64,000 bases of DNA from contig FZQV01000001.1 in the NCBI GenBank assembly GCA_900199505.1, positions 62,001-126,000 of the forward strand, read 5' to 3'. Position 1 is the stretch's first letter. Each line of letters begins with the position of its first letter. The DNA comes from Ruaniaceae bacterium KH17. GTDB taxonomy: Bacteria; Actinomycetota; Actinomycetes; Actinomycetales; Actinomycetaceae. The notes under the pieces were generated by a model. It saw only the letters and a program-made list of their open reading frames with translations. It made no database searches and was not told the origin of the DNA. The position numbers and the translations under genes are program-made. Positions 1 through 64,000 of the stretch are shown here, piece after piece.

Positions 1-1
1 C

Positions 2-841
2 GTGAGCGGCTATGTGGGCTATTGGGCGCGCGCCAACGGCGAGCGCGTCGCGCAGGGCCAGCCGATCGTCGAAGTGCGTGTGCCGCTCGACGAGAACAAC
101 CCCAACCTGTGGACCCGCCACACGTTCGAGGCGCCCATTGGCGGCATCCTCACCCGTTCGGTGGCGCTCAACGCGGACGTGAACGATGGTGATGTGTTGT
201 TCACGATCTCTCCCACCACCATGTCCATCGAGGCGACGCTCTCCCCCGAGGAGCGCTACCGCCTCGAGGAGGACCCCACGAGTGCCCAGATCCGCATCAA
301 CGGCGGCCCCGAGCCCTTCGAGTGCACCACGATTCGCATGGGTGACCCGGTGACGTCCGACGACACCACGCCGCCGAATGACGATGAGTTCCCCGAGGAG
401 ACCGCCGGTGACACCACGTCGTTCACGATGAGTTGCGCGGCACCCACGGACATCCGGCTCGTGGTGGGTCTCACCGGCTCTATGGTGGTCTCCGCCAGCG
501 AGGCCAAGGACATCCTCGTTGTGCCCACCACTGCCGTCCAGACCGACGGCGTCACCTCGCAGGTCTTCCAACTCGACCCCGCCACGGGCGAGACCACCTC
601 GATCCAGGTCACGCTCGGCATCACCGATGGCTCCGTGATCGAGGTCGTGGACGGCCTGGCCGAAGGCGATGAGATCCTGATGTTCGCGCCTGGCAACCTC
701 GAGCCGCTTCCCAGCGAGGACTTCAACGGCGACGGAATCATTGACGATGGCGACATCATCTACGAGGACGAAGGCGTGGTCGAGGAAGGCGAGGTCATCA
801 TCGACGAGGGAGAGGTCGAGAACTTCGAGGACGAAGGATGA
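2..841 (+). CDS. MacA-like efflux adaptor, C-terminal part (cut by window edge)
   Basis: The reading frame is open at the left edge, so the first visible GTG is probably internal. The visible 279 residues hold a biotinyl/lipoyl-like hairpin segment (around VAQGQPIVEVR), a beta-barrel and a membrane-proximal region, as in HlyD/MacA adaptors that link a MacB-type ABC transporter to its substrate outside the membrane. The stop overlaps the ATPase start (ATGA), so the three genes form one operon. Odd feature: the last ~45 residues are almost all Asp, Glu and Gly and contain an EF-hand/dockerin-like loop (DFNGDGIIDDGD, bases 719-754). That suggests calcium binding by the tail; this is inference from motif spacing only. 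Confidence 0.85.
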   Translation: MSGYVGYWARANGERVAQGQPIVEVRVPLDENNPNLWTRHTFEAPIGGILTRSVALNADVNDGDVLFTISPTTMSIEATLSPEERYRLEEDPTSAQIRINGGPEPFECTTIRMGDPVTSDDTTPPNDDEFPEETAGDTTSFTMSCAAPTDIRLVVGLTGSMVVSASEAKDILVVPTTAVQTDGVTSQVFQLDPATGETTSIQVTLGITDGSVIEVVDGLAEGDEILMFAPGNLEPLPSEDFNGDGIIDDGDIIYEDEGVVEEGEVIIDEGEVENFEDEG

Positions 842-1554
842 TGATCTCGTTGCGGGACATTGCCCGCACGGTCACCCTCGCGGACGGTAGTCCGTTGCAC
901 ATCCTGAAGGGCGTCAACCTGGAGGTCGACGGGGGTGAGTACGTCTCGATCGTCGGCCGCTCCGGTACGGGCAAGACCACGCTCCTGAACATCCTCGGCA
1001 TGCTCGATAAGCCCACCTCGGGTGTTTACGAGTTCGAGGGCAAGAACGTGGTCAAGATGGGCGAGCGCCGCCGCACAAAACTGCGCGGCAACAACTTCGG
1101 CTTCGTGTTCCAGCAGTTCAACCTGCTGCCCAAGCGCACGGCGCACGATAACGTTGTCGCCCCGCTGATGTACGCCAAGGGCATGCAGTTCTGGCAGCGC
1201 AACACTCTGGCCCGCGAGGGGTTGGAGCGGCTCGGGCTGGGCGAGCGGCTCGACTCGATGCAGCAGCACCTCTCCGGTGGTGAGCAACAGCGCGTGGCGA
1301 TCGCCCGCGCGCTCGTCCGCCAACCCAACGTGATCCTGTGCGACGAGCCCACCGGCGCGCTGGACGTGGAGACCGGCGCACACATCATGGACACGCTGCG
1401 GCAGGTGGCACAGGAACAGAATGCGGCGCTAATCGTGATCACCCACGATCTCGCGATCGCGGCCCGCGCGGATACCACCTACACCCTGGCCGACGGCGTT
1501 CTCCACCGCGCAGTAGACATCCAACAGATGGTGGAAGAGATGGTGGAATCATGA
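838..1554 (+). CDS. MacB/LolD-type ABC transporter ATP-binding protein
   Basis: ABC ATPase of 238 residues that powers export or extrusion together with the adaptor before it and the FtsX-type permease after it. Walker A reads GRSGTGKTT near residue 40, the signature is LSGGEQQRVAIARAL, and Walker B with its catalytic Glu is VILCDEPTGALD; the H-loop is ITHD. The GEQQR signature and the short single-domain form are typical of the MacB/LolD/FtsE group. Starts at 838 and 841 are both ATG; the 4-base overlaps with both neighbours point to translational coupling. The substrate cannot be read from the sequence; antimicrobial peptides, macrolides or lipids are the usual ones. Confidence 0.93.
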   Translation: MMISLRDIARTVTLADGSPLHILKGVNLEVDGGEYVSIVGRSGTGKTTLLNILGMLDKPTSGVYEFEGKNVVKMGERRRTKLRGNNFGFVFQQFNLLPKRTAHDNVVAPLMYAKGMQFWQRNTLAREGLERLGLGERLDSMQQHLSGGEQQRVAIARALVRQPNVILCDEPTGALDVETGAHIMDTLRQVAQEQNAALIVITHDLAIAARADTTYTLADGVLHRAVDIQQMVEEMVES

Positions 1555-2768
1555 CGACCATCATTGGTGCATTGATCGAAGCTCGCGACGAGCTTCGGAT
1601 TCAGAAGTTGCGTGTGCTGCTCTCGCTCGTGGGCGTGGCCGCCGCCGTGATGGCGATGACCGCCGTTCTCGCGATCGGGCAAATGGTCGCTCAGGCGCAG
1701 CGGGAGATGATGGAGCAGTGGGCCGGGCGGGACACCACGCTCGAGGTGTGGGTGAGCCCCGAGAACCCCGAGGAGACCGATGTGATGGAGGCGATGACGG
1801 AGTACGTGGATCGCTTCCATATTGACTACTCCACCCGCACCATCAACACGTGGGGCGAGTTCACAACTCGCGCTGGGGCTGCATCTGGCGAGATCCGCGC
1901 CGTCGATCCGGGCTACAACGTGATCCGTCCCGTCACGATGACCGCGGGCGAGTGGTTTGGCCCCGGGGACACCCAACGGCTCGCGCCGGCCGCAATCGTC
2001 AACGAGACCATGATGCGGCGTGCCGGTGTCCCGGCAGACCTCTCCGAGCAGCCGAATCTTTCCCTCACCATGTCCGACGGGACGCAGCAATCCTTCGTCG
2101 TGACCGGCGTCACCAAGGATGAGAACCCCATCGAGTGGCAGGAGCCGCTGGTCTATGTCCTGGTTGATTCGTACTTCAACCTGCTCCCCGAGGAGGAGCA
2201 GCAGTGGACGCAGCCGGGGCTCACCATCTGGGTGGACCCCGCCGATGCCGACACGGCGCAGTCGGTGACGCGCAGCTACTTCCAGCAGGTTGCCGGAGAA
2301 AACGGGTGGGTCGATGTCTACTCGAACAACTTCGGCGGAGAGCTGGACGAGTTCAACCAGATGTTCCAGGCAGTGGTGCTCGGGGTTGGCACGGTGGTGC
2401 TTGCAATCGGGGCGATCTCACTGGTCAACATCTCAATGGTGACCGTGCAACAGCGAATCCGCGAGATCGGCATTCGGAGAGCCTTCGGTGCCACCTCCGG
2501 GCGCGTGTTCTTCTCGATCATGATGGAGTCCGTGGTTGCCACGTTCGCGGCAGGCGTGGTGGGAGTATTCCTCGCGGTGATCATCGTGACGCGGCTGCCC
2601 GTGCTGCAGTGGCTCGGGATGGACTACATCACGAATGTGCCGCCGTTCCCGCTGTCCGCGGCGATCACGGGCGTTGTCATCGCCACGGTGATTGGCGCCT
2701 TGGCGGGCCTGATCCCAGGACTCGTTGCCACACGCATCAAGCCGATCGAGGCCATGCGTGCCGCGTAG
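1551..2768 (+). CDS. MacB-like ABC transporter permease (FtsX domain)
   Basis: A 405-residue permease with one N-terminal membrane helix (VGVAAAVMAMTAVLAIGQM), a ~230-residue extracytoplasmic MacB-PCD domain and three C-terminal helices of the FtsX fold. The motif IREIGIRRAFGAT after the second helix is diagnostic of MacB-type mechanotransmission permeases. The start is the ATG overlapping the ATPase stop. Upstream in-frame codons lie inside the ATPase gene and are not used. It closes the export operon; a palindromic repeat follows and probably ends transcription. Confidence 0.93.
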   Translation: MTTIIGALIEARDELRIQKLRVLLSLVGVAAAVMAMTAVLAIGQMVAQAQREMMEQWAGRDTTLEVWVSPENPEETDVMEAMTEYVDRFHIDYSTRTINTWGEFTTRAGAASGEIRAVDPGYNVIRPVTMTAGEWFGPGDTQRLAPAAIVNETMMRRAGVPADLSEQPNLSLTMSDGTQQSFVVTGVTKDENPIEWQEPLVYVLVDSYFNLLPEEEQQWTQPGLTIWVDPADADTAQSVTRSYFQQVAGENGWVDVYSNNFGGELDEFNQMFQAVVLGVGTVVLAIGAISLVNISMVTVQQRIREIGIRRAFGATSGRVFFSIMMESVVATFAAGVVGVFLAVIIVTRLPVLQWLGMDYITNVPPFPLSAAITGVVIATVIGALAGLIPGLVATRIKPIEAMRAA

Positions 2769-2826
2769 CCAACTCTCATCCTGAGTGGAGCACATCTCCC
2801 GTCATCCTGAGTGGAGCACGCCTCCC

Positions 2827-2940
2827 GTCCTGCGCGTAACGAGCGTAGCGAGTGGAGTCGCAGGATCCAGGAACGCACGCCGGGCCGTCGTACGGCCCGG
2901 ATTCTGCGATTCCGGGCTTCGCCCTGCACGCAGAATGACG
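2827..2940. repeat. Dispersed intergenic palindromic repeat, copy A
   Basis: About 114 bp between the convergent ends of the permease and xthA. The arms carry GTCGCAGGATCCAGG and ATTCTGCGATTCC, and the element ends GCAGAATGACG. A perfect 9-bp inner hairpin (2880-2888 with 2892-2900) lies in the middle. Two truncated head copies (TCATCCTGAGTGGAGCAC) precede it at about 2776 and 2803. Related copies lie at 32982-33093 and 47121-47232. Confidence 0.8.
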
Positions 2941-2944
2941 AGTA

Positions 2945-3733
2945 TCAGTCGAGTGCGTACTCGACCGTGAGGGGGGCGTGGTCGCTCCAGCGGGTGTCGT
3001 AGCTCGGCGCGCGGTCCACGATGGCGGTCTGCGCGAGATCGGCGAGCGCCGGCGTCGCCATCTGGTAATCGATCCGCCAGCCCACGTTGTTGTCGAAGGC
3101 CTTGCCGCGCTGCGACCACCACGTGTACGGCCCCTGAACGTCGCCCACGAGATCGCGGTGCACGTCCCGCCAGGGGTTGCCGAACCAGCGCTCAAGGTAC
3201 GCCATCTCGCGATCGATGACACCCGAGGTCTTGTTGTGGTTCGGCTTGAAGTTCGTGATGTCGAGCGGACCGCGCACGATGTTGAAGTCTCCGGCAACGA
3301 GCACTTTCGCATCGGGATCCGCGGCCAGCTCCCCTAGCCGTCGCTCGACGGCGTCGAGGTGCGCGTACTTCATGTCCATCTTCTCGGTGCCAGCAACACC
3401 CGAGTGAATGTAGGTGGAGACCACCGTGACGCCGTCGGGCAACGAGACCTCGAGCCAGCGACCGGTGTCCACGGGGGCATCCGTGCCCACGCCACAGCCG
3501 AGCATGACGGCGTCCATCCCCTCCCTCACGGCCACGGCCACACCCGCCCGGCCCTTGATGGTGCAGGCTTCGGTGATGACCGAGTAACCGGGAAGGAGTG
3601 GGTCCACGAGCTCGGGATCGGCACGTACTTCCTGCAGCAGGATCACGTCCGGATCGCGTTCGGCAATCCACTGACCCATGCCTTTGCGCGCGGCGGCGCG
3701 GATACCGTTGACGTTGACGGTGGTGATCCTCAT
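2945..3733 (-). CDS. xthA: Exodeoxyribonuclease III
   Basis: A 262-residue AP endonuclease/3'-5' exonuclease of the exonuclease III fold for base-excision repair. Visible catalytic motifs are the N-terminal VNVNGIRAA, the metal-binding Glu in LLQEVRAD, the GDFNIV motif and the terminal SDHAPL (catalytic Asp-His). Length matches the family (about 260). The ATG overlaps the stop of folD by four bases, making it last in a glyA-folD-xthA operon. Confidence 0.95.
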   Translation of the reverse strand: MRITTVNVNGIRAAARKGMGQWIAERDPDVILLQEVRADPELVDPLLPGYSVITEACTIKGRAGVAVAVREGMDAVMLGCGVGTDAPVDTGRWLEVSLPDGVTVVSTYIHSGVAGTEKMDMKYAHLDAVERRLGELAADPDAKVLVAGDFNIVRGPLDITNFKPNHNKTSGVIDREMAYLERWFGNPWRDVHRDLVGDVQGPYTWWSQRGKAFDNNVGWRIDYQMATPALADLAQTAIVDRAPSYDTRWSDHAPLTVEYALD

Positions 3734-4587
3734 GCCGCGCTCCGCTCGGCCGCCTCGACGGCGTTCTTGAACAGCATCGCGATCGTGGTGGGGCCAACTC
3801 CGCCAACGCGCGGGGTGATGGCGCCGGCCACCTGCTCGCAGCTCTCGTCCACGTCCGGCAGGAGGCGCTTGCCCTCGTACCGCACGCCGCCGCCCACAAC
3901 GGTGACACCCGGCGTGAGATGCTCGGGCTGCAGGATTCCTGGCACGCCCACGGCGGCGATGACCACATCGGCGCGGCGAGTGTAATCGGCCCAGTTCGGG
4001 ACGCCGGTGTGGACCACGGTGACGGCGGCGTTCGCCGTCGGGCGCTTCTGCGAGAGTAGCAGCGCGAGCGGACGGCCGAGCGTGGTGCCGCGCCCGAGGA
4101 TCACGACCTCGCGGCCCGCGATCGGGATCTCGTAGTACGCCAGGAGCGCCTCGATGCCGGCCGGGGTGCAGGGCACGGGGCCGGGCATGCCGAGCGCGAG
4201 CCGGCCCATGTTCACCGGATGCAGGCCGTCCACGTCCTTGTTCGGATCGAGGGTGAGCAGCGCGGCGTCGAAGTCGATCTGCGGGGGCGTGGGGTGCTGG
4301 ATCAGGACCGAATCGACGTCGGACGCGCCATTCATCTCGCGGATCGCGGCGAGCAGGTCTGCCTGCGTGGCATCCTGCGGCAGGTGGATGTGCGGCGAGG
4401 TGAGGCCGAGTTCGGCCGCCTTCTCCTGCTTCATCCGGATGTATCCGGCCGACGCCGAGTCGTCACCTACCAGGATCGTGCCCAGGCCCGGCTGGTGCCC
4501 GGCCGCGGTGAGGGCGGCGATCCGCGGAGCGAGGTCCGCGAGGACGGCCTCGGCGACCGGCTTTCCGGGAAGCAGGCGGGCGGTCAC
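3730..4587 (-). CDS. folD: Bifunctional methylenetetrahydrofolate dehydrogenase/cyclohydrolase
   Basis: A 285-residue cytosolic enzyme interconverting 5,10-methylene-, methenyl- and 10-formyl-THF with NADP. The catalytic Tyr/Lys motif is YIRMKQEKA near residue 50, the active-site loop is [10 protein letters not shown], the Rossmann segment is [13 protein letters not shown] and the C-terminal signature is [11 protein letters not shown]. The start is GTG inside a GTGA overlap with the glyA stop, so serine-derived one-carbon units made by GlyA pass to a co-translated enzyme. The window also holds two users or recyclers of 10-formyl-THF: PurU at 7.5 kb and PurN at 19.6 kb. Confidence 0.96.
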
Positions 4588-5861
4588 TGCTGGAGACCCT
4601 CGTAGAGTGGGAAGTCCTCGGTGAGCTTGGTGACGCGCGCACGGAGCGATTCGATGTCCGCCGCCGCGCCGTCACGCAGCGTGGTGGCGATGACCTCGGC
4701 AACCTCGGTGAACTCGGCCGCGCCGAAGCCGCGCGTGGCGAGCGCCGGGGTGCCGATTCGGAGGCCGGAGGTGACCATCGGCGGGCGCGGGTCAAACGGA
4801 ACCGCGTTGCGGTTCACGGTAATGCCCACCTCGTGTAGGAGGTCCTCGGCCTGCTGGCCATCGAGAGGCGAGTTGCGGAGGTCAACGAGGACCAGGTGGA
4901 CGTCCGTGCCCCCGGTGACGACGGAGACGCCAGCCTGCGTGACGTCGTCGGCGAGGAGACGCTCGGCGATGATCCGGGCGCCGTCGAGGACACGCTGCTG
5001 GCGCTCGGCGAACTCTTCGGAGGCCGCGAACTTGAGGGCCACGGCCTTCGCAGCGATCACGTGCATGAGCGGGCCGCCCTGCTGGCCGGGGAACACGGCC
5101 GAGTTGAGCTTGCGGCCGAAGGTCTCGGCGTCGCGCGAGAGGATCATGCCGGAGCGGGGGCCGCCGAGGGTCTTGTGGATTGTGGTCGAGACGACGTCCG
5201 AGTGGGGTACCGGGTTCGGGTGGAGACCGCCGGCCACGAGGCCCGCGAAGTGTGCCATGTCCGTCCAGAGGTAGGCGCCCACCTCGTCCGCGATCTCGCG
5301 GAAGGCGGCGAAGTCGAGGTGCCGGGGGTATGCGGACCAGCCGGCGATGATCACCTTGGGGCGAGCTGCGAGTGCCTGCTCACGCACCTGATCCATCTCG
5401 ATGCGGTGAGTCTGCTCGTCCACGCCGTACGCGTGCACGTCGTAGAGCTTGCCGGAGAAGTTGATCTTCATGCCGTGCGTGAGGTGCCCGCCGTGCGGGA
5501 GGGCGAGGCCCATGATCGAGTCGCCGGGCGTGGCGAGGGCGTGGAGTACGGCGGCGTTGGCCGTAGCGCCCGAGTGCGGCTGAACGTTTGCGTAATCGGC
5601 GCCGAACAGTTCCTTGGCGCGGGTAATCGCGAGCTCCTCGGCGATGTCCACCTGCTCGCAGCCACCGTAGTAACGCTTCCCGGGGTAGCCCTCGGCGTAC
5701 TTGTTGGTGAGCACCGAACCTTGCGCCTGCAGGACGGCGCGCGGGACGAAGTTCTCCGAGGCGATCATTTCGAGCGTGCTCTGCTGGCGGTGAAGCTCAC
5801 CTTCCAGAACAGCGGCGATTTCGGGATCGACGTCGGCGAGCGGCAGATCGAGAGAGTTCAC
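4584..5861 (-). CDS. glyA: Serine hydroxymethyltransferase
   Basis: A 425-residue PLP enzyme converting serine plus THF to glycine plus 5,10-methylene-THF. The PLP-lysine motif is [33 protein letters not shown] and the C-terminal [13 protein letters not shown] are family signatures. The frame stays open upstream, but GTG at 5861 is chosen: it has GGAGGA three bases away and starts the conserved N-terminus ([14 protein letters not shown]). It is first gene of the glyA-folD-xthA operon. Confidence 0.96.
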
Positions 5862-5951
5862 ATTTCCTCCAGTCGTAACGGCAGTGCCGATGCTACCGGA
5901 ACTGTGTGACACGAGGATCACAGGCCCACGCAGCGGGAGGCTCAGGATGCA

Positions 5952-6020
5952 ACGGCTGGCGTGCTTCCTGCACCCCGCGTGTAGCGCACGGCTTGAGGCT
6001 GGGTACGGCGGCGCGACTGC
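5952..6020 (-). repeat. ~69-bp dispersed repeat, inverted copy 1
   Basis: The reverse complement aligns over about 69 positions with 7394-7460, with roughly 80% identity by eye. Shared blocks are GCAGTCGCGCC, AAGCCGTGCGC, GCGGGGTGCAGG and CGCCAGCCGT. The two copies face each other around a block with two orphan genes. Shorter relatives of the core (CACGGCTTnAGGC) occur near 7078 and 7349. Confidence 0.7.
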
Positions 6021-6021
6021 T

Positions 6022-6041
6022 CTGGTCCGGATGCGGACCAG
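6022..6041 (-). terminator. Small hairpin after the orphan lipoprotein gene
   Basis: Perfect 8-bp stem CTGGTCCG / CGGACCAG with a four-base loop, 18 bases past the stop of the minus-strand lipoprotein gene. No T-run follows, so a terminator role is only plausible. Confidence 0.3.
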
Positions 6042-6058
6042 TCCAACCTCGTCGTGAG

Positions 6059-6535
6059 CTACGGAAGCTCGAGGATGACATCCTGCAGTCCCACATCTCC
6101 CGCGATGAAGCCACTGAGGTCCTCTCCCGTGATCGTCACTGCGATCGGGCGCCCCGTGACCTCGTCCGGCAAAGTGAAGGTGTGCGTCCACGCGCCGAGG
6201 TCCTCAGTGCACGCCTCGTAGGATACGGGAAGCGTGAGGGTAACCGTGAGAGCAGCGGCGCCACCCGCCTCCAGCGCCGTCGGGATGTAGGGGCAACTGG
6301 AACTCCCCCAGGTCACGACCGCGAATGTCTCACCCTCGTCGATCCATCCGACAACGGGTTGCGGACCCCAGCCCGGCATCGGATCGGGAAGGTTCCAGTC
6401 TTGATACTGCTCGAACGCCGGTGCATCGGGAATCCCTGCCTCGGTGGAATTGGCGACCGACGTCACCTCTCCCCCGCCAGTACACGCCACAAGCAATGCC
6501 GCCGTCACGATCACCGAGAGTCCACTCCGCCGCAT
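6059..6535 (-). CDS. Orphan secreted lipoprotein
   Basis: A 158-residue protein with a lipoprotein signal: MRRSG, a hydrophobic stretch and the lipobox LLVAC, so it should be diacylated and anchored on the outer membrane face. The mature part has no motif I recognise; it reads as a small beta-rich domain with two further Cys (SSCPYIP and YEACTED) that could form a disulfide. AGGAGG sits five bases before the ATG at 6535, so this is preferred over GTG at 6538. It and the next gene lie between inverted repeat copies and have lower GC than their neighbours by eye, which suggests acquisition by transfer. Confidence 0.75.
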
Positions 6536-6598
6536 CACTGCCTCCTCATCTCCTCTGACAAGGATGTTTCCACTGAGCGCCTTTTTCCTGACCGCAAC

Positions 6599-7021
6599 TC
6601 AGCCTTCGGGGTAGTAAACGCTGAGGAGCATCTCGTCCTCAACACCGCGAAGCAACGCCTCATCGACGTCCCCGATAGGCACGGACTTCTGCCGCTCGGG
6701 CGTGTACTCCAGTTCCGGGCTCCAGGCACGCGCCAGTGCGATGCGTTCGATCCGCAGTTCCGGCAAACGTTGCAACCAGGCGATGAACTGATCCGCTCGA
6801 ATCTCTCCGGGTCTCACCTCTGCCGCCATACTCCCGATCGCCGAGTCACAGTCACAGATCCGGGAAGTTGCCGTGAATGTGGTAGCAGGGGTGCGGACGC
6901 GAGAAGAGTGAATCCGGTAGTCCGAGGCCTCGGGCCGAACGCCAAGCAACTCCTCCGCGAGATCACGGAACGCGTCAGTGAAGTCGCTCGACTTCACCGC
7001 CCACATCACCGTGATACACAT
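6599..7021 (-). CDS. Hypothetical protein (orphan)
   Basis: A 140-residue soluble acidic protein with no signal peptide or membrane helix. An N-terminal SSDFTDAFRDLAEELLG helix and a central CDCDSAIGS cysteine pair are the only distinctive features, and I do not recognise a family. Coding is supported by an uninterrupted frame with balanced composition and an AGGAG about 11 bases before the ATG. It lies upstream of and co-directional with the lipoprotein gene (63-bp gap), so they may be co-transcribed. Confidence 0.55.
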   Translation of the reverse strand: MCITVMWAVKSSDFTDAFRDLAEELLGVRPEASDYRIHSSRVRTPATTFTATSRICDCDSAIGSMAAEVRPGEIRADQFIAWLQRLPELRIERIALARAWSPELEYTPERQKSVPIGDVDEALLRGVEDEMLLSVYYPEG

Positions 7022-7154
7022 TCTCGGGTTCTCCTCTTCTTCCTTTGAACATCATGCCGTATTCCCCTCCACGTGTGGCCCACGGCTTCAGGCCGGGGAC
7101 GGCCGGGAATCCTTGGATGACTCATCCTTGGATGATGCGCAATGCTGGAAACGT

Positions 7155-7310
7155 TCGATCACGCGGCATTATCGGGAACCCCAACGTTCAGTCTGGAGGC
7201 GACAGCCGTGATCGGGAAGCTGAACGTACAAAAAGTGAACGTCCGGGTTCCCGCTGACCGGTGGACCCTCTAGATCGAACGTTCAGGTTCCCAATGAGGC
7301 GTCTGATCGC
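7155..7310. repeat. Nested inverted repeats of a 19-bp unit
   Basis: Four copies of GAACGTTCRGGTTCCCGAT or close variants: minus strand at 7171-7189 and 7211-7229, plus strand at 7237-7255 and 7277-7295. The inner pair forms a hairpin around an A-rich loop (CAAAAAG). The outer pair matches 16 of 19, and its similarity extends outwards to about 35 bases (TGATCG ends). Confidence 0.7.
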
Positions 7311-7393
7311 ACATTCCGATGCCAGATAATCCCTTCGCACCATCCCCAGCCTCAAGCCGTGGACCCGCGCCGCGCGCAGTAGCCACGCGAGCA

Positions 7394-7460
7394 GCAGTCG
7401 CGCCACCATCCCGGCTTGAAGCCGTGCGCCCGCGCGGGGTGCAGGTACCTCGCCAGCCGT
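7394..7460 (+). repeat. ~69-bp dispersed repeat, copy 2
   Basis: Plus-strand partner of the inverted copy at 5952-6020. The ends GCAGTCGCGCC and CGCCAGCCGT are identical in both copies; the middle differs by single bases and two 1-base gaps. Confidence 0.7.
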
Positions 7461-7529
7461 CACACCGCTACCTGCTCGCCTCGTCTAGGAAGGACGTTTC
7501 CGGAGCTAGCCCTTCCCCGACGGACGGCG

Positions 7530-8372
7530 CTATGCGAAGACGACCGTCTTGGTGCCGTTCAGGAGCACGCGGTGTTCGGCATGCCAGCGCACGGCCCGCG
7601 CCAGCACCCGCCGCTCCACGTCCTTGCCCTGCGCCTGCATCTCGAGGACGGAGTCGTCGTGCCGTACGCGCACCACATCCTGCTCGATGATCGGGCCCTC
7701 ATCGAGATCCGCTGTCACATAGTGTGCCGTGGCCCCAATCAGTTTCACGCCGCGCGTGTGCGCCTGCGCATAGGGCCGCGCGCCCTTGAACGAGGGCAGG
7801 AATGAGTGGTGAATGTTGATCACCTTGCCGGGCAGCAGTTCACACACGGCCGGCGAGAGAATCTGCATGTAGCGTGCGAGCACCACGAGCTCCACATCGT
7901 GCTCCTTCACGAGTTCCAAGAGCTGCTCCTCCGCATTCTCCTTGGTCGCCGCCGTCACCGGGATGTGGTGGAACGGCACGTTGTAGAACTCGGCGAGCGG
8001 CGCGAGATCAGGGTGATTTGCGACGACGCCCACGACGTCGATCGGGAGCGTCCCCTCCCGCGTCCGGAACAGCAACTCGGAGAGGCAGTGGGCCTCCTTC
8101 GAGGCCATGATGAGAGTGCGAACGGGCCGATCGGCGTCGTCCAATGTGTACTCAAGCTCCAACTCGGGAGCGAGTGCGTCCATCGAACCTCGCAGCGACT
8201 CGGCGTCAATCCCCGATGCCTGCACTCGCATGAGGAAGCGGCCCGAGTCATCGTCACCGAACTGGGTGGACTCGGTGATGTTTCCTCCCGCGCGCGCGAT
8301 CGCGCCAGTCACCGCGTGCACGATCCCCGGGCGATCGGGGCAGGAAAAGGTCAGGACACTTTCATTACTCAC
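7530..8372 (-). CDS. purU: Formyltetrahydrofolate deformylase
   Basis: A 280-residue enzyme hydrolysing 10-formyl-THF to formate plus THF, balancing the one-carbon pool. An N-terminal ACT domain (residues 1-85, CPDRPGIVHAVTGAI) senses ligand. The C-terminal formyltransferase fold has the active-site motif NIHHSFLPSFKGARPY, an IGATAHYVT segment and the catalytic Asp in DEGPII. Length matches the family. Divergent from mdh across a 98-bp promoter region. Confidence 0.95.
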   Translation of the reverse strand: MSNESVLTFSCPDRPGIVHAVTGAIARAGGNITESTQFGDDDSGRFLMRVQASGIDAESLRGSMDALAPELELEYTLDDADRPVRTLIMASKEAHCLSELLFRTREGTLPIDVVGVVANHPDLAPLAEFYNVPFHHIPVTAATKENAEEQLLELVKEHDVELVVLARYMQILSPAVCELLPGKVINIHHSFLPSFKGARPYAQAHTRGVKLIGATAHYVTADLDEGPIIEQDVVRVRHDDSVLEMQAQGKDVERRVLARAVRWHAEHRVLLNGTKTVVFA

Positions 8373-8434
8373 GTCCCAGAGAGTACGGCCTTTTTGGCCG
8401 ATAGTCCTGCCCAGACCATGCTTCGAACTCGTAG

Positions 8435-9460
<1,026 letters not shown>

Positions 9461-9475
9461 ATCACTCCCACTCAC

Positions 9476-9520
9476 GAGGCCGTTGAGTGAGGCCGTCAGG
9501 TCCTCGCTCAACGGCCTCTT
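9476..9520. terminator. Bidirectional terminator between mdh and the DUF3017 gene
   Basis: Arms 9476-9492 (GAGGCCGTTGAGTGAGG) and 9502-9518 (CCTCGCTCAACGGCCTC) pair over 17 positions with one mismatch around a nine-base loop, followed by TT. It sits 15 bases after the mdh stop and overlaps the stop of the convergent small gene. Confidence 0.85.
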
Positions 9521-9788
9521 ACGTGGGAAGTGTCGCCAGTCCCCATGGCGCGAGGAGCGCGAGGGCGAGCGCGAATCCAATCAGGATCACCACGTCGAAC
9601 GTGCGACCTCGCCCGTTCAGCGTGTGCTTGGGCGGGAGAAACACCCGCGCGATCGCGAGCAGTACGAGCCCGCCGGCAAGCGTGAGCACGGCGATCTGCA
9701 CGTCCGCGTACCACCCCAGCGCCACCACACCCGCCAGCAGGAGCAGGATGCCCAGCGCGAACGGGCGGCGCAGTGTCTTCACGCCCAT
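9519..9788 (-). CDS. DUF3017 small membrane protein
   Basis: About 89 residues with three predicted membrane helices (LGILLLLAGVVALGWY, IAVLTLAGGLVLLAIARVFL, VVILIGFALALALLAPWG). In actinobacteria DUF3017 genes commonly sit between folD and mdh, and here both genes are close by, which supports the assignment. The start is uncertain: ATG at 9788 (MGVKTLRRPF) gives the usual compact form, while ATG at 9851 would add 21 unconvincing residues; neither has a clear ribosome site. Function unknown. Confidence 0.65.
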   Translation of the reverse strand: MGVKTLRRPFALGILLLLAGVVALGWYADVQIAVLTLAGGLVLLAIARVFLPPKHTLNGRGRTFDVVILIGFALALALLAPWGLATLPT

Positions 9789-9947
9789 AATCGTGCCACA
9801 TGCGCACCACTCCCCAGCGAGACGCCGCGCAGTTGTGGAGTCCACAGCCATCTAAACCGCGCTTTAGAAGGCCGTACGCTCCAAATCCTTCTCGCGGAGG
9901 GCCTTGGGCGGCGCCTTGCTCTCCTCAGGGTGGCGTAGCCTCATGAG

Positions 9948-11024
9948 ATGAGGATTCTGATCGTGGGCGGCGGACTCGCCGCGTCGGCACTCGTCGCCGC
10001 ACTGCGGCGGCGCGGCTCTGGCGCAGAGATCACGGTGCTGAGCGCCGAGGCGCTCCTCCCCTATGATCGGCCACCGCTCTCGAAGGAACTCTTCACCCGC
10101 ACCGAGCCTGCCTGGCTTCGTGACGAGTTTGCCCTGCCCGACGACGCCGCCGACGTCTCGCTCGGTACCTCCGCGGTGGAACTCACCTCGGGCGGAGTCG
10201 TGACGGCAGATGGCCAGCTCTGGGAGGCCGACGAGATTGTCCTCGCCACCGGAGTCGCCCCAATCGCGCCCTGGCCGGGTGTTCATACCCTGCACACCTG
10301 GGAGGACGCCGTCGGGCTGCGGAGCGCGCTTGAAAGCGCCGGGAGTGTGGCGATCATTGGCGCCGGCTGGCTCGGATTGGAGCTCGCGAGTGTCGCGCGT
10401 GAGCGGGGCCTTGAGGTGACACTCGTTGATGCCACGCCGGACCCGCTCGGAACAGTGCTTCCACACGCGGCGGCCGCGCGGATCGGCCAATGGGTGGCGG
10501 ATACGGGAATAGCCTTCCATGGCGGGGCGCCCGTGGCGGAGGTCAACGGACGCGACGTGGTGACGACCGCAGGCACCACGGTTGACGCGGATGTGATCGT
10601 TGCCGCGCTCGGGAGCAGGCCGCAGACGAAGTGGCTGCCCGCCGAACTGCTGACGCGGTGCGGGCACGTGGCGGCGCACACCAACGGCCGCGTGCGCGAG
10701 GGGCTCTGGGCGATCGGCGACTGCGCCGAGTCCGACGGCACCACCCACCCGCACTGGAACGACGCCGTGGCAGCGGCCGAACGCTGCGCCGCCGCACTCA
10801 CCGGAAGCGAACCACCGCCGCGCCGCGCACCGCACGGCTTCTCCGAGATGTTCAGGCGGGACGTGCAGTTACTCGGAACGCCCTCGCCCACGGCCGACGT
10901 CGAGTTCGACCAGACCGTTCGCGGCTGGGTGGCACACCTCAGCCTCGCGGGCGAGCTGCGCGCTGTCCTCGCCGTCGACTCGCCGCGCGAGGTCGCGAAA
11001 GCCCGGAAAACGCTGGTCACGTAG
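9948..11024 (+). CDS. FAD/NAD(P)-dependent ferredoxin-reductase-like oxidoreductase
   Basis: A 358-residue flavoprotein with an N-terminal FAD Rossmann motif (VGGGLAASALVAAL), the YDRPPLSKE motif typical of rubredoxin/ferredoxin reductases of the BphA4/HcaD type, a NAD-binding motif IIGAGWLGLELAS near residue 135 and the C-terminal FAD motif LWAIGDCAE. It probably transfers electrons from NAD(P)H to a small iron-sulfur protein, but none is encoded beside it, so its partner is unknown. Slightly short for the class (usually about 400), mainly in the C-terminal reductase domain. Confidence 0.85.
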   Translation: MRILIVGGGLAASALVAALRRRGSGAEITVLSAEALLPYDRPPLSKELFTRTEPAWLRDEFALPDDAADVSLGTSAVELTSGGVVTADGQLWEADEIVLATGVAPIAPWPGVHTLHTWEDAVGLRSALESAGSVAIIGAGWLGLELASVARERGLEVTLVDATPDPLGTVLPHAAAARIGQWVADTGIAFHGGAPVAEVNGRDVVTTAGTTVDADVIVAALGSRPQTKWLPAELLTRCGHVAAHTNGRVREGLWAIGDCAESDGTTHPHWNDAVAAAERCAAALTGSEPPPRRAPHGFSEMFRRDVQLLGTPSPTADVEFDQTVRGWVAHLSLAGELRAVLAVDSPREVAKARKTLVT

Positions 11025-11057
11025 CGTTCGATGCGGGCGCCCCTCCGGCCCGCTCAG

Positions 11058-13370
11058 TCAGCGTGCAGCCGGGGCACCACCATCGCTGGATCCGGGTGCG
11101 ACGACGGTGGGCAGTGAGTTCGTGAAACTCCCGTCCACGACCGGGACTTCGTGATCGGCCGGGGCGCCGGGAAGCGAGACTGCCGGTCCCACCTCGGCAA
11201 ACTGGAGCCACCACTGATCTTTGGGCCGACGGAACTCGGGGACCACGTCGTCGTCCATGTGCCTGAGTGGCCGGGTCTCGATGTAGCTCGACGAGAAGCC
11301 AACGTAGCGGCCCTCAGCCTCCCCCTTCTCGAACTGCTGATCGAGGTCATCGAGGGCATAGTAGACGAGCCGCGTGGCAAGCAGCCGATCGAACGGCGAG
11401 GGCGTGCCACCCTGCTGGAGATGCCCAATCGCATCCGTCCGGACGTCAAACAATCCGCCACCAGTCTCCTCAAAGGCGCGGCCCATGAAGTCAAGGTTGT
11501 ACTGCGGGTTCGCCTCCTCGTTGCGGACCACGAGGAACAGCCGGCGGCCCTCCTCGAAGGAGGAGGCCATCCGGCGCGCGTCCGCCGAGATCTGGTCGAG
11601 CGTCACACCATGCTCGTGGGTGTAAACGAACTCGGCACCCGCAGAAAGACCGGACATTTGCGCGAGATAACCACAGTAGCGGCCCATCGACTCGGCCACG
11701 AAGCAGCGCTGCGACGCCGCCGCAGACTCCTTAACCCGATCCAGCGCCCAGACAGAGTTGTTCACGGCTGTGTCCGCACCGATCGAGAGTTCCGTGCCCG
11801 GCAGGTTGTTATCGATCGAGGCAGGTACGCAGATGATCGGGATCCGGAAGGCGGGGTACCGTGCAACCTCCGCCACCATCGTCTGCGCCGCGAGGTAGGC
11901 GTTGTAGCCCCCGATCACGAGCAGCGCATCGATCTTCTGCTCTTCGATGGCGCGGCCGAGAGCATACAGCTGATCGAGTTCGGGGATGCTGCGCCGCGTA
12001 CCCAGTTCGGCGCCACCCGAGAAAGCCCACGTGTCCACGTCCTTCCACGCGAGCTCGCGTACATCACCCTCGGCGAAGCCCGGGAAACCACCATAAATGC
12101 CGAGCATCGTATGGCCTCGGGCAATCCCGAGGCGGACCGCGGCACGGGCCGCAGTGTTCATTCCCGGCGCGAGGCCACCGGCGTGCACGATCGCCACGCG
12201 CTTACCCGAATGCGCGGGCTCGTGCGCGCCTTCTGGCGGCCAGGACAGGATGTCCATGATGGTCATGGTCTGGCGGAAACCATTGCCGCGGGACGCGACC
12301 GCGTCGTCGAACCGTTTCTCGGCCACCATGGTCTTGACGGCACGCGTGCGCGCAACAGCCTCAACCAGCGGGATCCTCGCCACCCGATTATGCCGCACTC
12401 CGAGCACCCAAGCTGGCTCATCGCCGTCGGCCTTCATGACCTCCTGGACCGCCACATAGCCGAGGACCGTGGACATCCAGCGATCATAGGCCGACGGCGT
12501 GCCACCGCGCTGGACGTGGCCGAGGATCGTGACCCGCGGTTCCTCCCCCGTGCGTTCCTTCAGCACATCCGCCACAAAATGGGCGTTAATCTGGTTGCCG
12601 TCGCGATCCTTCGCTCCCTCGGCAACGAGGATGATCGACTCCCGGCGCCCGGCCGCACGACCGGCCTGGAGCTTGGCGACCATCTCGTCCTCCCAGCCCG
12701 CGGCGGGCGGCGCCTCGGGGATCAGAACATAGTCGCAACCGCCGGCCACCGCGGCCATCAACGGCAGGTAGCCACAGTTCCGACCCATCACTTCGATAAT
12801 GAAGGTGCGCTGGTGTGAGGCGGCCGTGGACGAAATCTGGTCCACTGCGTCAATGATGCGGTGCAGGGCGCTGTCCGCCCCAATCGTGGTGTCCGTGCCC
12901 ACGAGGTCGTTATCGATCGAGCCCACCAGGCCGATCACCTGAAGATACCGGTGTGCATCCGCGATGTCCTGCGTGATCTCGCCGGACGCCACGAGTTCGG
13001 CGAGCATTGAGGGCCACTCCCGCCTGAACTCGTCCGTGCCGGAGAGCGTGCCATCTCCGCCAATCACCACGAGCCGGTCGATGCCGTGTTCCACAAGATG
13101 CAGTGCCGCCGCGCGCATGCCCCAGCGCTCGCGGAAGTCGTCGCTCCGGGCGGTGCCGATCACGGTGCCGCCGCGCTCAAGGACGGAGGAGACGTCACGC
13201 CACTCGAGCTTCCTGACCTTGTCGCCGCCCTCCACGGCGCCCTGCCAGCCTTCCATGATCGCGTATGGCTCGGCACCCTTGTTCAGTGCTGTGCGGGCAA
13301 CGGCACGCACCGCTGCGTTCATGCCGGGAGCGTCTCCGCCCGAGGTGAGGACACCGATCTTTACAGTCAT
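11058..13370 (-). CDS. Tandem-duplicated 6-phosphofructokinase
   Basis: A 770-residue protein made of two PFK domains (about 1-385 and 395-770), twice the usual bacterial size. The N-half keeps catalytic motifs: GGDGT at 104-108, GSIDNDLVGTD around 151-160 and the fructose-6-phosphate loop MGRNCGYLP. In the C-half the ATP motif is GGYNAYL and the catalytic IDND is IDNN (PASIDNNLPGTE), close to the inactive regulatory half of animal and fungal PFK. I infer a catalytic N-domain and an allosteric C-domain. The ATG is preceded by a -10-like TAAGCT with a spacing that would give a leaderless mRNA. Divergent from the ABC importer operon. Confidence 0.9.
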   Translation of the reverse strand: MTVKIGVLTSGGDAPGMNAAVRAVARTALNKGAEPYAIMEGWQGAVEGGDKVRKLEWRDVSSVLERGGTVIGTARSDDFRERWGMRAAALHLVEHGIDRLVVIGGDGTLSGTDEFRREWPSMLAELVASGEITQDIADAHRYLQVIGLVGSIDNDLVGTDTTIGADSALHRIIDAVDQISSTAASHQRTFIIEVMGRNCGYLPLMAAVAGGCDYVLIPEAPPAAGWEDEMVAKLQAGRAAGRRESIILVAEGAKDRDGNQINAHFVADVLKERTGEEPRVTILGHVQRGGTPSAYDRWMSTVLGYVAVQEVMKADGDEPAWVLGVRHNRVARIPLVEAVARTRAVKTMVAEKRFDDAVASRGNGFRQTMTIMDILSWPPEGAHEPAHSGKRVAIVHAGGLAPGMNTAARAAVRLGIARGHTMLGIYGGFPGFAEGDVRELAWKDVDTWAFSGGAELGTRRSIPELDQLYALGRAIEEQKIDALLVIGGYNAYLAAQTMVAEVARYPAFRIPIICVPASIDNNLPGTELSIGADTAVNNSVWALDRVKESAAASQRCFVAESMGRYCGYLAQMSGLSAGAEFVYTHEHGVTLDQISADARRMASSFEEGRRLFLVVRNEEANPQYNLDFMGRAFEETGGGLFDVRTDAIGHLQQGGTPSPFDRLLATRLVYYALDDLDQQFEKGEAEGRYVGFSSSYIETRPLRHMDDDVVPEFRRPKDQWWLQFAEVGPAVSLPGAPADHEVPVVDGSFTNSLPTVVAPGSSDGGAPAAR

Positions 13371-13526
13371 GAGGCTAGCTTAATGAACGCCGTCGGGCTG
13401 AGGGTAGAACTCGCGGGCAATGAACTCACCATCCGACTGCTGGACGATCATCCCAAGGGTTGGACAAGCCCCACTACGCTGTGAGGTGATCGGCGCCCTC
13501 ATGCGCCACACGAAAGGAACCACGAG

Positions 13527-14582
13527 ATGAGGAACACCCTCAAGGTGGCGGCAAGCATCGCCACTGCAGCACTCCTGCTCACCGCGTGCGGGAGTGACAC
13601 CGGCTCTAGCGGCAGCACGGCCGACGCCGATGCCACCACTCAGGCGGGAGCCGAAGAGACGGATGATGCCGACGACGCCCCGGCGGCTGGCGGAGACGCG
13701 TACTCGATCGGTGTGGTGCAGCTCGTGGCTCACCCGTCCCTCGACGCGACCAACGAAGGCTTCGTGCAGGCGTTTGAGGACGCCGGCATCGCCGCCGATT
13801 TCGACCAGAAGAACGCCAACGGCGACCAGACCGTGGCCTCCACGATCGCAGGAACCTTCGCCTCGCAGGGCCTCGACCTCGTGCTCGCGATTGCGACCCC
13901 CGCCGCCCAGGCCGCGGCACAGGCGATCACGGACATTCCCGTTCTCTTCACCGCTGTGACGGACCCGGTCGACGCCGAGCTCGTGGCCTCCGCGGACGCC
14001 CCCGGCGCAAACATCACCGGCACGACCGACGCGAACCCTGTGAAGGAGCAGCTCCAGCTGATTCTCGACATCGTGCCCGGCGCCGCGACGATCGGCATCC
14101 CCTACTCGCCGGGTGAGGCGAACTCGCTCGTGCAGGTGCAGTGGGCGAAAGACGCCGCTGCCGAGCTCGGTCTCGACATCAAGGAAGCCCCGGCCACCAC
14201 CTCGGCCGATGTGCTGCAGGCCGCCGAGACGCTGAAGGACGTGGACGCGATCTACGTGCCCACCGATAACGTGGTGGTTTCTTCGCTCGAGTCGGTGCTC
14301 CAAGTGGGCGAGACCAACCAGGTGCCGGTGTTCGGCGCGGAGGGCGACTCCGTGGCGCGCGGCGCGATCGCGACTTACGGCCTGTCCTACTACGCGCTCG
14401 GCTACCAGACCGGCGAAATGGCGATCGACATCCTCGTGAATGGCGCGGATCCCGCAACCATGTCCGTCCAGACCCAGAATGATCTCTTGCTCTACCTGAA
14501 CCTCGGTGCCGCCGAGCGGATGGGCGTCGAAATCCCGCAGGAGCTCCTGGATCAGGCCGATCCGGAGAACATCACGGAGTAG
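13527..14582 (+). CDS. ABC importer substrate-binding lipoprotein (TrpX-like, PF04392)
   Basis: A 351-residue protein with a lipoprotein signal (lipobox LLTAC) and a low-complexity Asp/Ala/Thr linker to about residue 60. The ABC_sub_bind fold then starts at SIGVVQLVAHPSLDATNEGF; QVASTI-like, VTDPVDAELV and AIATYGLSYYALGYQTG segments are typical. Relatives bind tryptophan or tyrosine in Firmicutes, but the ligand here is not proven. First gene of a three-gene operon with the LivH-like permease and the ATPase; GAAAGGA precedes the ATG. Confidence 0.88.
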   Translation: MRNTLKVAASIATAALLLTACGSDTGSSGSTADADATTQAGAEETDDADDAPAAGGDAYSIGVVQLVAHPSLDATNEGFVQAFEDAGIAADFDQKNANGDQTVASTIAGTFASQGLDLVLAIATPAAQAAAQAITDIPVLFTAVTDPVDAELVASADAPGANITGTTDANPVKEQLQLILDIVPGAATIGIPYSPGEANSLVQVQWAKDAAAELGLDIKEAPATTSADVLQAAETLKDVDAIYVPTDNVVVSSLESVLQVGETNQVPVFGAEGDSVARGAIATYGLSYYALGYQTGEMAIDILVNGADPATMSVQTQNDLLLYLNLGAAERMGVEIPQELLDQADPENITE

Positions 14583-14589
14583 TTCGACC

Positions 14590-14609
14590 GTGGGGAGTGT
14601 GTGCCCCAC
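14590..14609 (+). terminator. Intra-operon hairpin after the binding-protein gene
   Basis: GTGGGG (14590-14595) pairs with CCCCAC (14604-14609) around an eight-base loop, directly after the binding-protein stop and before the permease ribosome site. Such hairpins usually attenuate or protect the 3' end of the binding-protein message, so this component is made in excess. Confidence 0.5.
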
Positions 14610-14623
14610 CACGAGGAGGTCGC

Positions 14624-15571
14624 ATGATTACCGCCGTCGAGATCGGACTGATCTACGCGCTGATGGCGCTCGGGGTCTACCTCACGTTCCGCGTGCTCGA
14701 GTTCGCCGATCTCACCGTGGACGGTAGCTTCACCACGGGCGCTGCCGTGGCCGCCGTCGGCATCCTGAACGGCCTGAATCCGCTGGTCGCCACACTGCTC
14801 GGTTTCGTCTCGGGATTGCTGGCGGGGCTGATCACCGGACTTCTGCACACCAAGGGCAACGTGGACGGCCTGCTCGCCGGAATCCTCACGCAGATCGGGC
14901 TCTATTCGATCAACCTGCGGATCATGGGGACCTCAAACCTCGGCCTACTGCGCGCGGAGACGCTCTTCACGCCGCTCCGTAATCCCGACAACCGGATCCT
15001 CGGCACCTGGCTCGGACCCGCGATCCTCGTGGTGATACCCGTTGTCTTCCTGGTGGCACTCATCTGGTTCCTGCACACGGACATCGGGCTGGCGATGCGG
15101 GCCACCGGTGACAACCCGGAGATGATCCGTTCTTTCGGCGTCTCCACCGACTTCCAGAAGATTCTCGGCCTCTCACTCTCGAACGGCCTCGTGGCGCTCT
15201 CCGGCGCACTGATGGCGCAGTATCAAGGCTTCGCCGATATCGGGATGGGAATCGGCATGATCATCACCGGGCTCGCATCGGTGATCATTGGCCAGGCGAT
15301 CCTCGGGCGGCTCACGATCTGGCGCGCCGCAACCGCCGTCGTGATCGGCGCGGTGCTCTACCGCGTGGTGGTGCAGCTCGCACTGATGGCGGGCTTGAAC
15401 CCGAACGACATGAAGCTGATCTCGGCGGTCCTCGTGATCCTCGCGCTGCTCATCCCCCAGTGGAAGGGCTTCGGAAGGATCAAGCGGATGTTCCGGCTAC
15501 GCCGTCGGACTCCCGAAGAGCGCACGCGCGATCAACTGGCGCAAGAGAACGCGGCTTTGGAGGAGGACTGA
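14624..15571 (+). CDS. ABC importer permease (TrpY/LivH-like)
   Basis: A 315-residue membrane protein with about eight hydrophobic segments and the branched-chain-permease-like motif IGLAMRATGDNPEMIRSFGV. It forms the channel for the binding protein upstream. GAGGAGGT ends three bases before the ATG at 14624, which starts the protein (MITAVEIGLIYALMALG); a longer upstream reading has no such site. The stop shares one base with the ATPase start. Confidence 0.9.
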   Translation: MITAVEIGLIYALMALGVYLTFRVLEFADLTVDGSFTTGAAVAAVGILNGLNPLVATLLGFVSGLLAGLITGLLHTKGNVDGLLAGILTQIGLYSINLRIMGTSNLGLLRAETLFTPLRNPDNRILGTWLGPAILVVIPVVFLVALIWFLHTDIGLAMRATGDNPEMIRSFGVSTDFQKILGLSLSNGLVALSGALMAQYQGFADIGMGIGMIITGLASVIIGQAILGRLTIWRAATAVVIGAVLYRVVVQLALMAGLNPNDMKLISAVLVILALLIPQWKGFGRIKRMFRLRRRTPEERTRDQLAQENAALEED

Positions 15572-16359
15572 TGCTAACTCTGGATGGGATCTCCAAGACC
15601 TTCTTCCCCGGAACCGTCAATGAGCGGACCGCGCTCGACGACGTCGACCTCCACCTTGAGCAGTCCGAGTTCGTGACCGTGATCGGCTCGAACGGCGCCG
15701 GTAAATCCACTCTGTTAAACGTGGTTTCGGGCTCGTATCGCGCGGATACGGGCACGGTGACGATCGACGGCCACAACGTGACCAAGCTGAACGATCACCA
15801 GCGCGCGCGGTATATCGGCCGCGTGTTCCAGAACCCCTCCGCTGGCACCGCCCCACACATGACCATCGAGGAGAACCTCGCCATGGCCTTCGAACGCGGG
15901 CAGCGGCGGCTACTCCGCAAGGGCGTGACGCGCGCCAAGCGGGCCGACTTCCGCGAACACCTCGCCGTGCTCGAGCAGGGGCTCGAGGACCGGCTCAAGG
16001 ACTGGGTGGGACTACTCTCGGGCGGCCAGCGCCAGTCACTCTCGCTCCTGATGGCCACCTTCTCGCAGCCGGACATCCTGCTCCTCGATGAGCACACCGC
16101 CGCGCTCGATCCGCAGCGCGCCGAGCTGGTCACACGTCTTACTGGGGAGTTAGTTGAAAAGCAGCAGCTCACCACCCTCATGGTCACGCACAACATGGAG
16201 CACGCGCTGCGCCTCGGCTCGCGGCTGATCATGATGCACGGCGGGCGGATCATCCTCGACGTCTCCGGGGAGAAAAAGCAGTCGATGACGGTGCCGGATC
16301 TGCTCGCCGAGTTCGAGAAGGTCAAAAGCGAGGTCTCGGACCGCACCCTGCTGCAGTAG
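15571..16359 (+). CDS. ABC importer ATP-binding protein (TrpZ-like)
   Basis: A 262-residue ATPase with Walker A GSNGAGKST, signature LSGGQRQSLSLLMA, Walker B ILLLDEHTAALDP and H-loop VTHNMEHAL. The DEHTAALDP Walker B is characteristic of the ATPases paired with PF04392 binding proteins. The ATG at 15571 overlaps the permease stop (TGATG) and has GGAGGA upstream. It ends the operon; a 22-bp perfect hairpin follows about 130 bases later. Confidence 0.9.
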   Translation: MLTLDGISKTFFPGTVNERTALDDVDLHLEQSEFVTVIGSNGAGKSTLLNVVSGSYRADTGTVTIDGHNVTKLNDHQRARYIGRVFQNPSAGTAPHMTIEENLAMAFERGQRRLLRKGVTRAKRADFREHLAVLEQGLEDRLKDWVGLLSGGQRQSLSLLMATFSQPDILLLDEHTAALDPQRAELVTRLTGELVEKQQLTTLMVTHNMEHALRLGSRLIMMHGGRIILDVSGEKKQSMTVPDLLAEFEKVKSEVSDRTLLQ

Positions 16360-16674
16360 CGACTCGTCGGGGTTTGAGCGCGCCCGCTGCCGTGGGTTGA
16401 GCGAGCGAAGCGAGACAAGCCCTGCCAGGCAGGCTCACGATCCAGGCTGGGGGCCGGCAGGGTGGGTGCACACTGCCAACACGCGAAAGTGGAGCTGTCA
16501 GGTACGCATCAGCGCTCATGCGTACCTGACAGCTCCACTAATGCGTCAACGAGGCATAACCACCCCAGCCGCTGTCTGAGCGGAGCCGCCGGCGAGGTCG
16601 AAACCCGGTGCGCGCTTAACACCATTCTCACCCGGTTTCGTCTCGGGCTGCGCCCTCGATCAACCCACCAAATG
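16360..16674. other. 315-bp convergent intergenic region with repeats
   Basis: Non-coding, between the ABC operon and purH. It holds a 22-bp perfect hairpin (16488-16539) and, outside it, inverted copies of a dispersed motif: GTGGGTTGAGCGAGCG at 16392 on the plus strand, and TGGGTTGATCGAGGGCGC read on the minus strand from 16667. No gene remnant recognised. Confidence 0.6.
16488..16539. terminator. Perfect 22-bp hairpin, likely bidirectional terminator
   Basis: Arms 16488-16509 and 16518-16539 are exact reverse complements (AGTGGAGCTGTCAGG... / ...CCTGACAGCTCCACT) with the eight-base loop CAGCGCTC. It separates the convergent ABC operon and purH. There is no T-run, so it may also be a mobile repeat. 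Confidence 0.6.
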
Positions 16675-18252
16675 TCAGTGGAAGAAGTGGCGGGTGCCCG
16701 TGAAATAGAGCGTCACGCCCGCGGCCTGCGCGGCGGCGATCACTTCCTCGTCACGGATCGATCCGCCAGGGGCAACCACTGCGCGCACGCCGGCGTCGAT
16801 CAGGATCTGCAGGCCATCCGCAAACGGGAAGAACGCATCCGAGGATGCCACGGCGCCGCGCGCGCGTTCACCCTCCCCCAGCGTGTTCGCCCGCTCCACG
16901 GCGAGGCGCGCAGAGTCCACCCGGTTCACCTGACCCATGCCCACGCCCACGGTCGCACCGTTGTCCGCAAGCAGGATCGCGTTGGACTTCACCGAACGTA
17001 TCGCGCGCCAGGCGAAGTCGAGATCTGCGAGTGTCGCCTCATCGGCGGCCTCTCCCGCCACAAGCGTCCAGTTCTCGGTCGCGTCGCCGAACGCGGTGCC
17101 GTCCTCGCGCGTGCCCGCGGCGTCGATCCGGTCTACCTCCTGGACCAACAGCCCACCGGAGACGAGCTTCAACTCCTGCCCGACGGCGTCGGGCTGGGCC
17201 AGGCGGAGGATCCGTAGGTTCTTCTTGGTGCGGAGCACCTCGAGCGCCTCGTCCGTGTAGCTTGGCGCGGCAACTACCTCGGTGAAGATGGGGGCGATCT
17301 GGCGGGCGGTCTCGGCGTCCACCTCGCGGTTCGCGGCGATCACGCCACCGTATGCGGAGACCGGATCGCAGGCGTGCGCGGCCGCGTGGGCGGCGGCAAT
17401 GGACTCGGCCACGCCCACACCGCAGGGGTTCGCGTGCTTGATGATCGCCACGGCGGGGCGCTCGTGATCGTAGGCGGCGCGGATCGCGGCGTCCGTGTCC
17501 TGGTAGTTGTTGTAGCTCATCTCCTTGCCGCCGAGCTGCTCGGCCTGCGCGAGGCCGTTCTCGGAGGTCGCGAGGTAGAGCGCGGCGGCCTGGTGTGGGT
17601 TCTCGCCGTAACGTAGCGTGTGCGCGAGTTCCCAGGTGGCGCCCTTCCAGGCGGGGGTGGCTTCGTTGCGCAGGAACCAGCTGGCCACCTGCACGTCGTA
17701 GCTTGCCGTGTGCTGGAACGCGGCGGCCGCGAGGCGGGTGCGCTCCTCCAAGGTGAAGCCACCAGCGCGAACTGCCGCCAGAACGCCGTCGTACTCATTG
17801 GGATCGACGACGACGGCCACGGACCCGTGGTTCTTCGCGGCCGCGCGGACCATGGAGGGGCCGCCGATGTCGATCTTCTCGATGCACTCGGCCTCGTTCG
17901 CGCCGGAGGCGACCGTGGCGGCGAAGGGGTAGAGGTTCACGACCACGAGGTCGAAGGGCTCCACCTCGAGCTCGGCGAGCTGCGCGACGTGCTCGGGGTT
18001 CGTGCGGTCCGCGAGGATGCCGGCGTGGACGCGCGGATGCAAGGTCTTAACGCGGCCGTCGAGGCACTCGGGGAAACCGGTGAGGTCCGCGACCTCGGTG
18101 ACCTTCGCACCCGTGGCGGCGATTGTGGCGGCGGTAGAACCGGTCGAGACGAGCTCCACGCCTTCGGCGGCGAGGGCCGCTGCGAACTCGGCGAGGCCGG
18201 TCTTGTCGAAGACCGAGATCAGCGCGCGGCGGATGGGAATCTGGCTGGACAT
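16675..18252 (-). CDS. purH: AICAR transformylase/IMP cyclohydrolase
   Basis: A 525-residue bifunctional enzyme for the last two steps of IMP synthesis. The N-terminal MGS-like cyclohydrolase domain begins [18 protein letters not shown] and contains STGSTAATI; the AICAR transformylase domain has [13 protein letters not shown], the catalytic [10 protein letters not shown] and [10 protein letters not shown]. It uses 10-formyl-THF from the folate enzymes encoded at 3.7-5.9 kb. GAGGAG is eight bases before the ATG at 18252; the frame runs further upstream but without conserved sequence. In many actinobacteria purN directly precedes purH; here a PadR/HAAS pair lies between them. Confidence 0.96.
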
Positions 18253-18362
18253 GGGCACACTCCTCAGGTTTGAGGCGGCGCACCCAGGCGGGCGATGCGC
18301 GCGCGATTCGGTGTGCCGCTCCCCGATGGTGACCCATCCGCGCCAGTGACGGCAGGGCCAGT

Positions 18363-18944
18363 CTACCCGTCCGTGGGAGCCGGCTCGACCTCTTCGGTTA
18401 CTTCGATCGGCTCGTATCCGGTCTCTTCGAACGTCACAGGAGTGCTGAGCGTGAACCAGCCGACGAGCCCAATCAGCAGAGGGAGCTGCACCACCACGTT
18501 CGCAATCAGCGCGGCGAGCGAGACACCAAACGCGCTTCGGAAGCGGCCGGGCTGCTGGCGGCGGCTCACGACCGCCCAGATGAGGGCCGCGAGCGCCAGC
18601 CCGATACCCACGAACGGCACCCAGATCAGCACTACGGAAAGCACCGCGAGGCCAATGCATATCCATTCCTGCGCGGTGAGCTTGCCCGCTGCCACCGGCG
18701 CGGCGGGCGCCATTCCTTGCTCTTGCGCGGCGTTGCTCGCCACGGTCGCAGGCCAGCCGAGGACGTCGATCTGCGCGGCTGCGGAATCGTCGTCGAGCCC
18801 TGCGAGGCCCTCGCGCGTGTCTGCGAGGAGCGCGGCGCTCGTCTCTTCGTCCACGCCGTAGGCTGTGAGCTGAGCACGTAGCTCGGCGAGGTACTGCTTT
18901 GCGGTGTTGCTCAGCGTTGCATCCATGTCATCTCCCATGCTCAT
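18363..18944 (-). CDS. HAAS-domain membrane protein
   Basis: A 193-residue protein. The N-terminal ~65 residues ([17 protein letters not shown], with LGWPATVA later) form a HAAS/DUF1700-like helical signalling domain. Two hydrophobic segments follow ([27 protein letters not shown] split by a turn, and [19 protein letters not shown]), and the protein ends in a short Glu/Pro tail. HAAS proteins are usually encoded directly after a PadR regulator, as here with an ATGA overlap. AAGGAA precedes the ATG. Its membrane role is unknown; it may transmit envelope status or act as a target of the regulator. Confidence 0.75.
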
Positions 18945-19273
18945 TGCGATTCCTTCAATACGGCGGTCACGTTCCCCACGAACGCCTGCCATTGATACGT
19001 AAACTGCGCGAGGCTCGCCCGGCCCGCCGGGGTGATCTCGTAGTAGCGGCGGCGCCGGCCACTCTCCGCGGTGACCTCCCGTGAGGCGAGCTCGCCGGCC
19101 TTCTCGAGGCGGGTGAGCACCGGATAGAGGGTGCCTACGCTGCCAATCAGGCCATGCTCTTGCAGCACGCGCGCAAGCTCCCAGCCGTGTGTGGGTTCGC
19201 GCTCGACAACCGCGAGCACGCACCCCTCCACCACGCCCTTGCGGAGCTGTGTTCCGAAGTCTCTACCGTTCAT
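18941..19273 (-). CDS. PadR-family transcriptional regulator
   Basis: A 110-residue winged-helix repressor of the short PadR-s2 type: LRKGVVEGCVLAVV, HGWELARVLQEHG, GTLYPVLTRLEKAGEL (recognition helix and wing) and RRRYYEITPAGRASL. The ATG at 19273 is preferred over GTG/ATG codons upstream because a good -35/-10 pair places the transcript start at or next to it, so translation is probably leaderless. A symmetric palindrome overlaps that promoter and is the likely autoregulatory operator. Co-transcribed with the HAAS gene, which overlaps by four bases. Confidence 0.88.
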   Translation of the reverse strand: MNGRDFGTQLRKGVVEGCVLAVVEREPTHGWELARVLQEHGLIGSVGTLYPVLTRLEKAGELASREVTAESGRRRRYYEITPAGRASLAQFTYQWQAFVGNVTAVLKESQ

Positions 19274-19311
19274 AGTGAACACAACATATTATGCAGTACA
19301 CACTATGTCAA
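19272..19311 (-). promoter_or_regulatory. PadR promoter with overlapping symmetric operator
   Basis: On the minus strand -35 TTGACA (19306-19311), a 17-bp spacer and -10 TATGTT (19283-19288) precede the ATG at 19273. The pairs ATAGTG (19272-19277) / CACTAT (19301-19306) and CATA / TATG (19285-19288 / 19290-19293) are all symmetric about base 19289. A dimeric PadR bound there would cover both promoter elements. Confidence 0.7.
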
Positions 19312-19626
19312 GCACGATAGTTCCGGCCTCTCCCAGTCAGTCTTGCCACATCTGGTACGTCTCGCGACCTTGGCGCGTATGAGATGTAGCAAGATACGAG
19401 CCTTGGGCGCACACCAAGAGTTCATCCCAGAGGCGCACCGCGCGAAAGCGGCGCAGTGGGGTCCCGCGATCCTCGGCGGCGCGGGCGCTAGGTGCGGCGG
19501 GGCCGAACGATGCGTGCGGGGGCAACGCCTAGTCGGTTGGATTGCTCAGCGGGATGAGCAATCGAGCCAGCTAAGCACGCCTGAGTGCGACTACCCGCCG
19601 ATTCCGGCGCGGCTACCCGGGAGCGC
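19312..19626. other. 315-bp non-coding region before the purN end
   Basis: No gene seen. It contains a perfect 9-bp hairpin at 19540-19563 (GATTGCTCA / TGAGCAATC), about 60 bases past the purN stop and a candidate purN terminator, and a looser 12-bp inverted repeat at 19342-19353 / 19382-19393. Confidence 0.5.
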
Positions 19627-20238
19627 TTAGGCGCCGATCCGGGCGCGGCGGCCCTCGATCGTCCAGCCCTCTCGTGCCATCCGCCCGACGACGTCCACAA
19701 GCTGGGCGCGTTCCGCCACCTTGATCCGTTCGGTCAAGGTGTCAACGTCGTCGTCGTCCTCCACAGGCACGGCCACCTGGGCGAGGATCACGCCAGTGTC
19801 CACGCCTTCATCCACGACGAACAGCGTGGCGCCGGCGAGCTTCACGCCGTAGGCAAGGGCATCGGCGGGGCCGTGGATCCCGGCGAACGACGGCAGAAGC
19901 GAGTTGTGGGTATTGAGGTAGCGCCCGCCGAACTCGGCGAGGAAGCGCGGCCCACAGATCTTCAGAAACCCGGCGGAGACAACGAGATCCGGCTCATGCT
20001 CGGCACACGCGGCGGTCAGTGCCGCGTCCCAGTCGGCGCGGTCCTCGTAATCGGAGACTCGTTCCACGAAGGTGTGCAGCCCCCGCGCGCAGGCCAGCTC
20101 CACTCCCCCAGTACCGTGACGGTCCGCGCCTACTGCCACGATCTCGACGCCGTATGCGGGATCGGCCGCCGCATCGAACAGTGCGGCGAGATTGGACCCA
20201 CCACCGGACACCAGGACAACGACGCGGCACACACTCAC
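19627..20238 (-). CDS. purN: Phosphoribosylglycinamide formyltransferase
   Basis: A 203-residue purine enzyme transferring the formyl group of 10-formyl-THF to GAR. Motifs are VLVSGGGSNLAALF at the N-terminus, LVVSAGFLKI, the catalytic NTHNSLLPSF and the Asp in VDEGVDTG. The start is uncertain. GTG at 20238 gives the family-like N-terminus (VSVCRVVVLVSGGG); ATG at 20265 would add nine residues, and neither has a strong ribosome site. It lies downstream of perM and upstream of purH, with the PadR pair between. Confidence 0.93.
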   Translation of the reverse strand: MSVCRVVVLVSGGGSNLAALFDAAADPAYGVEIVAVGADRHGTGGVELACARGLHTFVERVSDYEDRADWDAALTAACAEHEPDLVVSAGFLKICGPRFLAEFGGRYLNTHNSLLPSFAGIHGPADALAYGVKLAGATLFVVDEGVDTGVILAQVAVPVEDDDDVDTLTERIKVAERAQLVDVVGRMAREGWTIEGRRARIGA

Positions 20239-20453
20239 GCGCCCAAGCCTATGAGCATCGACCATAGAGAGCGAACCGGGCTGGCGCACCGTTATCCACA
20301 CCGCGCGAGGGGACTGTATCCACAGGGGCTCGCATCCGCGCTCGACGTGCCAGGTCTCCACAGCCCACACTCGTGCCATGACAATGACACTCATCGAATC
20401 GAATGGAGGCGAGCCCGTCCGGGGTGTGCGGATCGTGAACCCCTTCGCGGAGG

Positions 20454-21782
20454 CTAGCTAGGCGACTCCGCCGAGGGCGGGGATACGTCCGCTGTTGCAG
20501 CGGTGGGCGGCTCCGGACTCGGTGCCGAGCGAGCGGAACGGGCCGAGCGAGCGGAACGGGCCGAAACGCCGTCGGGAGCGCTCTCGGTCTCGAGCACGCG
20601 CAGCGCGGGAGCGGGCGTGAAGAACGCCTCGTCCTTGGCATCGACAACGAGCTCATCGCCGGTATCGACAAGCGCGGCGGCCTTGAGCCCGAGCCGCGTG
20701 AACAGCCCAGCAGCAAGGCCGGCGGCGATCAGCCCGGTGCCGGCGAGTGCCACGATCGGCGCATTCAACCCCACGTGCGCCATCCGCCCGGGCCCGAGTG
20801 AACCGCCCGAGAGATAGCCCGTGAGCAGCAGCAACACGTACAGCACAGGCACCGCGATCGCGATCTCGAGTCCAATCGCTACCGGGTCTCGGTCCCCCGA
20901 ACGCCAGGCCCGAATCAGCCCAACGGCGAGCCCCACCCCAACGAGGACCAGCAGAACCACCCAGCCTGGGCCAGCGCCCGGTTCCGGCAACGCACCCAGA
21001 AGTGGGATCGCGGGCAGCGGCTCCGTCACAGTGGTGAACACCGAATAGTGCGTGCCCTCCCCCACCGCAAATCCGGGCCCGGAGAGGTAGCCGAGCGCCA
21101 TCATGATCGCGTTGGGCAGGTACGCGAGCTGCAGCAGGATGAACACCACGGACGAGACGGCGTCCGGCTGCAGCGAGCCGTGAATCGCCACCACCGTGTC
21201 CCAGCCACGCCAGATCCCAATCCCGACGGCAATCAGCCCAGCGAGCAGAGCGGTCCCGAATGCTTGGGCGCCCACACGGATAGCGGAGCGCACCCACCCT
21301 GGAATCCGCGAAACCGGCAACGGCACCACCGTCAGGGACACCAGGAACACGAGCAGGAGCGGCGCCACCACGGAGAGCCACGAGCGGTTCGGGATCATCG
21401 TGCCGAGAATGGCCACGGCGAGCGTGAATGCCACGCCGGCGAAGGCCGCGAGAGCGGGCGAATCGACGCCACCTCGCCGCAGTGACCCGCGCAGCAGTAG
21501 CGCGGTGACAATGGTCATTCCGAGTGGGATGAGCCGGTAGACGCCGTCCTCAGTGAGCGCGATCTCGCCCCCAAACGAGGTGAACCACCACCCGGAGCCG
21601 ACTCCCACCGCCGTCGTCCAGGTGGCCTCGCCGAGGCCAGGGGCGGAGGCCGTTGTGACGTAGGCAACCAACGCCGCAAGCGCCGGAATGAGCCATGAGA
21701 AGACCGCCGCTTCGATGCCCGCGAAGACGCCGCGGAGCCAGCCTTCAGGCAGGCGGGGCAGTATGCGGGCGGGCTCGGACAT
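20454..21782 (-). CDS. perM: PerM/DUF6350 cell-division membrane protein
   Basis: A 442-residue polytopic protein with about nine to eleven hydrophobic segments and the WWFTSFGGEIALT region typical of DUF6350. In mycobacteria PerM stabilises FtsB and aids division under stress. Its position directly before purN is the conserved actinobacterial arrangement. The soluble C-terminal tail (about 70 residues) carries a short tandem repeat (SARSARSARSA) encoded by two direct copies of an 18-bp unit near 20524-20560. Confidence 0.82.
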   Translation of the reverse strand: MSEPARILPRLPEGWLRGVFAGIEAAVFSWLIPALAALVAYVTTASAPGLGEATWTTAVGVGSGWWFTSFGGEIALTEDGVYRLIPLGMTIVTALLLRGSLRRGGVDSPALAAFAGVAFTLAVAILGTMIPNRSWLSVVAPLLLVFLVSLTVVPLPVSRIPGWVRSAIRVGAQAFGTALLAGLIAVGIGIWRGWDTVVAIHGSLQPDAVSSVVFILLQLAYLPNAIMMALGYLSGPGFAVGEGTHYSVFTTVTEPLPAIPLLGALPEPGAGPGWVVLLVLVGVGLAVGLIRAWRSGDRDPVAIGLEIAIAVPVLYVLLLLTGYLSGGSLGPGRMAHVGLNAPIVALAGTGLIAAGLAAGLFTRLGLKAAALVDTGDELVVDAKDEAFFTPAPALRVLETESAPDGVSARSARSARSARSAPSPEPPTAATADVSPPSAESPS

Positions 21783-21881
21783 CGCGTCCCATGCTATGCC
21801 TCGTCCGCCCCGATCCCGCTATGCCTCGCCGGACATCGTCTCGGGCAATGCCCTACCAATCCTGGAGTCTCCGTATCCAAG

Positions 21882-21936
21882 AAGTTGCGTCCTCGTCCCG
21901 CTAAACGTCAGAGTTAGCGGGACGCACACGCAACTT
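21882..21936. repeat. Long interrupted hairpin between sucD and perM
   Basis: Arms 21882-21904 and 21914-21936: 9 bp (AAGTTGCGT / ACGCAACTT) and 11 bp (GTCCCGCTAA plus flank) of perfect stem separated by one 3-base mismatch, nine-base loop. It lies downstream of sucD and upstream of perM and may reinforce termination. Confidence 0.6.
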
Positions 21937-21973
21937 GCGAACATGTGCGTGCACTATGGCGTCTGGGCACACG

Positions 21974-21999
21974 AAAGGCCGGGCGAGGGACGCCCGGCC
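21974..21999 (-). terminator. sucCD terminator
   Basis: On the minus strand a perfect 9-bp stem GGCCGGGCG / CGCCCGGCC with a five-base loop is followed by TTT, 12 bases after the sucD stop. Confidence 0.85.
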
Positions 22000-22010
22000 T
22001 CTCGAGTGGT

Positions 22011-22928
22011 CTATGCGAACAGCTCGCGTGCGAGGTTGGCTGTCTCGGTGGGGGTCTTACCCACCTTCACGCCCACGGCCTCGAGTGCTTCCTTCTTCGC
22101 AGCCGCCGTGCCGGACGAACCGGAGACGATCGCACCGGCGTGACCCATGGTCTTACCCTCAGGTGCCGTGAAGCCGGCAACGTATCCCACCACGGGCTTC
22201 GTCACGTTCGCGGCGATGAACTCCGCGGCGCGCTCCTCGGCGTCGCCACCGATCTCGCCGATCATCACGATCGCCTTGGTGTCCGGGTCCGCCTCGAATG
22301 CCGCCAGAGCATCGATGTGCGTCGTTCCGATCACGGGGTCTCCGCCGATACCAATGCAGGTGGTGAAGCCGATGTCCCGCAGCTCGTACATCATCTGGTA
22401 CGTGAGCGTGCCGGACTTCGAGACGAGTCCGATCGGACCGGAGCCGGTGATGTCCGGAGGGGTGATCCCCACGTTGGACTTTCCGGGTGAGATGATGCCG
22501 GGGCAGTTCGGCCCGATCAGCCGCACACCCTTCTCTGCAGCGTAGGCGCGGAACTCTGCCGTGTCCGCCACCGGCACGCCTTCGGTGATGATCACCACGA
22601 GGTCGAGATCCGCATCCACTGCCTCGATCACGGCGGCCTTGGTGAACGCCGGGGGCACGAAGATCACCGAGACGTTCGCGCCGGTGGCTTCCTTGGCATC
22701 CGCAACCGAGCCGTACACCGGCACGCTAACAGTTCCGGCCGCAACCGCACCAGCGCCCTCACCGATCGGAGCAACCTCGAAATCCACGGACGTGCCCGCC
22801 TTGCGCGGGTTCACGCCGGCCACCACCTGGGTGCCCGCCGAAAGCATCCGGCGTGTGTGCTTCTGGCCCTCCGAACCGGTCATTCCCTGAACGAGTACCT
22901 TCGAGTTCTCATCGAGATAGATCGCCAT
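22011..22928 (-). CDS. sucD: Succinyl-CoA synthetase alpha subunit
   Basis: A 305-residue CoA-binding subunit carrying the phosphorylated His. An N-terminal CoA fold holds [34 protein letters not shown], the GPNCPG motif, [11 protein letters not shown] and the active-site GHAGAIVSG (phospho-His) follow. Four-base gap after sucC; GGAG at the end of sucC serves as its ribosome site. The pair makes ATP or GTP from succinyl-CoA in the TCA cycle. Confidence 0.97.
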
Positions 22929-22932
22929 CTGT

Positions 22933-24099
22933 TCAGTTCTCCTTCGCCAGCTCGGCGGCCTTCGCAGCAGCGCCGTCCATCGTTCCCACCATCGTCACGA
23001 GTGGGTGCGCAGCCGCCGCGAGGATGGCGCGTCCCTCCTCGACGTTATTGCCATCGAGCCGCACCACGAGCGGCTTGGTCGCGGCGTCGCCGAGCATCTC
23101 GAGTGCCTGCACGATGCCGTTGGCCACCTCATCGCACGCGGTGATGCCACCGAACACGTTCACGAGCACACTCTTGACCTGTGCATCGCCGAGGATCACG
23201 TCGAGGCCCGCGGCCATCACCTGCGCCGAGGCGCCACCACCGATGTCGAGGAAGTTCGCCGGTTTCACGCCGTACTGCTCACCCGCGAGGGCCACGACGT
23301 CAAGGGTGGACATGACCAGGCCCGCGCCGTTACCGATGATGCCCACTTCGCCGTCGAGCTTGACATAGTTGAGGTCCGATTCCTTGGCCTTCAGCTCCAG
23401 CGGGTCCTCCGTGGCGTTGTCCACGAAGTCCGCGTGGTGCGGGTGGCGGAATGCCGCGTTGTCATCAACCGTGACCTTGCCATCGACGGCGATCACTTCG
23501 CCCGCGGGGGTCAGCACCAGCGGGTTGACCTCGACCAGCGTGGCATCCTCACCCTTGTACACGTCCCACAGCTTCAGGATCGTGTTGGTGACCTGATCGG
23601 CGATCTCGGGCTTGAACCCGGCCGCGGCCACGATCTCCCGAGCCTTCGCCTCATCGATTCCAACAATCGGATCGACGGCGATCTTCGCCAACGCTTCGGG
23701 GCGTTCGACGGCGAGTTGCTCGATCTCCATGCCGCCCTCCACCGAGGCCATCGCCAAGTAGCGACGCTCGGCGCGGTCCAGCAGGATCGAGAAGTAGTAC
23801 TCTTCGGCGATGTCCGCCGCCTCTGCCACCATCACCTTGTGGACGATGTGCCCTTTGATATCCAGACCAAGAATCGCCTCGGCCTTCGCTTCGACCTCAT
23901 CAGGAGAGTTCGCCAGCTTCACGCCGCCCGCCTTCCCACGTCCGCCGGTCTTGACTTGCGCTTTCACTACCTTGAGTCCGTCCCCAAGCTCCTCAGCCGC
24001 CGCGCGGGCGTCCGCGGGGTTGGTCACAACCCTGCTACCGAGCACCGGGACGTCATAGGAAGCGAAGAGTTCACGAGCCTGGTACTCGTACAGATCCAC
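22933..24099 (-). CDS. sucC: Succinyl-CoA synthetase beta subunit
   Basis: A 388-residue ATP-grasp subunit: N-terminal [30 protein letters not shown] (nucleotide lid), [17 protein letters not shown] and [12 protein letters not shown]. The start is GTG at 24099, nine bases after GAAAGGAA; the longer upstream frame has no family similarity. First gene of the sucCD operon, which ends at the hairpin 21974-21999. Confidence 0.96.
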
Positions 24100-24249
24100 T
24101 GCGCTGGTTCCTTTCGGTCGGGAATGCCTCGACGTCGAGACACTTTCCCATCGTAGCCGATCGGGAGTGTAACTGCCGGCTCTGCAGAATGACGGAAATG
24201 CCAAAAACATCACGCTCGCGGTGCTGCGACCCGTCACGCCGCGGATGGT

Positions 24250-26094
24250 TCACTCAACGAGGTCCGGCTCTGCGAGCTCGGCGAAGGCGGCCTCGACCGT
24301 CTGCGCGAAGAGCGTGGCGCCCGGGATGTTCGGATGCGTCCGATCCGATTGCAGCATGCCCGGTTCCTGCGCAACCGCCGCATTCCAGTCGGCAACAATC
24401 ACGTTGGGGTACTCCCCCGCGATCTCGTCGAGAGCCTCGTTCGAGGACGCAATGAATGTGGAGTTGCTATACAGATTCACCAGCACAATCATCCGCTCCG
24501 GCCCGAGTGTGTCGATCACGCCGCGCACCACGTCCGGATCCGGAACGCCCGCGTTCGTGCCGTAGGCGAGCACCACCGCGCGCCGCACGGTCCCAGCCTG
24601 CAACGCGGCATCTAGAACCGCTTGTGCGTCCTGCCACTGCCGGTTCGACTTCGCCTGAATCTGAATCCCCGGTAGGACGTACTCCAGGCCGTCTTTGCTG
24701 GTGATCACCATCGAGTCGCCAAAAGCCGTAATCTCCGCCCCTGTGGGCATCCCCCCGACGGCGGCCGCCTCCTCGGGCGGCTCCGTCTCCGCCCCTGCGG
24801 TGGCCTCATCCCCGGTGGTCGGGGTCGCAACTTCGGCGCCGGGAGTGGGGGCCGAAAGCTCGTCCTCGGCGTGCTCGATTGCCGCCTGCACGGCGGACTT
24901 CTCCGGCGCGGTGATGATGCCGACGGTCGAGAGCGCCACGGCGAGCACGAGGCCACCGGCGGCGAGCTTCGGGATCAACACCGGGCCGAAGAGTGCGGCA
25001 ACTGCGCGGCGCCCGGCCTCTTTGAAGCCGAGTTCACGGATCGGCGTCTCGAGGTACCGGTATGACCATCCGGCAATGACCAGAGTGAGCACTAGCGCCA
25101 CACCCCTGATGAGCCAATGCCCGGCTGAATCGATTGCTACGGCGGGCAGGAGCGCCGTCAGGAGCAGGATCACGGGCCAATGCCACAGGTAGATGCCATA
25201 GGAGCGTTGACCGAGCCACACGAACGGTCGAAACTCCGCCACCGCCAGCACGGCGCGGTTCCCCGGCAGCAGTGAGGCGATCAGCACGGCCGTGAGCAGG
25301 CAGGCAAGGAACAGGCCACCGCGGAAGGTAATGGCCAGGTTCTCATCGAGGAACCACATCAGGGCCACGATTCCGCCCAGGCTCGCGAGCGCCGTCAGCG
25401 GGGAGAGCGCCTTAAAGAGCGGCGCCTTCAGGAAGGTTGTGCCCGCCCAGATGAAGGCGAGGGCAACACCCAGGAGCAGCCCGAAGGCGTGCGTATCGGT
25501 TCCGTAGTAGACGCGTGTGGCGTCCGCACCGGGAGTGTAGAGCAGTGCCATGAGCGCACCCGAGAGGATCGCGCCGGTGAGCGCCGCGTAGATGCGGCCC
25601 TTCCAGGTTGTGAAGATCACGAGCGTCAGCACGAACAGGATCGGCCAGAACAGGTAGAACTGCTCCTCAACGGCGAGCGACCAGAAGTGCACGAAAAGCT
25701 GCGGGGAGGTCCCTGCGAAGTAGGAGGTGCCGGCCGCGATCTCGATCCAGTTCGTGGCGAACACGGCCGCACCGAGTGTCTGCCGGCCGATCCCCACGCG
25801 GAGGTCGTCTCCCAGGAACAGCGCGAGTGACACCGAGACCAGCACCACCAACCACAGCGCGGGAAGGAGGCGGCGGGCGCGCCGTAGCCAGAATCCTGGC
25901 AGATCGATCTTGTTGTTCTTCGCGATCTCACGGATCAGCAACGTTGTGATCAGAAAGCCGGAGACAACGAAGAAGACGTCCACTCCGATGAAGCCGCCGG
26001 GCAGTGACGCCGGCCGGAGATGGAACACGAGCACGGCGGCAACCGCAAGCGCGCGCAGGCCGTCGAGGCCGCGAATGCGCCGCTTCTGGTCCAT
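24250..26094 (-). CDS. OafA-type membrane acyltransferase with SGNH domain
   Basis: A 614-residue protein. Residues 1-370 form a ten-helix acyltransferase-3 domain with the catalytic region VFHLRPASLPGGFIGVDVFF and the FVHFWSLAVEEQFYLFWP motif. After a membrane helix (LAVALSTVGIITAP) and a Glu/Ala/Thr-rich linker, an SGNH esterase-like domain has its Ser in AFGDSMV, Asn in YGTNAG and Asp/His in DRTHPN. Such fusions O-acetylate peptidoglycan or surface polysaccharides. The adjacent LTA-synthase-like gene on the same strand makes a cell-envelope role likely; the substrate is unknown. Confidence 0.9.
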   Translation of the reverse strand: MDQKRRIRGLDGLRALAVAAVLVFHLRPASLPGGFIGVDVFFVVSGFLITTLLIREIAKNNKIDLPGFWLRRARRLLPALWLVVLVSVSLALFLGDDLRVGIGRQTLGAAVFATNWIEIAAGTSYFAGTSPQLFVHFWSLAVEEQFYLFWPILFVLTLVIFTTWKGRIYAALTGAILSGALMALLYTPGADATRVYYGTDTHAFGLLLGVALAFIWAGTTFLKAPLFKALSPLTALASLGGIVALMWFLDENLAITFRGGLFLACLLTAVLIASLLPGNRAVLAVAEFRPFVWLGQRSYGIYLWHWPVILLLTALLPAVAIDSAGHWLIRGVALVLTLVIAGWSYRYLETPIRELGFKEAGRRAVAALFGPVLIPKLAAGGLVLAVALSTVGIITAPEKSAVQAAIEHAEDELSAPTPGAEVATPTTGDEATAGAETEPPEEAAAVGGMPTGAEITAFGDSMVITSKDGLEYVLPGIQIQAKSNRQWQDAQAVLDAALQAGTVRRAVVLAYGTNAGVPDPDVVRGVIDTLGPERMIVLVNLYSNSTFIASSNEALDEIAGEYPNVIVADWNAAVAQEPGMLQSDRTHPNIPGATLFAQTVEAAFAELAEPDLVE

Positions 26095-26143
26095 TCTGTG
26101 AGCGTATTACCACACATCCGCGCGGGCGCCGAGGCGCGCCGGA

Positions 26144-27667
26144 CTATTCGGACGAGGTCTCCACTCCCCAGACATCGTCGTAGAAGTCCTGCGACAGTGC
26201 CAGAACCAGCTCGTCCATGCGCTCCTGGGTCAAGGAGCGCACCGAACCCGGCCCGGGGTTGTCCTCAAGCGCGGAGACACCCACGCCTGCTCGGCCGTTC
26301 TCGATCTCGTAGCCCAAGAGTTCTAGCAGAGTGGGGTACATGCTCAGCTGGTCGATCTCATCGACGGCGAACTCGACGCCGTCGGGCGACCAAATGCGGT
26401 TGAAGATCGTGCGGCCTTCGATGCCCTCCAACTGCTCAACGAAGGTGTTGTTCCGCCCCATCAGCCGGAGGTGATCGCCCATCACGACGACCATCGTGTC
26501 CTCCAGGTACCCCTGCTCATCCATGTAGTCGAGGAATCCGGCGACTTGCTGCATGGAGCAGTCGTAGATCGAGTTGAGTGGGTTCTCGGTAGTGACGTCG
26601 CAGTACGAGTAGACGTGGTCGTCCGGGTGGGTGTCGAGCGTGAGGAGCGTCAGATTGAAGGGCTCGCTCGCCTCGTGCAGTTCGGTAACCTTGTCCTTCG
26701 CGAGCTCCATGAGGCGGCGGTCTGATAGGCCCCAGTCCTTGCGGAACTCGGTCTCGCCGCGCTCCTGCCACTCGGGCCGCCCGAGCACCTCGCCGTAGCC
26801 ATGGTTCGCGAGGAAGGTGCCCTTGCCTGCGAAGGAGGGATTCGCGCCGCCCATGAACACGCTGGTGTAGCCCTGCGCCTCGAGGACGTCGCCGAGGCAG
26901 GTCGCGCCGGGAAGGTAGGTCTCGACGTCCGCGCCAGCATTGTTGATCTCATTGCCGATCAGGGCGGGATTGGCCATGCGGAGCGGGAATCCGCACTGCG
27001 TGTTGATAATGCCGCCGAGCGTCCAGCCACCGTTCGCGGGCTGCGTGAGGGTGATCGTGTCCCACCCCTCCGTGGCGTCCTCGATTGGCGTGAGCATATC
27101 CGCGCCGAACACGTCCGGATCGGTGAGCGCATCCTCGACAGACTCCATGTAAATCAGCACCAGGTTTGTGGGTTCACCCTCGGGTGTGGCCACCACATTC
27201 GGCACGGTGTAGTAGCTCGAGAGGCTGACATCGGAGGTCATCGAGTCGATGTATTCGGGGATGCTGAGCGTGCTGGAGATCGCCGCCGCACCACCCACGG
27301 GAACCGCCACGAGCGTACCCACGAGCGCCGTGGTGACGCCCACCTCGGCAAACCGCGGGAGCGACTTCTTCCAGTCACTGGCCAGAAGCTTTCGGATTGA
27401 GGTCAGGAGGAGTGGGCCGAGGGACAGCGGCACGACGGCGATCCAGAAGATGCCGCTCACCACGACCTTCGAGCCGCCCGCGCCTTCGCCACCGGCGCCG
27501 AGCGCATTGACGACCATCTGATCGATGGTGACCTTTCCAGAGAAGGCCATCAGCCACCACGACAGACCGAGGAGCACTGCACCGATCACGAACAGGATCG
27601 ATACAGTCCAACGTCCGAAACGCTTGCGTCCCTTGGGGGGCGCCGTTTCTGCGTGTTCCTGAGTCAT
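26144..27667 (-). CDS. LTA synthase/MdoB-like phosphoglycerol transferase
   Basis: A 507-residue sulfatase-fold membrane enzyme. Five hydrophobic segments lie in the first ~150 residues, followed by an extracellular domain with the metal-binding YMESVED, the nucleophile Thr region GGWTLGGIINTQCG, FMGGANPSFAGKG and the metal motif VVMGDHL. The family moves sn-glycerol-1-phosphate from phosphatidylglycerol onto lipoteichoic acid or glucans. In actinobacteria such genes go with polyglycerolphosphate lipoglycans. It stands 49 bp upstream of the acyltransferase on the same strand, so the two may decorate the same polymer. Confidence 0.85.
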   Translation of the reverse strand: MTQEHAETAPPKGRKRFGRWTVSILFVIGAVLLGLSWWLMAFSGKVTIDQMVVNALGAGGEGAGGSKVVVSGIFWIAVVPLSLGPLLLTSIRKLLASDWKKSLPRFAEVGVTTALVGTLVAVPVGGAAAISSTLSIPEYIDSMTSDVSLSSYYTVPNVVATPEGEPTNLVLIYMESVEDALTDPDVFGADMLTPIEDATEGWDTITLTQPANGGWTLGGIINTQCGFPLRMANPALIGNEINNAGADVETYLPGATCLGDVLEAQGYTSVFMGGANPSFAGKGTFLANHGYGEVLGRPEWQERGETEFRKDWGLSDRRLMELAKDKVTELHEASEPFNLTLLTLDTHPDDHVYSYCDVTTENPLNSIYDCSMQQVAGFLDYMDEQGYLEDTMVVVMGDHLRLMGRNNTFVEQLEGIEGRTIFNRIWSPDGVEFAVDEIDQLSMYPTLLELLGYEIENGRAGVGVSALEDNPGPGSVRSLTQERMDELVLALSQDFYDDVWGVETSSE

Positions 27668-27747
27668 TCAGTCTTCCTCGTGTTTGTGCCCCCGCTAGCG
27701 CAATATTACGCTGTGGACAGGCCTCGTTCATGAGCGATGGCTCACAC

Positions 27748-28579
27748 CTAGATGAGCCGGCGAGCCGCCGCCCAGCGCGCCAACTCCCGACGATTGGAGA
27801 GCTGGAGCTTCCGCAAGACCGCGGAAACATGCGTTTCCACAGTCTTGATTGAGATGAAGAGCTCCGAGGCGACCTCGCGATAGGTGCGGCCGCGGGCGAT
27901 CAGTCGCATCACCTCGACTTCCCGTTCGGTGAGCCGATCCAGTTCGTCTTCCCCGACGGCGATCTCCTGGCCTGGCGCATTGAAGGCGTCCAACACGAAG
28001 CCGGGCGGAGAATGCCGCGTCCCCACTGGCGACGCGCCGGATCGCATCGATCAGCTCTTCGGTGGTGATCGATTTCGTGACGTAGCCCCGTGCCCCGGCG
28101 CGGATCACCGAGACCACGTCGGGGGCGGCGTCGGATACGGACAGCGCAAGGAAGCGGGCGCCTGTGTCGGCGCGGCGCACTACTTCTGCACCACCGCCAC
28201 CGTGGCCACCTGGCAGGTGTACGTCGAGGAGCAGGAATGCCGAGAGAATGCCGGAGCGAGGGTCATAGTAGGTGGCGCCCACAATCGCGACGCCGAGCGC
28301 GAGGCCAAGGATGAGCAGCGGGATTTCTAGCGTGCGGAGCCATGTGCCACTGATCGAGGTCTGGATCCGTGCGAGCCGCGACTGCACCACGGCACCCTGC
28401 TGCGCGCTCGGCACGGCCACGGCTAGGAACAGGTAGATCGGGATCAGCATCGGAACCACGAGCACGAGCGCACGCACGTACCATGGCGAGATGCCGAGAT
28501 GGCTGCCCACCGCGGCGCAGACGCCGAGCAGGATTCGTTCCTCTGGGCGCCGCACAAGCGGTTCACGGATTGCTGTCAC
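27748..28579 (-). pseudogene. Broken PspC-type sensor kinase fused to truncated LuxR response regulator
   Basis: From GTG at 28579 the frame encodes a PspC domain (RPEERILLGVCAAVGSHLG, helix LVLVVPMLIPIYLFLAV) and a second membrane segment (EIPLLILGLALGVAIVG). Within SGILSAFLLLDVHLPGG it runs directly into the middle of a response-regulator receiver domain at its phospho-Asp strand. All kinase catalytic parts and the first half of the receiver are missing. Near 28000 the frame then shifts: GFVLDAFNAPG and a full LuxR DNA-binding domain (TEREVEVMRLIARGRTYREVA...) continue one frame over to 27748. Both lesions show decay of a once separate kinase and regulator gene pair. Confidence 0.85.
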
Positions 28580-28631
28580 GTGATAGATCGTGCCACCGAT
28601 TCGGGCCCAAGAGCAGGGACCACGCTCGATC

Positions 28632-28664
28632 TCAGGGTTGAATCAGGGTCAAATCAGGGGTGTT
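28632..28664. promoter_or_regulatory. Three 11-bp direct repeats in the PspC divergent promoter
   Basis: TCAGGG starts at 28632, 28643 and 28654, exactly 11 bp apart (units TCAGGGTTGAA, TCAGGGTCAAA, TCAGGGGTGTT), about one helical turn. They lie between the divergent broken kinase/regulator and the PspC gene, so they are a likely binding array for the lost LuxR-type regulator. Confidence 0.55.
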
Positions 28665-28704
28665 CCTCGATCCGGAACGTGGCCTGACGCGCGAGGCTAG
28701 AGGC

Positions 28705-30144
28705 ATGGCAGTACACGCACCTTTCGCCCGCTCCGATGAACGCTGGCTCGGCGGGGTCTCCGCAGGCCTCGCCCACCGGCTCGGCATCGATCCCGCACTC
28801 ATCCGCTCGCTCTTTCTCTTATGCACGCTTGTTGGCGGCTTCGGGTTGATTCTCTACGGGCTCGGGTGGCTCCTCCTGCCGGACGCCCAGGGTGAGGTAA
28901 TCCTGGCCGAACTCTTCCGAGGCCGTCCGCAGTCTGCACTCGTGGGTGCCTCCGTGATGCTGGTGCTGGGCGCGAGCCGGCCATTGTCCTGGTTTTATGG
29001 TGCGGCCGTGGACGGTTCCGACACCGGCTACATGCTCTATCTGGTCTCGCTGCTCGCGCTCCTCGCCGCCACCGTGCTGACAGTCGCCGCGCTGATCCTC
29101 GCCCGGCGTGCGGCCAGACGGCGTAGCAGCCTGGCCCAGCCCGCCGTTTCCACACCGGTCACCGAAACGATCGTGTCCGACGGCGTCCCCCTCCCCCCAC
29201 CCGGAGCGGTGTCGCTGGATACCCCCACCATCGCGATCGACTCGGTCCCAACCGAGCCGCTGAAGAAGACCTGGTTCAGCCGCGGCACCGATGTGATGAC
29301 CGAGCCGCGACCGACGCCCGTGTCACCGCCACCGCCGCCACGCCCGACGAAGCCCCGCCGCCCGAAGGCCGGCTCACGCCATGTCCAGCTCACGCTCGCG
29401 GCCAGCTTCCTTGCGATCGCCGCGATCGCCGTCGGGAACAATGAACTCAGCATTCGGAGCATTGGCCAGGCGTGCGGCGCCACGGCGATTATCTGGGGTG
29501 CCTCGGTTGCGGTGGCGGCGGCACGTGGCCGCCGGGCGGCGGGCACTTCGATCATGGCGACGCTTGCGGTTGGTGCGTGTGCGGTGCCACTGGCCGTGGC
29601 TTCCGTAGCGCCCGCAGCGACGCTGACCGCGCCGATCGATCCGTACTGTGGACAGGCATCTCGACTCGGAAGCATCACCTGCGCGTACACCGAGCGTTGG
29701 AGTGTGGTCGATGACGGCGTCGTCGAGCGGATCCTGGAGGTTGGCGAACCACTCGTACTCACGAACGGGATCGGCCAGACATCGCTCTCGATCGCAACCG
29801 AGGAGCCGCTCATCATCACCGTCACCGGCGGAATCTCCGGAGTGAGCGCACTTCTGCCGGGGTGGGGGCTCGAGCAGCATGGCTCAGTCCAGATTCTCGA
29901 TGCCGAGGATTCGATCGTGGACATCACGGGCACAGAGCACTTCTACCCGTCCTGGTACAGGTTCCGCCTATCGGACGAGACGCTCGTATTGACGTCACCC
30001 GGCGCCGTCCCTGGCGAGGCCGCTGAGATCCGCATCGAGACCGGCTCTGGCGACGTCTCGCTGTCCACTCGCGCGGCCGACACAGAGATTGGGCGCGTCC
30101 ATGAGGAGGTCTGGCGCCTCGAAGACGAGATGTGGAACAGGTAG
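28705..30144 (+). CDS. PspC-domain membrane protein with truncated tail (EsrI-like)
   Basis: A 479-residue protein: N-terminal PspC domain (DERWLGGVSAGLAHRLGIDP, helix LCTLVGGFGLILYGLGWLLLP), two more helices near 90-140, a Pro-rich cytoplasmic linker, two helices near 235-300 and a C-terminal beta-rich domain. This is the layout of the PspC partner (EsrI) of actinobacterial envelope-stress three-component systems. An in-frame TAG at 30142 truncates it: the same frame stays open for 37 more acidic residues up to a TGA that overlaps the next start. The start is ATG at 28705 with AGAGG four bases upstream; the next possible start upstream (28660) lies inside the repeat array. Confidence 0.8.
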   Translation: MAVHAPFARSDERWLGGVSAGLAHRLGIDPALIRSLFLLCTLVGGFGLILYGLGWLLLPDAQGEVILAELFRGRPQSALVGASVMLVLGASRPLSWFYGAAVDGSDTGYMLYLVSLLALLAATVLTVAALILARRAARRRSSLAQPAVSTPVTETIVSDGVPLPPPGAVSLDTPTIAIDSVPTEPLKKTWFSRGTDVMTEPRPTPVSPPPPPRPTKPRRPKAGSRHVQLTLAASFLAIAAIAVGNNELSIRSIGQACGATAIIWGASVAVAAARGRRAAGTSIMATLAVGACAVPLAVASVAPAATLTAPIDPYCGQASRLGSITCAYTERWSVVDDGVVERILEVGEPLVLTNGIGQTSLSIATEEPLIITVTGGISGVSALLPGWGLEQHGSVQILDAEDSIVDITGTEHFYPSWYRFRLSDETLVLTSPGAVPGEAAEIRIETGSGDVSLSTRAADTEIGRVHEEVWRLEDEMWNR

Positions 30145-30258
30145 AACACCGAGGAGAGCGAGGCCATCGAGACAGATGACGCCAGCGAGTCCACCGCCGA
30201 ACTGACAGACGAGACGGGCACCGATGAGGAACCCGCCGACGAGGGAGCAACCGAATGA
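30145..30258 (+). pseudogene. Orphaned acidic C-terminal tail of the PspC protein
   Basis: After the TAG at 30142-30144 the same frame continues NTEESEAIETDD... to TGA at 30256-30258: 37 residues, mostly Glu, Asp, Thr and Ser. That TGA overlaps the ATG of the next gene (ATGA), the normal operon junction, so the original gene almost certainly ended here. A CAG-to-TAG change would explain it. Confidence 0.7.
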
Positions 30259-30551
30259 ACCGCCGTCCAGGACTCTTTGCTTGGGGACTGTTCGCGCTCG
30301 TGATAGGCGCGGCCACGATCTACAGCGTCACAGTGAACCCGCTCAGCCCATTCCAGATCGGGATCCTCGCGCTCACGGCACTTGGGCTGGTGCTCGCGGT
30401 CGCGGCACTCCTGCCGCGGCCCGATACACCCGAGTCAGAGGCGCCGGACGCCACCACTCCCGCCGAGAGTCTAGAGCTTCTCGACCTGGGTATAGGTGAG
30501 CAGGAGCCGCTTGACGCCGGAGGAGCCGAAGTCGATCTTGGCGACCGGTGA
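30255..30551 (+). CDS. Small membrane protein of the PspC operon
   Basis: 98 residues with two hydrophobic helices (LFAWGLFALVIGAATIY and IGILALTALGLVLAVAALL) and an acidic soluble tail. Similar small two-helix proteins often follow PspC proteins in actinobacteria. No motif gives a function. The last 27 codons overlap the 3' end of the convergent helicase gene by 81 bp, which suggests that the original stop was lost and the frame runs on. Translation would be coupled to a PspC frame that now stops early. Confidence 0.6.
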   Translation: MNRRPGLFAWGLFALVIGAATIYSVTVNPLSPFQIGILALTALGLVLAVAALLPRPDTPESEAPDATTPAESLELLDLGIGEQEPLDAGGAEVDLGDR

Positions 30552-32882
30552 CTTCGAGGTGTTCTCCAGCTCGAGCACGGTGCCGAGGCCGTAAGAATCG
30601 TGAGTGACGCGGTCCCCCACGGCGAGATCCGGCACGTTCGCGCGAGGCTTGGCCGAGCCAAAGCTGGGCGCGCCGTCCTTGGGCTTGGTGGTCCGCACGG
30701 CACCCGAGCGCCCGCCGCTGCCGCCGCGGAATCCGCCTCCCCAGCCCGACGACGATGAGCCGCCCCAGGAGGATCCGCCACCCCCGCCGCCCCATGAGGT
30801 CTCGACTTCGGAGAACTCGCGGCGCCACTCGATCGACTCGGCGGGGATATCGTCAAGGAAGCGTGAACGCGGGAGCTGCTGCGGCGAACCCCATGCCGTG
30901 CGCACGGCGGCACGGGTGAGGTACAGCCGCTCGCGGGCCCGCGTGAGCGCTACGTAAGCGAGGCGCCGTTCCTCGGCGAGTTCCTTCTCCTCCCCCATCG
31001 AACGCTGGTGCGGGAACGTACCATCCTCCATGCCGGTCACGAACACCACCGGGAACTCCAGGCCCTTCGCGGTGTGGACGGTCATGAGCGTGATTTGGCC
31101 GGCGTCGTCGCCCGGAATCTGGTCCGAATCGGCCACGAGCGAGACCCGCTCGAGGAAGTCCCCCAGAGTGCCTTCCGGGTTCAGTTCGGCGAACTCGGCG
31201 GCGACGGCGTGGAGTTCGGCAAGGTTCTCAACCCGGGACTGGTCCTGCGGGTCCTTCGAGGCGCGCAGGGACGCGAGGTAGCCGGAGCGGTCGAGCGCGG
31301 CGTCGAGGATCTCGGCGGGCGAGGCATCTTCGGCAAACGTACGCAGGCCCTCCATCAGGTTGTGGAAGTCAACGACGGCCGCGCGGCCGCGGTCGGCCAG
31401 CCCGGGGAAAGGGATGGCCTCGTCCGCCGTGGCGGCAATCGCGGCGCCGAACGAGACGCCGTGGTTCTCGGCGTACACGTTAAGCATCGCCACCGAGCGC
31501 TCGCCGATCCCACGCTTGGGCACGCCCAGCACACGGCGCAGATTCACCGAATCATCCGGGTTGGCGATGGCGCGGAGGTAGGCCACCGCGTCCTTGATCT
31601 CCTTGCGCTCGTAGAAGCGTGTGCCGCCCACCACGCGGTACGGGAGACCAGCCCGGATCAATACCTCTTCCAGCGCACGGGACTGCGCATTGGCGCGGTA
31701 GAAGATCGCCACATCCGCGGGCTTCACGCCATGTTCGTCCGAGAGGGTATCGATCTCTTCGGCGATGAAGCGGGCCTCGTCGTGCTCCGAATCGGCCACG
31801 TAGCCCACGATTTTCGCGCCCGCACCCTCGGCGGTCCAGAGGTTCTTCTTCATCCGGCCGGAGTTCTTCTCAATCACCGAGTTCGCCGCATTCAGGATGT
31901 TCTGCGTCGAGCGGTAGTTCTGCTCGAGCATCACCGTGCGCGCGTTCGGGTAATCCTTGCCGAACTCGTCGATGTTGCGGATCGTGGCGCCGCGGAAGGC
32001 ATAGATCGACTGGTCCGAATCGCCCACCACCGTGAGGCTGCCGGGGTTCGCGGTGCCTGCTCCCACGAGCTCGCGCACGAGCACGTACTGGGCGTGGTTG
32101 GTGTCCTGGTACTCGTCCACGAGGATGTGCCGGAAGCGGCGGCGGTAGTGCTCGGCAACGGCGGGGAACGCCTGCAACAGGTGCACTGTGGTCATGATGA
32201 TGTCATCGAAATCGAGGGCGTTCGCCTCGGCCAGGCGCCGCTGGTAGAGCGTGTACGCGTCCCGCAGCGCCACCTCCATGGGGTTGTTCGGGTTCGCTGT
32301 GCGGGCGTAGTCCTCGGGATCGATCAGCTCGTTCTTCAGGTCCGAGACTCGGCGCGAGAAAACTTTGGGATTGAAGCGCTTCGGATCGAGATCGAGTGCC
32401 TGAAGCGTGAGCGTCATCAGGCGCTGGGCATCCGCGGCGTCGTAGATCGAGAACGTCGACCGCATCCCGAGGTGCTCGTGCTGGGCGCGCAGGATCCGCA
32501 CGCATGCCGAGTGGAATGTGGAGACCCACATGCCACGCGCGGCCGGGCCCACGAGATCGGCCACGCGTTCGCGCATCTCGGCGGCCGCCTTATTGGTGAA
32601 CGTGATCGCGAGGATCTCTCCCGGTTGCGCTCTCCCGGTGGCGAGGAGGTAGCCGATCCGGTTGGTCAGGACCCGGGTCTTGCCCGAGCCGGCTCCTGCG
32701 ACGACGAGGAGGGGGACGCCGTCGTGCTCAACGGCCTCGCGTTGCTGCGGATTGAGGCCCGCCACGAGGGATTCGGGCGTGACCTGCGGCAGCCGAGACT
32801 CGGGTGCGGGCGCACCCCAACTCGGCAGCGCGGCCTCGGCGCTCACGGGGGTGGACGAAAAAAGGGAATCAAACAGGCTCAT
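30471..32882 (-). CDS. pcrA: ATP-dependent 3'-5' DNA helicase PcrA/UvrD
   Basis: An 803-residue superfamily-1 helicase. Q-motif LNPQQREAVEH, Walker A AGAGSGKTRVLTNR, motif II LVDEYQDTNHAQY, motif III GDSDQSIYAFRGA, motif V MTVHTAKGLEFPVVF and motif VI YVALTRARERL are all intact. A Gly/Ser-rich linker (GGGGGSSWGG) leads to the C-terminal Tudor-like RNA-polymerase-binding domain (VGDRVTHDSYGLGTVLE). ATG at 32882 is used; upstream codons lack similarity. Roles: nucleotide-excision repair and removal of stalled replication or transcription complexes. Confidence 0.96.
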   Translation of the reverse strand: MSLFDSLFSSTPVSAEAALPSWGAPAPESRLPQVTPESLVAGLNPQQREAVEHDGVPLLVVAGAGSGKTRVLTNRIGYLLATGRAQPGEILAITFTNKAAAEMRERVADLVGPAARGMWVSTFHSACVRILRAQHEHLGMRSTFSIYDAADAQRLMTLTLQALDLDPKRFNPKVFSRRVSDLKNELIDPEDYARTANPNNPMEVALRDAYTLYQRRLAEANALDFDDIIMTTVHLLQAFPAVAEHYRRRFRHILVDEYQDTNHAQYVLVRELVGAGTANPGSLTVVGDSDQSIYAFRGATIRNIDEFGKDYPNARTVMLEQNYRSTQNILNAANSVIEKNSGRMKKNLWTAEGAGAKIVGYVADSEHDEARFIAEEIDTLSDEHGVKPADVAIFYRANAQSRALEEVLIRAGLPYRVVGGTRFYERKEIKDAVAYLRAIANPDDSVNLRRVLGVPKRGIGERSVAMLNVYAENHGVSFGAAIAATADEAIPFPGLADRGRAAVVDFHNLMEGLRTFAEDASPAEILDAALDRSGYLASLRASKDPQDQSRVENLAELHAVAAEFAELNPEGTLGDFLERVSLVADSDQIPGDDAGQITLMTVHTAKGLEFPVVFVTGMEDGTFPHQRSMGEEKELAEERRLAYVALTRARERLYLTRAAVRTAWGSPQQLPRSRFLDDIPAESIEWRREFSEVETSWGGGGGGSSWGGSSSSGWGGGFRGGSGGRSGAVRTTKPKDGAPSFGSAKPRANVPDLAVGDRVTHDSYGLGTVLELENTSKSPVAKIDFGSSGVKRLLLTYTQVEKL

Positions 32883-32981
32883 CTCGTCCCCAAGCCTACG
32901 TGCTCCCACCGACACGCTCGGCCATCGGGACATCAGCCATCGTCCACCGTCATCTCCATGCGCCCAAGAGGTGCTCAATCA

Positions 32982-33093
32982 CGTCATTCTGCGTGGAGGG
33001 CGAAGCCCGGAATCGCAGAATCCAGATCGTACGGCAGCTGAACGTACCTTCCTGGATCCTGCGACTCTGCCTAGGGCTCCGCGCAGGATGACG
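32982..33093. repeat. Dispersed intergenic palindromic repeat, copy B
   Basis: Begins CGTCATTCTGCG, has arms GGAATCGCAGAATCCAG and CCTGGATCCTGCGAC, and ends GCGCAGGATGACG. It lies just upstream of pcrA and downstream of the membrane-protein gene at 33134, both minus strand. Confidence 0.8.
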
Positions 33094-33133
33094 AAGTGAG
33101 GTCGGACTCCACGTGGAACGACGGGAGATGCTG

Positions 33134-33607
33134 CTACCAGAGGAGAGCGATCAGGACATTGGCGATGAGGCCGACGGCGACGCCGATCAGCAGGCGTCGG
33201 CGCATCTCCTCGGGTGTGGCCATGGGGATCTCGTCATCATCGTTATCATCCTCGGCGGCGATCTCTGCCGAGATGGACTCGAGAGTGGAGGTATCGTCCA
33301 AACCCTGCCCGACGGCGTCGGGAAGGGCCGACGCTGCGGCCATCTGCTTCTCACGCTGCGCCACGAGCAGGCTGAGCACGAGCACTGCCGCCGCGATCGC
33401 GAACTTCACGCCAATCTTCGTGTGGTTCACGCCGCCCTCGGTGGAGAGCACTGCCACTAGCGCAATCCCGGCTATCAGCGCCGCAAGGGACGCGTGCCAC
33501 AAGCCTTTGGCCGGGCCACCCTTGATGAGTGACTTCAGCGCGATCGCAAGCGCGCCGAGGATGCTGAGGACGTGAATCAAGAGCAGGACGTAATAGAGGA
33601 CAGTCAT
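33134..33607 (-). CDS. Conserved small membrane protein
   Basis: 157 residues: three N-terminal helices (YYVLLLIHVLSILGALAIAL, GLWHASLAALIAGIALVAVL, IGVKFAIAAAVLVLSLLV), an acidic cytoplasmic segment (AAEDDNDDDE) and a final C-terminal helix (LLIGVAVGLIANVLIALLW). The HVLSIxGALA start resembles actinobacterial integral membrane proteins of unknown role. No partner gene is obvious; pcrA is downstream, separated by a repeat. Confidence 0.75.
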   Translation of the reverse strand: MTVLYYVLLLIHVLSILGALAIALKSLIKGGPAKGLWHASLAALIAGIALVAVLSTEGGVNHTKIGVKFAIAAAVLVLSLLVAQREKQMAAASALPDAVGQGLDDTSTLESISAEIAAEDDNDDDEIPMATPEEMRRRLLIGVAVGLIANVLIALLW

Positions 33608-33700
33608 GCCTCAAGCCTACGTGCGATTGGGGGCTGAGCCTCACCCCGCGTGAAGCCCAGCCCCCAACCGGTCTGGTGGCCGCCGTCGCGGCATATGGGA

Positions 33701-33734
33701 AAGGGTGGCGTGGCCACACGACCACGCCACCCTT
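33701..33734. terminator. Terminator hairpin
   Basis: Perfect 13-bp stem (AAGGGTGGCGTGG at 33701 / CCACGCCACCCTT to 33734), eight-base loop, with a short T-run on the minus strand. It ends the gene at 33753, 19 bases past its stop. Confidence 0.88.
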
Positions 33735-33752
33735 ACCGATTCAGTGAAGGAG

Positions 33753-34262
33753 TTACTCCTTGCGCGCCTCAACGAGCGCCGGAGCGGCTTCCACCTTCAC
33801 AACCTTGTTCAGCGAGAGGCCGATCAGGATGAACATGAGGCCCAGGCCCATTACGAGAGCCGAGACGCCGTAGGCCACAACCGAAGTGAACAGCGAGGCC
33901 CGCAGGAACGAGGCGTTCATCATGGTGTTGCGCTGTGCCTGGAGCTCCGCAGCGCGATCCTCGTCACCGGCGGCGGTTGCTTCACGCACCATCGCACCGA
34001 GCTCGGCGTAGGTACCTTCCGAACCCGCAAGCGCGTGCATGTTGATGACCTCGGCCTGCGAGTAGGCGGTAATCGGGCCGTTCACCGCTTGACCGCGAGT
34101 GAAGGCCATCGGGGCGTCATCGCCGATGGTCATTTTTTCAGCGGACAGCTGGCTGGTGATCATGCCCCAGACCACGCCACCGGCGATGATCAGGACGATG
34201 CCGGCCACGAGGGACAGGATGCCGGTGAATTTGACGATCCCGAGGGACTTGGAGGATGACAT
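33753..34262 (-). CDS. Two-helix envelope protein (often named LigA-like)
   Basis: 169 residues with an N-terminal helix (LSLVAGIVLIIAGGVVWGMI), an extracytoplasmic domain (residues ~40-120; HALAGSEGTYAELGAMVREA) and a second helix (VVAYGVSALVMGLGLMFILIGL) with a short basic/acidic tail. Databases often label such actinobacterial proteins aromatic ring-opening dioxygenase LigA, but nothing here supports that chemistry. GAAAGGAA stands eight bases before ATG 34262; the longer upstream frame is not conserved in character. Confidence 0.72.
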   Translation of the reverse strand: MSSSKSLGIVKFTGILSLVAGIVLIIAGGVVWGMITSQLSAEKMTIGDDAPMAFTRGQAVNGPITAYSQAEVINMHALAGSEGTYAELGAMVREATAAGDEDRAAELQAQRNTMMNASFLRASLFTSVVAYGVSALVMGLGLMFILIGLSLNKVVKVEAAPALVEARKE

Positions 34263-34536
34263 TGCGGGGTTCCTTTCGGTGCGGGCTTCGTGCCCGGTGA
34301 GGTGTTCTCTCACGGTCAAGTATTGGGTATCTCGATCCGCTATTCTCGGGACCATTGTCCCGACTTTCTGCGAAAGTCCCAGGACTTTGACGGCCAATAG
34401 TCCCAGCCGCGCGGGCGGAAACGTCCTAGCCGCTCCCGAGACTTCCGTCCCACACCCTATTCGAGGATCCGGTAGCCCTTTGGCGAACCGCCGCGGAGAT
34501 ATGCCAGAGTTAATGAGAACAGAATCGAGGAGCGCC

Positions 34537-35694
34537 ATGCCGGCACACGCGACTGCACCATCTAGCCACCCCAAGGTGCTGATCGTGACAAACGACTTCC
34601 CGCCCCGTAGCGGCGGCATCGAGACCTTCGTTGGCGCGCTCGCGGACCGCTTCGATCCGGATCAGGTCGTGGTCTACACCTCCACCGAGGAGGGCGACGC
34701 CGAGTACGACCCAACACTCCCCTACCCCGTAATCCGCGACAAGACTCGGATGCTGTTACCCACCGCCCGAGTGAGAAGAACCGCCGTCGGGCTCCTGAAA
34801 GAGTACGGCTGCGACCGAGTGCTATTCGGCGCTTCAGCCCCGCTTGGACTCATGGGCGATGACCTCCGAGCCGCGGGGGCGAAGCGGGTCGTGGCGATCA
34901 CCCATGGGCACGAGGTGTGGTGGGCCCGGATTCCCGGCACGCGCTCGGCCATCCGGAAGATCGCCGAGCGGGTGGACGTTCTCACGTATATCGCCGGCTG
35001 GACCCGCGATCAGATTGCGCGGGCCATTCCCGACGGCGTCGTCACCAGCACGATGCGACGCATGCCTCCGGGCGTCAACGCCGATCATTTCCACCCGGAT
35101 TGTGGCGGTGCCGAGGTGCGGAAGCAGCACGGGATTCCGGCGGATGCACCGGTGGTGGTGAGCGTCTCACGGATCGTGAAGCGCAAAGGTCAAGACCGGC
35201 TGATCGAGGGTTGGCCGCAGGTCCTGCGCACGCACCCCAATGCGCGGCTCGTGATCGCTGGCAGCGGGCCCTATACGAAGACTCTGGAGAAGCTCGCGGC
35301 GAAGCACGGAGTGCAGGACAGCGTGATCCTCGCCGGGCGTGTGCCGGACATGTCGAGCTACATGGACGCCGCGGACGTCTTCGCGATGCCCTGCCGCTAC
35401 CGCCACTTCGGGATGGAAGCCGAAGGCCTCGGAATCGTGTTCCTCGAGGCCGCGGCCTGCGAGAAGCCCGTGATCGTGGGCGATTCCGGCGGCGCCCCTG
35501 ATGCCGTGATCGATGGCGAGACGGGCTACCTGGTGGATCCGAACGACGTCGGGCAGATTGCCGAACGCATCACCGAACTCCTGAGCGATCCCGCGAAGGC
35601 GCGCGCCATGGGGAAGCGTGGCCGCCAGTTCGTGCTCGACGGCTGGCAATGGGACCAGATCGCCGAGACCTGCAAGAGCTACCTGGGGATGTAG
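34537..35694 (+). CDS. pimB: GT4 glycosyltransferase, PimB-like mannosyltransferase
   Basis: A 385-residue GT-B enzyme: N-terminal VLIVTNDFPPRSGGIETFV (acceptor side), HGHEVWW, PPGVNADHF, then the nucleotide-sugar domain VVSVSRIVKRKGQDRLIE, AGSGPY and the E-x7-E motif GMEAEGLGIVFLEAAA. The pattern matches PimB', which adds the second mannose to phosphatidylinositol mannoside using GDP-mannose at the inner membrane face. GAGGAG stands three to eight bases before the ATG. Ends base-to-base with convergent guaA. Another hexose transferase of the same family remains possible. Confidence 0.8.
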   Translation: MPAHATAPSSHPKVLIVTNDFPPRSGGIETFVGALADRFDPDQVVVYTSTEEGDAEYDPTLPYPVIRDKTRMLLPTARVRRTAVGLLKEYGCDRVLFGASAPLGLMGDDLRAAGAKRVVAITHGHEVWWARIPGTRSAIRKIAERVDVLTYIAGWTRDQIARAIPDGVVTSTMRRMPPGVNADHFHPDCGGAEVRKQHGIPADAPVVVSVSRIVKRKGQDRLIEGWPQVLRTHPNARLVIAGSGPYTKTLEKLAAKHGVQDSVILAGRVPDMSSYMDAADVFAMPCRYRHFGMEAEGLGIVFLEAAACEKPVIVGDSGGAPDAVIDGETGYLVDPNDVGQIAERITELLSDPAKARAMGKRGRQFVLDGWQWDQIAETCKSYLGM

Positions 35695-37242
35695 CTACTC
35701 CCACTCGATGGTGCCTGGCGGCTTCGAGGTCACGTCGAGGACCACTCGGTTCACCTCGGGCACGGAGTTCGTGATCCGGTTCGAGATCTGCGCGAGCACC
35801 TCGTACGGAACGCGGCTCCAATCGGCGGTCATCGCGTCCTCGGAGGAGACCGGGCGCAGCACGATCGGGTGGCCGTAGGTGCGGCCATCGCCCTGCACGC
35901 CCACGGAGCGCACGTCCGCGAGAAGCACCACGGGACACTGCCAGATGTCGCGGTCGAGTCCGGCCGCGGTGAGTTCTTCGCGAGCAATCAGATCCGCCGC
36001 ACGCAGGATCTCCAGGCGCTCATGCGTTACCTCGCCCACAATCCGGATACCGAGGCCCGGCCCTGGGAACGGCTGGCGCCACACGATCGCTTCGGGCACG
36101 CCGAGTTCCAGCCCGACGGCGCGTACCTCGTCCTTAAACAGCTCACGTAGCGGCTCCACCAGTTCGAATTGGAGATCGTCCGGGAGCCCGCCCACATTGT
36201 GGTGCGACTTGATGTTCGCCGCACCCTCGCCGCCACCCGACTCGACGACGTCCGGATACAAGGTGCCCTGCACGAGGTACTTGACCTCACCGCAGTCGGA
36301 CACGATGTCCCGCGCGGCCTGCTCGAAGACGCGAATGAACTCGCGGCCAATGATCTTGCGCTTGGTCTCGGGATCGGTGACCCCGGCGAGCGCCGTGAGG
36401 AAGCGCTCGCGCGCGTCCACGGTGACCAGCTTGACGCCCGTGGAAGCAACGAAGTCGCGCTCCACCTGCTCCACTTCACCCGCACGCAGGAGCCCGTGGT
36501 CCACGAACACGCACGTGAGCTGGTCCCCCACCGCCTTCTGCACGAGCGCGGCGGCCACCGAGGAGTCCACGCCGCCGGAGAGCCCGCAGATCACGCGATC
36601 CGTGCCCACCTGGGCGCGGATGGACTCGAGCTGGGACTCGATCACGCTGCCCGCGTTCCACGTGGGTTCGATGCCCGCGCCGCGGTGCAGGAAGTTCACG
36701 AGGCTCGCCTGGCCGTACGCCGTGTGCAGCACTTCGGGGTGCCACTGCACGCCGAAGAGCCGGCGCGCGCGGTCCTCGAAGGCGGCGACCGGCGCTCCCG
36801 CCGAACTCGCCAGTACCTCGAAGCCCTCGGGGGCCGCGGTGACCGCGTCGCCGTGGCTCATCCACACTGTCTGCTCGGTTGGCGTGCCATCGAGGAGGAT
36901 TCCCGTTGCGGCGAGGGCCACCGGAGTCGAGCCGTATTCACGGGTTTCGGTACGCCCCACGGTCCCACCGAGCGCATGCGCCATCGCCTGGAACCCGTAG
37001 CAAATACCAAAGACGGGGACCCCAGAAAGGAACAGCTCGGGATCAACCGAGGGGGCGCCGTCGGCATAGACCGAGGAGGGACCGCCAGAAAGCACGATCG
37101 CGGCCGGTTCCTTCGCGAGCATGTCCGCCACGGACATGGTGTGCGGGACGATCTCGGAATAGACGTTCGCCTCGCGCACGCGGCGGGCGATGAGCTGGGC
37201 GTACTGGGCGCCGAAGTCGATGACGAGGACGGGATGAGTCAC
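35695..37242 (-). CDS. guaA: GMP synthase (glutamine-hydrolysing)
   Basis: A 515-residue enzyme aminating XMP to GMP. The class I glutamine amidotransferase domain has [15 protein letters not shown], the nucleophile [11 protein letters not shown] and the His/Glu pair QWHPEV. The ATP pyrophosphatase domain has the PP-loop [13 protein letters not shown], and the dimer domain ends PPGTIEWE. It overlaps the DUF3817 gene by four bases. A GuaB3-type IMP-dehydrogenase relative is encoded at 60.8 kb, but no standard guaB is in this window. Confidence 0.97.
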
Positions 37243-37667
37243 GAGGAGAGCCTATCTGTCGCGTTGGCGAGGCGTTCGGCGTGGTCGATCCGCGCGGGCA
37301 GATCCGCATCGAACCAGCGCTGCGCGCGGGCCTCCATCACGAACGAGAGAGCCGGGACCACTCCGCCGGCGATCAGCAGCACGAGCTTGCCGAAGCCCCA
37401 GCGCATTTGCAGCCACAACTGGAACACGGTCACCGCGTAGATCACGTAGATCCAGCCGTGCACGATCGCGATCCAGATGCCGAGCACGGGGGCGGCCGTG
37501 CCGTCCGGGTTGTAGCCGTTCAGATGGAACACGTACTTCAGCACCATTTCGAGGCACAGCAAGAGCAGGAACGAGCCTGTGACGAACGCCATCACCTTGT
37601 ATCGAGTGAACGCCCCGCGAGCGCGGGACTCAAAACTGGCGCGAACAGATGCCGAATCCGTAGTCAT
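37239..37667 (-). CDS. DUF3817 integral membrane protein
   Basis: 142 residues with three helices: [44 protein letters not shown] and [20 protein letters not shown]. The [12 protein letters not shown] and HGWIYVIY motifs define DUF3817 (YdzA-like). The gene is conserved directly upstream of guaA in many actinobacteria and here overlaps it by four bases. Function unknown. Confidence 0.88.
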
Positions 37668-37729
37668 ACACTCAAGGGTAATCGGAAAAGAATTCGATTC
37701 GTGTCAGCGTCCGGGTCTAGGCTCATCTG

Positions 37730-39556
37730 GTGCTCTCTTTCCCCGAAAACTTCCCGGAGAAGCCACCCCTCAACCCACCTTTTGCGTTCATTCGGTGGAT
37801 GTGGTGGCAACAGCGCGGCCAGCTCGCAATCGCAGCCCTCATTGCCGCGCTGAACTTCGCCCTGCTCGCGCTCACCCCGTACGTGCTCGGGCTCGCGATC
37901 GATTCCGGGCTCGACGACGGCCTCACGGGTCAGCTCTGGGCCTACGCCGGGATCCTGCTCGCCTTGGGCGTGGCCACGGCCTTCGCCTCCTCCGCCCGGC
38001 ACATCGCCGAAGTGGGCTGCTGGATGCGCGGCTCGTTCACCTCCACGAGCCTGGTCTCGCGGCACGTCTCGCGTACGGGCCGGAACACCACCAAGAACCT
38101 CTCGACGGGTGAGGTGGTGGCCACCGTCGCCACCGATGCGCATCACGTGGGTAACCTGATGGAGAACACCCCGATGACACTCGGCGGCCTCGCCGCCTAC
38201 GTGATGGTGGCCGGGCTCATGCTGCGCGATTCGGTGCCGCTCGGAATCGCGGTGCTGGTCGGACTGCCGGTGGTAACGGCGATCGTTGCGCTCCTCATTC
38301 CCAAGTTGCAGGAGCGCCAGCAGAAGCACCGCGAAGCGACCGGCCGGCTCACCGGGCTTGCCTCGGACACGGTCGCGGGCCTGCGCGTGCTGCGCGGTAT
38401 CGGTGGCGAAGACGAGTTCACCGAGCGCTATCGCCACCAGTCCCAGAAGGTGCGGGAGGCCGGCGTCGGCGTGGCCAACACCCAGTCCATCCTGACTGCG
38501 TTCCAGGTCCTCCTTCCCGGCGCATTCGCCGTCGGGATCGTATGGTTTGGTGCCGTGCTCGCGGTACGCGGCGAGCTCACCGTGGGACAGCTCGTCACCT
38601 TCTACGGGTACACGGCGTTCCTCGCCGAGCCGATGCGCCAGATGACCATGTTCATCCAGTTCTTCACTCGCGCGATCGTGGCGGCGAAGCGCTACGGCGC
38701 CGTGCTCTCCACCGAGCCGGCCGCTGGCGATCTCGCGGAGTCCGACGACGTCTCGGCCCGTGACGTCTCATCCCTCACCTCAGCTGCCACCTCGCCGGGA
38801 ACTCGTGGGTTAAGCGAGACGAACCCTGGCACGCTCCCCTATCAGCCCGTCCTGCACGACGGCGAACTCGACCTGGACATCACGCCTGGCCGGATGACGG
38901 TGCTGGTCTCGCAACAGCCAGATCTCGCGGTCGAGGCGCTGCGGCGGATGGGCCGCGTCGATGATGAGCGATCGCAGTCCGTACTGATTGATGGGACCCC
39001 GGTGCGCGAACTCGCGCTGGCGGAGGTCCGCGGTACCACCGTGTTCTCGGACTCAACGCCCGAGCTCTTCACCGGAACGCTTCGTTCCGAAGTGGACATC
39101 CGGGATACCGGTGACGAGACCGCCGTGCGCACCGCCCTCGATGTGGCAGATGCCCACGATGTGCTCGATTCGCTCGGCGGTGACCTGGACGGCGAGATCG
39201 CCGAGCGTGGACGTTCACTTTCGGGCGGGCAGCGCCAGCGTGTGGCCCTCGCCCGCGCGGTGCTCGCCGCCTCACCAATCCTCCTGCTCGCCGATCCCAC
39301 CTCGGCGGTGGACGCGCACACCGAGCAGCGGATCGCGGCGAACCTCGCGAGGTTCCGCAGCGGCATGACCACCGTCCTGGCCACCACGTCTCCACTCGTG
39401 CTCGAGCACTCGGATGAAGTGGTCTACCTGACCGAAGCCGGCGTGGTGACGCGCGGCGCGCACCGCGATCTGATGCGCGCGGCCCGTAACGGCGACCCGG
39501 CGGCGCGCGAATACCGCAGCGTCGTGACCCGCCGCGATGACGAGAGTGAGGCGTAG
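37730..39556 (+). CDS. ABC exporter half-transporter with degenerate nucleotide site
   Basis: 608 residues: a six-helix exporter membrane domain (1-330) and a C-terminal nucleotide-binding domain. Walker A is absent (TVLVSQQPDLAVEAL where GxxGxGKS is expected), the Walker B Glu is replaced (LLLADPTSAVD), and the H-loop is lost (ATTSPL). The signature LSGGQRQRVALARA is perfect. Its partner 3 bp downstream has the opposite pattern, so the two must work as a heterodimer. The linker at 38805-38825 contains a sequence like the GTGGGTTGAGCGAG dispersed repeat. The start at 37730 is a GTG. Confidence 0.88.
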   Translation: MLSFPENFPEKPPLNPPFAFIRWMWWQQRGQLAIAALIAALNFALLALTPYVLGLAIDSGLDDGLTGQLWAYAGILLALGVATAFASSARHIAEVGCWMRGSFTSTSLVSRHVSRTGRNTTKNLSTGEVVATVATDAHHVGNLMENTPMTLGGLAAYVMVAGLMLRDSVPLGIAVLVGLPVVTAIVALLIPKLQERQQKHREATGRLTGLASDTVAGLRVLRGIGGEDEFTERYRHQSQKVREAGVGVANTQSILTAFQVLLPGAFAVGIVWFGAVLAVRGELTVGQLVTFYGYTAFLAEPMRQMTMFIQFFTRAIVAAKRYGAVLSTEPAAGDLAESDDVSARDVSSLTSAATSPGTRGLSETNPGTLPYQPVLHDGELDLDITPGRMTVLVSQQPDLAVEALRRMGRVDDERSQSVLIDGTPVRELALAEVRGTTVFSDSTPELFTGTLRSEVDIRDTGDETAVRTALDVADAHDVLDSLGGDLDGEIAERGRSLSGGQRQRVALARAVLAASPILLLADPTSAVDAHTEQRIAANLARFRSGMTTVLATTSPLVLEHSDEVVYLTEAGVVTRGAHRDLMRAARNGDPAAREYRSVVTRRDDESEA

Positions 39557-39558
39557 AC

Positions 39559-41289
39559 ATGCAACTCCCAGTCGCTGACGGACGCACCGTCTGGCGCTAC
39601 TCGCGTCGCCTCCTCGCGGACTACCGGGCTGGCCTGGTCGGCGTCGTCCTCATCCAAGCCGCCGCGGCCGTGGCGGCCCTCGCTGTGCCGTGGTTGTTCG
39701 GTGGCTTGGTCGATGATCTTCGCGCCGGCGCCACCCTCGACCTCGTGAACAGGGTGGGCGTGCTCCTGCTGATCGCCGTCGTCATCCAGACCGTGTTCTC
39801 CGCCGTCGGCCAGCGCCAGGCGATGGTGCTCGGCGAGCAGATCTTCGCGCGGCTCCGTGAGGAGTTCATCTCGACCGTCACGCACCTGCCGCTGTCCACC
39901 GTGGAGCGTGCGGGAACGGGCGATCTGCTCGGCCGCACCACGAACGATGTGGACCGCGTGCAGTGGACCGTACGCTTCGGTGTGCCGAGGATCCTGGTTA
40001 CCTCCGTGACGATCCTGCTCACCCTCGCCGCCGCCTTCACGGCCTCCCCCGCCACCTCGCTGGGGATGCTCGTGGGCTTGCCGTTCCTGATTCTCGCAGG
40101 CCGCTGGTACCTCAAGCGCGCCACCCCCGCGTACCTCGCGAGTTCGGAGGCCTGGGCGAAGCTCAATGGCTCCGTGTCCGAGACCGTGGAGCAGGCGAGC
40201 GCAGTGGACGCACTCGGGCTCGGGCCGCGCCGGCGCAGGGCGATGCGCGATGCGATGAAGGGAGCCTGGCATTGGGAGCGGCACACGTTGTTCCTGCGCG
40301 CCGTGCTCTTCATCGGCATGACGATCGGCTACGTCCTGCCCACCGCGGCGATCATCGTGTGGGGCGCGTGGCTGGTGACGAACGGCGCCGCCACCGTGGG
40401 CGCCGTGACCACGGTGGCACTGTACTCGATTCAGTGGCGCGGCTCGATCGGCGAGCTCATGTTCTGGATCGACGAAGTGCAGGTCGCGACCGCCTCCCTT
40501 TCGCGCATCCTCGGCGTGAACCTGGTTCAGCCGGACCGCTACGCCTCCGGCGAGGAGCCGGCGGATTCACACATCGAGGCACGCGAGGTCCGGTATGCGT
40601 ACCGTGAGGGCCACGACGTGCTGCACGGCATCGACCTCGATCTGCGCGACGGCGAACGGCTGGCTATCGTCGGACCGTCCGGGGCAGGCAAATCCACCTT
40701 TGGGCGGATGCTCGCGGGGATTCACCCACCGGGCGGCGGCTCCGTGACTGTGGGCGGCGTGAAGCTCGTGGATCTGACCGAAGAGGAGTTGCGGCGCCAG
40801 GTGGTGCTCGTGACTCAGGAACACCACGTGTTCATTGGCACGCTGGCGGATAACCTCCGGCTCGCGCGTCCCGGCGCCACGGAGGTCGAGATGCGCCACG
40901 CGCTCTCGGTGGTGGGTGCCACCTGGGCCGAGGCGTTCGACGACGGCCTCGAGACCGAGGTGGGCTCGGGCGCAGTGACGCTCACGCCAGCTCAGGCGCA
41001 ACAGCTCGCGCTCGCGCGGATCGTACTCCTCGACCCGCACACGCTCGTGCTGGACGAGGCGACCAGCCTTCTAGACCCGCGCGCGGCGCGCTCACTGGAG
41101 GGCTCGCTGGCGCAGGTACTGAAGGACCGCACGGTCGTGGCGATCGCGCACCGGCTGCACACGGCGCACGACGCCGATCGCGTGGCCGTGATCGAGGACG
41201 GCCTGATCGCCGAGCTGGGGCCGCACGAGGAGCTGGTCGCCGTCGGCGGCCAGTACGCGGCACTGTGGGAGTCCTGGCGCCAGGAGTAG
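39559..41289 (+). CDS. ABC exporter half-transporter with intact Walker motifs
   Basis: 576 residues: six-helix exporter domain (1-310) and a nucleotide domain with Walker A GPSGAGKSTFGRML, Q-loop VTQEHHVF, Walker B with catalytic Glu TLVLDEATSLLD and H-loop AIAHRLHT. The signature is degenerate: LTPAQAQQLALAR instead of LSGGQ. In a heterodimer its Walker A meets the partner's good signature, giving a single working ATP site. Substrates of this family include peptides and drugs; none can be inferred here. Starts 3 bp after the partner. Confidence 0.9.
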   Translation: MQLPVADGRTVWRYSRRLLADYRAGLVGVVLIQAAAAVAALAVPWLFGGLVDDLRAGATLDLVNRVGVLLLIAVVIQTVFSAVGQRQAMVLGEQIFARLREEFISTVTHLPLSTVERAGTGDLLGRTTNDVDRVQWTVRFGVPRILVTSVTILLTLAAAFTASPATSLGMLVGLPFLILAGRWYLKRATPAYLASSEAWAKLNGSVSETVEQASAVDALGLGPRRRRAMRDAMKGAWHWERHTLFLRAVLFIGMTIGYVLPTAAIIVWGAWLVTNGAATVGAVTTVALYSIQWRGSIGELMFWIDEVQVATASLSRILGVNLVQPDRYASGEEPADSHIEAREVRYAYREGHDVLHGIDLDLRDGERLAIVGPSGAGKSTFGRMLAGIHPPGGGSVTVGGVKLVDLTEEELRRQVVLVTQEHHVFIGTLADNLRLARPGATEVEMRHALSVVGATWAEAFDDGLETEVGSGAVTLTPAQAQQLALARIVLLDPHTLVLDEATSLLDPRAARSLEGSLAQVLKDRTVVAIAHRLHTAHDADRVAVIEDGLIAELGPHEELVAVGGQYAALWESWRQE

Positions 41290-41302
41290 CGCGCCGTGCC
41301 GT

Positions 41303-41340
41303 GCCGTCCCCGGCCGTGTCACGCCACGGCTGGGGACGGC
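41303..41340 (+). terminator. Terminator hairpin of the ABC exporter pair
   Basis: 16-bp stem, 41303-41318 (GCCGTCCCCGGCCGTG) with 41325-41340, one G-U pair, six-base loop, 14 bases after the exporter stop. No T-run follows. Confidence 0.7.
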
Positions 41341-41419
41341 AGGACGGGGATACTGGCGAGCGTGGTGGCGGTGCGGTGATAGCCGTACGAGTGCGCCCGC
41401 GCACGGCACGCGAGACCAT

Positions 41420-41577
41420 CTACTCGACCACCGCCATGATCCCCAGCCTGAGTATCACGCCGAAGCCGAGCTCCTCGTTGATCGAGCGCATATAACGGTT
41501 CTCGCTCGCGTTCCAGGTGTTGATGCGCTGGTCAGCAGGATTCGTTTCGCGTAGCGCTCCACGAGGATCGCGCGAGA
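41420..41577 (-). pseudogene. C-terminal remnant of a GNAT acetyltransferase
   Basis: The minus frame ending at TAG 41420-41422 reads ...ALRETNPADQRINTWNASEN and then RYMRSINEELGFGVILRLG. Asn-x-x-(R)I-x-TWNA-x-x-N-x-x-M-x-x-(V/I)NE-x-LGF is the acetyl-CoA-binding end of GNAT proteins. Only about 50 codons remain; upstream the DNA belongs to the SURF1 gene in another frame, and the N-terminal three-quarters are gone. Confidence 0.75.
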
Positions 41578-42381
41578 TTACCCGGCGGCGGCCCTCTCCT
41601 CAGCCTCGGCGATGAGCTGGTCTTCACGCAGGTGCGCGGCCTCGTCACGCACCATGCGCCACCACAGGAACAGCGCGAAGCCGCCGAACAAGAACCACTC
41701 GCCCGCATACAGCAGGTTCCGGAGGTTGAGCCCCTCGCCTTCCGAGTAACTTGGCGCGGGAAGTGTCTCGACTCCACCACCGACGGCGTCGACCGCCACC
41801 AAGTAGCCGGAGAACGCCGGGCCACCCCACAAGTTCAGCAACTGGCCAACCGAAATCGCGCCAATCTGTCCAGGAGGGAAGTCACCCGAGGCCGCCTTCT
41901 CATCCTCATGGATGTAACCGATCAAGGACGCCTCACCAGTTGGCACCGGCACGCTCTGCGCGCCACCCGCGGCGGCAACGTCCTGCTCCGTCATCCAGCC
42001 GCGGAGGACGGGGATCATCGCACCGGCGTCCGGCCCTTCCGTGAGCCGAAGTTCCGTGAGAACGAGGTACGCCGGCGCGCCGTCGACCAGACGGTCCGCA
42101 ATCAGGAACTGCTCGCCCCACTCACCGGTCACCTCGGCCTTGATGAGCTTGTGCTGCTTGGTGACCAGATCGCCCACTCGAAGCACCGACTCGAGCGGTA
42201 CCGGATCCGCTGCGAGCCGCTCCTCTTCGATCTGCTGAGCTTCGGACGCGCCACGGATCGCGGCACGATCGAGTTGCCATGCACCGAGTTGCGCGCATAC
42301 CACTGCGGCAGCAGCAAGGAGGATCAGGAGAGTAATCATGCGGCCAGTTCGTGCCGCATTGAACCATTCTCGCCACGTCAC
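41578..42381 (-). CDS. SURF1-family cytochrome oxidase assembly protein
   Basis: 267 residues with one N-terminal helix (MITLLILLAAAAVVCAQLGAW) carrying the LGAWQLDRA motif, a ~190-residue extracytoplasmic domain (PVLRGWM motif) and a C-terminal helix (GEWFLFGGFALFLWWRMV), the classic SURF1 layout. It helps insert heme a into cytochrome c oxidase, so the organism probably respires oxygen as well as ferments. GTG at 42381 is chosen, nine bases after GGAGGA; the frame extends upstream without conservation. Confidence 0.9.
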   Translation of the reverse strand: MTWREWFNAARTGRMITLLILLAAAAVVCAQLGAWQLDRAAIRGASEAQQIEEERLAADPVPLESVLRVGDLVTKQHKLIKAEVTGEWGEQFLIADRLVDGAPAYLVLTELRLTEGPDAGAMIPVLRGWMTEQDVAAAGGAQSVPVPTGEASLIGYIHEDEKAASGDFPPGQIGAISVGQLLNLWGGPAFSGYLVAVDAVGGGVETLPAPSYSEGEGLNLRNLLYAGEWFLFGGFALFLWWRMVRDEAAHLREDQLIAEAEERAAAG

Positions 42382-42569
42382 CTTGCCCACTCCTCCATCG
42401 TAAGCCGCGAGCGAGCCCCTGCGGGACGCATACGGCTCGGTACAGCCCACCGAATCACGCGACCCATGAAGGTGCGACGAGCGACACAACGGACTCAGGA
42501 CCCGGTACCCAGTCGCATCACCTGCGGCACAGATAAGCTGGGACACGAATCGATCCAAGGAAGGTCACC

Positions 42570-44642
42570 GTGGCTCAATCCGTCTATCTCGTGGCACTTG
42601 AAGGCAAGACTGGGAAGTCAACAGTCGCGCTCGGATTACTCACCAGGTTGGCAAAGACCGTGGGCAAGACCGCCGTCTTCCGTCCCATCATTCAGTCGAA
42701 CGAAAACAAGGACGCGGTCCTCACACTCCTCCAGCAGCGAACCAGCGCTGGCGAATATGACGAGTGCGTGGGCGTCACCTATCAGGAGTTTCACAAGGAC
42801 CCCGAGGCCGCACTCAGTACGATCATCGAGAAGTATCGCGCGCTGGAACGCAAAGTCGACACCGTGGTCGTGGTGGGCTCGGACTACACCGGTGTCTCCT
42901 CGCCAATCGAGCTCGAATTCAACGCGCGCATCGCCGCCAACCTCGGCACCGCCGTCGTGCTCGTACTGAACGCACAGGTGCACCGCTCGCGGGACATTGC
43001 CCAAACCGCCCGGATCGCCATCGAGGAGATTCGCTCGCATCACGCGCAGGTGGTGGGCGTGGTGGCCAACCGCGTGGAGGAAGAGACGATGCACCGCTAC
43101 GAGCAGGAGCTTGGCCTGCTCGAGGTGCCGGCCTGGACCCTCCCCAATATTCCGCTCCTCGCCTCGGCCACGGTGGGCGAGATCATGGAGGACCTCGACG
43201 GCGAATTGATCTACGGCGACGAGGAGCTGCTCCGCCGCGAAGCCGAGGATCTTCTGATCGCAGGGATGAGCATGCATCATGTCCTGACCTACCTCAAGGA
43301 AGGCCAGCTCGTGATGACCCCGGGCGACCGGCCCGAGATGTTGGTGGGTCTGGTGGCCGCACACGCCTCCGCAAACTACCCCTCACTCTCGGGCATCGTG
43401 CTCCTCGGCGGCTTCGATGTGGACAGCCACGTCGACCGCCTGCTGCAAGGATTCAACTCGAAACTCCCTATCATTCGCACAAGCCACGACACGTTCACCA
43501 CGGCGAAGATCGCCTCGAACTCGAAGGGCTCACTCACCCCCGATTCCCAGCGCAAGGTGGATCTCGCCGTCGCGACTTTCGAGAAGCACGTCCCGAGCGA
43601 CGCCGTGAACACGCTCTTTGACGTAGCGCCGGCAACGGTGATGACCCCGCTCCGCTTCGAGGCCGAGCTACTGGATCGCGCCCGGAACGATCGCAAGCAC
43701 ATCGTCCTACCCGAGGGCGACGACGATCGCATCCTCCGCGCGGCCTCCACCCTCCTTCTCCGCGAGGTGGCGGATCTGACAATCCTCGGCGAGGAAGGCT
43801 CGGTGCGCTCCCGCGCTGCCGAGCTTGGCCTCAATCTCGACGGCGCCCGCGTCCTCTCGCCGAACAACCCCGACCTCGTCCATCAGTTCGCCGAGGAATA
43901 CGCCCGCCTGCGCGCCCACAAGGGCATGCGGGTGGAGCGAGCTGTGGAGATCGTCCCGGACGTCTCCTACTTCGGCACGATGATGGTGCACTTGGGCCTC
44001 GCGGACGGCATGGTCTCCGGAGCCCTCCACACCACGGCGCACACGATCAAGCCGTCCTTCGAGATCATCAAGACGAAGCCCGGCGTTTCGATCGTCTCCT
44101 CGTCGTTCCTCATGCTGATGGAGGACCGCGTGCTCGTCTACGCCGACTGCGCCGTGAACCCCGATCCCACCGCCCCGCAGCTCGCGGACATCGCGATCTC
44201 CTCCGCAGAGACCGCCGCGCAGTTCGGAGTGGAGCCGCGGATCGCGATGCTCTCCTACTCCACCGGCACCTCAGGCTCCGGCGCGGATGTGGACAAGGTC
44301 CGCGAGGCCACCGAGATCGTGCGCGAACGCGCACCGCACCTCTCCGTCGAGGGCCCGATCCAGTACGACGCCGCCGTGGACGCCTCCGTCGCGCAGACGA
44401 AGCTGCCCGGCTCGGACGTGGCCGGACGCGCCACCGTGTTCATCTTCCCGGACCTCAACACGGGCAACAACACCTACAAGGCCGTGCAACGCTCGGCTGG
44501 AGCGGTCGCCGTCGGACCGGTTCTGCAGGGCCTCAACAAGCCGGTCAATGACCTCTCGCGCGGCGCCCTGGTGCATGACATCGTCAACACCGTCGCCATC
44601 ACCGCCGTCCAGGCCCAGGCGCAAGCCACGGCCAGCAAGTAA
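42570..44642 (+). CDS. pta: Phosphate acetyltransferase, long form
   Basis: A 690-residue enzyme converting acetyl-CoA plus phosphate to acetyl phosphate. The N-terminal P-loop domain (VALEGKTGKSTVALGL; 1-210) resembles dethiobiotin synthetase. A central DRTGG regulatory domain follows (about 215-340), and the C-terminal PTA catalytic domain (365-685) has HIVLPEGDDDRIL, GMVSGALHTTAHTIKPSF and the DAAVD motif. GTG start with AAGGAAGG five bases upstream. 24 bp before ackA; the pair makes acetate and one ATP. Confidence 0.96.
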   Translation: MAQSVYLVALEGKTGKSTVALGLLTRLAKTVGKTAVFRPIIQSNENKDAVLTLLQQRTSAGEYDECVGVTYQEFHKDPEAALSTIIEKYRALERKVDTVVVVGSDYTGVSSPIELEFNARIAANLGTAVVLVLNAQVHRSRDIAQTARIAIEEIRSHHAQVVGVVANRVEEETMHRYEQELGLLEVPAWTLPNIPLLASATVGEIMEDLDGELIYGDEELLRREAEDLLIAGMSMHHVLTYLKEGQLVMTPGDRPEMLVGLVAAHASANYPSLSGIVLLGGFDVDSHVDRLLQGFNSKLPIIRTSHDTFTTAKIASNSKGSLTPDSQRKVDLAVATFEKHVPSDAVNTLFDVAPATVMTPLRFEAELLDRARNDRKHIVLPEGDDDRILRAASTLLLREVADLTILGEEGSVRSRAAELGLNLDGARVLSPNNPDLVHQFAEEYARLRAHKGMRVERAVEIVPDVSYFGTMMVHLGLADGMVSGALHTTAHTIKPSFEIIKTKPGVSIVSSSFLMLMEDRVLVYADCAVNPDPTAPQLADIAISSAETAAQFGVEPRIAMLSYSTGTSGSGADVDKVREATEIVRERAPHLSVEGPIQYDAAVDASVAQTKLPGSDVAGRATVFIFPDLNTGNNTYKAVQRSAGAVAVGPVLQGLNKPVNDLSRGALVHDIVNTVAITAVQAQAQATASK

Positions 44643-44666
44643 CCCCTACCCCCAGAAAGAGTGGTC

Positions 44667-45848
44667 ATGTCCCGACGCACTGTTCTCGTCCTCAACACCG
44701 GCTCGTCGTCACTGAAATACCAGCTCGTCGATCCCGCAACGGGCGAGGCACTCGCAACCGGCCTCGTGGAGCGGATCGGCGAACCCACTGGAGCCTTCAA
44801 GCACACGCATGACGGTGAGACGGTCACGTCCGACGACGCCGTCCCCGACCACGGCGCGGCCCTCGCCAAGGTCATCGCCACCTGTGCCGAAGTGGGCCCG
44901 AACCTCGCGGAGGCGGGGATCATCGCCGTCGGGCATCGAGTGGTGCAGGGCGGAAAGTACTTCGACTCGGCGACCCTCGTGGACGAGGCCGTCCTGGCGA
45001 AGATCGAAGAGCTGATCCCGCTCGGGCCGCTACACAACCCCGCGGCGGTCACCGGGCTCAACGTGGCGCGCGAGCTGCTCCCGGACGTGCCACACGTGGT
45101 GGTCTTCGATACCGCGTTCTTCCAGGGACTCCCGGACGCGGCGGCCACGTATGCGCTCGACCGCGAGGTGGCCGAGAAGTACGAGATTCGCCGCTATGGC
45201 GCACACGGCACGTCGCATCAGTACGTCTCGGAGCAGGTGACCCAGATGATGGGCCGGGACGTGAAGCAGATCGTGTTGCACCTCGGCAACGGCGCATCGG
45301 CCTCCGCCGTGGTGAACGGGCACGCCGTCGACACTTCGATGGGCCTCACCCCGCTCGAGGGCCTCGTGATGGGTACGCGCACCGGTGACATTGACCCGGC
45401 CGCCGTGTTCCACCTGGCGCGCGTGGCCGGCATGAGCGTCGAAGAGATCGACACCCTGTTCAACAAGAAGTCCGGCCTCAAGGGCCTCGCCGGCGACAAC
45501 GACATGCGCGGCGTGCGCGAGCGCGCGGACAGCGGCGACCCCGTGGCGCGCGCGGCGCTGGACGTCTACGTGCACCGGCTGAAGAAGTATGTGGGAGCCT
45601 ACGCCGCGATCATGGGGGGGCTGGACGCGATCACGTTCACCGCCGGAATTGGCGAGAACAACGGCGCGTTGCGCGCGGAGGTCTGCGAGGGCCTGGAGTT
45701 CCTCGGCGTACGGATCGACGCCGAGCGCAACGATAGCCGCGGCGGCCCCATCCAGATCTCCACGGACGATTCGGCGGTGACGGTCTACGTGATCCCCACG
45801 AATGAGGAGCTCGAGATCGCCCGCCAGGCCGCGGCGCTGATCGGGTGA
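44667..45848 (+). CDS. ackA: Acetate kinase
   Basis: A 393-residue ASKHA-fold kinase transferring phosphate from acetyl phosphate to ADP. VLVLNTGSSSLKYQL, GHRVVQGG, VFDTAFFQGLP, RRYGAHGTSHQYV, HLGNGASASAV and FTAGIGENN are all canonical. ATG at 44667 is preferred; GTG at 44661 lies only four bases from the AGAAAGAG ribosome site. Co-transcribed with pta. Confidence 0.96.
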   Translation: MSRRTVLVLNTGSSSLKYQLVDPATGEALATGLVERIGEPTGAFKHTHDGETVTSDDAVPDHGAALAKVIATCAEVGPNLAEAGIIAVGHRVVQGGKYFDSATLVDEAVLAKIEELIPLGPLHNPAAVTGLNVARELLPDVPHVVVFDTAFFQGLPDAAATYALDREVAEKYEIRRYGAHGTSHQYVSEQVTQMMGRDVKQIVLHLGNGASASAVVNGHAVDTSMGLTPLEGLVMGTRTGDIDPAAVFHLARVAGMSVEEIDTLFNKKSGLKGLAGDNDMRGVRERADSGDPVARAALDVYVHRLKKYVGAYAAIMGGLDAITFTAGIGENNGALRAEVCEGLEFLGVRIDAERNDSRGGPIQISTDDSAVTVYVIPTNEELEIARQAAALIG

Positions 45849-45864
45849 CGCTTCTCAGCTCATT

Positions 45865-45883
45865 GGGCGGCCTAGCGCCGCCG
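45865..45883 (+). terminator. Possible pta-ackA terminator
   Basis: GGCGGC (45866-45871) pairs with GCCGCC (45877-45882) around CTAGC, 18 bases past the ackA stop. Short but GC-only; no T-run. Confidence 0.4.
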
Positions 45884-46002
45884 GCGATTGGCAGTCACGT
45901 TGAGGCACGTCCCCCGCGGACTGCGCGGCAATGACTCAAGACCGCTCCACTATGCTGTGCTCAGCCTCGGCAGGACGCCGGGCCGCTAACAAGGAGCGCA
46001 TC

Positions 46003-47106
46003 GTGTCCGAGAAGACCGCACAACCGTCCCGGTTCGCAGGCATCCATCGTGCCGGAATCACCGCGTGGTCCGCGCTCGGGATCATCCTGCTGGTTGTGGC
46101 GATCGCTACCGTAGTGGGCGCACTCTCGGGAATCCTCGTACCACTTGTGGTAGCCGCGATCCTCGGCGTTGTGCTCGCGCCATGGGTGAGCTGGCTCGAG
46201 CGCCACCGCGTGCCTTCGGCACTTGCCGCCGCGATCGGGATGCTCACTGCGGTCCTCGTGGCGGTCGGAATGGTCTATCTTGTGGTGGCGGGCTTCATCC
46301 GGGAACTGCCCGAGATTGGCAGGCAACTCACCGCGGGCTGGGACGCACTCGCGCGATGGGGTCGCAGCCTCGACCTCAGCCCGGAGCTCCTCGATCGCAT
46401 CCGCGACACCGTGATGACCTACGCACCCAAGGTGAGTCAGGGTACCGTCGGGCTGGTTGGAAGCACGATCACGGGCGGCATTTCACTCGCAATGGGCGCG
46501 TTCTTTGGCCTGTTCTTCCTGTTCTTCGTACTTAAGGACTTCCACAGGTTTGGCGCGTGGGTCGCGCGTGTGACGGGGACCGATCCCGAGGTCGTGGATA
46601 TCGTCAAAGGCATTTCGCTGAACTCGGTGCAGGGCTACTTCCGGGGAACGGCGCTCACGGCGCTGATCACGGGGCCGATCTTTATCCTGCCGTTGATTCT
46701 GTTGCGGGTTCCACTCGTGATTCCGATCGCGATCGTTTACTTCTTCCTCTCGTTCATTCCGTACCTCGGCGCGTGGATCACGGCCGTGTTTGCAGTGCTC
46801 ATCGCATTCGGAGCCACAGGGCCGATGGGCGCACTGATTGTGTTGATTGCGCTGATTGTCTCGAACGGGACGATTCAGAGTGCGGTGGGTTCGTGGGCGC
46901 TCGGAAGCTCGCTCTCGCTACACCCCGTACTGGTGCTCATCGCCACCATCGCGGGTGGCACCGTGGCGGGGATGCTCGGGATGATCCTCGGCCCGCCGAT
47001 CGCCGCTGCGGTGGCGAAGTCCGTGGTGGCATTGCGCGAACGAAATGCCCCCGAGCCAGAGGCAGAGATAGAGGCAGAAGTCCCCGCCGAGGACAAGCTA
47101 CGTTAG
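46003..47106 (+). CDS. AI-2E/PerM-family permease
   Basis: A 367-residue PF01594 membrane protein. N-terminal helices (ALGIILLVVAIATVVGAL, ILVPLVVAAILGVVLAPWVSWL) are followed by an extracytoplasmic helical segment (FIRELPEIGRQLTAGW), the FFGLFFLFFVLKD helix and a C-terminal block with SFIPYLGAWITAVFAVLIAF and the LGMILGPPIAAA motif. Members export autoinducer-2 or act as ion antiporters; the role here is open. GTG at 46003 with AAGGAG upstream is preferred to the longer frame from 45931. Confidence 0.85.
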   Translation: MSEKTAQPSRFAGIHRAGITAWSALGIILLVVAIATVVGALSGILVPLVVAAILGVVLAPWVSWLERHRVPSALAAAIGMLTAVLVAVGMVYLVVAGFIRELPEIGRQLTAGWDALARWGRSLDLSPELLDRIRDTVMTYAPKVSQGTVGLVGSTITGGISLAMGAFFGLFFLFFVLKDFHRFGAWVARVTGTDPEVVDIVKGISLNSVQGYFRGTALTALITGPIFILPLILLRVPLVIPIAIVYFFLSFIPYLGAWITAVFAVLIAFGATGPMGALIVLIALIVSNGTIQSAVGSWALGSSLSLHPVLVLIATIAGGTVAGMLGMILGPPIAAAVAKSVVALRERNAPEPEAEIEAEVPAEDKLR

Positions 47107-47120
47107 AGCGGGACAGTCTT

Positions 47121-47232
47121 CGCCATTCTGCGCGGAGCGTAGCGGAGTCGCAGAATCCAGGTGCCTGAAATCAGATGCAGTCCCTGGATCCTGCGACTCC
47201 GGTCGCTTTGCTCTCTACGCGCAGGATGACGC
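47121..47232. repeat. Dispersed intergenic palindromic repeat, copy C
   Basis: Between the convergent AI-2E permease and fumC. Begins CGCCATTCTGCGCGG, with arms GGAGTCGCAGAATCCAGG and CCTGGATCCTGCGACTCC, and ends GCGCAGGATGACG. Closest to a complete palindrome of the three copies; may double as a bidirectional terminator. Confidence 0.8.
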
Positions 47233-47240
47233 CATCGGCG

Positions 47241-48629
47241 TCACTTGGGGTGCGTCATCGAGGCGACGTCGAGCGCCACATCGAGCTGTTCCTCGGTGAC
47301 CTCGCCGCGGTCCACGTAGCCGAGATCGCGCACGGCCTCACGCACGGTGAGGTTCTTCTTCACCGAATGCTTGGCGATCTTCGCGGCGGCCTCGTAGCCG
47401 ATGATCCGGTTCAGCGGAGTCACGATTGAGGGCGAGGACTCGGCGAGTTCGAGGCACCGCTCCACGTTCGCGGTGGTGTCATCCACGCACTTCTCGGCGA
47501 GCGCCTTCGAGACGTTCCCGATCAGCGTGATCGACTCCAGCAGGTTGCGCGCCATCACCGGCAGCATCACGAGCAGGTCGAAGTTGCCCTGCGCGCCCGC
47601 GAACGCGATCGCGGCGTCGTTACCGATCACCTGCGCGGCCACCATCACGGTCGCCTCGGGGATCACGGGGTTGACCTTGCCGGGCATAATCGACGAACCG
47701 GGCTGTAGATCGGGCAGCGCGATCTCGCCGATGCCGGTGCGTGGGCCGGAGCCCATCCAGCGCAGGTCGTTGGCAATCTTCACCAGCGAAACGGCGATCG
47801 TGCGGAGCGCGCCGGACGTCTCCACAAGCGAGTCCTGGGCAGCCTGCGCCTCGAAGTGGTTGGAGGCTTCGACAAGCGGGTGGCCGGTGTTCTCGGCGAT
47901 CAGTTCGATCACGCGCGCCGAGAAGCCCTTCGGGGTGTTGATACCCGTCCCGACGGCGGTCCCGCCAAGCGGAAGCTCGGCAAGCCTCGGGAGGGTGGCC
48001 TCGACCCGCGCGATCCCGTAGCGGATCTGGGTGGCGTAGCCGGAGAACTCCTGACCAAGCATGATCGGCGTGGCATCCATCAGGTGGGTGCGCCCGGACT
48101 TCACGACGTCTTTCCACAGCTCGGCCTTCTTCTCGAGCGAGGTGGCGAGAATATCCAGCTTCGGCAGGAGCTCCTCGACCACGGCCTGATAGGCGGCGAT
48201 GTGGATCGACGAGGGGAATACGTCGTTGGAGGACTGCGAGGCGTTAACGTGGTCGTTTGGGTGGACCGGCTCGCCCTTGACGCGGGTGGCGAGGGTGGCC
48301 ACCACCTCGTTGGTGTTCATGTTCGAGCTGGTGCCGGAGCCGGTTTGGAACACGTCGATCGGGAACTCGCCGTCATGCTTGCCCTCGATGACCTCCTCGG
48401 CGGCGGCAACGATCGCGTCCCGAGTGGCGCCGTCGATCACACCGAGTTCGGCGTTCGCGATCGCGGCGGCGCGCTTGATCTGGCCGAGCGCGGCGATGTG
48501 GTGCGGCGAGATTCCGCGGCCGGAGATCGGGAAGTTCTCAACGGCTCGCTGGGTCTGGGCGGCGTAGAGCGCGTCCTTGGGGACCCGTACTTCACCCATG
48601 GTGTCGTGTTCGATGCGGTATTCAGTCAC
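47241..48629 (-). CDS. fumC: Fumarate hydratase class II
   Basis: A 462-residue homotetrameric fumarase interconverting fumarate and malate. [28 protein letters not shown] (with active-site Ser/Asn), [11 protein letters not shown] and the family signature [11 protein letters not shown] are present, and the length matches class II. Complements mdh and sucCD. Single gene, convergent with the AI-2E permease. Confidence 0.97.
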
Positions 48630-48716
48630 TTGTCCTCCATTGCAGTGCTAACGCACCCCAGTATCCCAGGAGTCAGCGGAGTTGCACCGGGACTTCCGGC
48701 CGGTATAGAACCGCGG

Positions 48717-50291
48717 CTACAACGGCCAGATCAGCGGCACCAGGAAGATGCCCGCGAGTCCGTAGCACACGAGGAGCGGCAGCCCGAGCTTCCAGTAGTC
48801 ACCGAACCGGTACCCGGCCGCCTCCATCACCACGAGGTTGGCGGGGGTCGCCACGGGCGTGAGCAGCGCCCCGGCAGCGAACACGGCGATTGCCATCAGG
48901 ATCGGAATCGGCGAGACCGCCATCTCGGCCGCCGCCGCCAGCCCGATCGGCACCACGATCAGGGCGGTCGCCATGTTGCTGATCAGTTGCCCGAGCGCGG
49001 CGGTGATCACGAACAGTCCCGCCAGCAGCGCGTACGGACCGGCATCTCCCAGCAGTGCCACGAGGCCGTGTGCGAGCTGCTCCGCGGCACCGGAGTGCTC
49101 CATCGCCACGGACAGCGACATCATTCCCGCCACCATGATGATGGTGGTCCACGAGATGCCCTGGTAGGCCCGCTCGACGCTCAGCGCACCCGAGAGGATG
49201 ATCGCGATCGCGGCCGCGATTCCCGCGACCGGTGGTGGCACGAGTCCCGTCGCCAGCAGCACCACCATCACGCCGAGGATACTGAGCGCGCGCTTCGCGC
49301 CGATCCCGAGCGGCACGGCCTGGCGGCGGACGTCCTCCGGCAGGTCGACGGCGATCAGGCCCGGGTCCTCGGCGGCCAGGTCGAGCGCGCTCCACTCGCC
49401 TCGCAGCAGGAGCCTGTCCCCCGCGCAGAGCACGGCTTTTTTCGGCGCCGTCTGCCTGTCGCGCACCTCGTCCCCGCGATGCACCGCCGCCACCACGAGG
49501 TTCCCGCTCTCGGTGACCATCCCGGCGTAGACCTCGTCGCCGATATAGTCCGAACGCGGCGGCACGATGAACTCGGCGAGCCCCACATCGCGCCCCATGC
49601 TCGGTCCATCGAGTCGCAGCCCGTAGTGGGAGGTCAGGAGCAAGCCGTGCGCTCCGAAATCACGCAGCGCTCGGCGCGGAGAGCGCACGGGCACCAGCCG
49701 CGCACCGAGCAGGAGTGCCACGACGATCGTGATCACGAGTAGCGGTGCTCCCACGAGTGCCACCGAGAACAGCCCCACACGATGCCCGCTGACGTCCTCG
49801 ACATAGTCCGCCAGCACGAGGGTCACCGGCGAACCCGTCAACATGAGGAGCGAGCCGGCATGCGCCGCGAAGGCGGCGGGAAGCAGCAACTGAGAGGGCG
49901 AACGCTTCCCGCGCACCGCGATCGCCACGATCACGGGCGTGAGCGCAGCAACGGAGCCGTTGGGGGTGATCAGCGCGGTCAGCACCGCCATCATCACCAT
50001 GAGCGTGACGAGTAGCCGAGTTGAACTGGTGCCGGCGTATCGCAGCGCAAGGTCCCCCACCCACGCGGTCACTCCCGTCGCGTCGAGGGCCTCGCTCACC
50101 ACGAAGAGGGCGGCGATGAACAGCACGGTCGGGTCTCCGAAGCCTGCCACGGCCTCCGGCAGGCTCAGCACACCCGTCGCCCACAACGAGACCGGGACCA
50201 GCATGGCGACGACGGCGATCGGCAGCCGATCCCAGATGAAGAGGGCCACCGTCACGGCCAGGATGATGAGTGTGATCAGGCTGTCCGCCAT
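48717..50291 (-). CDS. SLC13/CitT-type anion permease with TrkA-C insert
   Basis: A 524-residue permease: about six helices, a central cytoplasmic RCK/TrkA-C-like domain (GPSMGRDVGLAEFIV, GDRLLLRGE; residues ~215-305) and six more helices with the re-entrant motifs LITPNGSVAALTP and ISNMATALIVVP. Members carry dicarboxylates, citrate or sulfate with sodium. Last gene of the pepA-abgT-glutaminase operon, 12 bp after the glutaminase stop. ATG 50291 has AAAGG seven bases upstream. A role in exporting or importing the glutamate-derived acids of this operon is inference. Confidence 0.88.
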   Translation of the reverse strand: MADSLITLIILAVTVALFIWDRLPIAVVAMLVPVSLWATGVLSLPEAVAGFGDPTVLFIAALFVVSEALDATGVTAWVGDLALRYAGTSSTRLLVTLMVMMAVLTALITPNGSVAALTPVIVAIAVRGKRSPSQLLLPAAFAAHAGSLLMLTGSPVTLVLADYVEDVSGHRVGLFSVALVGAPLLVITIVVALLLGARLVPVRSPRRALRDFGAHGLLLTSHYGLRLDGPSMGRDVGLAEFIVPPRSDYIGDEVYAGMVTESGNLVVAAVHRGDEVRDRQTAPKKAVLCAGDRLLLRGEWSALDLAAEDPGLIAVDLPEDVRRQAVPLGIGAKRALSILGVMVVLLATGLVPPPVAGIAAAIAIILSGALSVERAYQGISWTTIIMVAGMMSLSVAMEHSGAAEQLAHGLVALLGDAGPYALLAGLFVITAALGQLISNMATALIVVPIGLAAAAEMAVSPIPILMAIAVFAAGALLTPVATPANLVVMEAAGYRFGDYWKLGLPLLVCYGLAGIFLVPLIWPL

Positions 50292-50303
50292 CACGAGACC
50301 TTT

Positions 50304-51281
50304 CTATCTGACGGGCGCGGAGGCGAGCAGGTCCAACCCCAGGCCGCGAGAGAGGAAACGCGCGGCCTTCCCGCCGCGGACACTGTTTCCCGCGCCATCG
50401 AGCGGCGGCGAGAACGCCCCGAGCGCACCCTTTCCCGGCGAGACGGTCACGATGCCGCCACCGATCCCGCTCTTGCCCGGCTGCCCGACATCATAGAGCC
50501 AGTCCCCGGACTCCTCGTAGAGACCGGCGGTCAGCATCACCGCGAGCACCGCATGGCACACCTCGGACGTGACCACCCGCTCTCCGGTGACGGGGTTGAC
50601 GCCACCGTCCGCCAGTGTCGCGCCCATCGTCGCCAGATCCCGCGCCGTGACGGTGAGGCAGCTCTGCCGGGTGTAGAGATCGAGCGCGAGATCGGGATCG
50701 CAGCCGAGCAGCCCGCGGGCATGCAGCAGGTTCACGGCCGAACGGTTGACGTGATTCGTGGCGGCGGCCGAGCCGAACACGGCGTCGTCGAGCTTCAGTT
50801 CCCGCCCGGCGAACGCCGAGAGGCCGGCGCGTACCGGCTCCCACTCGTCCGCACTCCAGCTGACTGTGGCGATCGCCCCCGGGTTCACCATGGGATTCGT
50901 TCGGCCACCCGGCGCGCGCTCGATCGCCTCGATGGAGTTGAAGGGCAATCCAGTGGCGTTCGTGCCGATGAGCCGCCGCGCCGCATCGACGCCATGGGCC
51001 TGGCAGGCGAGTGCGAAGCTGAACGGTTTCGCCACGCTCATGATTGGAAAGGGATGATCCGCGTCCCCCGCGGCATGCGCCGTTCCGTCCACCTCCAGCA
51101 CGCACAGTCCGAACAGGCTCGGGTCCGCGCCCGCGAGCGCGGGATAGACGCTCGATGGCGCCCCCTCATCGCACGCACGGAAGATCTCGTGCGCGCGCGC
51201 CACGAGATCGTCGACGGCGCCGTGTGGCGGGAGGCCCCCCGTCGAGACGAAGGGGGGCCCGCCATCCTCGCGAGGGCTCAC
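50304..51281 (-). CDS. glsA: Glutaminase
   Basis: A 325-residue enzyme of the beta-lactamase-like glutaminase fold hydrolysing glutamine to glutamate and ammonia. The Ser-x-x-Lys nucleophile is in SVAKPFSFALA; RTNPMVNPGAIATVS, the Asn/Tyr region LYTRQSCLTVTARDLATMG and GKSGIGGGI are family motifs. The start is inferred as GTG at 51281 within a GTGA overlap with abgT; no strong ribosome site is seen, which fits translational coupling. Ammonia from glutamine can raise cytoplasmic pH, so an acid-resistance role is possible. Confidence 0.88.
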   Translation of the reverse strand: MSPREDGGPPFVSTGGLPPHGAVDDLVARAHEIFRACDEGAPSSVYPALAGADPSLFGLCVLEVDGTAHAAGDADHPFPIMSVAKPFSFALACQAHGVDAARRLIGTNATGLPFNSIEAIERAPGGRTNPMVNPGAIATVSWSADEWEPVRAGLSAFAGRELKLDDAVFGSAAATNHVNRSAVNLLHARGLLGCDPDLALDLYTRQSCLTVTARDLATMGATLADGGVNPVTGERVVTSEVCHAVLAVMLTAGLYEESGDWLYDVGQPGKSGIGGGIVTVSPGKGALGAFSPPLDGAGNSVRGGKAARFLSRGLGLDLLASAPVR

Positions 51282-52918
51282 GCCACGGATGGGAGATAGC
51301 CCGGGCCGAGCGGGATGCCGAGCAGGAACCACGCGACGAACATGATCACCCAGACCACGAAGATCGCCGCCGAGTACGGCAGCATCAGAGCCACCACCGT
51401 CCCGATGCCGGCCTTCTTGTCGTAGCGTTGCGCGATCGTGGCGATGAAGGGCAGGTACACCATCAGCGGGGTCAGCGCGTTCACCGGCGAATCCGCCACG
51501 CGGTAGGCGGCGAGCAGAGTCTGCGGCGCCACGTCCAGCCGGATGAAAAGCGGCACGAAGATCGGTGCGAAGATCGCCCACTTAGGTAGCGCTCCCGGCA
51601 TGATGAAATCGAGCAGCAGAATCACTAGCATGAATCCGATGAGCAGCGGCACGGCCCCGATATTGGCCTGTTCGAGGAGTTCGGCGAGCCCGCCCGCAAT
51701 CACGGTCGGCAGGTTGGTCCAGTTGAAGAATGCGATGAACTGGCTGATCATCAGCAGCATCAGCACCATGCCGCCGAGCCCCGCGAAGGTCTTGGTGATC
51801 GCCGCGATCACATCGTTCGCGCTCGTCATGGTGCGCGCGCCGATGCCGTAGCAGATGCCCGAGACGAGGAACGCCAGCATGATGATGAACAGCAGGGAGT
51901 CCATGAACGGCGTCTGGCCGATGATCGCGCCATCCACGGGATCGCGCAGCGGTGCCCCCGGGGGCGCGGTCAGCAGGACCACGATCAGGAGCACGGCGAG
52001 GATTCCCCACAGCGCGAAGCGCGAGCCGCGCTGATCGGCGTCGGGATCGGTCATGACCTCGTCCGCAACTGTGAGGCCACCCTCGGGGTTCCACGGGCCG
52101 AGCCGCGGCTCGACGATCTTCTCCGTCACCAACGCGGCCACCAGCGCCAGCACGAACGAGCTGACCAGCATGAACCAGTAGTTCGCCACGATCGAGAGCG
52201 GTTGACCGGCACCACCCATAGCCTCGTTGGCGATCTCGGTGATCATCGCGTCGATGGGGGTGGGGATCACGTTCACCATGAAGATCGTGGCGACGCCCGC
52301 GAAACCCGATCCGAGTCCCGCCAGCGGATGCCGTCCCACGCTGGCGAAGGCGGCGGCCGCGAGCGGGATCAGGATCAGGTAGCCCGCATCGGAGGCGGCG
52401 GAGGAGAGCACGCCGACCAGCACCAGCAGGAACGTCAGCGCCCACTTCGGCGCCGCGCCCACCAGCTTGCGGATCAGCGAGCCGAGCAGCCCCGATTCCT
52501 CAGCGACGCCGGCGCCCATCATCGCAATGAAGGTCACGGCGATCACGGAGAAGCCCGCGAAATTGTTGACGAACGAGGAGAAGATGAATCGCATTCCCTC
52601 GATCGAGATCAAGCTGTTGATCGGGACATCCACCTCGATGATGTCCCAGTCCTCCGGCGAGCTGCCCGGTTCGGTGATCGGGACCGTCAGATCCTCGTAG
52701 TACTCGTGGACCACGTCGGAGGTGACGTCGGCATCCTTGGGAACCGCGATCTGCTCGGTGATCGAGACTCCGAACAGGTTCAGGATCCACGAAAGCAGGA
52801 TCACGAAGATGATCAGGTACCCGAACATCAGGACCGGGTGCGGGACCTTGTTGCCGATCCGTTCGACGGCGCCGAGGAACCCGCCCGTGGACGTATCGTC
52901 AGAGACAGCCTTTGCCAT
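51278..52918 (-). CDS. AbgT-family transporter
   Basis: A 546-residue membrane protein with about eleven helices and paired re-entrant hairpins; SSAASDAGYLILIPLAAAAFASVGRHP and the C-terminal block (FMPG-like FIMPGALPKWAIFAP, LTPLMVYLPFIATIAQRY) are typical of AbgT/MtrF. The family imports p-aminobenzoyl-glutamate (AbgT) or exports sulfonamides (MtrF). Here it lies between a leucyl aminopeptidase and a glutaminase, which suggests import of glutamyl-type peptides or folate breakdown products. GAGAGGAA precedes the ATG at 52918. Confidence 0.92.
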   Translation of the reverse strand: MAKAVSDDTSTGGFLGAVERIGNKVPHPVLMFGYLIIFVILLSWILNLFGVSITEQIAVPKDADVTSDVVHEYYEDLTVPITEPGSSPEDWDIIEVDVPINSLISIEGMRFIFSSFVNNFAGFSVIAVTFIAMMGAGVAEESGLLGSLIRKLVGAAPKWALTFLLVLVGVLSSAASDAGYLILIPLAAAAFASVGRHPLAGLGSGFAGVATIFMVNVIPTPIDAMITEIANEAMGGAGQPLSIVANYWFMLVSSFVLALVAALVTEKIVEPRLGPWNPEGGLTVADEVMTDPDADQRGSRFALWGILAVLLIVVLLTAPPGAPLRDPVDGAIIGQTPFMDSLLFIIMLAFLVSGICYGIGARTMTSANDVIAAITKTFAGLGGMVLMLLMISQFIAFFNWTNLPTVIAGGLAELLEQANIGAVPLLIGFMLVILLLDFIMPGALPKWAIFAPIFVPLFIRLDVAPQTLLAAYRVADSPVNALTPLMVYLPFIATIAQRYDKKAGIGTVVALMLPYSAAIFVVWVIMFVAWFLLGIPLGPGYLPSVA

Positions 52919-52929
52919 GTTCGTTCCTC

Positions 52930-54405
52930 TCAGGCGGAGAAGTTGAGGGCGAAATCGATCAGCAGTCGGGTGCCCCACCCGGTGGTGCCCTTGTTGATCC
53001 AGCCACGGTCGGCCGGTGACTGCGCGGTGCCCGCGATGTCGATGTGCGCCCAGGGGATGCCGGCCACGAACTCGTTCAGGAAGAGCGCCGCAGTGATCGA
53101 GCCGGCATTGACGCCGCCCATGTTGCGCAGATCAGCGATCGTGGAGGTGAGTTCGCCGCGGTAGCGGTGCGCGAGCGGCAGTTCCCACACGGGCTCGTCG
53201 ACGCGCGCCGAGGCCGCCTTCAGCTGGCCGAGGATCGCCTCGTTGTTGCCCATGACGCCGGCGATCTCGGTGCCGAAGGTACGCAGGCAGGCGCCCGTCA
53301 GCGTCGCGATGTCCACGATCGCATCGACCTTCTCCTCGGTGGCGAGGACGAGGGCGTCCGCCATCACCAGCCGCCCTTCGGCGTCGGTATTGATCACCTC
53401 GACTGTCGTTCCGCCGCGCATCACAATGATGTCGCCCAGGCGCAGTGCCGATCCGGATGGCATATTGTCCGTGCACATCAGATAGCCGATGACCTCGTTG
53501 GTGCAACCGAGCTCCTTCAGCGCGGTCATCGCCGCGAACACAGCGCCCGCGCCGGTCATGTCGTTCTTCATGGTGGCGTGGATCTCGTCACCCGGCTTCA
53601 GTGCGAGACCGCCGGCATCGTACGTGATGCCTTTCCCGACGAGCGCCAGCCGCCCGCTCGGTGTCCCTTCCGGGCGGTAGCGCAGCTTCACCATCACCGG
53701 CGGCTCCTCACTGCCGAGGCTCACCCCGAGCAGCCCGCCGCACCCCAGCTCAACGAGTTCATCTTCGCCGACGACCTCCACTTCGAGCCCGGCGGCAGCA
53801 CCGATCTCGAGCGCCACCCGTCCCACCTGCGTGGGAGTGAGCATCCCCCCGGGCGTCCCGGCCAGATCGCGGGTGAGTTTGGCGGCCCGGACCAGCACCT
53901 CGCCGCGGGCGATGCCGGCGGCCAGATCATCCAGCCGTGCCTGCCCTGCGACGAGTTCCAGCGAATCGAGCCGCGCGTCGTCGGACTCGGCTCCGATCCG
54001 ATAGACATAGCGTGCGAGCGCGGCTCCTTCGACGGCCGCGGCGGCGACCTCGGAATCGGCCAGCTCACTAAGCGGCAGTTCAATCGCCAGGTGCGTGTGC
54101 GCGGGAACGGCGCGCGCGAGGGCGGCGGCCAGGTTGCGGACGGCGGCGAGATCCAGAGCGGAACGCTGCCCAGCACCGAGCAGGACGGTCACGGGGGCGT
54201 CGCCACCCGCCAGGACCAGCGTGGCGCCGGGCTTCGGTGTGAAGCCCAGTTCACTCGCGCGTGCGGCGCCAATGCCGGGCACGTCGTCGTCATCCGCGAA
54301 GACGACGACGCCGACGGCGGTCGCCTCAGCTGCGGCCTCAACGGCGCCGACGCTGAGCCGCCGCACCGGAAGTTCGAAGGGCGGATACGGGGCTTTGTGT
54401 GTCAT
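52930..54405 (-). CDS. pepA: M17 leucyl aminopeptidase
   Basis: A 491-residue cytosolic dizinc aminopeptidase. The variable N-domain spans 1-165 and the catalytic domain has the metal/active-site Lys in VGKGITYDAGGL, ATMKNDMTGAGAV, the signature NTDAEGRLVMADAL and ATLTGA. ATG at 54405 has GAGGAGG eight bases upstream, so the GTG further upstream is not used. First gene of a four-gene operon with abgT, glutaminase and an SLC13 permease; divergent from the P-type-ATPase-like gene. Confidence 0.95.
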   Translation of the reverse strand: MTHKAPYPPFELPVRRLSVGAVEAAAEATAVGVVVFADDDDVPGIGAARASELGFTPKPGATLVLAGGDAPVTVLLGAGQRSALDLAAVRNLAAALARAVPAHTHLAIELPLSELADSEVAAAAVEGAALARYVYRIGAESDDARLDSLELVAGQARLDDLAAGIARGEVLVRAAKLTRDLAGTPGGMLTPTQVGRVALEIGAAAGLEVEVVGEDELVELGCGGLLGVSLGSEEPPVMVKLRYRPEGTPSGRLALVGKGITYDAGGLALKPGDEIHATMKNDMTGAGAVFAAMTALKELGCTNEVIGYLMCTDNMPSGSALRLGDIIVMRGGTTVEVINTDAEGRLVMADALVLATEEKVDAIVDIATLTGACLRTFGTEIAGVMGNNEAILGQLKAASARVDEPVWELPLAHRYRGELTSTIADLRNMGGVNAGSITAALFLNEFVAGIPWAHIDIAGTAQSPADRGWINKGTTGWGTRLLIDFALNFSA

Positions 54406-54511
54406 CTGAGCAGCCTCCTCGTTGGGCACGCGCCACCGGACGGTCGCGCATACACACGGTAGTTCCCTCTATCCGGCCGAATCGGACGTTTCGCAGGAGC
54501 CAGGGCAAAAT

Positions 54512-54531
54512 CCCCCATTTCTAGGGGCGAA
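54512..54531 (+). promoter_or_regulatory. Shared GC-box, copy 1 (upstream of the ATPase-like gene)
   Basis: CCCCCATTTCTAGGGGCGAA. The outer CCCC/GGGG are complementary around ATTTCTA. A near copy lies at 59855-59873. A -10-like TAGACT follows at 54548-54553 and would start transcription about 54560, at an ATG encoding an eight-codon leader ORF (MAPDLFAR, stop 54585-54587). Candidate operator for the linked LuxR-type regulator. Confidence 0.55.
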
Positions 54532-54597
54532 ATGCCCCCACACGCCCTAGACTCGGCGGCATGGCCCCTGATCTCTTCGCCCGTTGAGCGAGCGGCG

Positions 54598-57051
54598 GTG
54601 AGTACCCCTCCATTCGAGTGGCCCGATGGACTGTGCGAGACCGAGGCGGCACTGCGGCAGCGGCCCGAAACCTCCAATGCGTTGCGGCTACGGCCAGCAC
54701 GCACCTGGCGCATCGCCCGCCGAGAGAGCATCTTCACCGTCTTCAACCTGAATCTGATCGGGCTGGCAGTCATCCAGTTGATACTCGGGGCGTGGGTCTC
54801 CGCCTCCATGTCGCTGCTGCTGCTCGGCGCCACCACCGGCGTCAGGATCGCGCAGCAGCTGCTCGCCGATCGCCGGATGCAGCGCTACCGGGATGCCAAC
54901 CCGGTGTGCTACTCGGCGATCCGGGAGGGACGCCTGCGCGATGTGCCCGCCGACGACGTCGTCGCCGGAGACGCGCTCGTGGCAGGCCCAGGCGATCAGA
55001 TTATCGCCGATGGCCCACTGCTCGGCCCCGGCCCCGTGACGGTTGACACCTCCATCCTCACCGCCGGGCAGAGCTGGCGGCGGATCGAGCCGGGAGAGAC
55101 GTTGCATGCCGGATGGTTCGTGTTGTCCGGGCGGGCCGTGTACCGGGCCGAACGAATCGGGGAGGATCGCACCATCGCCGCGCACGCTCGCTCGGCGCAG
55201 TCCCACGCCGCGCACCCCACGCGACTGGAGCGGCTGATTGCACGGATCCTGCGGATCCTGCTGATCGTGGTGGGCGTCTTTGTGGCCATCCTGCTCGCCA
55301 AGTTCCTCCGGATCGATATTGGGGAGCACGGCGATACCCTCGCCCAGGCCGCGCCGGTGATCTTCTCCCTGATCCCCACCGGCATGTACCTGATGATCAT
55401 CGTCTCCTACGCAGTGGGAATGGTGGAACTCGCCCAGCATGGCGGCCTCGTCCACAGCGCCCGCTCGATCGAGACTCTGGCCGAGACCACCGTGCTCTGC
55501 TTCACAGAGGCGGGAACACTCACTGGCACGGCGCTCGATCTCACCGTGTGCGCCGATCCCTCCGGCGCGCCGATCTCGCGCTCGCGCGTGCGGCAGGCGC
55601 TCGGGGACTTCGCGCGCTCCACCACAATGCCGACGGCGGCAGGGCGCCTGCTCGCGGACGAATTCGAGGGCGAGAAGCGCGTGGTGCGCGACGAGAGCGC
55701 GAACCTGTCCACGCTCGGCTGGAGTGCGCTCAGCTATGGCGAGCGGGACGCGCACGGCACCTATGTGTTCGGGCGCCGCGATGTCCTGGCGCCGCAGCTC
55801 ACGGCCCCGCTGCCCGGCGGCGAGGAGGAGGGAAACACGAAGGTCTTCGTGCTCGCGCACCGCCCGGAGGCCGTTGCGCTGCGTGACGCGGCGGGCACTC
55901 CCGCACTGCCGGATCAACTGATGCCGCTCGGCCAGCTCAGCATCGGCGAGGACGCGGACGCCGATGTCGCAGACGTGATCCGGGCCTTCCGGCGGGCGGG
56001 CGTGGAGGTGAAGGCTTTCGCAGTCGGCGGCGCGGATCTGCTCCTGGGCCTGTTGCGCGCGGGAGGCATGACACCTGCGGAGCTCTCCGCGATCGAATCC
56101 GGGGGCATCCTCTCACGGCGGGAGCTTGAGGAGATCCCCCGCGCCGAGTGGGGGCGCGCCGCGCGCGAGCACATCCTGTTCGGCGGCCTCACCCCCGTTC
56201 AGGTCGCCGAACTCATCCAGACCCTTCGGGACGACGGCGAGGTGGTCACCGTCGTCGGCGACGGCATCTCCGATCTGCCCGCGCTTTCGGCGGCAAGCCT
56301 GTCCGTCGCGCAGCCCACTAGCACCCAAGCCGCCGTCGGCATCGCCGACATGGTCTTGCGCCAGAATGAGCCGCGGGTCCTGCTGGACGTGCTGCGGCAC
56401 GGGCAGCGGATCGTGGGCGGCCTACTCGACGTCATCAAACTCAACATGAGTATGGTGATCTGCACAGCCCTGCTGATCGTCTATGTACGCACCTTGACAG
56501 TCGGCTTTCCGTATCTCTCCAGCCAGGGATCGATCATCTCAATCTTGACCGCGACGATCCCTTCAATCTTCCTCGGGCTCTTCCCGCCACCGCCGCCGGA
56601 CGAGTTCAACACGCGGTACGCGCAGACGATCATCCGATTCTCGGTGCCGGCTGGCGTGCTGCTCAGCCTGGTGGGTCTCGCCGTCTACGAGTTCGAGGTG
56701 ATCACCACGGGCAGCGTGCCAACGGCGCAGCTCGCCGTCGCCTATCTCCTGCTGTACGCGGGGCTGGCGCTCAACTTGATCATCCGGCCCCGCCGCAGGT
56801 TCGCCATCCTGATCGGCGTCCTCACCCTCGCGGGAACGCTGGCGCCGCTCCTGCCGCAGGCCCGGCGCCAGTTCCGGATCGACTGGATGGAGCCGCACCA
56901 CTACCTCGTGTTGGCTGCGGCCGTCGCCATCTGGCTGATCGCCGTGAATCTGGTGTGGCGCTACCTGGGGTTGCGCAGGCAGGACGGGAGAATCGTGGAA
57001 GGCACGGGGGAAAGGACCACGCGAGATGCGCAGGCACATCGGAATCGTTGA
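54598..57051 (+). CDS. P-type ATPase-like membrane pseudoenzyme
   Basis: An 817-residue protein with the full P-type layout of CtpE-like HAD-IC ATPases: helices 1-2 (~25-70), actuator domain, helices 3-4 (~205-260), P/N domains and six C-terminal helices (~590-790). Key catalytic residues are replaced. The phosphorylation motif DKTGTLT reads TEAGTLT (303-309), the actuator TGES is TAGQS (near 155), and the M4 ion-site motif PEGL is PTGM. The hinge GDGISDLPAL is kept, so the fold is maintained but no phosphoenzyme can form. GTG 54598 is the preferred start; ATG 54532 would add 22 residues reading through the operator. The 3' end overlaps the response-regulator gene by 26 bp, pointing to a joint signalling role. 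Confidence 0.85.
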   Translation: MSTPPFEWPDGLCETEAALRQRPETSNALRLRPARTWRIARRESIFTVFNLNLIGLAVIQLILGAWVSASMSLLLLGATTGVRIAQQLLADRRMQRYRDANPVCYSAIREGRLRDVPADDVVAGDALVAGPGDQIIADGPLLGPGPVTVDTSILTAGQSWRRIEPGETLHAGWFVLSGRAVYRAERIGEDRTIAAHARSAQSHAAHPTRLERLIARILRILLIVVGVFVAILLAKFLRIDIGEHGDTLAQAAPVIFSLIPTGMYLMIIVSYAVGMVELAQHGGLVHSARSIETLAETTVLCFTEAGTLTGTALDLTVCADPSGAPISRSRVRQALGDFARSTTMPTAAGRLLADEFEGEKRVVRDESANLSTLGWSALSYGERDAHGTYVFGRRDVLAPQLTAPLPGGEEEGNTKVFVLAHRPEAVALRDAAGTPALPDQLMPLGQLSIGEDADADVADVIRAFRRAGVEVKAFAVGGADLLLGLLRAGGMTPAELSAIESGGILSRRELEEIPRAEWGRAAREHILFGGLTPVQVAELIQTLRDDGEVVTVVGDGISDLPALSAASLSVAQPTSTQAAVGIADMVLRQNEPRVLLDVLRHGQRIVGGLLDVIKLNMSMVICTALLIVYVRTLTVGFPYLSSQGSIISILTATIPSIFLGLFPPPPPDEFNTRYAQTIIRFSVPAGVLLSLVGLAVYEFEVITTGSVPTAQLAVAYLLLYAGLALNLIIRPRRRFAILIGVLTLAGTLAPLLPQARRQFRIDWMEPHHYLVLAAAVAIWLIAVNLVWRYLGLRRQDGRIVEGTGERTTRDAQAHRNR

Positions 57052-57661
57052 CGACCATCCGGCGGTGGTGCTCGGCGCCACGAGCATCATCGGCGTTCAC
57101 AGCAGCCTCTTCGTCAGCGGCACCGGTGCCACGGTTGCGGAACTCCTCGAGCACGGCTCGCACTTCGATCTGGTGCTCCTCGATCTCACCCTCCGTGACG
57201 GCTCGCGCCCCGCCGAGAACGTCCGCACCCTCACCGCCCATGGGATCCCGGTGATCATCTTCACCAGCGGCGATGAGCCGCGCCTCGTCCGCGAGGCCGC
57301 CCGGGCCGGCGCGATGGGGATGGTGCTCAAGACGGAGCCGCCGCAGAAGATCATCTCGGCGATCGTCGCCGTGCTGCGCGGAGAGGTGGCGGCGACGACG
57401 GACTGGGCGGCGGCGCTCGACGCGGACGAGGAGTTCGTCTCGGCCGCGCTCACCGATCGCGAGACCGAGGTACTCGCGCTGTATGCCGCAGGCGAGACCG
57501 CCGAGCGTGTGGCCCGGCAGCTGTTCATCTCACGTGAAACGGTACTCGATCACATCCGGCGGATCCGCTCGAAGTACACGGCGATCGGCCGCACGGCTCC
57601 GAGCAAGCTCGATCTCTATCATCGCGCCGTCGAAGATGGGATCCTCCCGCGGGAGCGATAA
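57026..57661 (+). CDS. NarL/LuxR-type response regulator
   Basis: 211 residues. The receiver domain has acidic pair D9-D10, phospho-acceptor D53 (VLLDLTL), T80 and K102, all intact. A LuxR-type HTH follows at ~140-200 (LTDRETEVLALYAAGETAERVARQLFIS split across the turn, with RETVLDHIRRIRSKY as recognition region). It overlaps the end of the ATPase-like gene, so the two are co-translated. The intact kinase at 58652-59794, convergent to it, is the likely cognate partner. It probably binds the GC-box found upstream of the ATPase-like and 59911 genes. Confidence 0.9.
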   Translation: MRRHIGIVDDHPAVVLGATSIIGVHSSLFVSGTGATVAELLEHGSHFDLVLLDLTLRDGSRPAENVRTLTAHGIPVIIFTSGDEPRLVREAARAGAMGMVLKTEPPQKIISAIVAVLRGEVAATTDWAAALDADEEFVSAALTDRETEVLALYAAGETAERVARQLFISRETVLDHIRRIRSKYTAIGRTAPSKLDLYHRAVEDGILPRER

Positions 57662-57665
57662 GCCC

Positions 57666-58673
57666 TCAGAGATCGCCGATGGGAGTTCCATCGGGGGCGA
57701 ACTCGCGGCGCCGGACATCGCCGCCGGCGTCGAGCAGAATCGACACCGTTCCACCACGGCGCTGCGGAACGAACCGAATGGTGGCATCCGTGACCCGTTC
57801 GTCCTCCAGCAGCGCGATCAGGTGGGCGGCGAGCGCGTCCGAGATCACACCCGAGGCCTCCTCCTCGGCGCCCACCACCTTCACCGCCACGCCGCGCCGC
57901 TGCGCATCCCCGATCGCGCGCAGGAGTTCCCGGTGGGTGGGCACATCGCGGCGCAAGAGTGCGCGCACGTGCGAATCGGCCGCCCGCACCTCGCCGTGCA
58001 ACTCGGGCGTCAGGTTCTCGCCCTCCACGAGCCGCCGCAGAATCGGCTCGACGACGGCGGGGACTTCGTGGCGGATCCACTGGTGATGCGCGAGGCGGCC
58101 ATGCACGGCGTCCGTCCGCACAACCGTGGTGAGCTGCTCGGCAAGCACGGGAGCGCGGTTGACGGCGATGGCCCGCCAGATCAGGAAGAGCCCCCACATC
58201 ACGGCCACGGGTACGAGCGATCCCGCGGCACAGCCGAGCGGTTGCGCCGCCGCGCAGGTCACGGCCGCACCCGTTCCAGCTTGCAGCGCGAGGATCACGA
58301 CGGCCGAGACGGTCCCGACGACGATGTTCCCACGCAAGATCAGCAATGCCACTCCCACGCACAGCAACCCGAGCCCATAGCCCGTCCCCCCACCCGGTGG
58401 CCTGAGGACCACGAGCAGCGCGGCCACGCCGGTGATGCCGACCATCAGGACCTCGTGCGGCCACGGAAGCGGCCCGGGGCGGCGGCGGGTGACCACCACG
58501 CAATCGATCAGCGCGGCCACGAGCACGAGCCAGTGCGCGAGTGTCCACGCGGCGAGGGGCGGCACGGCACGGCCCACCACGGCACCGGCCACGATCGCGA
58601 GGCCCGCGAGAACGAGCGTGGGGCGCGCGAGTGGATGCGAGAGCGGGGAATCTACTCGCCCGGACGGTTCCAT
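57666..58673 (-). CDS. Degenerate histidine-kinase-like membrane sensor
   Basis: 335 residues: six N-terminal helices (TLVLAGLAIVAGAVVGRAV, AHWLVLVAALIDCVVV, and others to ~165), a helical DHp-like region (WIRHEVPAVVEPILRRLVEG) and a C-terminal ATPase-like fold (GVAVKVVGAEEEASG, ALAAHLIALLEDERVTDATIRF). No N-box Asn or Gly-rich G boxes can be seen, so ATP binding is doubtful. It overlaps the intact kinase gene upstream by 22 bp. Likely a co-sensor or dimer partner without its own activity. Confidence 0.75.
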   Translation of the reverse strand: MEPSGRVDSPLSHPLARPTLVLAGLAIVAGAVVGRAVPPLAAWTLAHWLVLVAALIDCVVVTRRRPGPLPWPHEVLMVGITGVAALLVVLRPPGGGTGYGLGLLCVGVALLILRGNIVVGTVSAVVILALQAGTGAAVTCAAAQPLGCAAGSLVPVAVMWGLFLIWRAIAVNRAPVLAEQLTTVVRTDAVHGRLAHHQWIRHEVPAVVEPILRRLVEGENLTPELHGEVRAADSHVRALLRRDVPTHRELLRAIGDAQRRGVAVKVVGAEEEASGVISDALAAHLIALLEDERVTDATIRFVPQRRGGTVSILLDAGGDVRRREFAPDGTPIGDL

Positions 58674-59794
58674 CCGATCACCACCCTCGTCCCTTGAGCG
58701 CCGCTGTCAATCGTGACGCGACCGCCGTCGAGTTCCAATATCCGCCGGATGATGCTCTCGCGCACACCGAAGTGCGCGGCTCCAATGGCCTCGGGATCGA
58801 AGCCCGGGCCGGTGTCGCTGATCGTGACGACGATCGTGCCGTCCGCTGCGAGGACCGAACCGCTGCCGCCAACTGCGTGGCGCGCGGCGTTCCGGGCGGC
58901 CTCGGCGGCCGCCAGCCCCACGGTGCTCGCGGCGACAGAAGAAACCCATCCTGCCGTGACCGCCGAGGCGACGGCCACGCCCGGGGCCGCCTCCGCCGTC
59001 AGCGCGCGGATCAGCTCCGCCGCGTCGGACGATCTCAGTTCGATCGGCTCGGTGACCGGTTCGCCATCGGCCCGCGCGAGGCTCCGTAACGCCACTGATG
59101 CACTCCGGCGCAGCTCCTCGGGAGGCTCGCCGTCGAAGAGCAGCGCCGCACCGAAGGTCGCGAGCACTTCGTCATGCACCTCGCGGGCGAACGCCTCGAA
59201 CCCCGCCGAGGCTGCCTGGATCCGTTCGTCCTCCGCCCGCAGTTGCTCCGTCACTTCGCGGACGCGGTGGTACTCGACGAGCTGCGCACGCAGGGAGTAC
59301 ACAAGCATCACGACTGCGATGTTCGCGCAATGCACGAAGCCCGCCGCAAGTACCGAATCGGGGATATCACCGAGGAACGCCAGCGCGGAGAGCGGCACGG
59401 CGGCGGAGAATGCGATGACGGCCGCGAGGACGTAGGGAATCCGCAGGACGAGCACCAGCGAGGAAAGCGCGATCGCGTCCCACCACCAGCTTTGCGGGGA
59501 CGGTACGAACTCGCCGTTGCCCGTCCACGCGAGACAACTGAGGAGCAAAGCGAGAAACAACACGGCGGGCTGCGCGATCCAGATCGCGCGCAGCACCACC
59601 GCCGGTAGCCGGAACCATCCCACGGCGGCAAGCACCAGCAACAGCGGCGGGATCGAGAGGAGGAGTCCCCACCACGGCGCGAACTGCCCGGCCTGCGCGA
59701 GAAGAGCGGGAATGCTTGCGAGCGCGGCAGCGATGCCGAGTAGTGCGATGCCGAGACCGATGCTCCGGTCAACCGGACTCCACGTGTGTGTCAC
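58652..59794 (-). CDS. Membrane sensor histidine kinase (HisKA_3 type)
   Basis: 380 residues: about six helices in the first 170, a coiled linker, the phospho-acceptor H207 in REVHDEVLATF and an HATPase domain with N-box EAARNAARHA (N302), G1 ISDTGPGFDP (327-332), G2 GVRESIIRR and a final GTRVVIGW. It is the only protein of the locus with a full set of kinase residues. Adjacent to and convergent with the LuxR-type regulator, its expected substrate. Divergent from 59911, with the second GC-box between them. Confidence 0.88.
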   Translation of the reverse strand: MTHTWSPVDRSIGLGIALLGIAAALASIPALLAQAGQFAPWWGLLLSIPPLLLVLAAVGWFRLPAVVLRAIWIAQPAVLFLALLLSCLAWTGNGEFVPSPQSWWWDAIALSSLVLVLRIPYVLAAVIAFSAAVPLSALAFLGDIPDSVLAAGFVHCANIAVVMLVYSLRAQLVEYHRVREVTEQLRAEDERIQAASAGFEAFAREVHDEVLATFGAALLFDGEPPEELRRSASVALRSLARADGEPVTEPIELRSSDAAELIRALTAEAAPGVAVASAVTAGWVSSVAASTVGLAAAEAARNAARHAVGGSGSVLAADGTIVVTISDTGPGFDPEAIGAAHFGVRESIIRRILELDGGRVTIDSGAQGTRVVIGWNRPGE

Positions 59795-59854
59795 GCGGCA
59801 CCTCCAGTCCTCGGGACACGGACCACCCCATTATCGCAATGCCGGAAGGTGCCG

Positions 59855-59873
59855 CCCCCATCTCTGGGGCGAA
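59855..59873 (+). promoter_or_regulatory. Shared GC-box, copy 2 (upstream of gene 59911)
   Basis: CCCCCATCTCTGGGGCGAA, one base shorter than copy 1 and otherwise differing at one position. It lies two bases upstream of the -35 of the 59911 promoter, the usual place for an activator. Confidence 0.55.
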
Positions 59874-59875
59874 TC

Positions 59876-59904
59876 TTGCCGGATATCCGCCCGCTCGGAA
59901 TAAT
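59876..59904 (+). promoter_or_regulatory. Leaderless promoter of gene 59911
   Basis: -35 TTGCCG (59876-59881), 17-bp spacer, -10 AATAAT (59899-59904). Seven bases later is the A of the ATG at 59911, so the mRNA would start at the start codon. Confidence 0.6.
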
Positions 59905-59910
59905 CGGGCC

Positions 59911-60297
59911 ATGATTCGTCTCGCCATCAACATTGGCATCTCACTGCTCGGCTCGGCGCTCGGCCTCCTCGCCTGCGCCTGGATCCTCGACGACGTCTCG
60001 ATCTCCCTGCAGGGATTCATCCTGGCGGTGGTCGTCTTCACGGCAGCGGAGTCGTTCCTCGCGCCGTGGGTACTCAAAGTGGCGCGCCAGCACGCGCGCG
60101 GGCTCCTGGGCGTGATCGGCCTCGTCTCAACGTTGCTCGCGCTCGTCATCGCCTCGGCGTTCCCCGGCGGGATCCGGATCAGCGGAATTACCACGTGGGT
60201 GCTGGCCTCGCTGATCGTGTGGGCCGTGAGTTCGCTCGGCGTGTGGCTGCTTCCGCTCGTCCTGCTGAAGAAGCAGGCCACCACGGAGTCGCAGTAG
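59911..60297 (+). CDS. Small four-helix membrane protein (phage-holin-like)
   Basis: 128 residues, almost all membrane: IGISLLGSALGLLACAWIL, GFILAVVVFTAAESFLAPWV, LLGVIGLVSTLLALVIASAF and TWVLASLIVWAVSSLGVWLLPLVLL. It resembles actinobacterial phage-holin-family/DUF superfamily IV proteins of unknown role. ATG 59911 fits a leaderless promoter; the longer upstream frame would cross both the promoter and the GC-box. The shared box ties it to the ATPase-like/two-component locus, as an effector or co-regulated envelope protein. Confidence 0.75.
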   Translation: MIRLAINIGISLLGSALGLLACAWILDDVSISLQGFILAVVVFTAAESFLAPWVLKVARQHARGLLGVIGLVSTLLALVIASAFPGGIRISGITTWVLASLIVWAVSSLGVWLLPLVLLKKQATTESQ

Positions 60298-60314
60298 CCG
60301 CGGCGGCCCGCGAA

Positions 60315-60683
60315 CTACTCGCTCGCGGCGCGAGCGAGGGTGCCGATCTCGGTGCCGGACGCGTCGAAGATGTGCAGAGTATCGCCCTCAACGCTCCCGG
60401 TGCTCAGGCCGACGAGCCAGGTGTCCACGCCTTCACAGAACATCATCGTGGATGCAACTTCGCCGAAATCGACGCCGTCGCCGTCAGTCTTCTCCCACGA
60501 TCCCATGAGCTGGTTGCACCCGTCCGTGCCGCTCAGGGCGCCGTCGTCGGCAAGCACGAGCTGCGGCTGACCCTCGGCTTCGGTGCCCCAGGTGCCCTCA
60601 GGTCCGGCGGAGCCGCCGTCCGAGCAGGCGGAGATCAGGAGCAGGGACGCGGCGAGACCAGCCGCCAACTTCATCGTTCTCAT
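60315..60683 (-). CDS. META-domain lipoprotein
   Basis: 122 residues: signal with lipobox LLISAC, short Gly/Ser linker, then a META/HslJ domain starting GTWGTEAEGQPQLVL with LSGTDGCNQLMGSW and VASTMMFCEG (the family's conserved Asn and Cys positions). Exported and membrane anchored; HslJ relatives affect drug tolerance, but the role here is unknown. The -10-like TACAGT about six bases before ATG 60683 suggests leaderless translation. Convergent with gene 59911. Confidence 0.82.
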   Translation of the reverse strand: MRTMKLAAGLAASLLLISACSDGGSAGPEGTWGTEAEGQPQLVLADDGALSGTDGCNQLMGSWEKTDGDGVDFGEVASTMMFCEGVDTWLVGLSTGSVEGDTLHIFDASGTEIGTLARAASE

Positions 60684-60829
60684 GCGGACACTGTAACGCA
60701 CACGCGGCGCCCGGCCCGGCCCCGCGAGGCCCGCACGGAGCAGATCCCTCACATATGGGGATGCGCCCGGCGGCGACCGCACTGCGAACGGCACGCACAG
60801 TCCACGCCCGCGCCGGATACGATTCTCTC

Positions 60830-61954
60830 GTGACTCACGAAATCGAGATCGGACGCGGCAAGCGTGGGCGGCGTGCCTACGGATTCGACGACATCGCGAT
60901 CGTGCCTTCGCGGCGCACGCGAGACCCGGAGGATGTGAGCACCTCCTGGCAGATCGACGCCTTCCACGTGGAGACGCCGATCATGGGCGCCCCCATGGAC
61001 TCCTCGATGTCTCCGGAGACGATCATCGAGCTTGGCAGACTCGGCGGAATCGGCGTGCTCAACCTCGAGGGGTTGTGGACGCGCTACGAGGACCCGGCGC
61101 CCTTGTTCGAGGAGATCGCACAGCTTCGAAACGGCGACGTGATGCGCCGGATGCAGGAGATCTACTCTGCGCCCGTCAATCCCGAACTGATCACCGAGCG
61201 AATCCGCCAGATCCGTGCCGCGGGTGTGCCCGTGGCCGGGGCGCTCTCGCCGCAGCGCACGCAGGAGCACTGGCGGCGCGTGGTCGAGGCCGGTGTGGAC
61301 CTGTTCGTGATCCGCGGGACTACGGTGTCGGCCGAGCACGTCTCGTACAACCGTGAACCGCTCAACCTGAAGCGCTTCATCTACGAGCTCGATGTCCCCG
61401 TGATCGTGGGAGGCGCGGCCACCTACACCGCCGCGTTGCACCTGATGCGCACCGGTGCCGCGGGAGTGCTCGTGGGCTTCGGCGGTGGCGCCTCGTACAC
61501 CACGCGCCAGGCGGTGGGGATCCATGTGCCCATGGCCACGGCCCTGGCCGATGTCGCCGCGGCACGTCGCGATTATCTCGACGAGTCGGGCGGTCGCTAC
61601 GTCCATGTCATCGCTGATGGCGCAATCGGCCGCTCGGGCGATCTCGTCAAGGCGATCGCAATGGGGGCCGACGCCGTCATGATGGGTACCGCTCTGGCCC
61701 GCGCCACCGAGGCACCCGGCAAGGGCTGGCACTGGGGCGTCGAGGCGCACCACCCCGTTCTCCCCCGTGGCGAGCGCGTGAACGTGGGGACCGCGGGCAC
61801 ACTCGAAGAGATCATCACCGGCCCCTCGCGCAGCGCGGACGGCACCACGAACTTGATGGGCGCCCTGGCCCGCGCCATGGCGACCACCGGCTATGTGGAC
61901 TTGAAGGAGTTCCAGCGGGTCGACGTCGTCGTCAACCCTTACGCCCCCCGCTAG
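60830..61954 (+). CDS. guaB3: GuaB3-type IMP-dehydrogenase-related protein lacking the active-site Cys
   Basis: A 374-residue TIM barrel: [77 protein letters not shown] and the C-terminal [12 protein letters not shown] are typical of the actinobacterial GuaB3 group, which lacks CBS domains. Where relatives have a catalytic Cys loop (GAACTTR-like), this protein reads GASYTTR (Tyr at 61495-61497), and no Cys is seen anywhere. GTG 60830 follows -10 TACGAT (60818-60823) by six bases, so it is probably leaderless; the longer frame from 60755 is not conserved in character. Confidence 0.85.
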
Positions 61955-63023
61955 CCCCACGCTCCCCACTTGTGCTGCTCATCCCGGATCTCGGGGTGAT
62001 TGGCACGTGTCGGCCATGGATACGCAGCACAAGTCGGGGATGGGTGGGTTGCTGGTTGGGCCCGGAGTGCCGCAATCGGCAGTTCGTACTCGACCGCCAG
62101 ATCGCGGCGCCGGAAGCCTGCGAATCCGATCACGGTGAAGATCGCGGTCGCTAGCGTGACCCATGCGAGCCCCGTCCAGTCCACCGGGTCATCGGTGACG
62201 TGTGGGACGTGCCAGAAGGGACTGATTCCGAGGATCCAGTCCCAAAGGTTAAGAGTGGGTCCGAGAATCGTCAGGGCGAACGAGATCACCACGCCGATCC
62301 ATGCGGCGAAGGGCACGATCGGGCGGGCGCCAATCACTGCTATCGCGAACGCGATGACCGTCCACACCGCGGGAATCGTCACGACTGCCTGCGCTGCCAC
62401 ATCCCCGAAGCTCACGCCAAGATCGGCACGGTCAACCGCGGCCGCGATCAACAGCCCGGCGATGAGCACATAGCAGGTGGACTGGAGGAACGCGAGCGCC
62501 GCGGTACTCGCGAAGTAGCGGCGCCGGCTCACTGCCCCCGCCATGATCGGCTCCACGCGATCAGCGAGTTCTTCGGTCCGTACCTTCATCACGCTCTGGA
62601 CACCCGGAACGGAGAAGATGATGCCCACCATCGAGAAGATCATGACCAGGAATGCCAGGGTGAGATCCTCTTTGGTCACTGCCCCCGCCGAGAGGAAGCC
62701 CGCCACCACGCTGTCCTGCTCGAGCAGATCGATCGCCTCACCACCGGTCATGCTTGGCCACAGCGAGACATCACCGGGAACGCATGCGAGCCGGCGATCC
62801 AGCGCAACCACATCCCGCCACGGGTCCTGATCGAGCACACGCGCCGTGCCACGGTCGGCCGTCAGCAAGCCCAGGAGCACACGGATCGTTGTGGACTTGC
62901 CGGCCCATTCGGTCCGAGGTAGCCGTGCACCTGACCCTGCGCAACAGTGAGATCCACGCCGTTCAAGGCCGGGAACTTCCCGAACGACTTGTGCAGGCCG
63001 GAAACCTCAATCACATTCGGCAT
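61951..63023 (-). pseudogene. Broken ABC-2 exporter: ATPase/permease deletion fusion with frameshift
   Basis: The ATG at 63023 (with GAAAGGTGAG upstream) opens an ABC ATPase ([20 protein letters not shown]...). In Walker A the DNA encodes GPNG and then loses one G near 62910: [16 protein letters not shown] is recovered only by a shift of frame. The ATPase then runs to [14 protein letters not shown] (Q-loop region) and passes directly into the middle of a COG3559-type exporter permease ([24 protein letters not shown]). The signature, Walker B and the permease N-half are missing. About six permease helices remain. The last ~30 residues look like run-on sequence. Confidence 0.85.
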
Positions 63024-63220
63024 CGGCTCACCTTTCGCTGACTACTGAGATAAAGAACAGTAATCCGTGAATCCGTCGGCCTCGCCCCACGACCAACGAA
63101 GATCGCTCATGCCAGGGAGGGATGCGCACGCTCCAGCCCAGCTGGGATGCTCCGGACACGCTGCCACAAGTACGGCGGCTGGGTCGCCGCGATGTGGGTG
63201 GGATGTGAAAGGGTGGAGCC

Positions 63221-63928
63221 ATGAGCTGGATTGACGGGCCCCTTGTCGGATTCGATACCGAGACCACGGGGATCGACGTTGCCCACGAGCGGATCGTGAC
63301 CGCCGCCGTTGTCACGAGCGATGCATCGGGAAGCAGCGAGGTCACCTGGCTGATCGATCCGGGCATCGAGATCCCGGCTCGCGCCACCGAGGTACACGGG
63401 ATCAGCACCGAGTACGCGCACGCACATGGCGCGCAGCCCGCCGAAGCACTACCCGAGATCGCCGACGCCGTCGTCGCGGCGTTGCGCGCGGGCGCGCCGA
63501 TCGTGGCCTTCAACGCCGCCTACGATCTCGCGATCCTCGACGCCGAACTCGCCCGCCACGGGCTGGAGACGCTCCCCCAAAGGCTTGGGGGCGCCGTCGG
63601 GCCGATCATCGACCCTCTCGTCTTGGACCGGGCGCTCGAGAAGTACCGCCGAGGCAAGCGCACGCTCGGGGATCTGTGCACCGTCTATCGCGTGAGCACC
63701 GGGGATGACATGCACACTGCGGAGGTGGACGTGGCCGCAACGCTGGGTGTGCTGCGCGCGATCGCCGCCAAGCATCCCGAGATCGCCGCGCTGAGCCTCG
63801 CCGAACTGCACGAATGGCAGATCGCCGCGCACCGCGAGTGGGCCGCCGACTTCAACGGCTGGATGGCAAAGAACGGCCGAAGCGGCCGGGCCGATCTGGG
63901 CTGGCCGTATCCCGCAATCGTGGGTTGA
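63221..63928 (+). CDS. DnaQ-like 3'-5' exonuclease
   Basis: A 235-residue DEDDh exonuclease. Exo I is VGFDTETTGID, Exo II FNAAYDLAILDAEL and Exo III HTAEVDVAATLGVL, so all four acidic residues and the His are present. The first 190 residues match the DNA polymerase III epsilon-type domain; a ~45-residue C-terminal extension (EWQIAAHREWAADFNGW) is typical of the stand-alone actinobacterial version, whose role in proofreading or RNA/DNA turnover is not settled. AAAGGGTGG is about seven bases before the ATG. Confidence 0.92.
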   Translation: MSWIDGPLVGFDTETTGIDVAHERIVTAAVVTSDASGSSEVTWLIDPGIEIPARATEVHGISTEYAHAHGAQPAEALPEIADAVVAALRAGAPIVAFNAAYDLAILDAELARHGLETLPQRLGGAVGPIIDPLVLDRALEKYRRGKRTLGDLCTVYRVSTGDDMHTAEVDVAATLGVLRAIAAKHPEIAALSLAELHEWQIAAHREWAADFNGWMAKNGRSGRADLGWPYPAIVG

Positions 63929-64000
63929 GCAGAGTCGAAACAGTCGACTCCCTCGGCGGCGGGTGCTCGCCTGATCTGGAGCCACTGACCTTCTATAGCC

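Follow-up and report, generated by a model that had tools for sequence, protein, structure and literature searches.

A family of P-type ATPase-like membrane proteins that have lost the phosphorylated aspartate and are often encoded near glutaminase in actinobacteria

The 64,000-nucleotide stretch of the Ruaniaceae bacterium KH17 genome analyzed here (the window) encodes, on the forward strand at 54598..57051, a P-type ATPase-like protein of 817 residues that starts at a GTG and ends with a TGA stop codon at 57051. An alternative upstream ATG at 54532 would give an 839-residue form and is a possible start, but the alignments of homologues begin at about residue 4-18 of the 817-residue form. Read directly from the intact 817-codon frame, the motifs of this pseudo-ATPase are FTEAGTLT, LTAGQS, IPTGM and GDGISD, just as the original prediction had them: Thr303 (codon 55504..55506, forward strand) replaces the phosphorylated Asp of DKTGT, TAGQS (55060..55074, forward strand) is a degenerate form of the TGES of the A domain, PTGM (55375..55386, forward strand) replaces PEGL in M4, and GDGISD is kept. 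The protein matches the Pfam family PF00122 (E1-E2_ATPase) with an E-value of 1.2e-29, and its hydrolase domain falls under the Pfam cut-off (18.2 vs 26.4 bits). Against TIGR01494 of NCBIfam it scores 95 bits, above the cut-off of 62.3 bits, and annotation would therefore name it a "HAD-IC family P-type ATPase". Its GC content by codon position (0.70/0.49/0.86) matches that of the neighboring genes. The membrane segments had all been described as uninterrupted; this holds for the hydropathy profile of the family, which has ten hydrophobic segments at the positions found in canonical pumps, but at the same cut-off the window protein alone has nine. A single-sequence structure model of the protein (pLDDT 40.4, pTM 0.26) was left unused.

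In the window, the pseudo-ATPase gene is divergent from a cluster on the reverse strand that encodes a PepA-type M17 leucyl aminopeptidase (52930..54429, with a likely start at 54405), an AbgT-family transporter (51278..52978), an open reading frame with a glutaminase (50304..51581, where the Pfam match lies within 50307-51344 and the start is putative) and a CitMHS/SLC13-type transporter (48717..50294). At its 3' end it overlaps, on the same strand, the gene of a NarL/LuxR-type response regulator (57026..57661) in which the receiver Asp, Thr and Lys are all present; the overlap is 26 bp long, as first described, running from the regulator ATG at 57026 to the end of the ATPase gene at 57051. 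Two genes on the reverse strand encode HK2 (57666..58673), a membrane protein, and the adjoining HK1 (58652..59794), a sensor histidine kinase with an HATPase_c domain and the motifs VHDE and RNAARH. The H, N and G boxes are present in HK1, and HK2, which aligns with HK1, has none of the three and is a degenerate partner. Of the "neighboring kinases" in the original prediction, then, HK1 stands as a kinase with H and N boxes and HK2 does not, and both are on the strand opposite to the ATPase gene. A META-domain protein identified with Pfam is encoded at 60315..60794 on the reverse strand, and six relatives have a META gene immediately after the pseudo-ATPase gene, downstream of it and on the opposite strand.

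Orthologues were reached by way of the regulator: a scan with an alignment of the window's response regulator and the regulators near the HK1 loci of its own family led to Micropruina and its kin, and a scan of genome contigs with the ATPase itself gave no relative. Ten of the 198 genomes searched in Micropruina's family were above threshold. Eight of these carry orthologues (nine genes, as G708 carries two), which show 43-52% identity and match with E-values of 1.7e-167 to 1.5e-247; the other two, G671 and G677, carry ordinary pumps with both DKTGT and TGES, and were rejected as members and left out of the set. The window's own family, searched in 213 genomes (E up to 1e-60), yielded no orthologue in the 212 genomes other than that of the window, and a draw of 396 genomes at the level of the order (E up to 1e-58) returned, besides the protein itself, DKTGT pumps only. 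The best full-length non-self matches among 59 near genomes, the 213 of the family and the 396 of the order are about 25-31% identical, and wherever the sequence of such a match was read, DKTGT and TGES were present. A search of 394 genomes of the window's class gave only the window's own, 293 genomes drawn from Micropruina's order recovered only four of the same orthologue genomes, and on plasmids seven records matched weakly, at less than 30% identity. Since no more than two to five first-look candidates per genome were scored in these wide searches, some family members may have been missed; among the genomes sampled, the family is rare and patchy. The searches of the window's own family and order had hinted at a singleton, an idea that fell when the search of Micropruina's family found the orthologues. 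Moreover, because the altered site is common to the orthologues, none of the nine carrying DKTGT, a local mutation of an ordinary pump is ruled out.

On sequence grounds, the family is homologous to the P-type ATPase superfamily over the A, P and membrane regions: PF00122 and TIGR01494 match all ten members (the window protein and its nine orthologues) and PF00702 matches five, with E-values up to 0.001. The Asp-Lys of DKTGT has become Thr-Glu or Thr-Asp in every member, and the invariance of the Thr points to a retained altered state, not to decay. PEGL has become P[TS]G[LM] in all ten, with the loss of its Glu. TGES is intact in none; TGE is absent from eight members, that of the window included, and L160 and L161 have TGER. 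GDGxxD is kept in eight members and the Asn of GDGxND in none. With TGE present in two members and GDGxxD in eight, binding of Mg or a nucleotide by part of the fold may persist. More residues are gone than had been listed at the outset: the P-domain Lys is lost from all ten members, all ten have Gly in place of the Lys/Arg that precedes the N-domain Trp, and no member has the whole SGD triplet, the Asp of which aligns in two (L154 and L159). The window protein itself lacks the phospho-Asp, the Glu of TGE, SGD and the P-domain Lys expected of a working pump. An alignment of 50 canonical sequences (L029 and duplicate loci omitted) has 101 columns with a conservation of at least 95%; of these, 39 are lost in the pseudo family, 25 partly kept and 37 kept, a kept column being one retained in at least nine of the ten members. 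Judged by these alignments, the phospho-Asp and the majority of the other catalytic residues are gone from the family, which has kept ten predicted membrane segments and part of the A/P framework.

The ten members form one clade with a long stem (SH-aLRT 100) in a tree built by a quick method with 22 chosen canonical rows, the CtpE sequence itself being absent. The family falls nearest to the intact pumps L162/L163 (support 94) and then L018/L035 (support 95), outside the P6-like set, although the long branches leave the exact sister group unsure. By the Nei-Gojobori method, dN/dS is 0.12, 0.25, 0.32 and 0.35 in four closer pairs, the lowest value being that of the closest pair, and 0.26 at a dS of 1.7 for the window protein and its nearest orthologue. 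More distant pairs give higher values (0.60 for the window protein and that of G594, 0.52 for L160 and L161), and all pairs reported are below 1; with GC-rich codons and at these distances, the method probably underestimates dS. The close pairs are thus under purifying selection and not under relaxed selection and, with DKTGT in none of the nine orthologues, this bears out the original prediction that the protein has been kept intact without pump chemistry.

Constraint has also shifted along the protein. In region tests of nine pseudo-ATPases (L156, a near-copy of L155, was left out) and 12 chosen canonical sequences, the predicted extracytoplasmic M3-M4 loop (residues 235-252; 55300..55353, forward strand) is conserved in the pseudo-ATPases and variable in the canonical P6-like set, at 1.24 times the family's average identity vs 0.61 in the 12 canonical pumps. 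These pumps we take to be P6-like from their motifs and size, not from a comparison with CtpE. When the alignment was scanned in segments of 18 residues, the largest gain of constraint was found at 237-254, which comprises the outer M3-M4 loop and the start of M4; the loop 235-252, taken as one such segment, has the 8th-largest gain among 772. With a second canonical set as the reference it comes 20th, and the top segment is 239-256. The largest losses of constraint are at 84-101 and 189-206, which flank the A domain, followed by the SGD segment, the stretch behind M6 and the surroundings of TGES. The gain in the loop is the pattern that would be expected if the outside face of the protein took a new role.

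The surroundings of the ten loci were compared by means of 17 reference genes, which come from these same loci and the window and were mostly chosen for recurring, so that source loci count themselves and the counts ignore kinship. The stretches covered reach up to 20 kb on each side, with about 2.5 kb for G639, 6.7 kb on one side of G663 and 6.9 kb on one side in the window. A glutaminase gene lies at most 5.2 kb from the pseudo-ATPase gene in seven of the ten loci; DUF1269 is likewise found in seven loci, CitMHS, PepA and a MalT-type regulator in six each, AbgT in five, and META in seven, or eight with the window's own, found by Pfam. In four loci, DUF1269, glutaminase and pseudo-ATPase genes lie on one strand, with the last two 4-13 bp apart. 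Most members of the family are thus placed in an island of genes for using glutamine and peptides. The G637 locus has none of the 17 reference genes, and G594 and G663 have no glutaminase within the stretch covered. None of five canonical P6-like pump loci, with flanks of 4.7-10 kb, has any of the 17. In L052, an intact P-type pump with DKTGT lies about 6 kb from a response regulator/HK1 locus with MalT-type regulators, an indication that lying close to parts of this glutamine/peptide-use island is not peculiar to the pseudo-ATPases.

Two inverted repeats are candidate operators, and for both the independent evidence consists of the further places only. The repeat ATCACCCG-n3-CGGGTGAT was recognized by eye at six places, ahead of four DUF1269 operons and of two genes for pseudo-ATPases, and the pattern made from these six led to five more. 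At four of the five, the middle of the site is 72-84 nt before a CitMHS gene (three) or a glutaminase gene (one), and the fifth, in L185, has no island gene. The pattern occurs neither in the 1,212 kb of 64 control loci nor in 30 Markov-shuffled windows. The second repeat, CCCC-N8-GGGG, is found at 54510..54530 in the divergent region between pepA and the pseudo-ATPase gene; its pattern was taken from this region and from the HK1/holin region of L050. It recurs at two more places, just upstream of the response regulator gene in L062 and, with no island gene, in L064, and in none of the control loci. Scans of the divergent region for sigma-70 promoters and terminators found none.

The regulator and the two kinase-like proteins recur in other actinobacteria as a module of their own. 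The best match to the trio is the Micropruina locus L050, where the response regulator is 75%, HK1 51% and HK2 43% identical and where the genes have the same convergent arrangement and share many neighbors with the window, without the pseudo-ATPase. Indeed, none of the 80 retained loci of regulator relatives has a pseudo-pump in the stretch covered, which is up to 10 kb on each side and shorter on some contigs. HK1 occurs at two loci of the window's own family outside its own genome (2 of 212 other genomes) and in 10 of the 198 genomes of Micropruina's family (E up to 1e-45), namely in two of the eight with a pseudo-ATPase vs eight of the 190 others; the query alignment includes the kinase of one of those two, and the co-occurrence is suggestive only. 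The response regulator gene lies 3.1 kb from the pseudo-ATPase gene in G594 and 13.5 kb in G701, with HK1 in the same neighborhood in both, and the kinase match in G701 spans only part of the protein. The conserved linkage to the regulator that had been envisaged was not borne out, as the regulator is within 14 kb in three of the ten pseudo-pump loci and adjoins the gene only in the window. A coupling of the pseudo-ATPase with the two-component system is plausible in this genome and is not so as an input role across the family; the proposed input module of a new membrane signaling system is thus confined, at best, to this genome.

The P-type pumping cycle is described as running via a phospho-Asp (PMC10654040), and the P6 ATPases of the CtpE type as Ca2+ uptake pumps, CtpE having all functional motifs and VPEGL (PMC10654040, PMC5615198). 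The pseudo family resembles this type in its whole-length similarity, its size of about 800 residues and its ten membrane segments, and some of its best matches among the intact pumps of related genomes are P6-like and have PEGL; unlike CtpE, it is without DKTGT, PEGL and the P-domain Lys. The best matches of the family profile among solved structures are 6zhf (E = 7.5e-52) and 9euq (E = 2.2e-51). The latter is the Listeria Ca2+ pump lmo0841 and the former, with which profile positions 4-322 and 368-781 align, is a related calcium-transporting ATPase. Both are catalytic pumps with DKTG at the aligned site, unlike the pseudo family. A parallel to the loss of signature residues is guanylyl cyclase beta of Plasmodium, reported to be a signaling protein with a degenerate P4-ATPase domain (PMC6592433). 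It too has a P-type body without most signature residues, a precedent that makes such a body without the chemistry credible, but it is eukaryotic, of the P4 type and fused to a cyclase, whereas the pseudo-pump is bacterial and stand-alone and lies in a glutamine/peptide gene island. Among the matches listed from the open-access literature, subscription papers lying outside that scope, no stand-alone bacterial P-type pseudo-pump family is described. As for the island, E. coli has a glutaminase-based acid tolerance system, AR2_Q, with YbaS and GadC (PMC6250119). Glutaminase is also the commonest enzyme partner of the pseudo-pump, but the other neighbors, AbgT, CitMHS and DUF1269 together with the pseudo-pump, differ from the AR2_Q set, and it is by analogy only that we infer a possible acid-tolerance role for the pseudo-pump island.

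What might such a protein do? The motif losses, taken by themselves, would fit a decaying relic or a sequencing artefact, but this idea is refuted by the orthologues and keeps almost no credence in view of the 817 open codons, the normal codon-position GC, the purifying selection in close pairs and the nine orthologues with open frames. It is conceivable, though doubtful, that the protein has lost its engine and become a passive channel or carrier through which an ion or small molecule passes, in support of the island transporters. Conservation extends over the membrane segments and part of the core (M4 at 1.49 and M5 at 1.29 times the family average), transporters such as AbgT and CitMHS are abundant in the island, and the conserved outer loop would fit as well; however, the relative constraint on M6 is down to 1.09 times from 1.36 times in the canonical P6-like set, the M5 motif LTKT is gone along with the PEGL Glu, and the large A/P/N body that has been kept would be needless for a plain channel. 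It is unlikely that the pseudo-ATPase serves the kinases and the overlapping response regulator as a dedicated input module. That reading draws on the 26-bp overlap in the window, on the joint presence of the regulator and HK1 near the gene in G594 and G701, and on CCCC-N8-GGGG, which occurs between pepA and the pseudo-ATPase gene in the window as well as upstream of the regulator (L062) and HK1 (L050), but it has to contend with the presence of HK1 in two of the eight other pseudo-ATPase genomes, with a nearby regulator in three of the ten loci, and with L050, the locus with the most similar regulator, which is without the pseudo-ATPase.

Two further explanations seem to us quite improbable, and to the same degree. 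The protein could be the non-catalytic partner of a working P-type ATPase, as a heterodimer or a competitor, and a close homologue of a canonical Micropruina P6-like pump is indeed encoded elsewhere in four of nine pseudo-ATPase genomes, in one case fragmented and with a stop; no such close homologue was found in the remaining five, including that of the window, and no linked pump gene was seen with the 17 reference genes and coarse lists of open reading frames. Alternatively, the chemistry could have changed, with Thr303 phosphorylated or nucleotide binding acting as a switch. The invariance of Thr303 and the retention of GDGxxD in eight members would agree with this, but the universal loss of the P-domain Lys and of the Lys/Arg before the N-domain Trp and the lack of any intact SGD speak against it.

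With the phospho-Asp and most of the other residues gone, the reading that we consider most likely, at a probability of roughly 0.45, is that the conserved P-type pseudo-pump would be a non-pumping membrane receptor or adaptor of the glutamine/peptide-use island. As a receptor or adaptor of this kind, it would no longer run the E1-E2 cycle and would not pump; a condition outside the cell, be it pH, a cation or an amino acid, would be detected by the altered membrane core together with the extracytoplasmic M3-M4 loop, whose conservation is new, and the cytoplasmic body of the protein would relay the signal to the co-encoded products. These would be glutaminase and DUF1269 in four loci; in the window they would be those of the PepA-AbgT-glutaminase-CitMHS cluster along with HK1, HK2 and the response regulator. 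A more specific version, in which a pump body turned receptor senses through the M3-M4 loop and the former A and P domains switch the glutaminase/AbgT module, joined in some genomes by a two-component system, is one that we put forward tentatively. By freeing ammonia from glutamine, the island itself may serve nitrogen supply or acid tolerance.

Few pumps are known as well as the P-type ATPases, and annotation by family model would give the window protein their name, probably in error. A clade with much of the body but without the chemistry would show, as a natural experiment, what this framework can do without phosphorylation, much as pseudokinases did for kinases. Given the recurrent pairing with glutaminase, it can be tested directly whether the pseudo-pump acts as a sensor or a docking site in the release of ammonia or the use of amino acids.

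Beside the sensor histidine kinase HK1, the window encodes a membrane protein, HK2 (57666-58673, minus strand), that can be aligned with HK1 but lacks both the H box and the N box. The two genes are adjacent in several genomes, and HK2 is, judged by its sequence, a degenerate partner kinase of HK1.

A 4,914-bp contig (L043, G203:C208) comes from a genome belonging to the window's family. A Propionibacterium sp. record (L070) has the same length and identical match coordinates, and the response regulator/kinase scores of L043 nearly equal those of Acidipropionibacterium jensenii (L069). The G203 assembly is possibly contaminated via this contig.

Among the pseudo-ATPases, the members at L155 and L156 appear to carry an N-terminal extension ahead of the ATPase body, with one extra hydrophobic stretch. 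Genome G708 has two copies (L158 and L159), 71% identical to each other, both within DUF1269-glutaminase-pseudo-ATPase runs. In genome G701 the pseudo-ATPase is open, whereas the canonical-type pump gene of this genome (G701:C1:3183405-3185607) seems broken, with fragmented matches and an internal TGA. A P-type ATPase gene with intact DKTGT and TGES motifs (L052:16255-19278) lies ~6 kb from a second response regulator/HK1 locus of the Micropruina genome.

Two inverted repeats recur. CCCC-N8-GGGG, found at window 54510-54530, L050:13169 (Micropruina), L062:9906 and L064:19771, occurs in the pseudo-ATPase/PepA region, in the HK1/holin region and 5' of one response regulator gene, and is possibly a site bound by the response regulator. 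ATCACCCG-n3-CGGGTGAT is found at pseudo-ATPase loci (L154:5018, L154:14096, L155:7152, L156:6647, L158:5753, L158:14828, L159:5919 and L160:782) and at L185:11123, L186:12725 and L050:1947. Ten of the 11 places precede DUF1269-glutaminase-pseudo-ATPase, pseudo-ATPase, CitMHS or glutaminase genes, and the genes behind this repeat are a candidate regulon.
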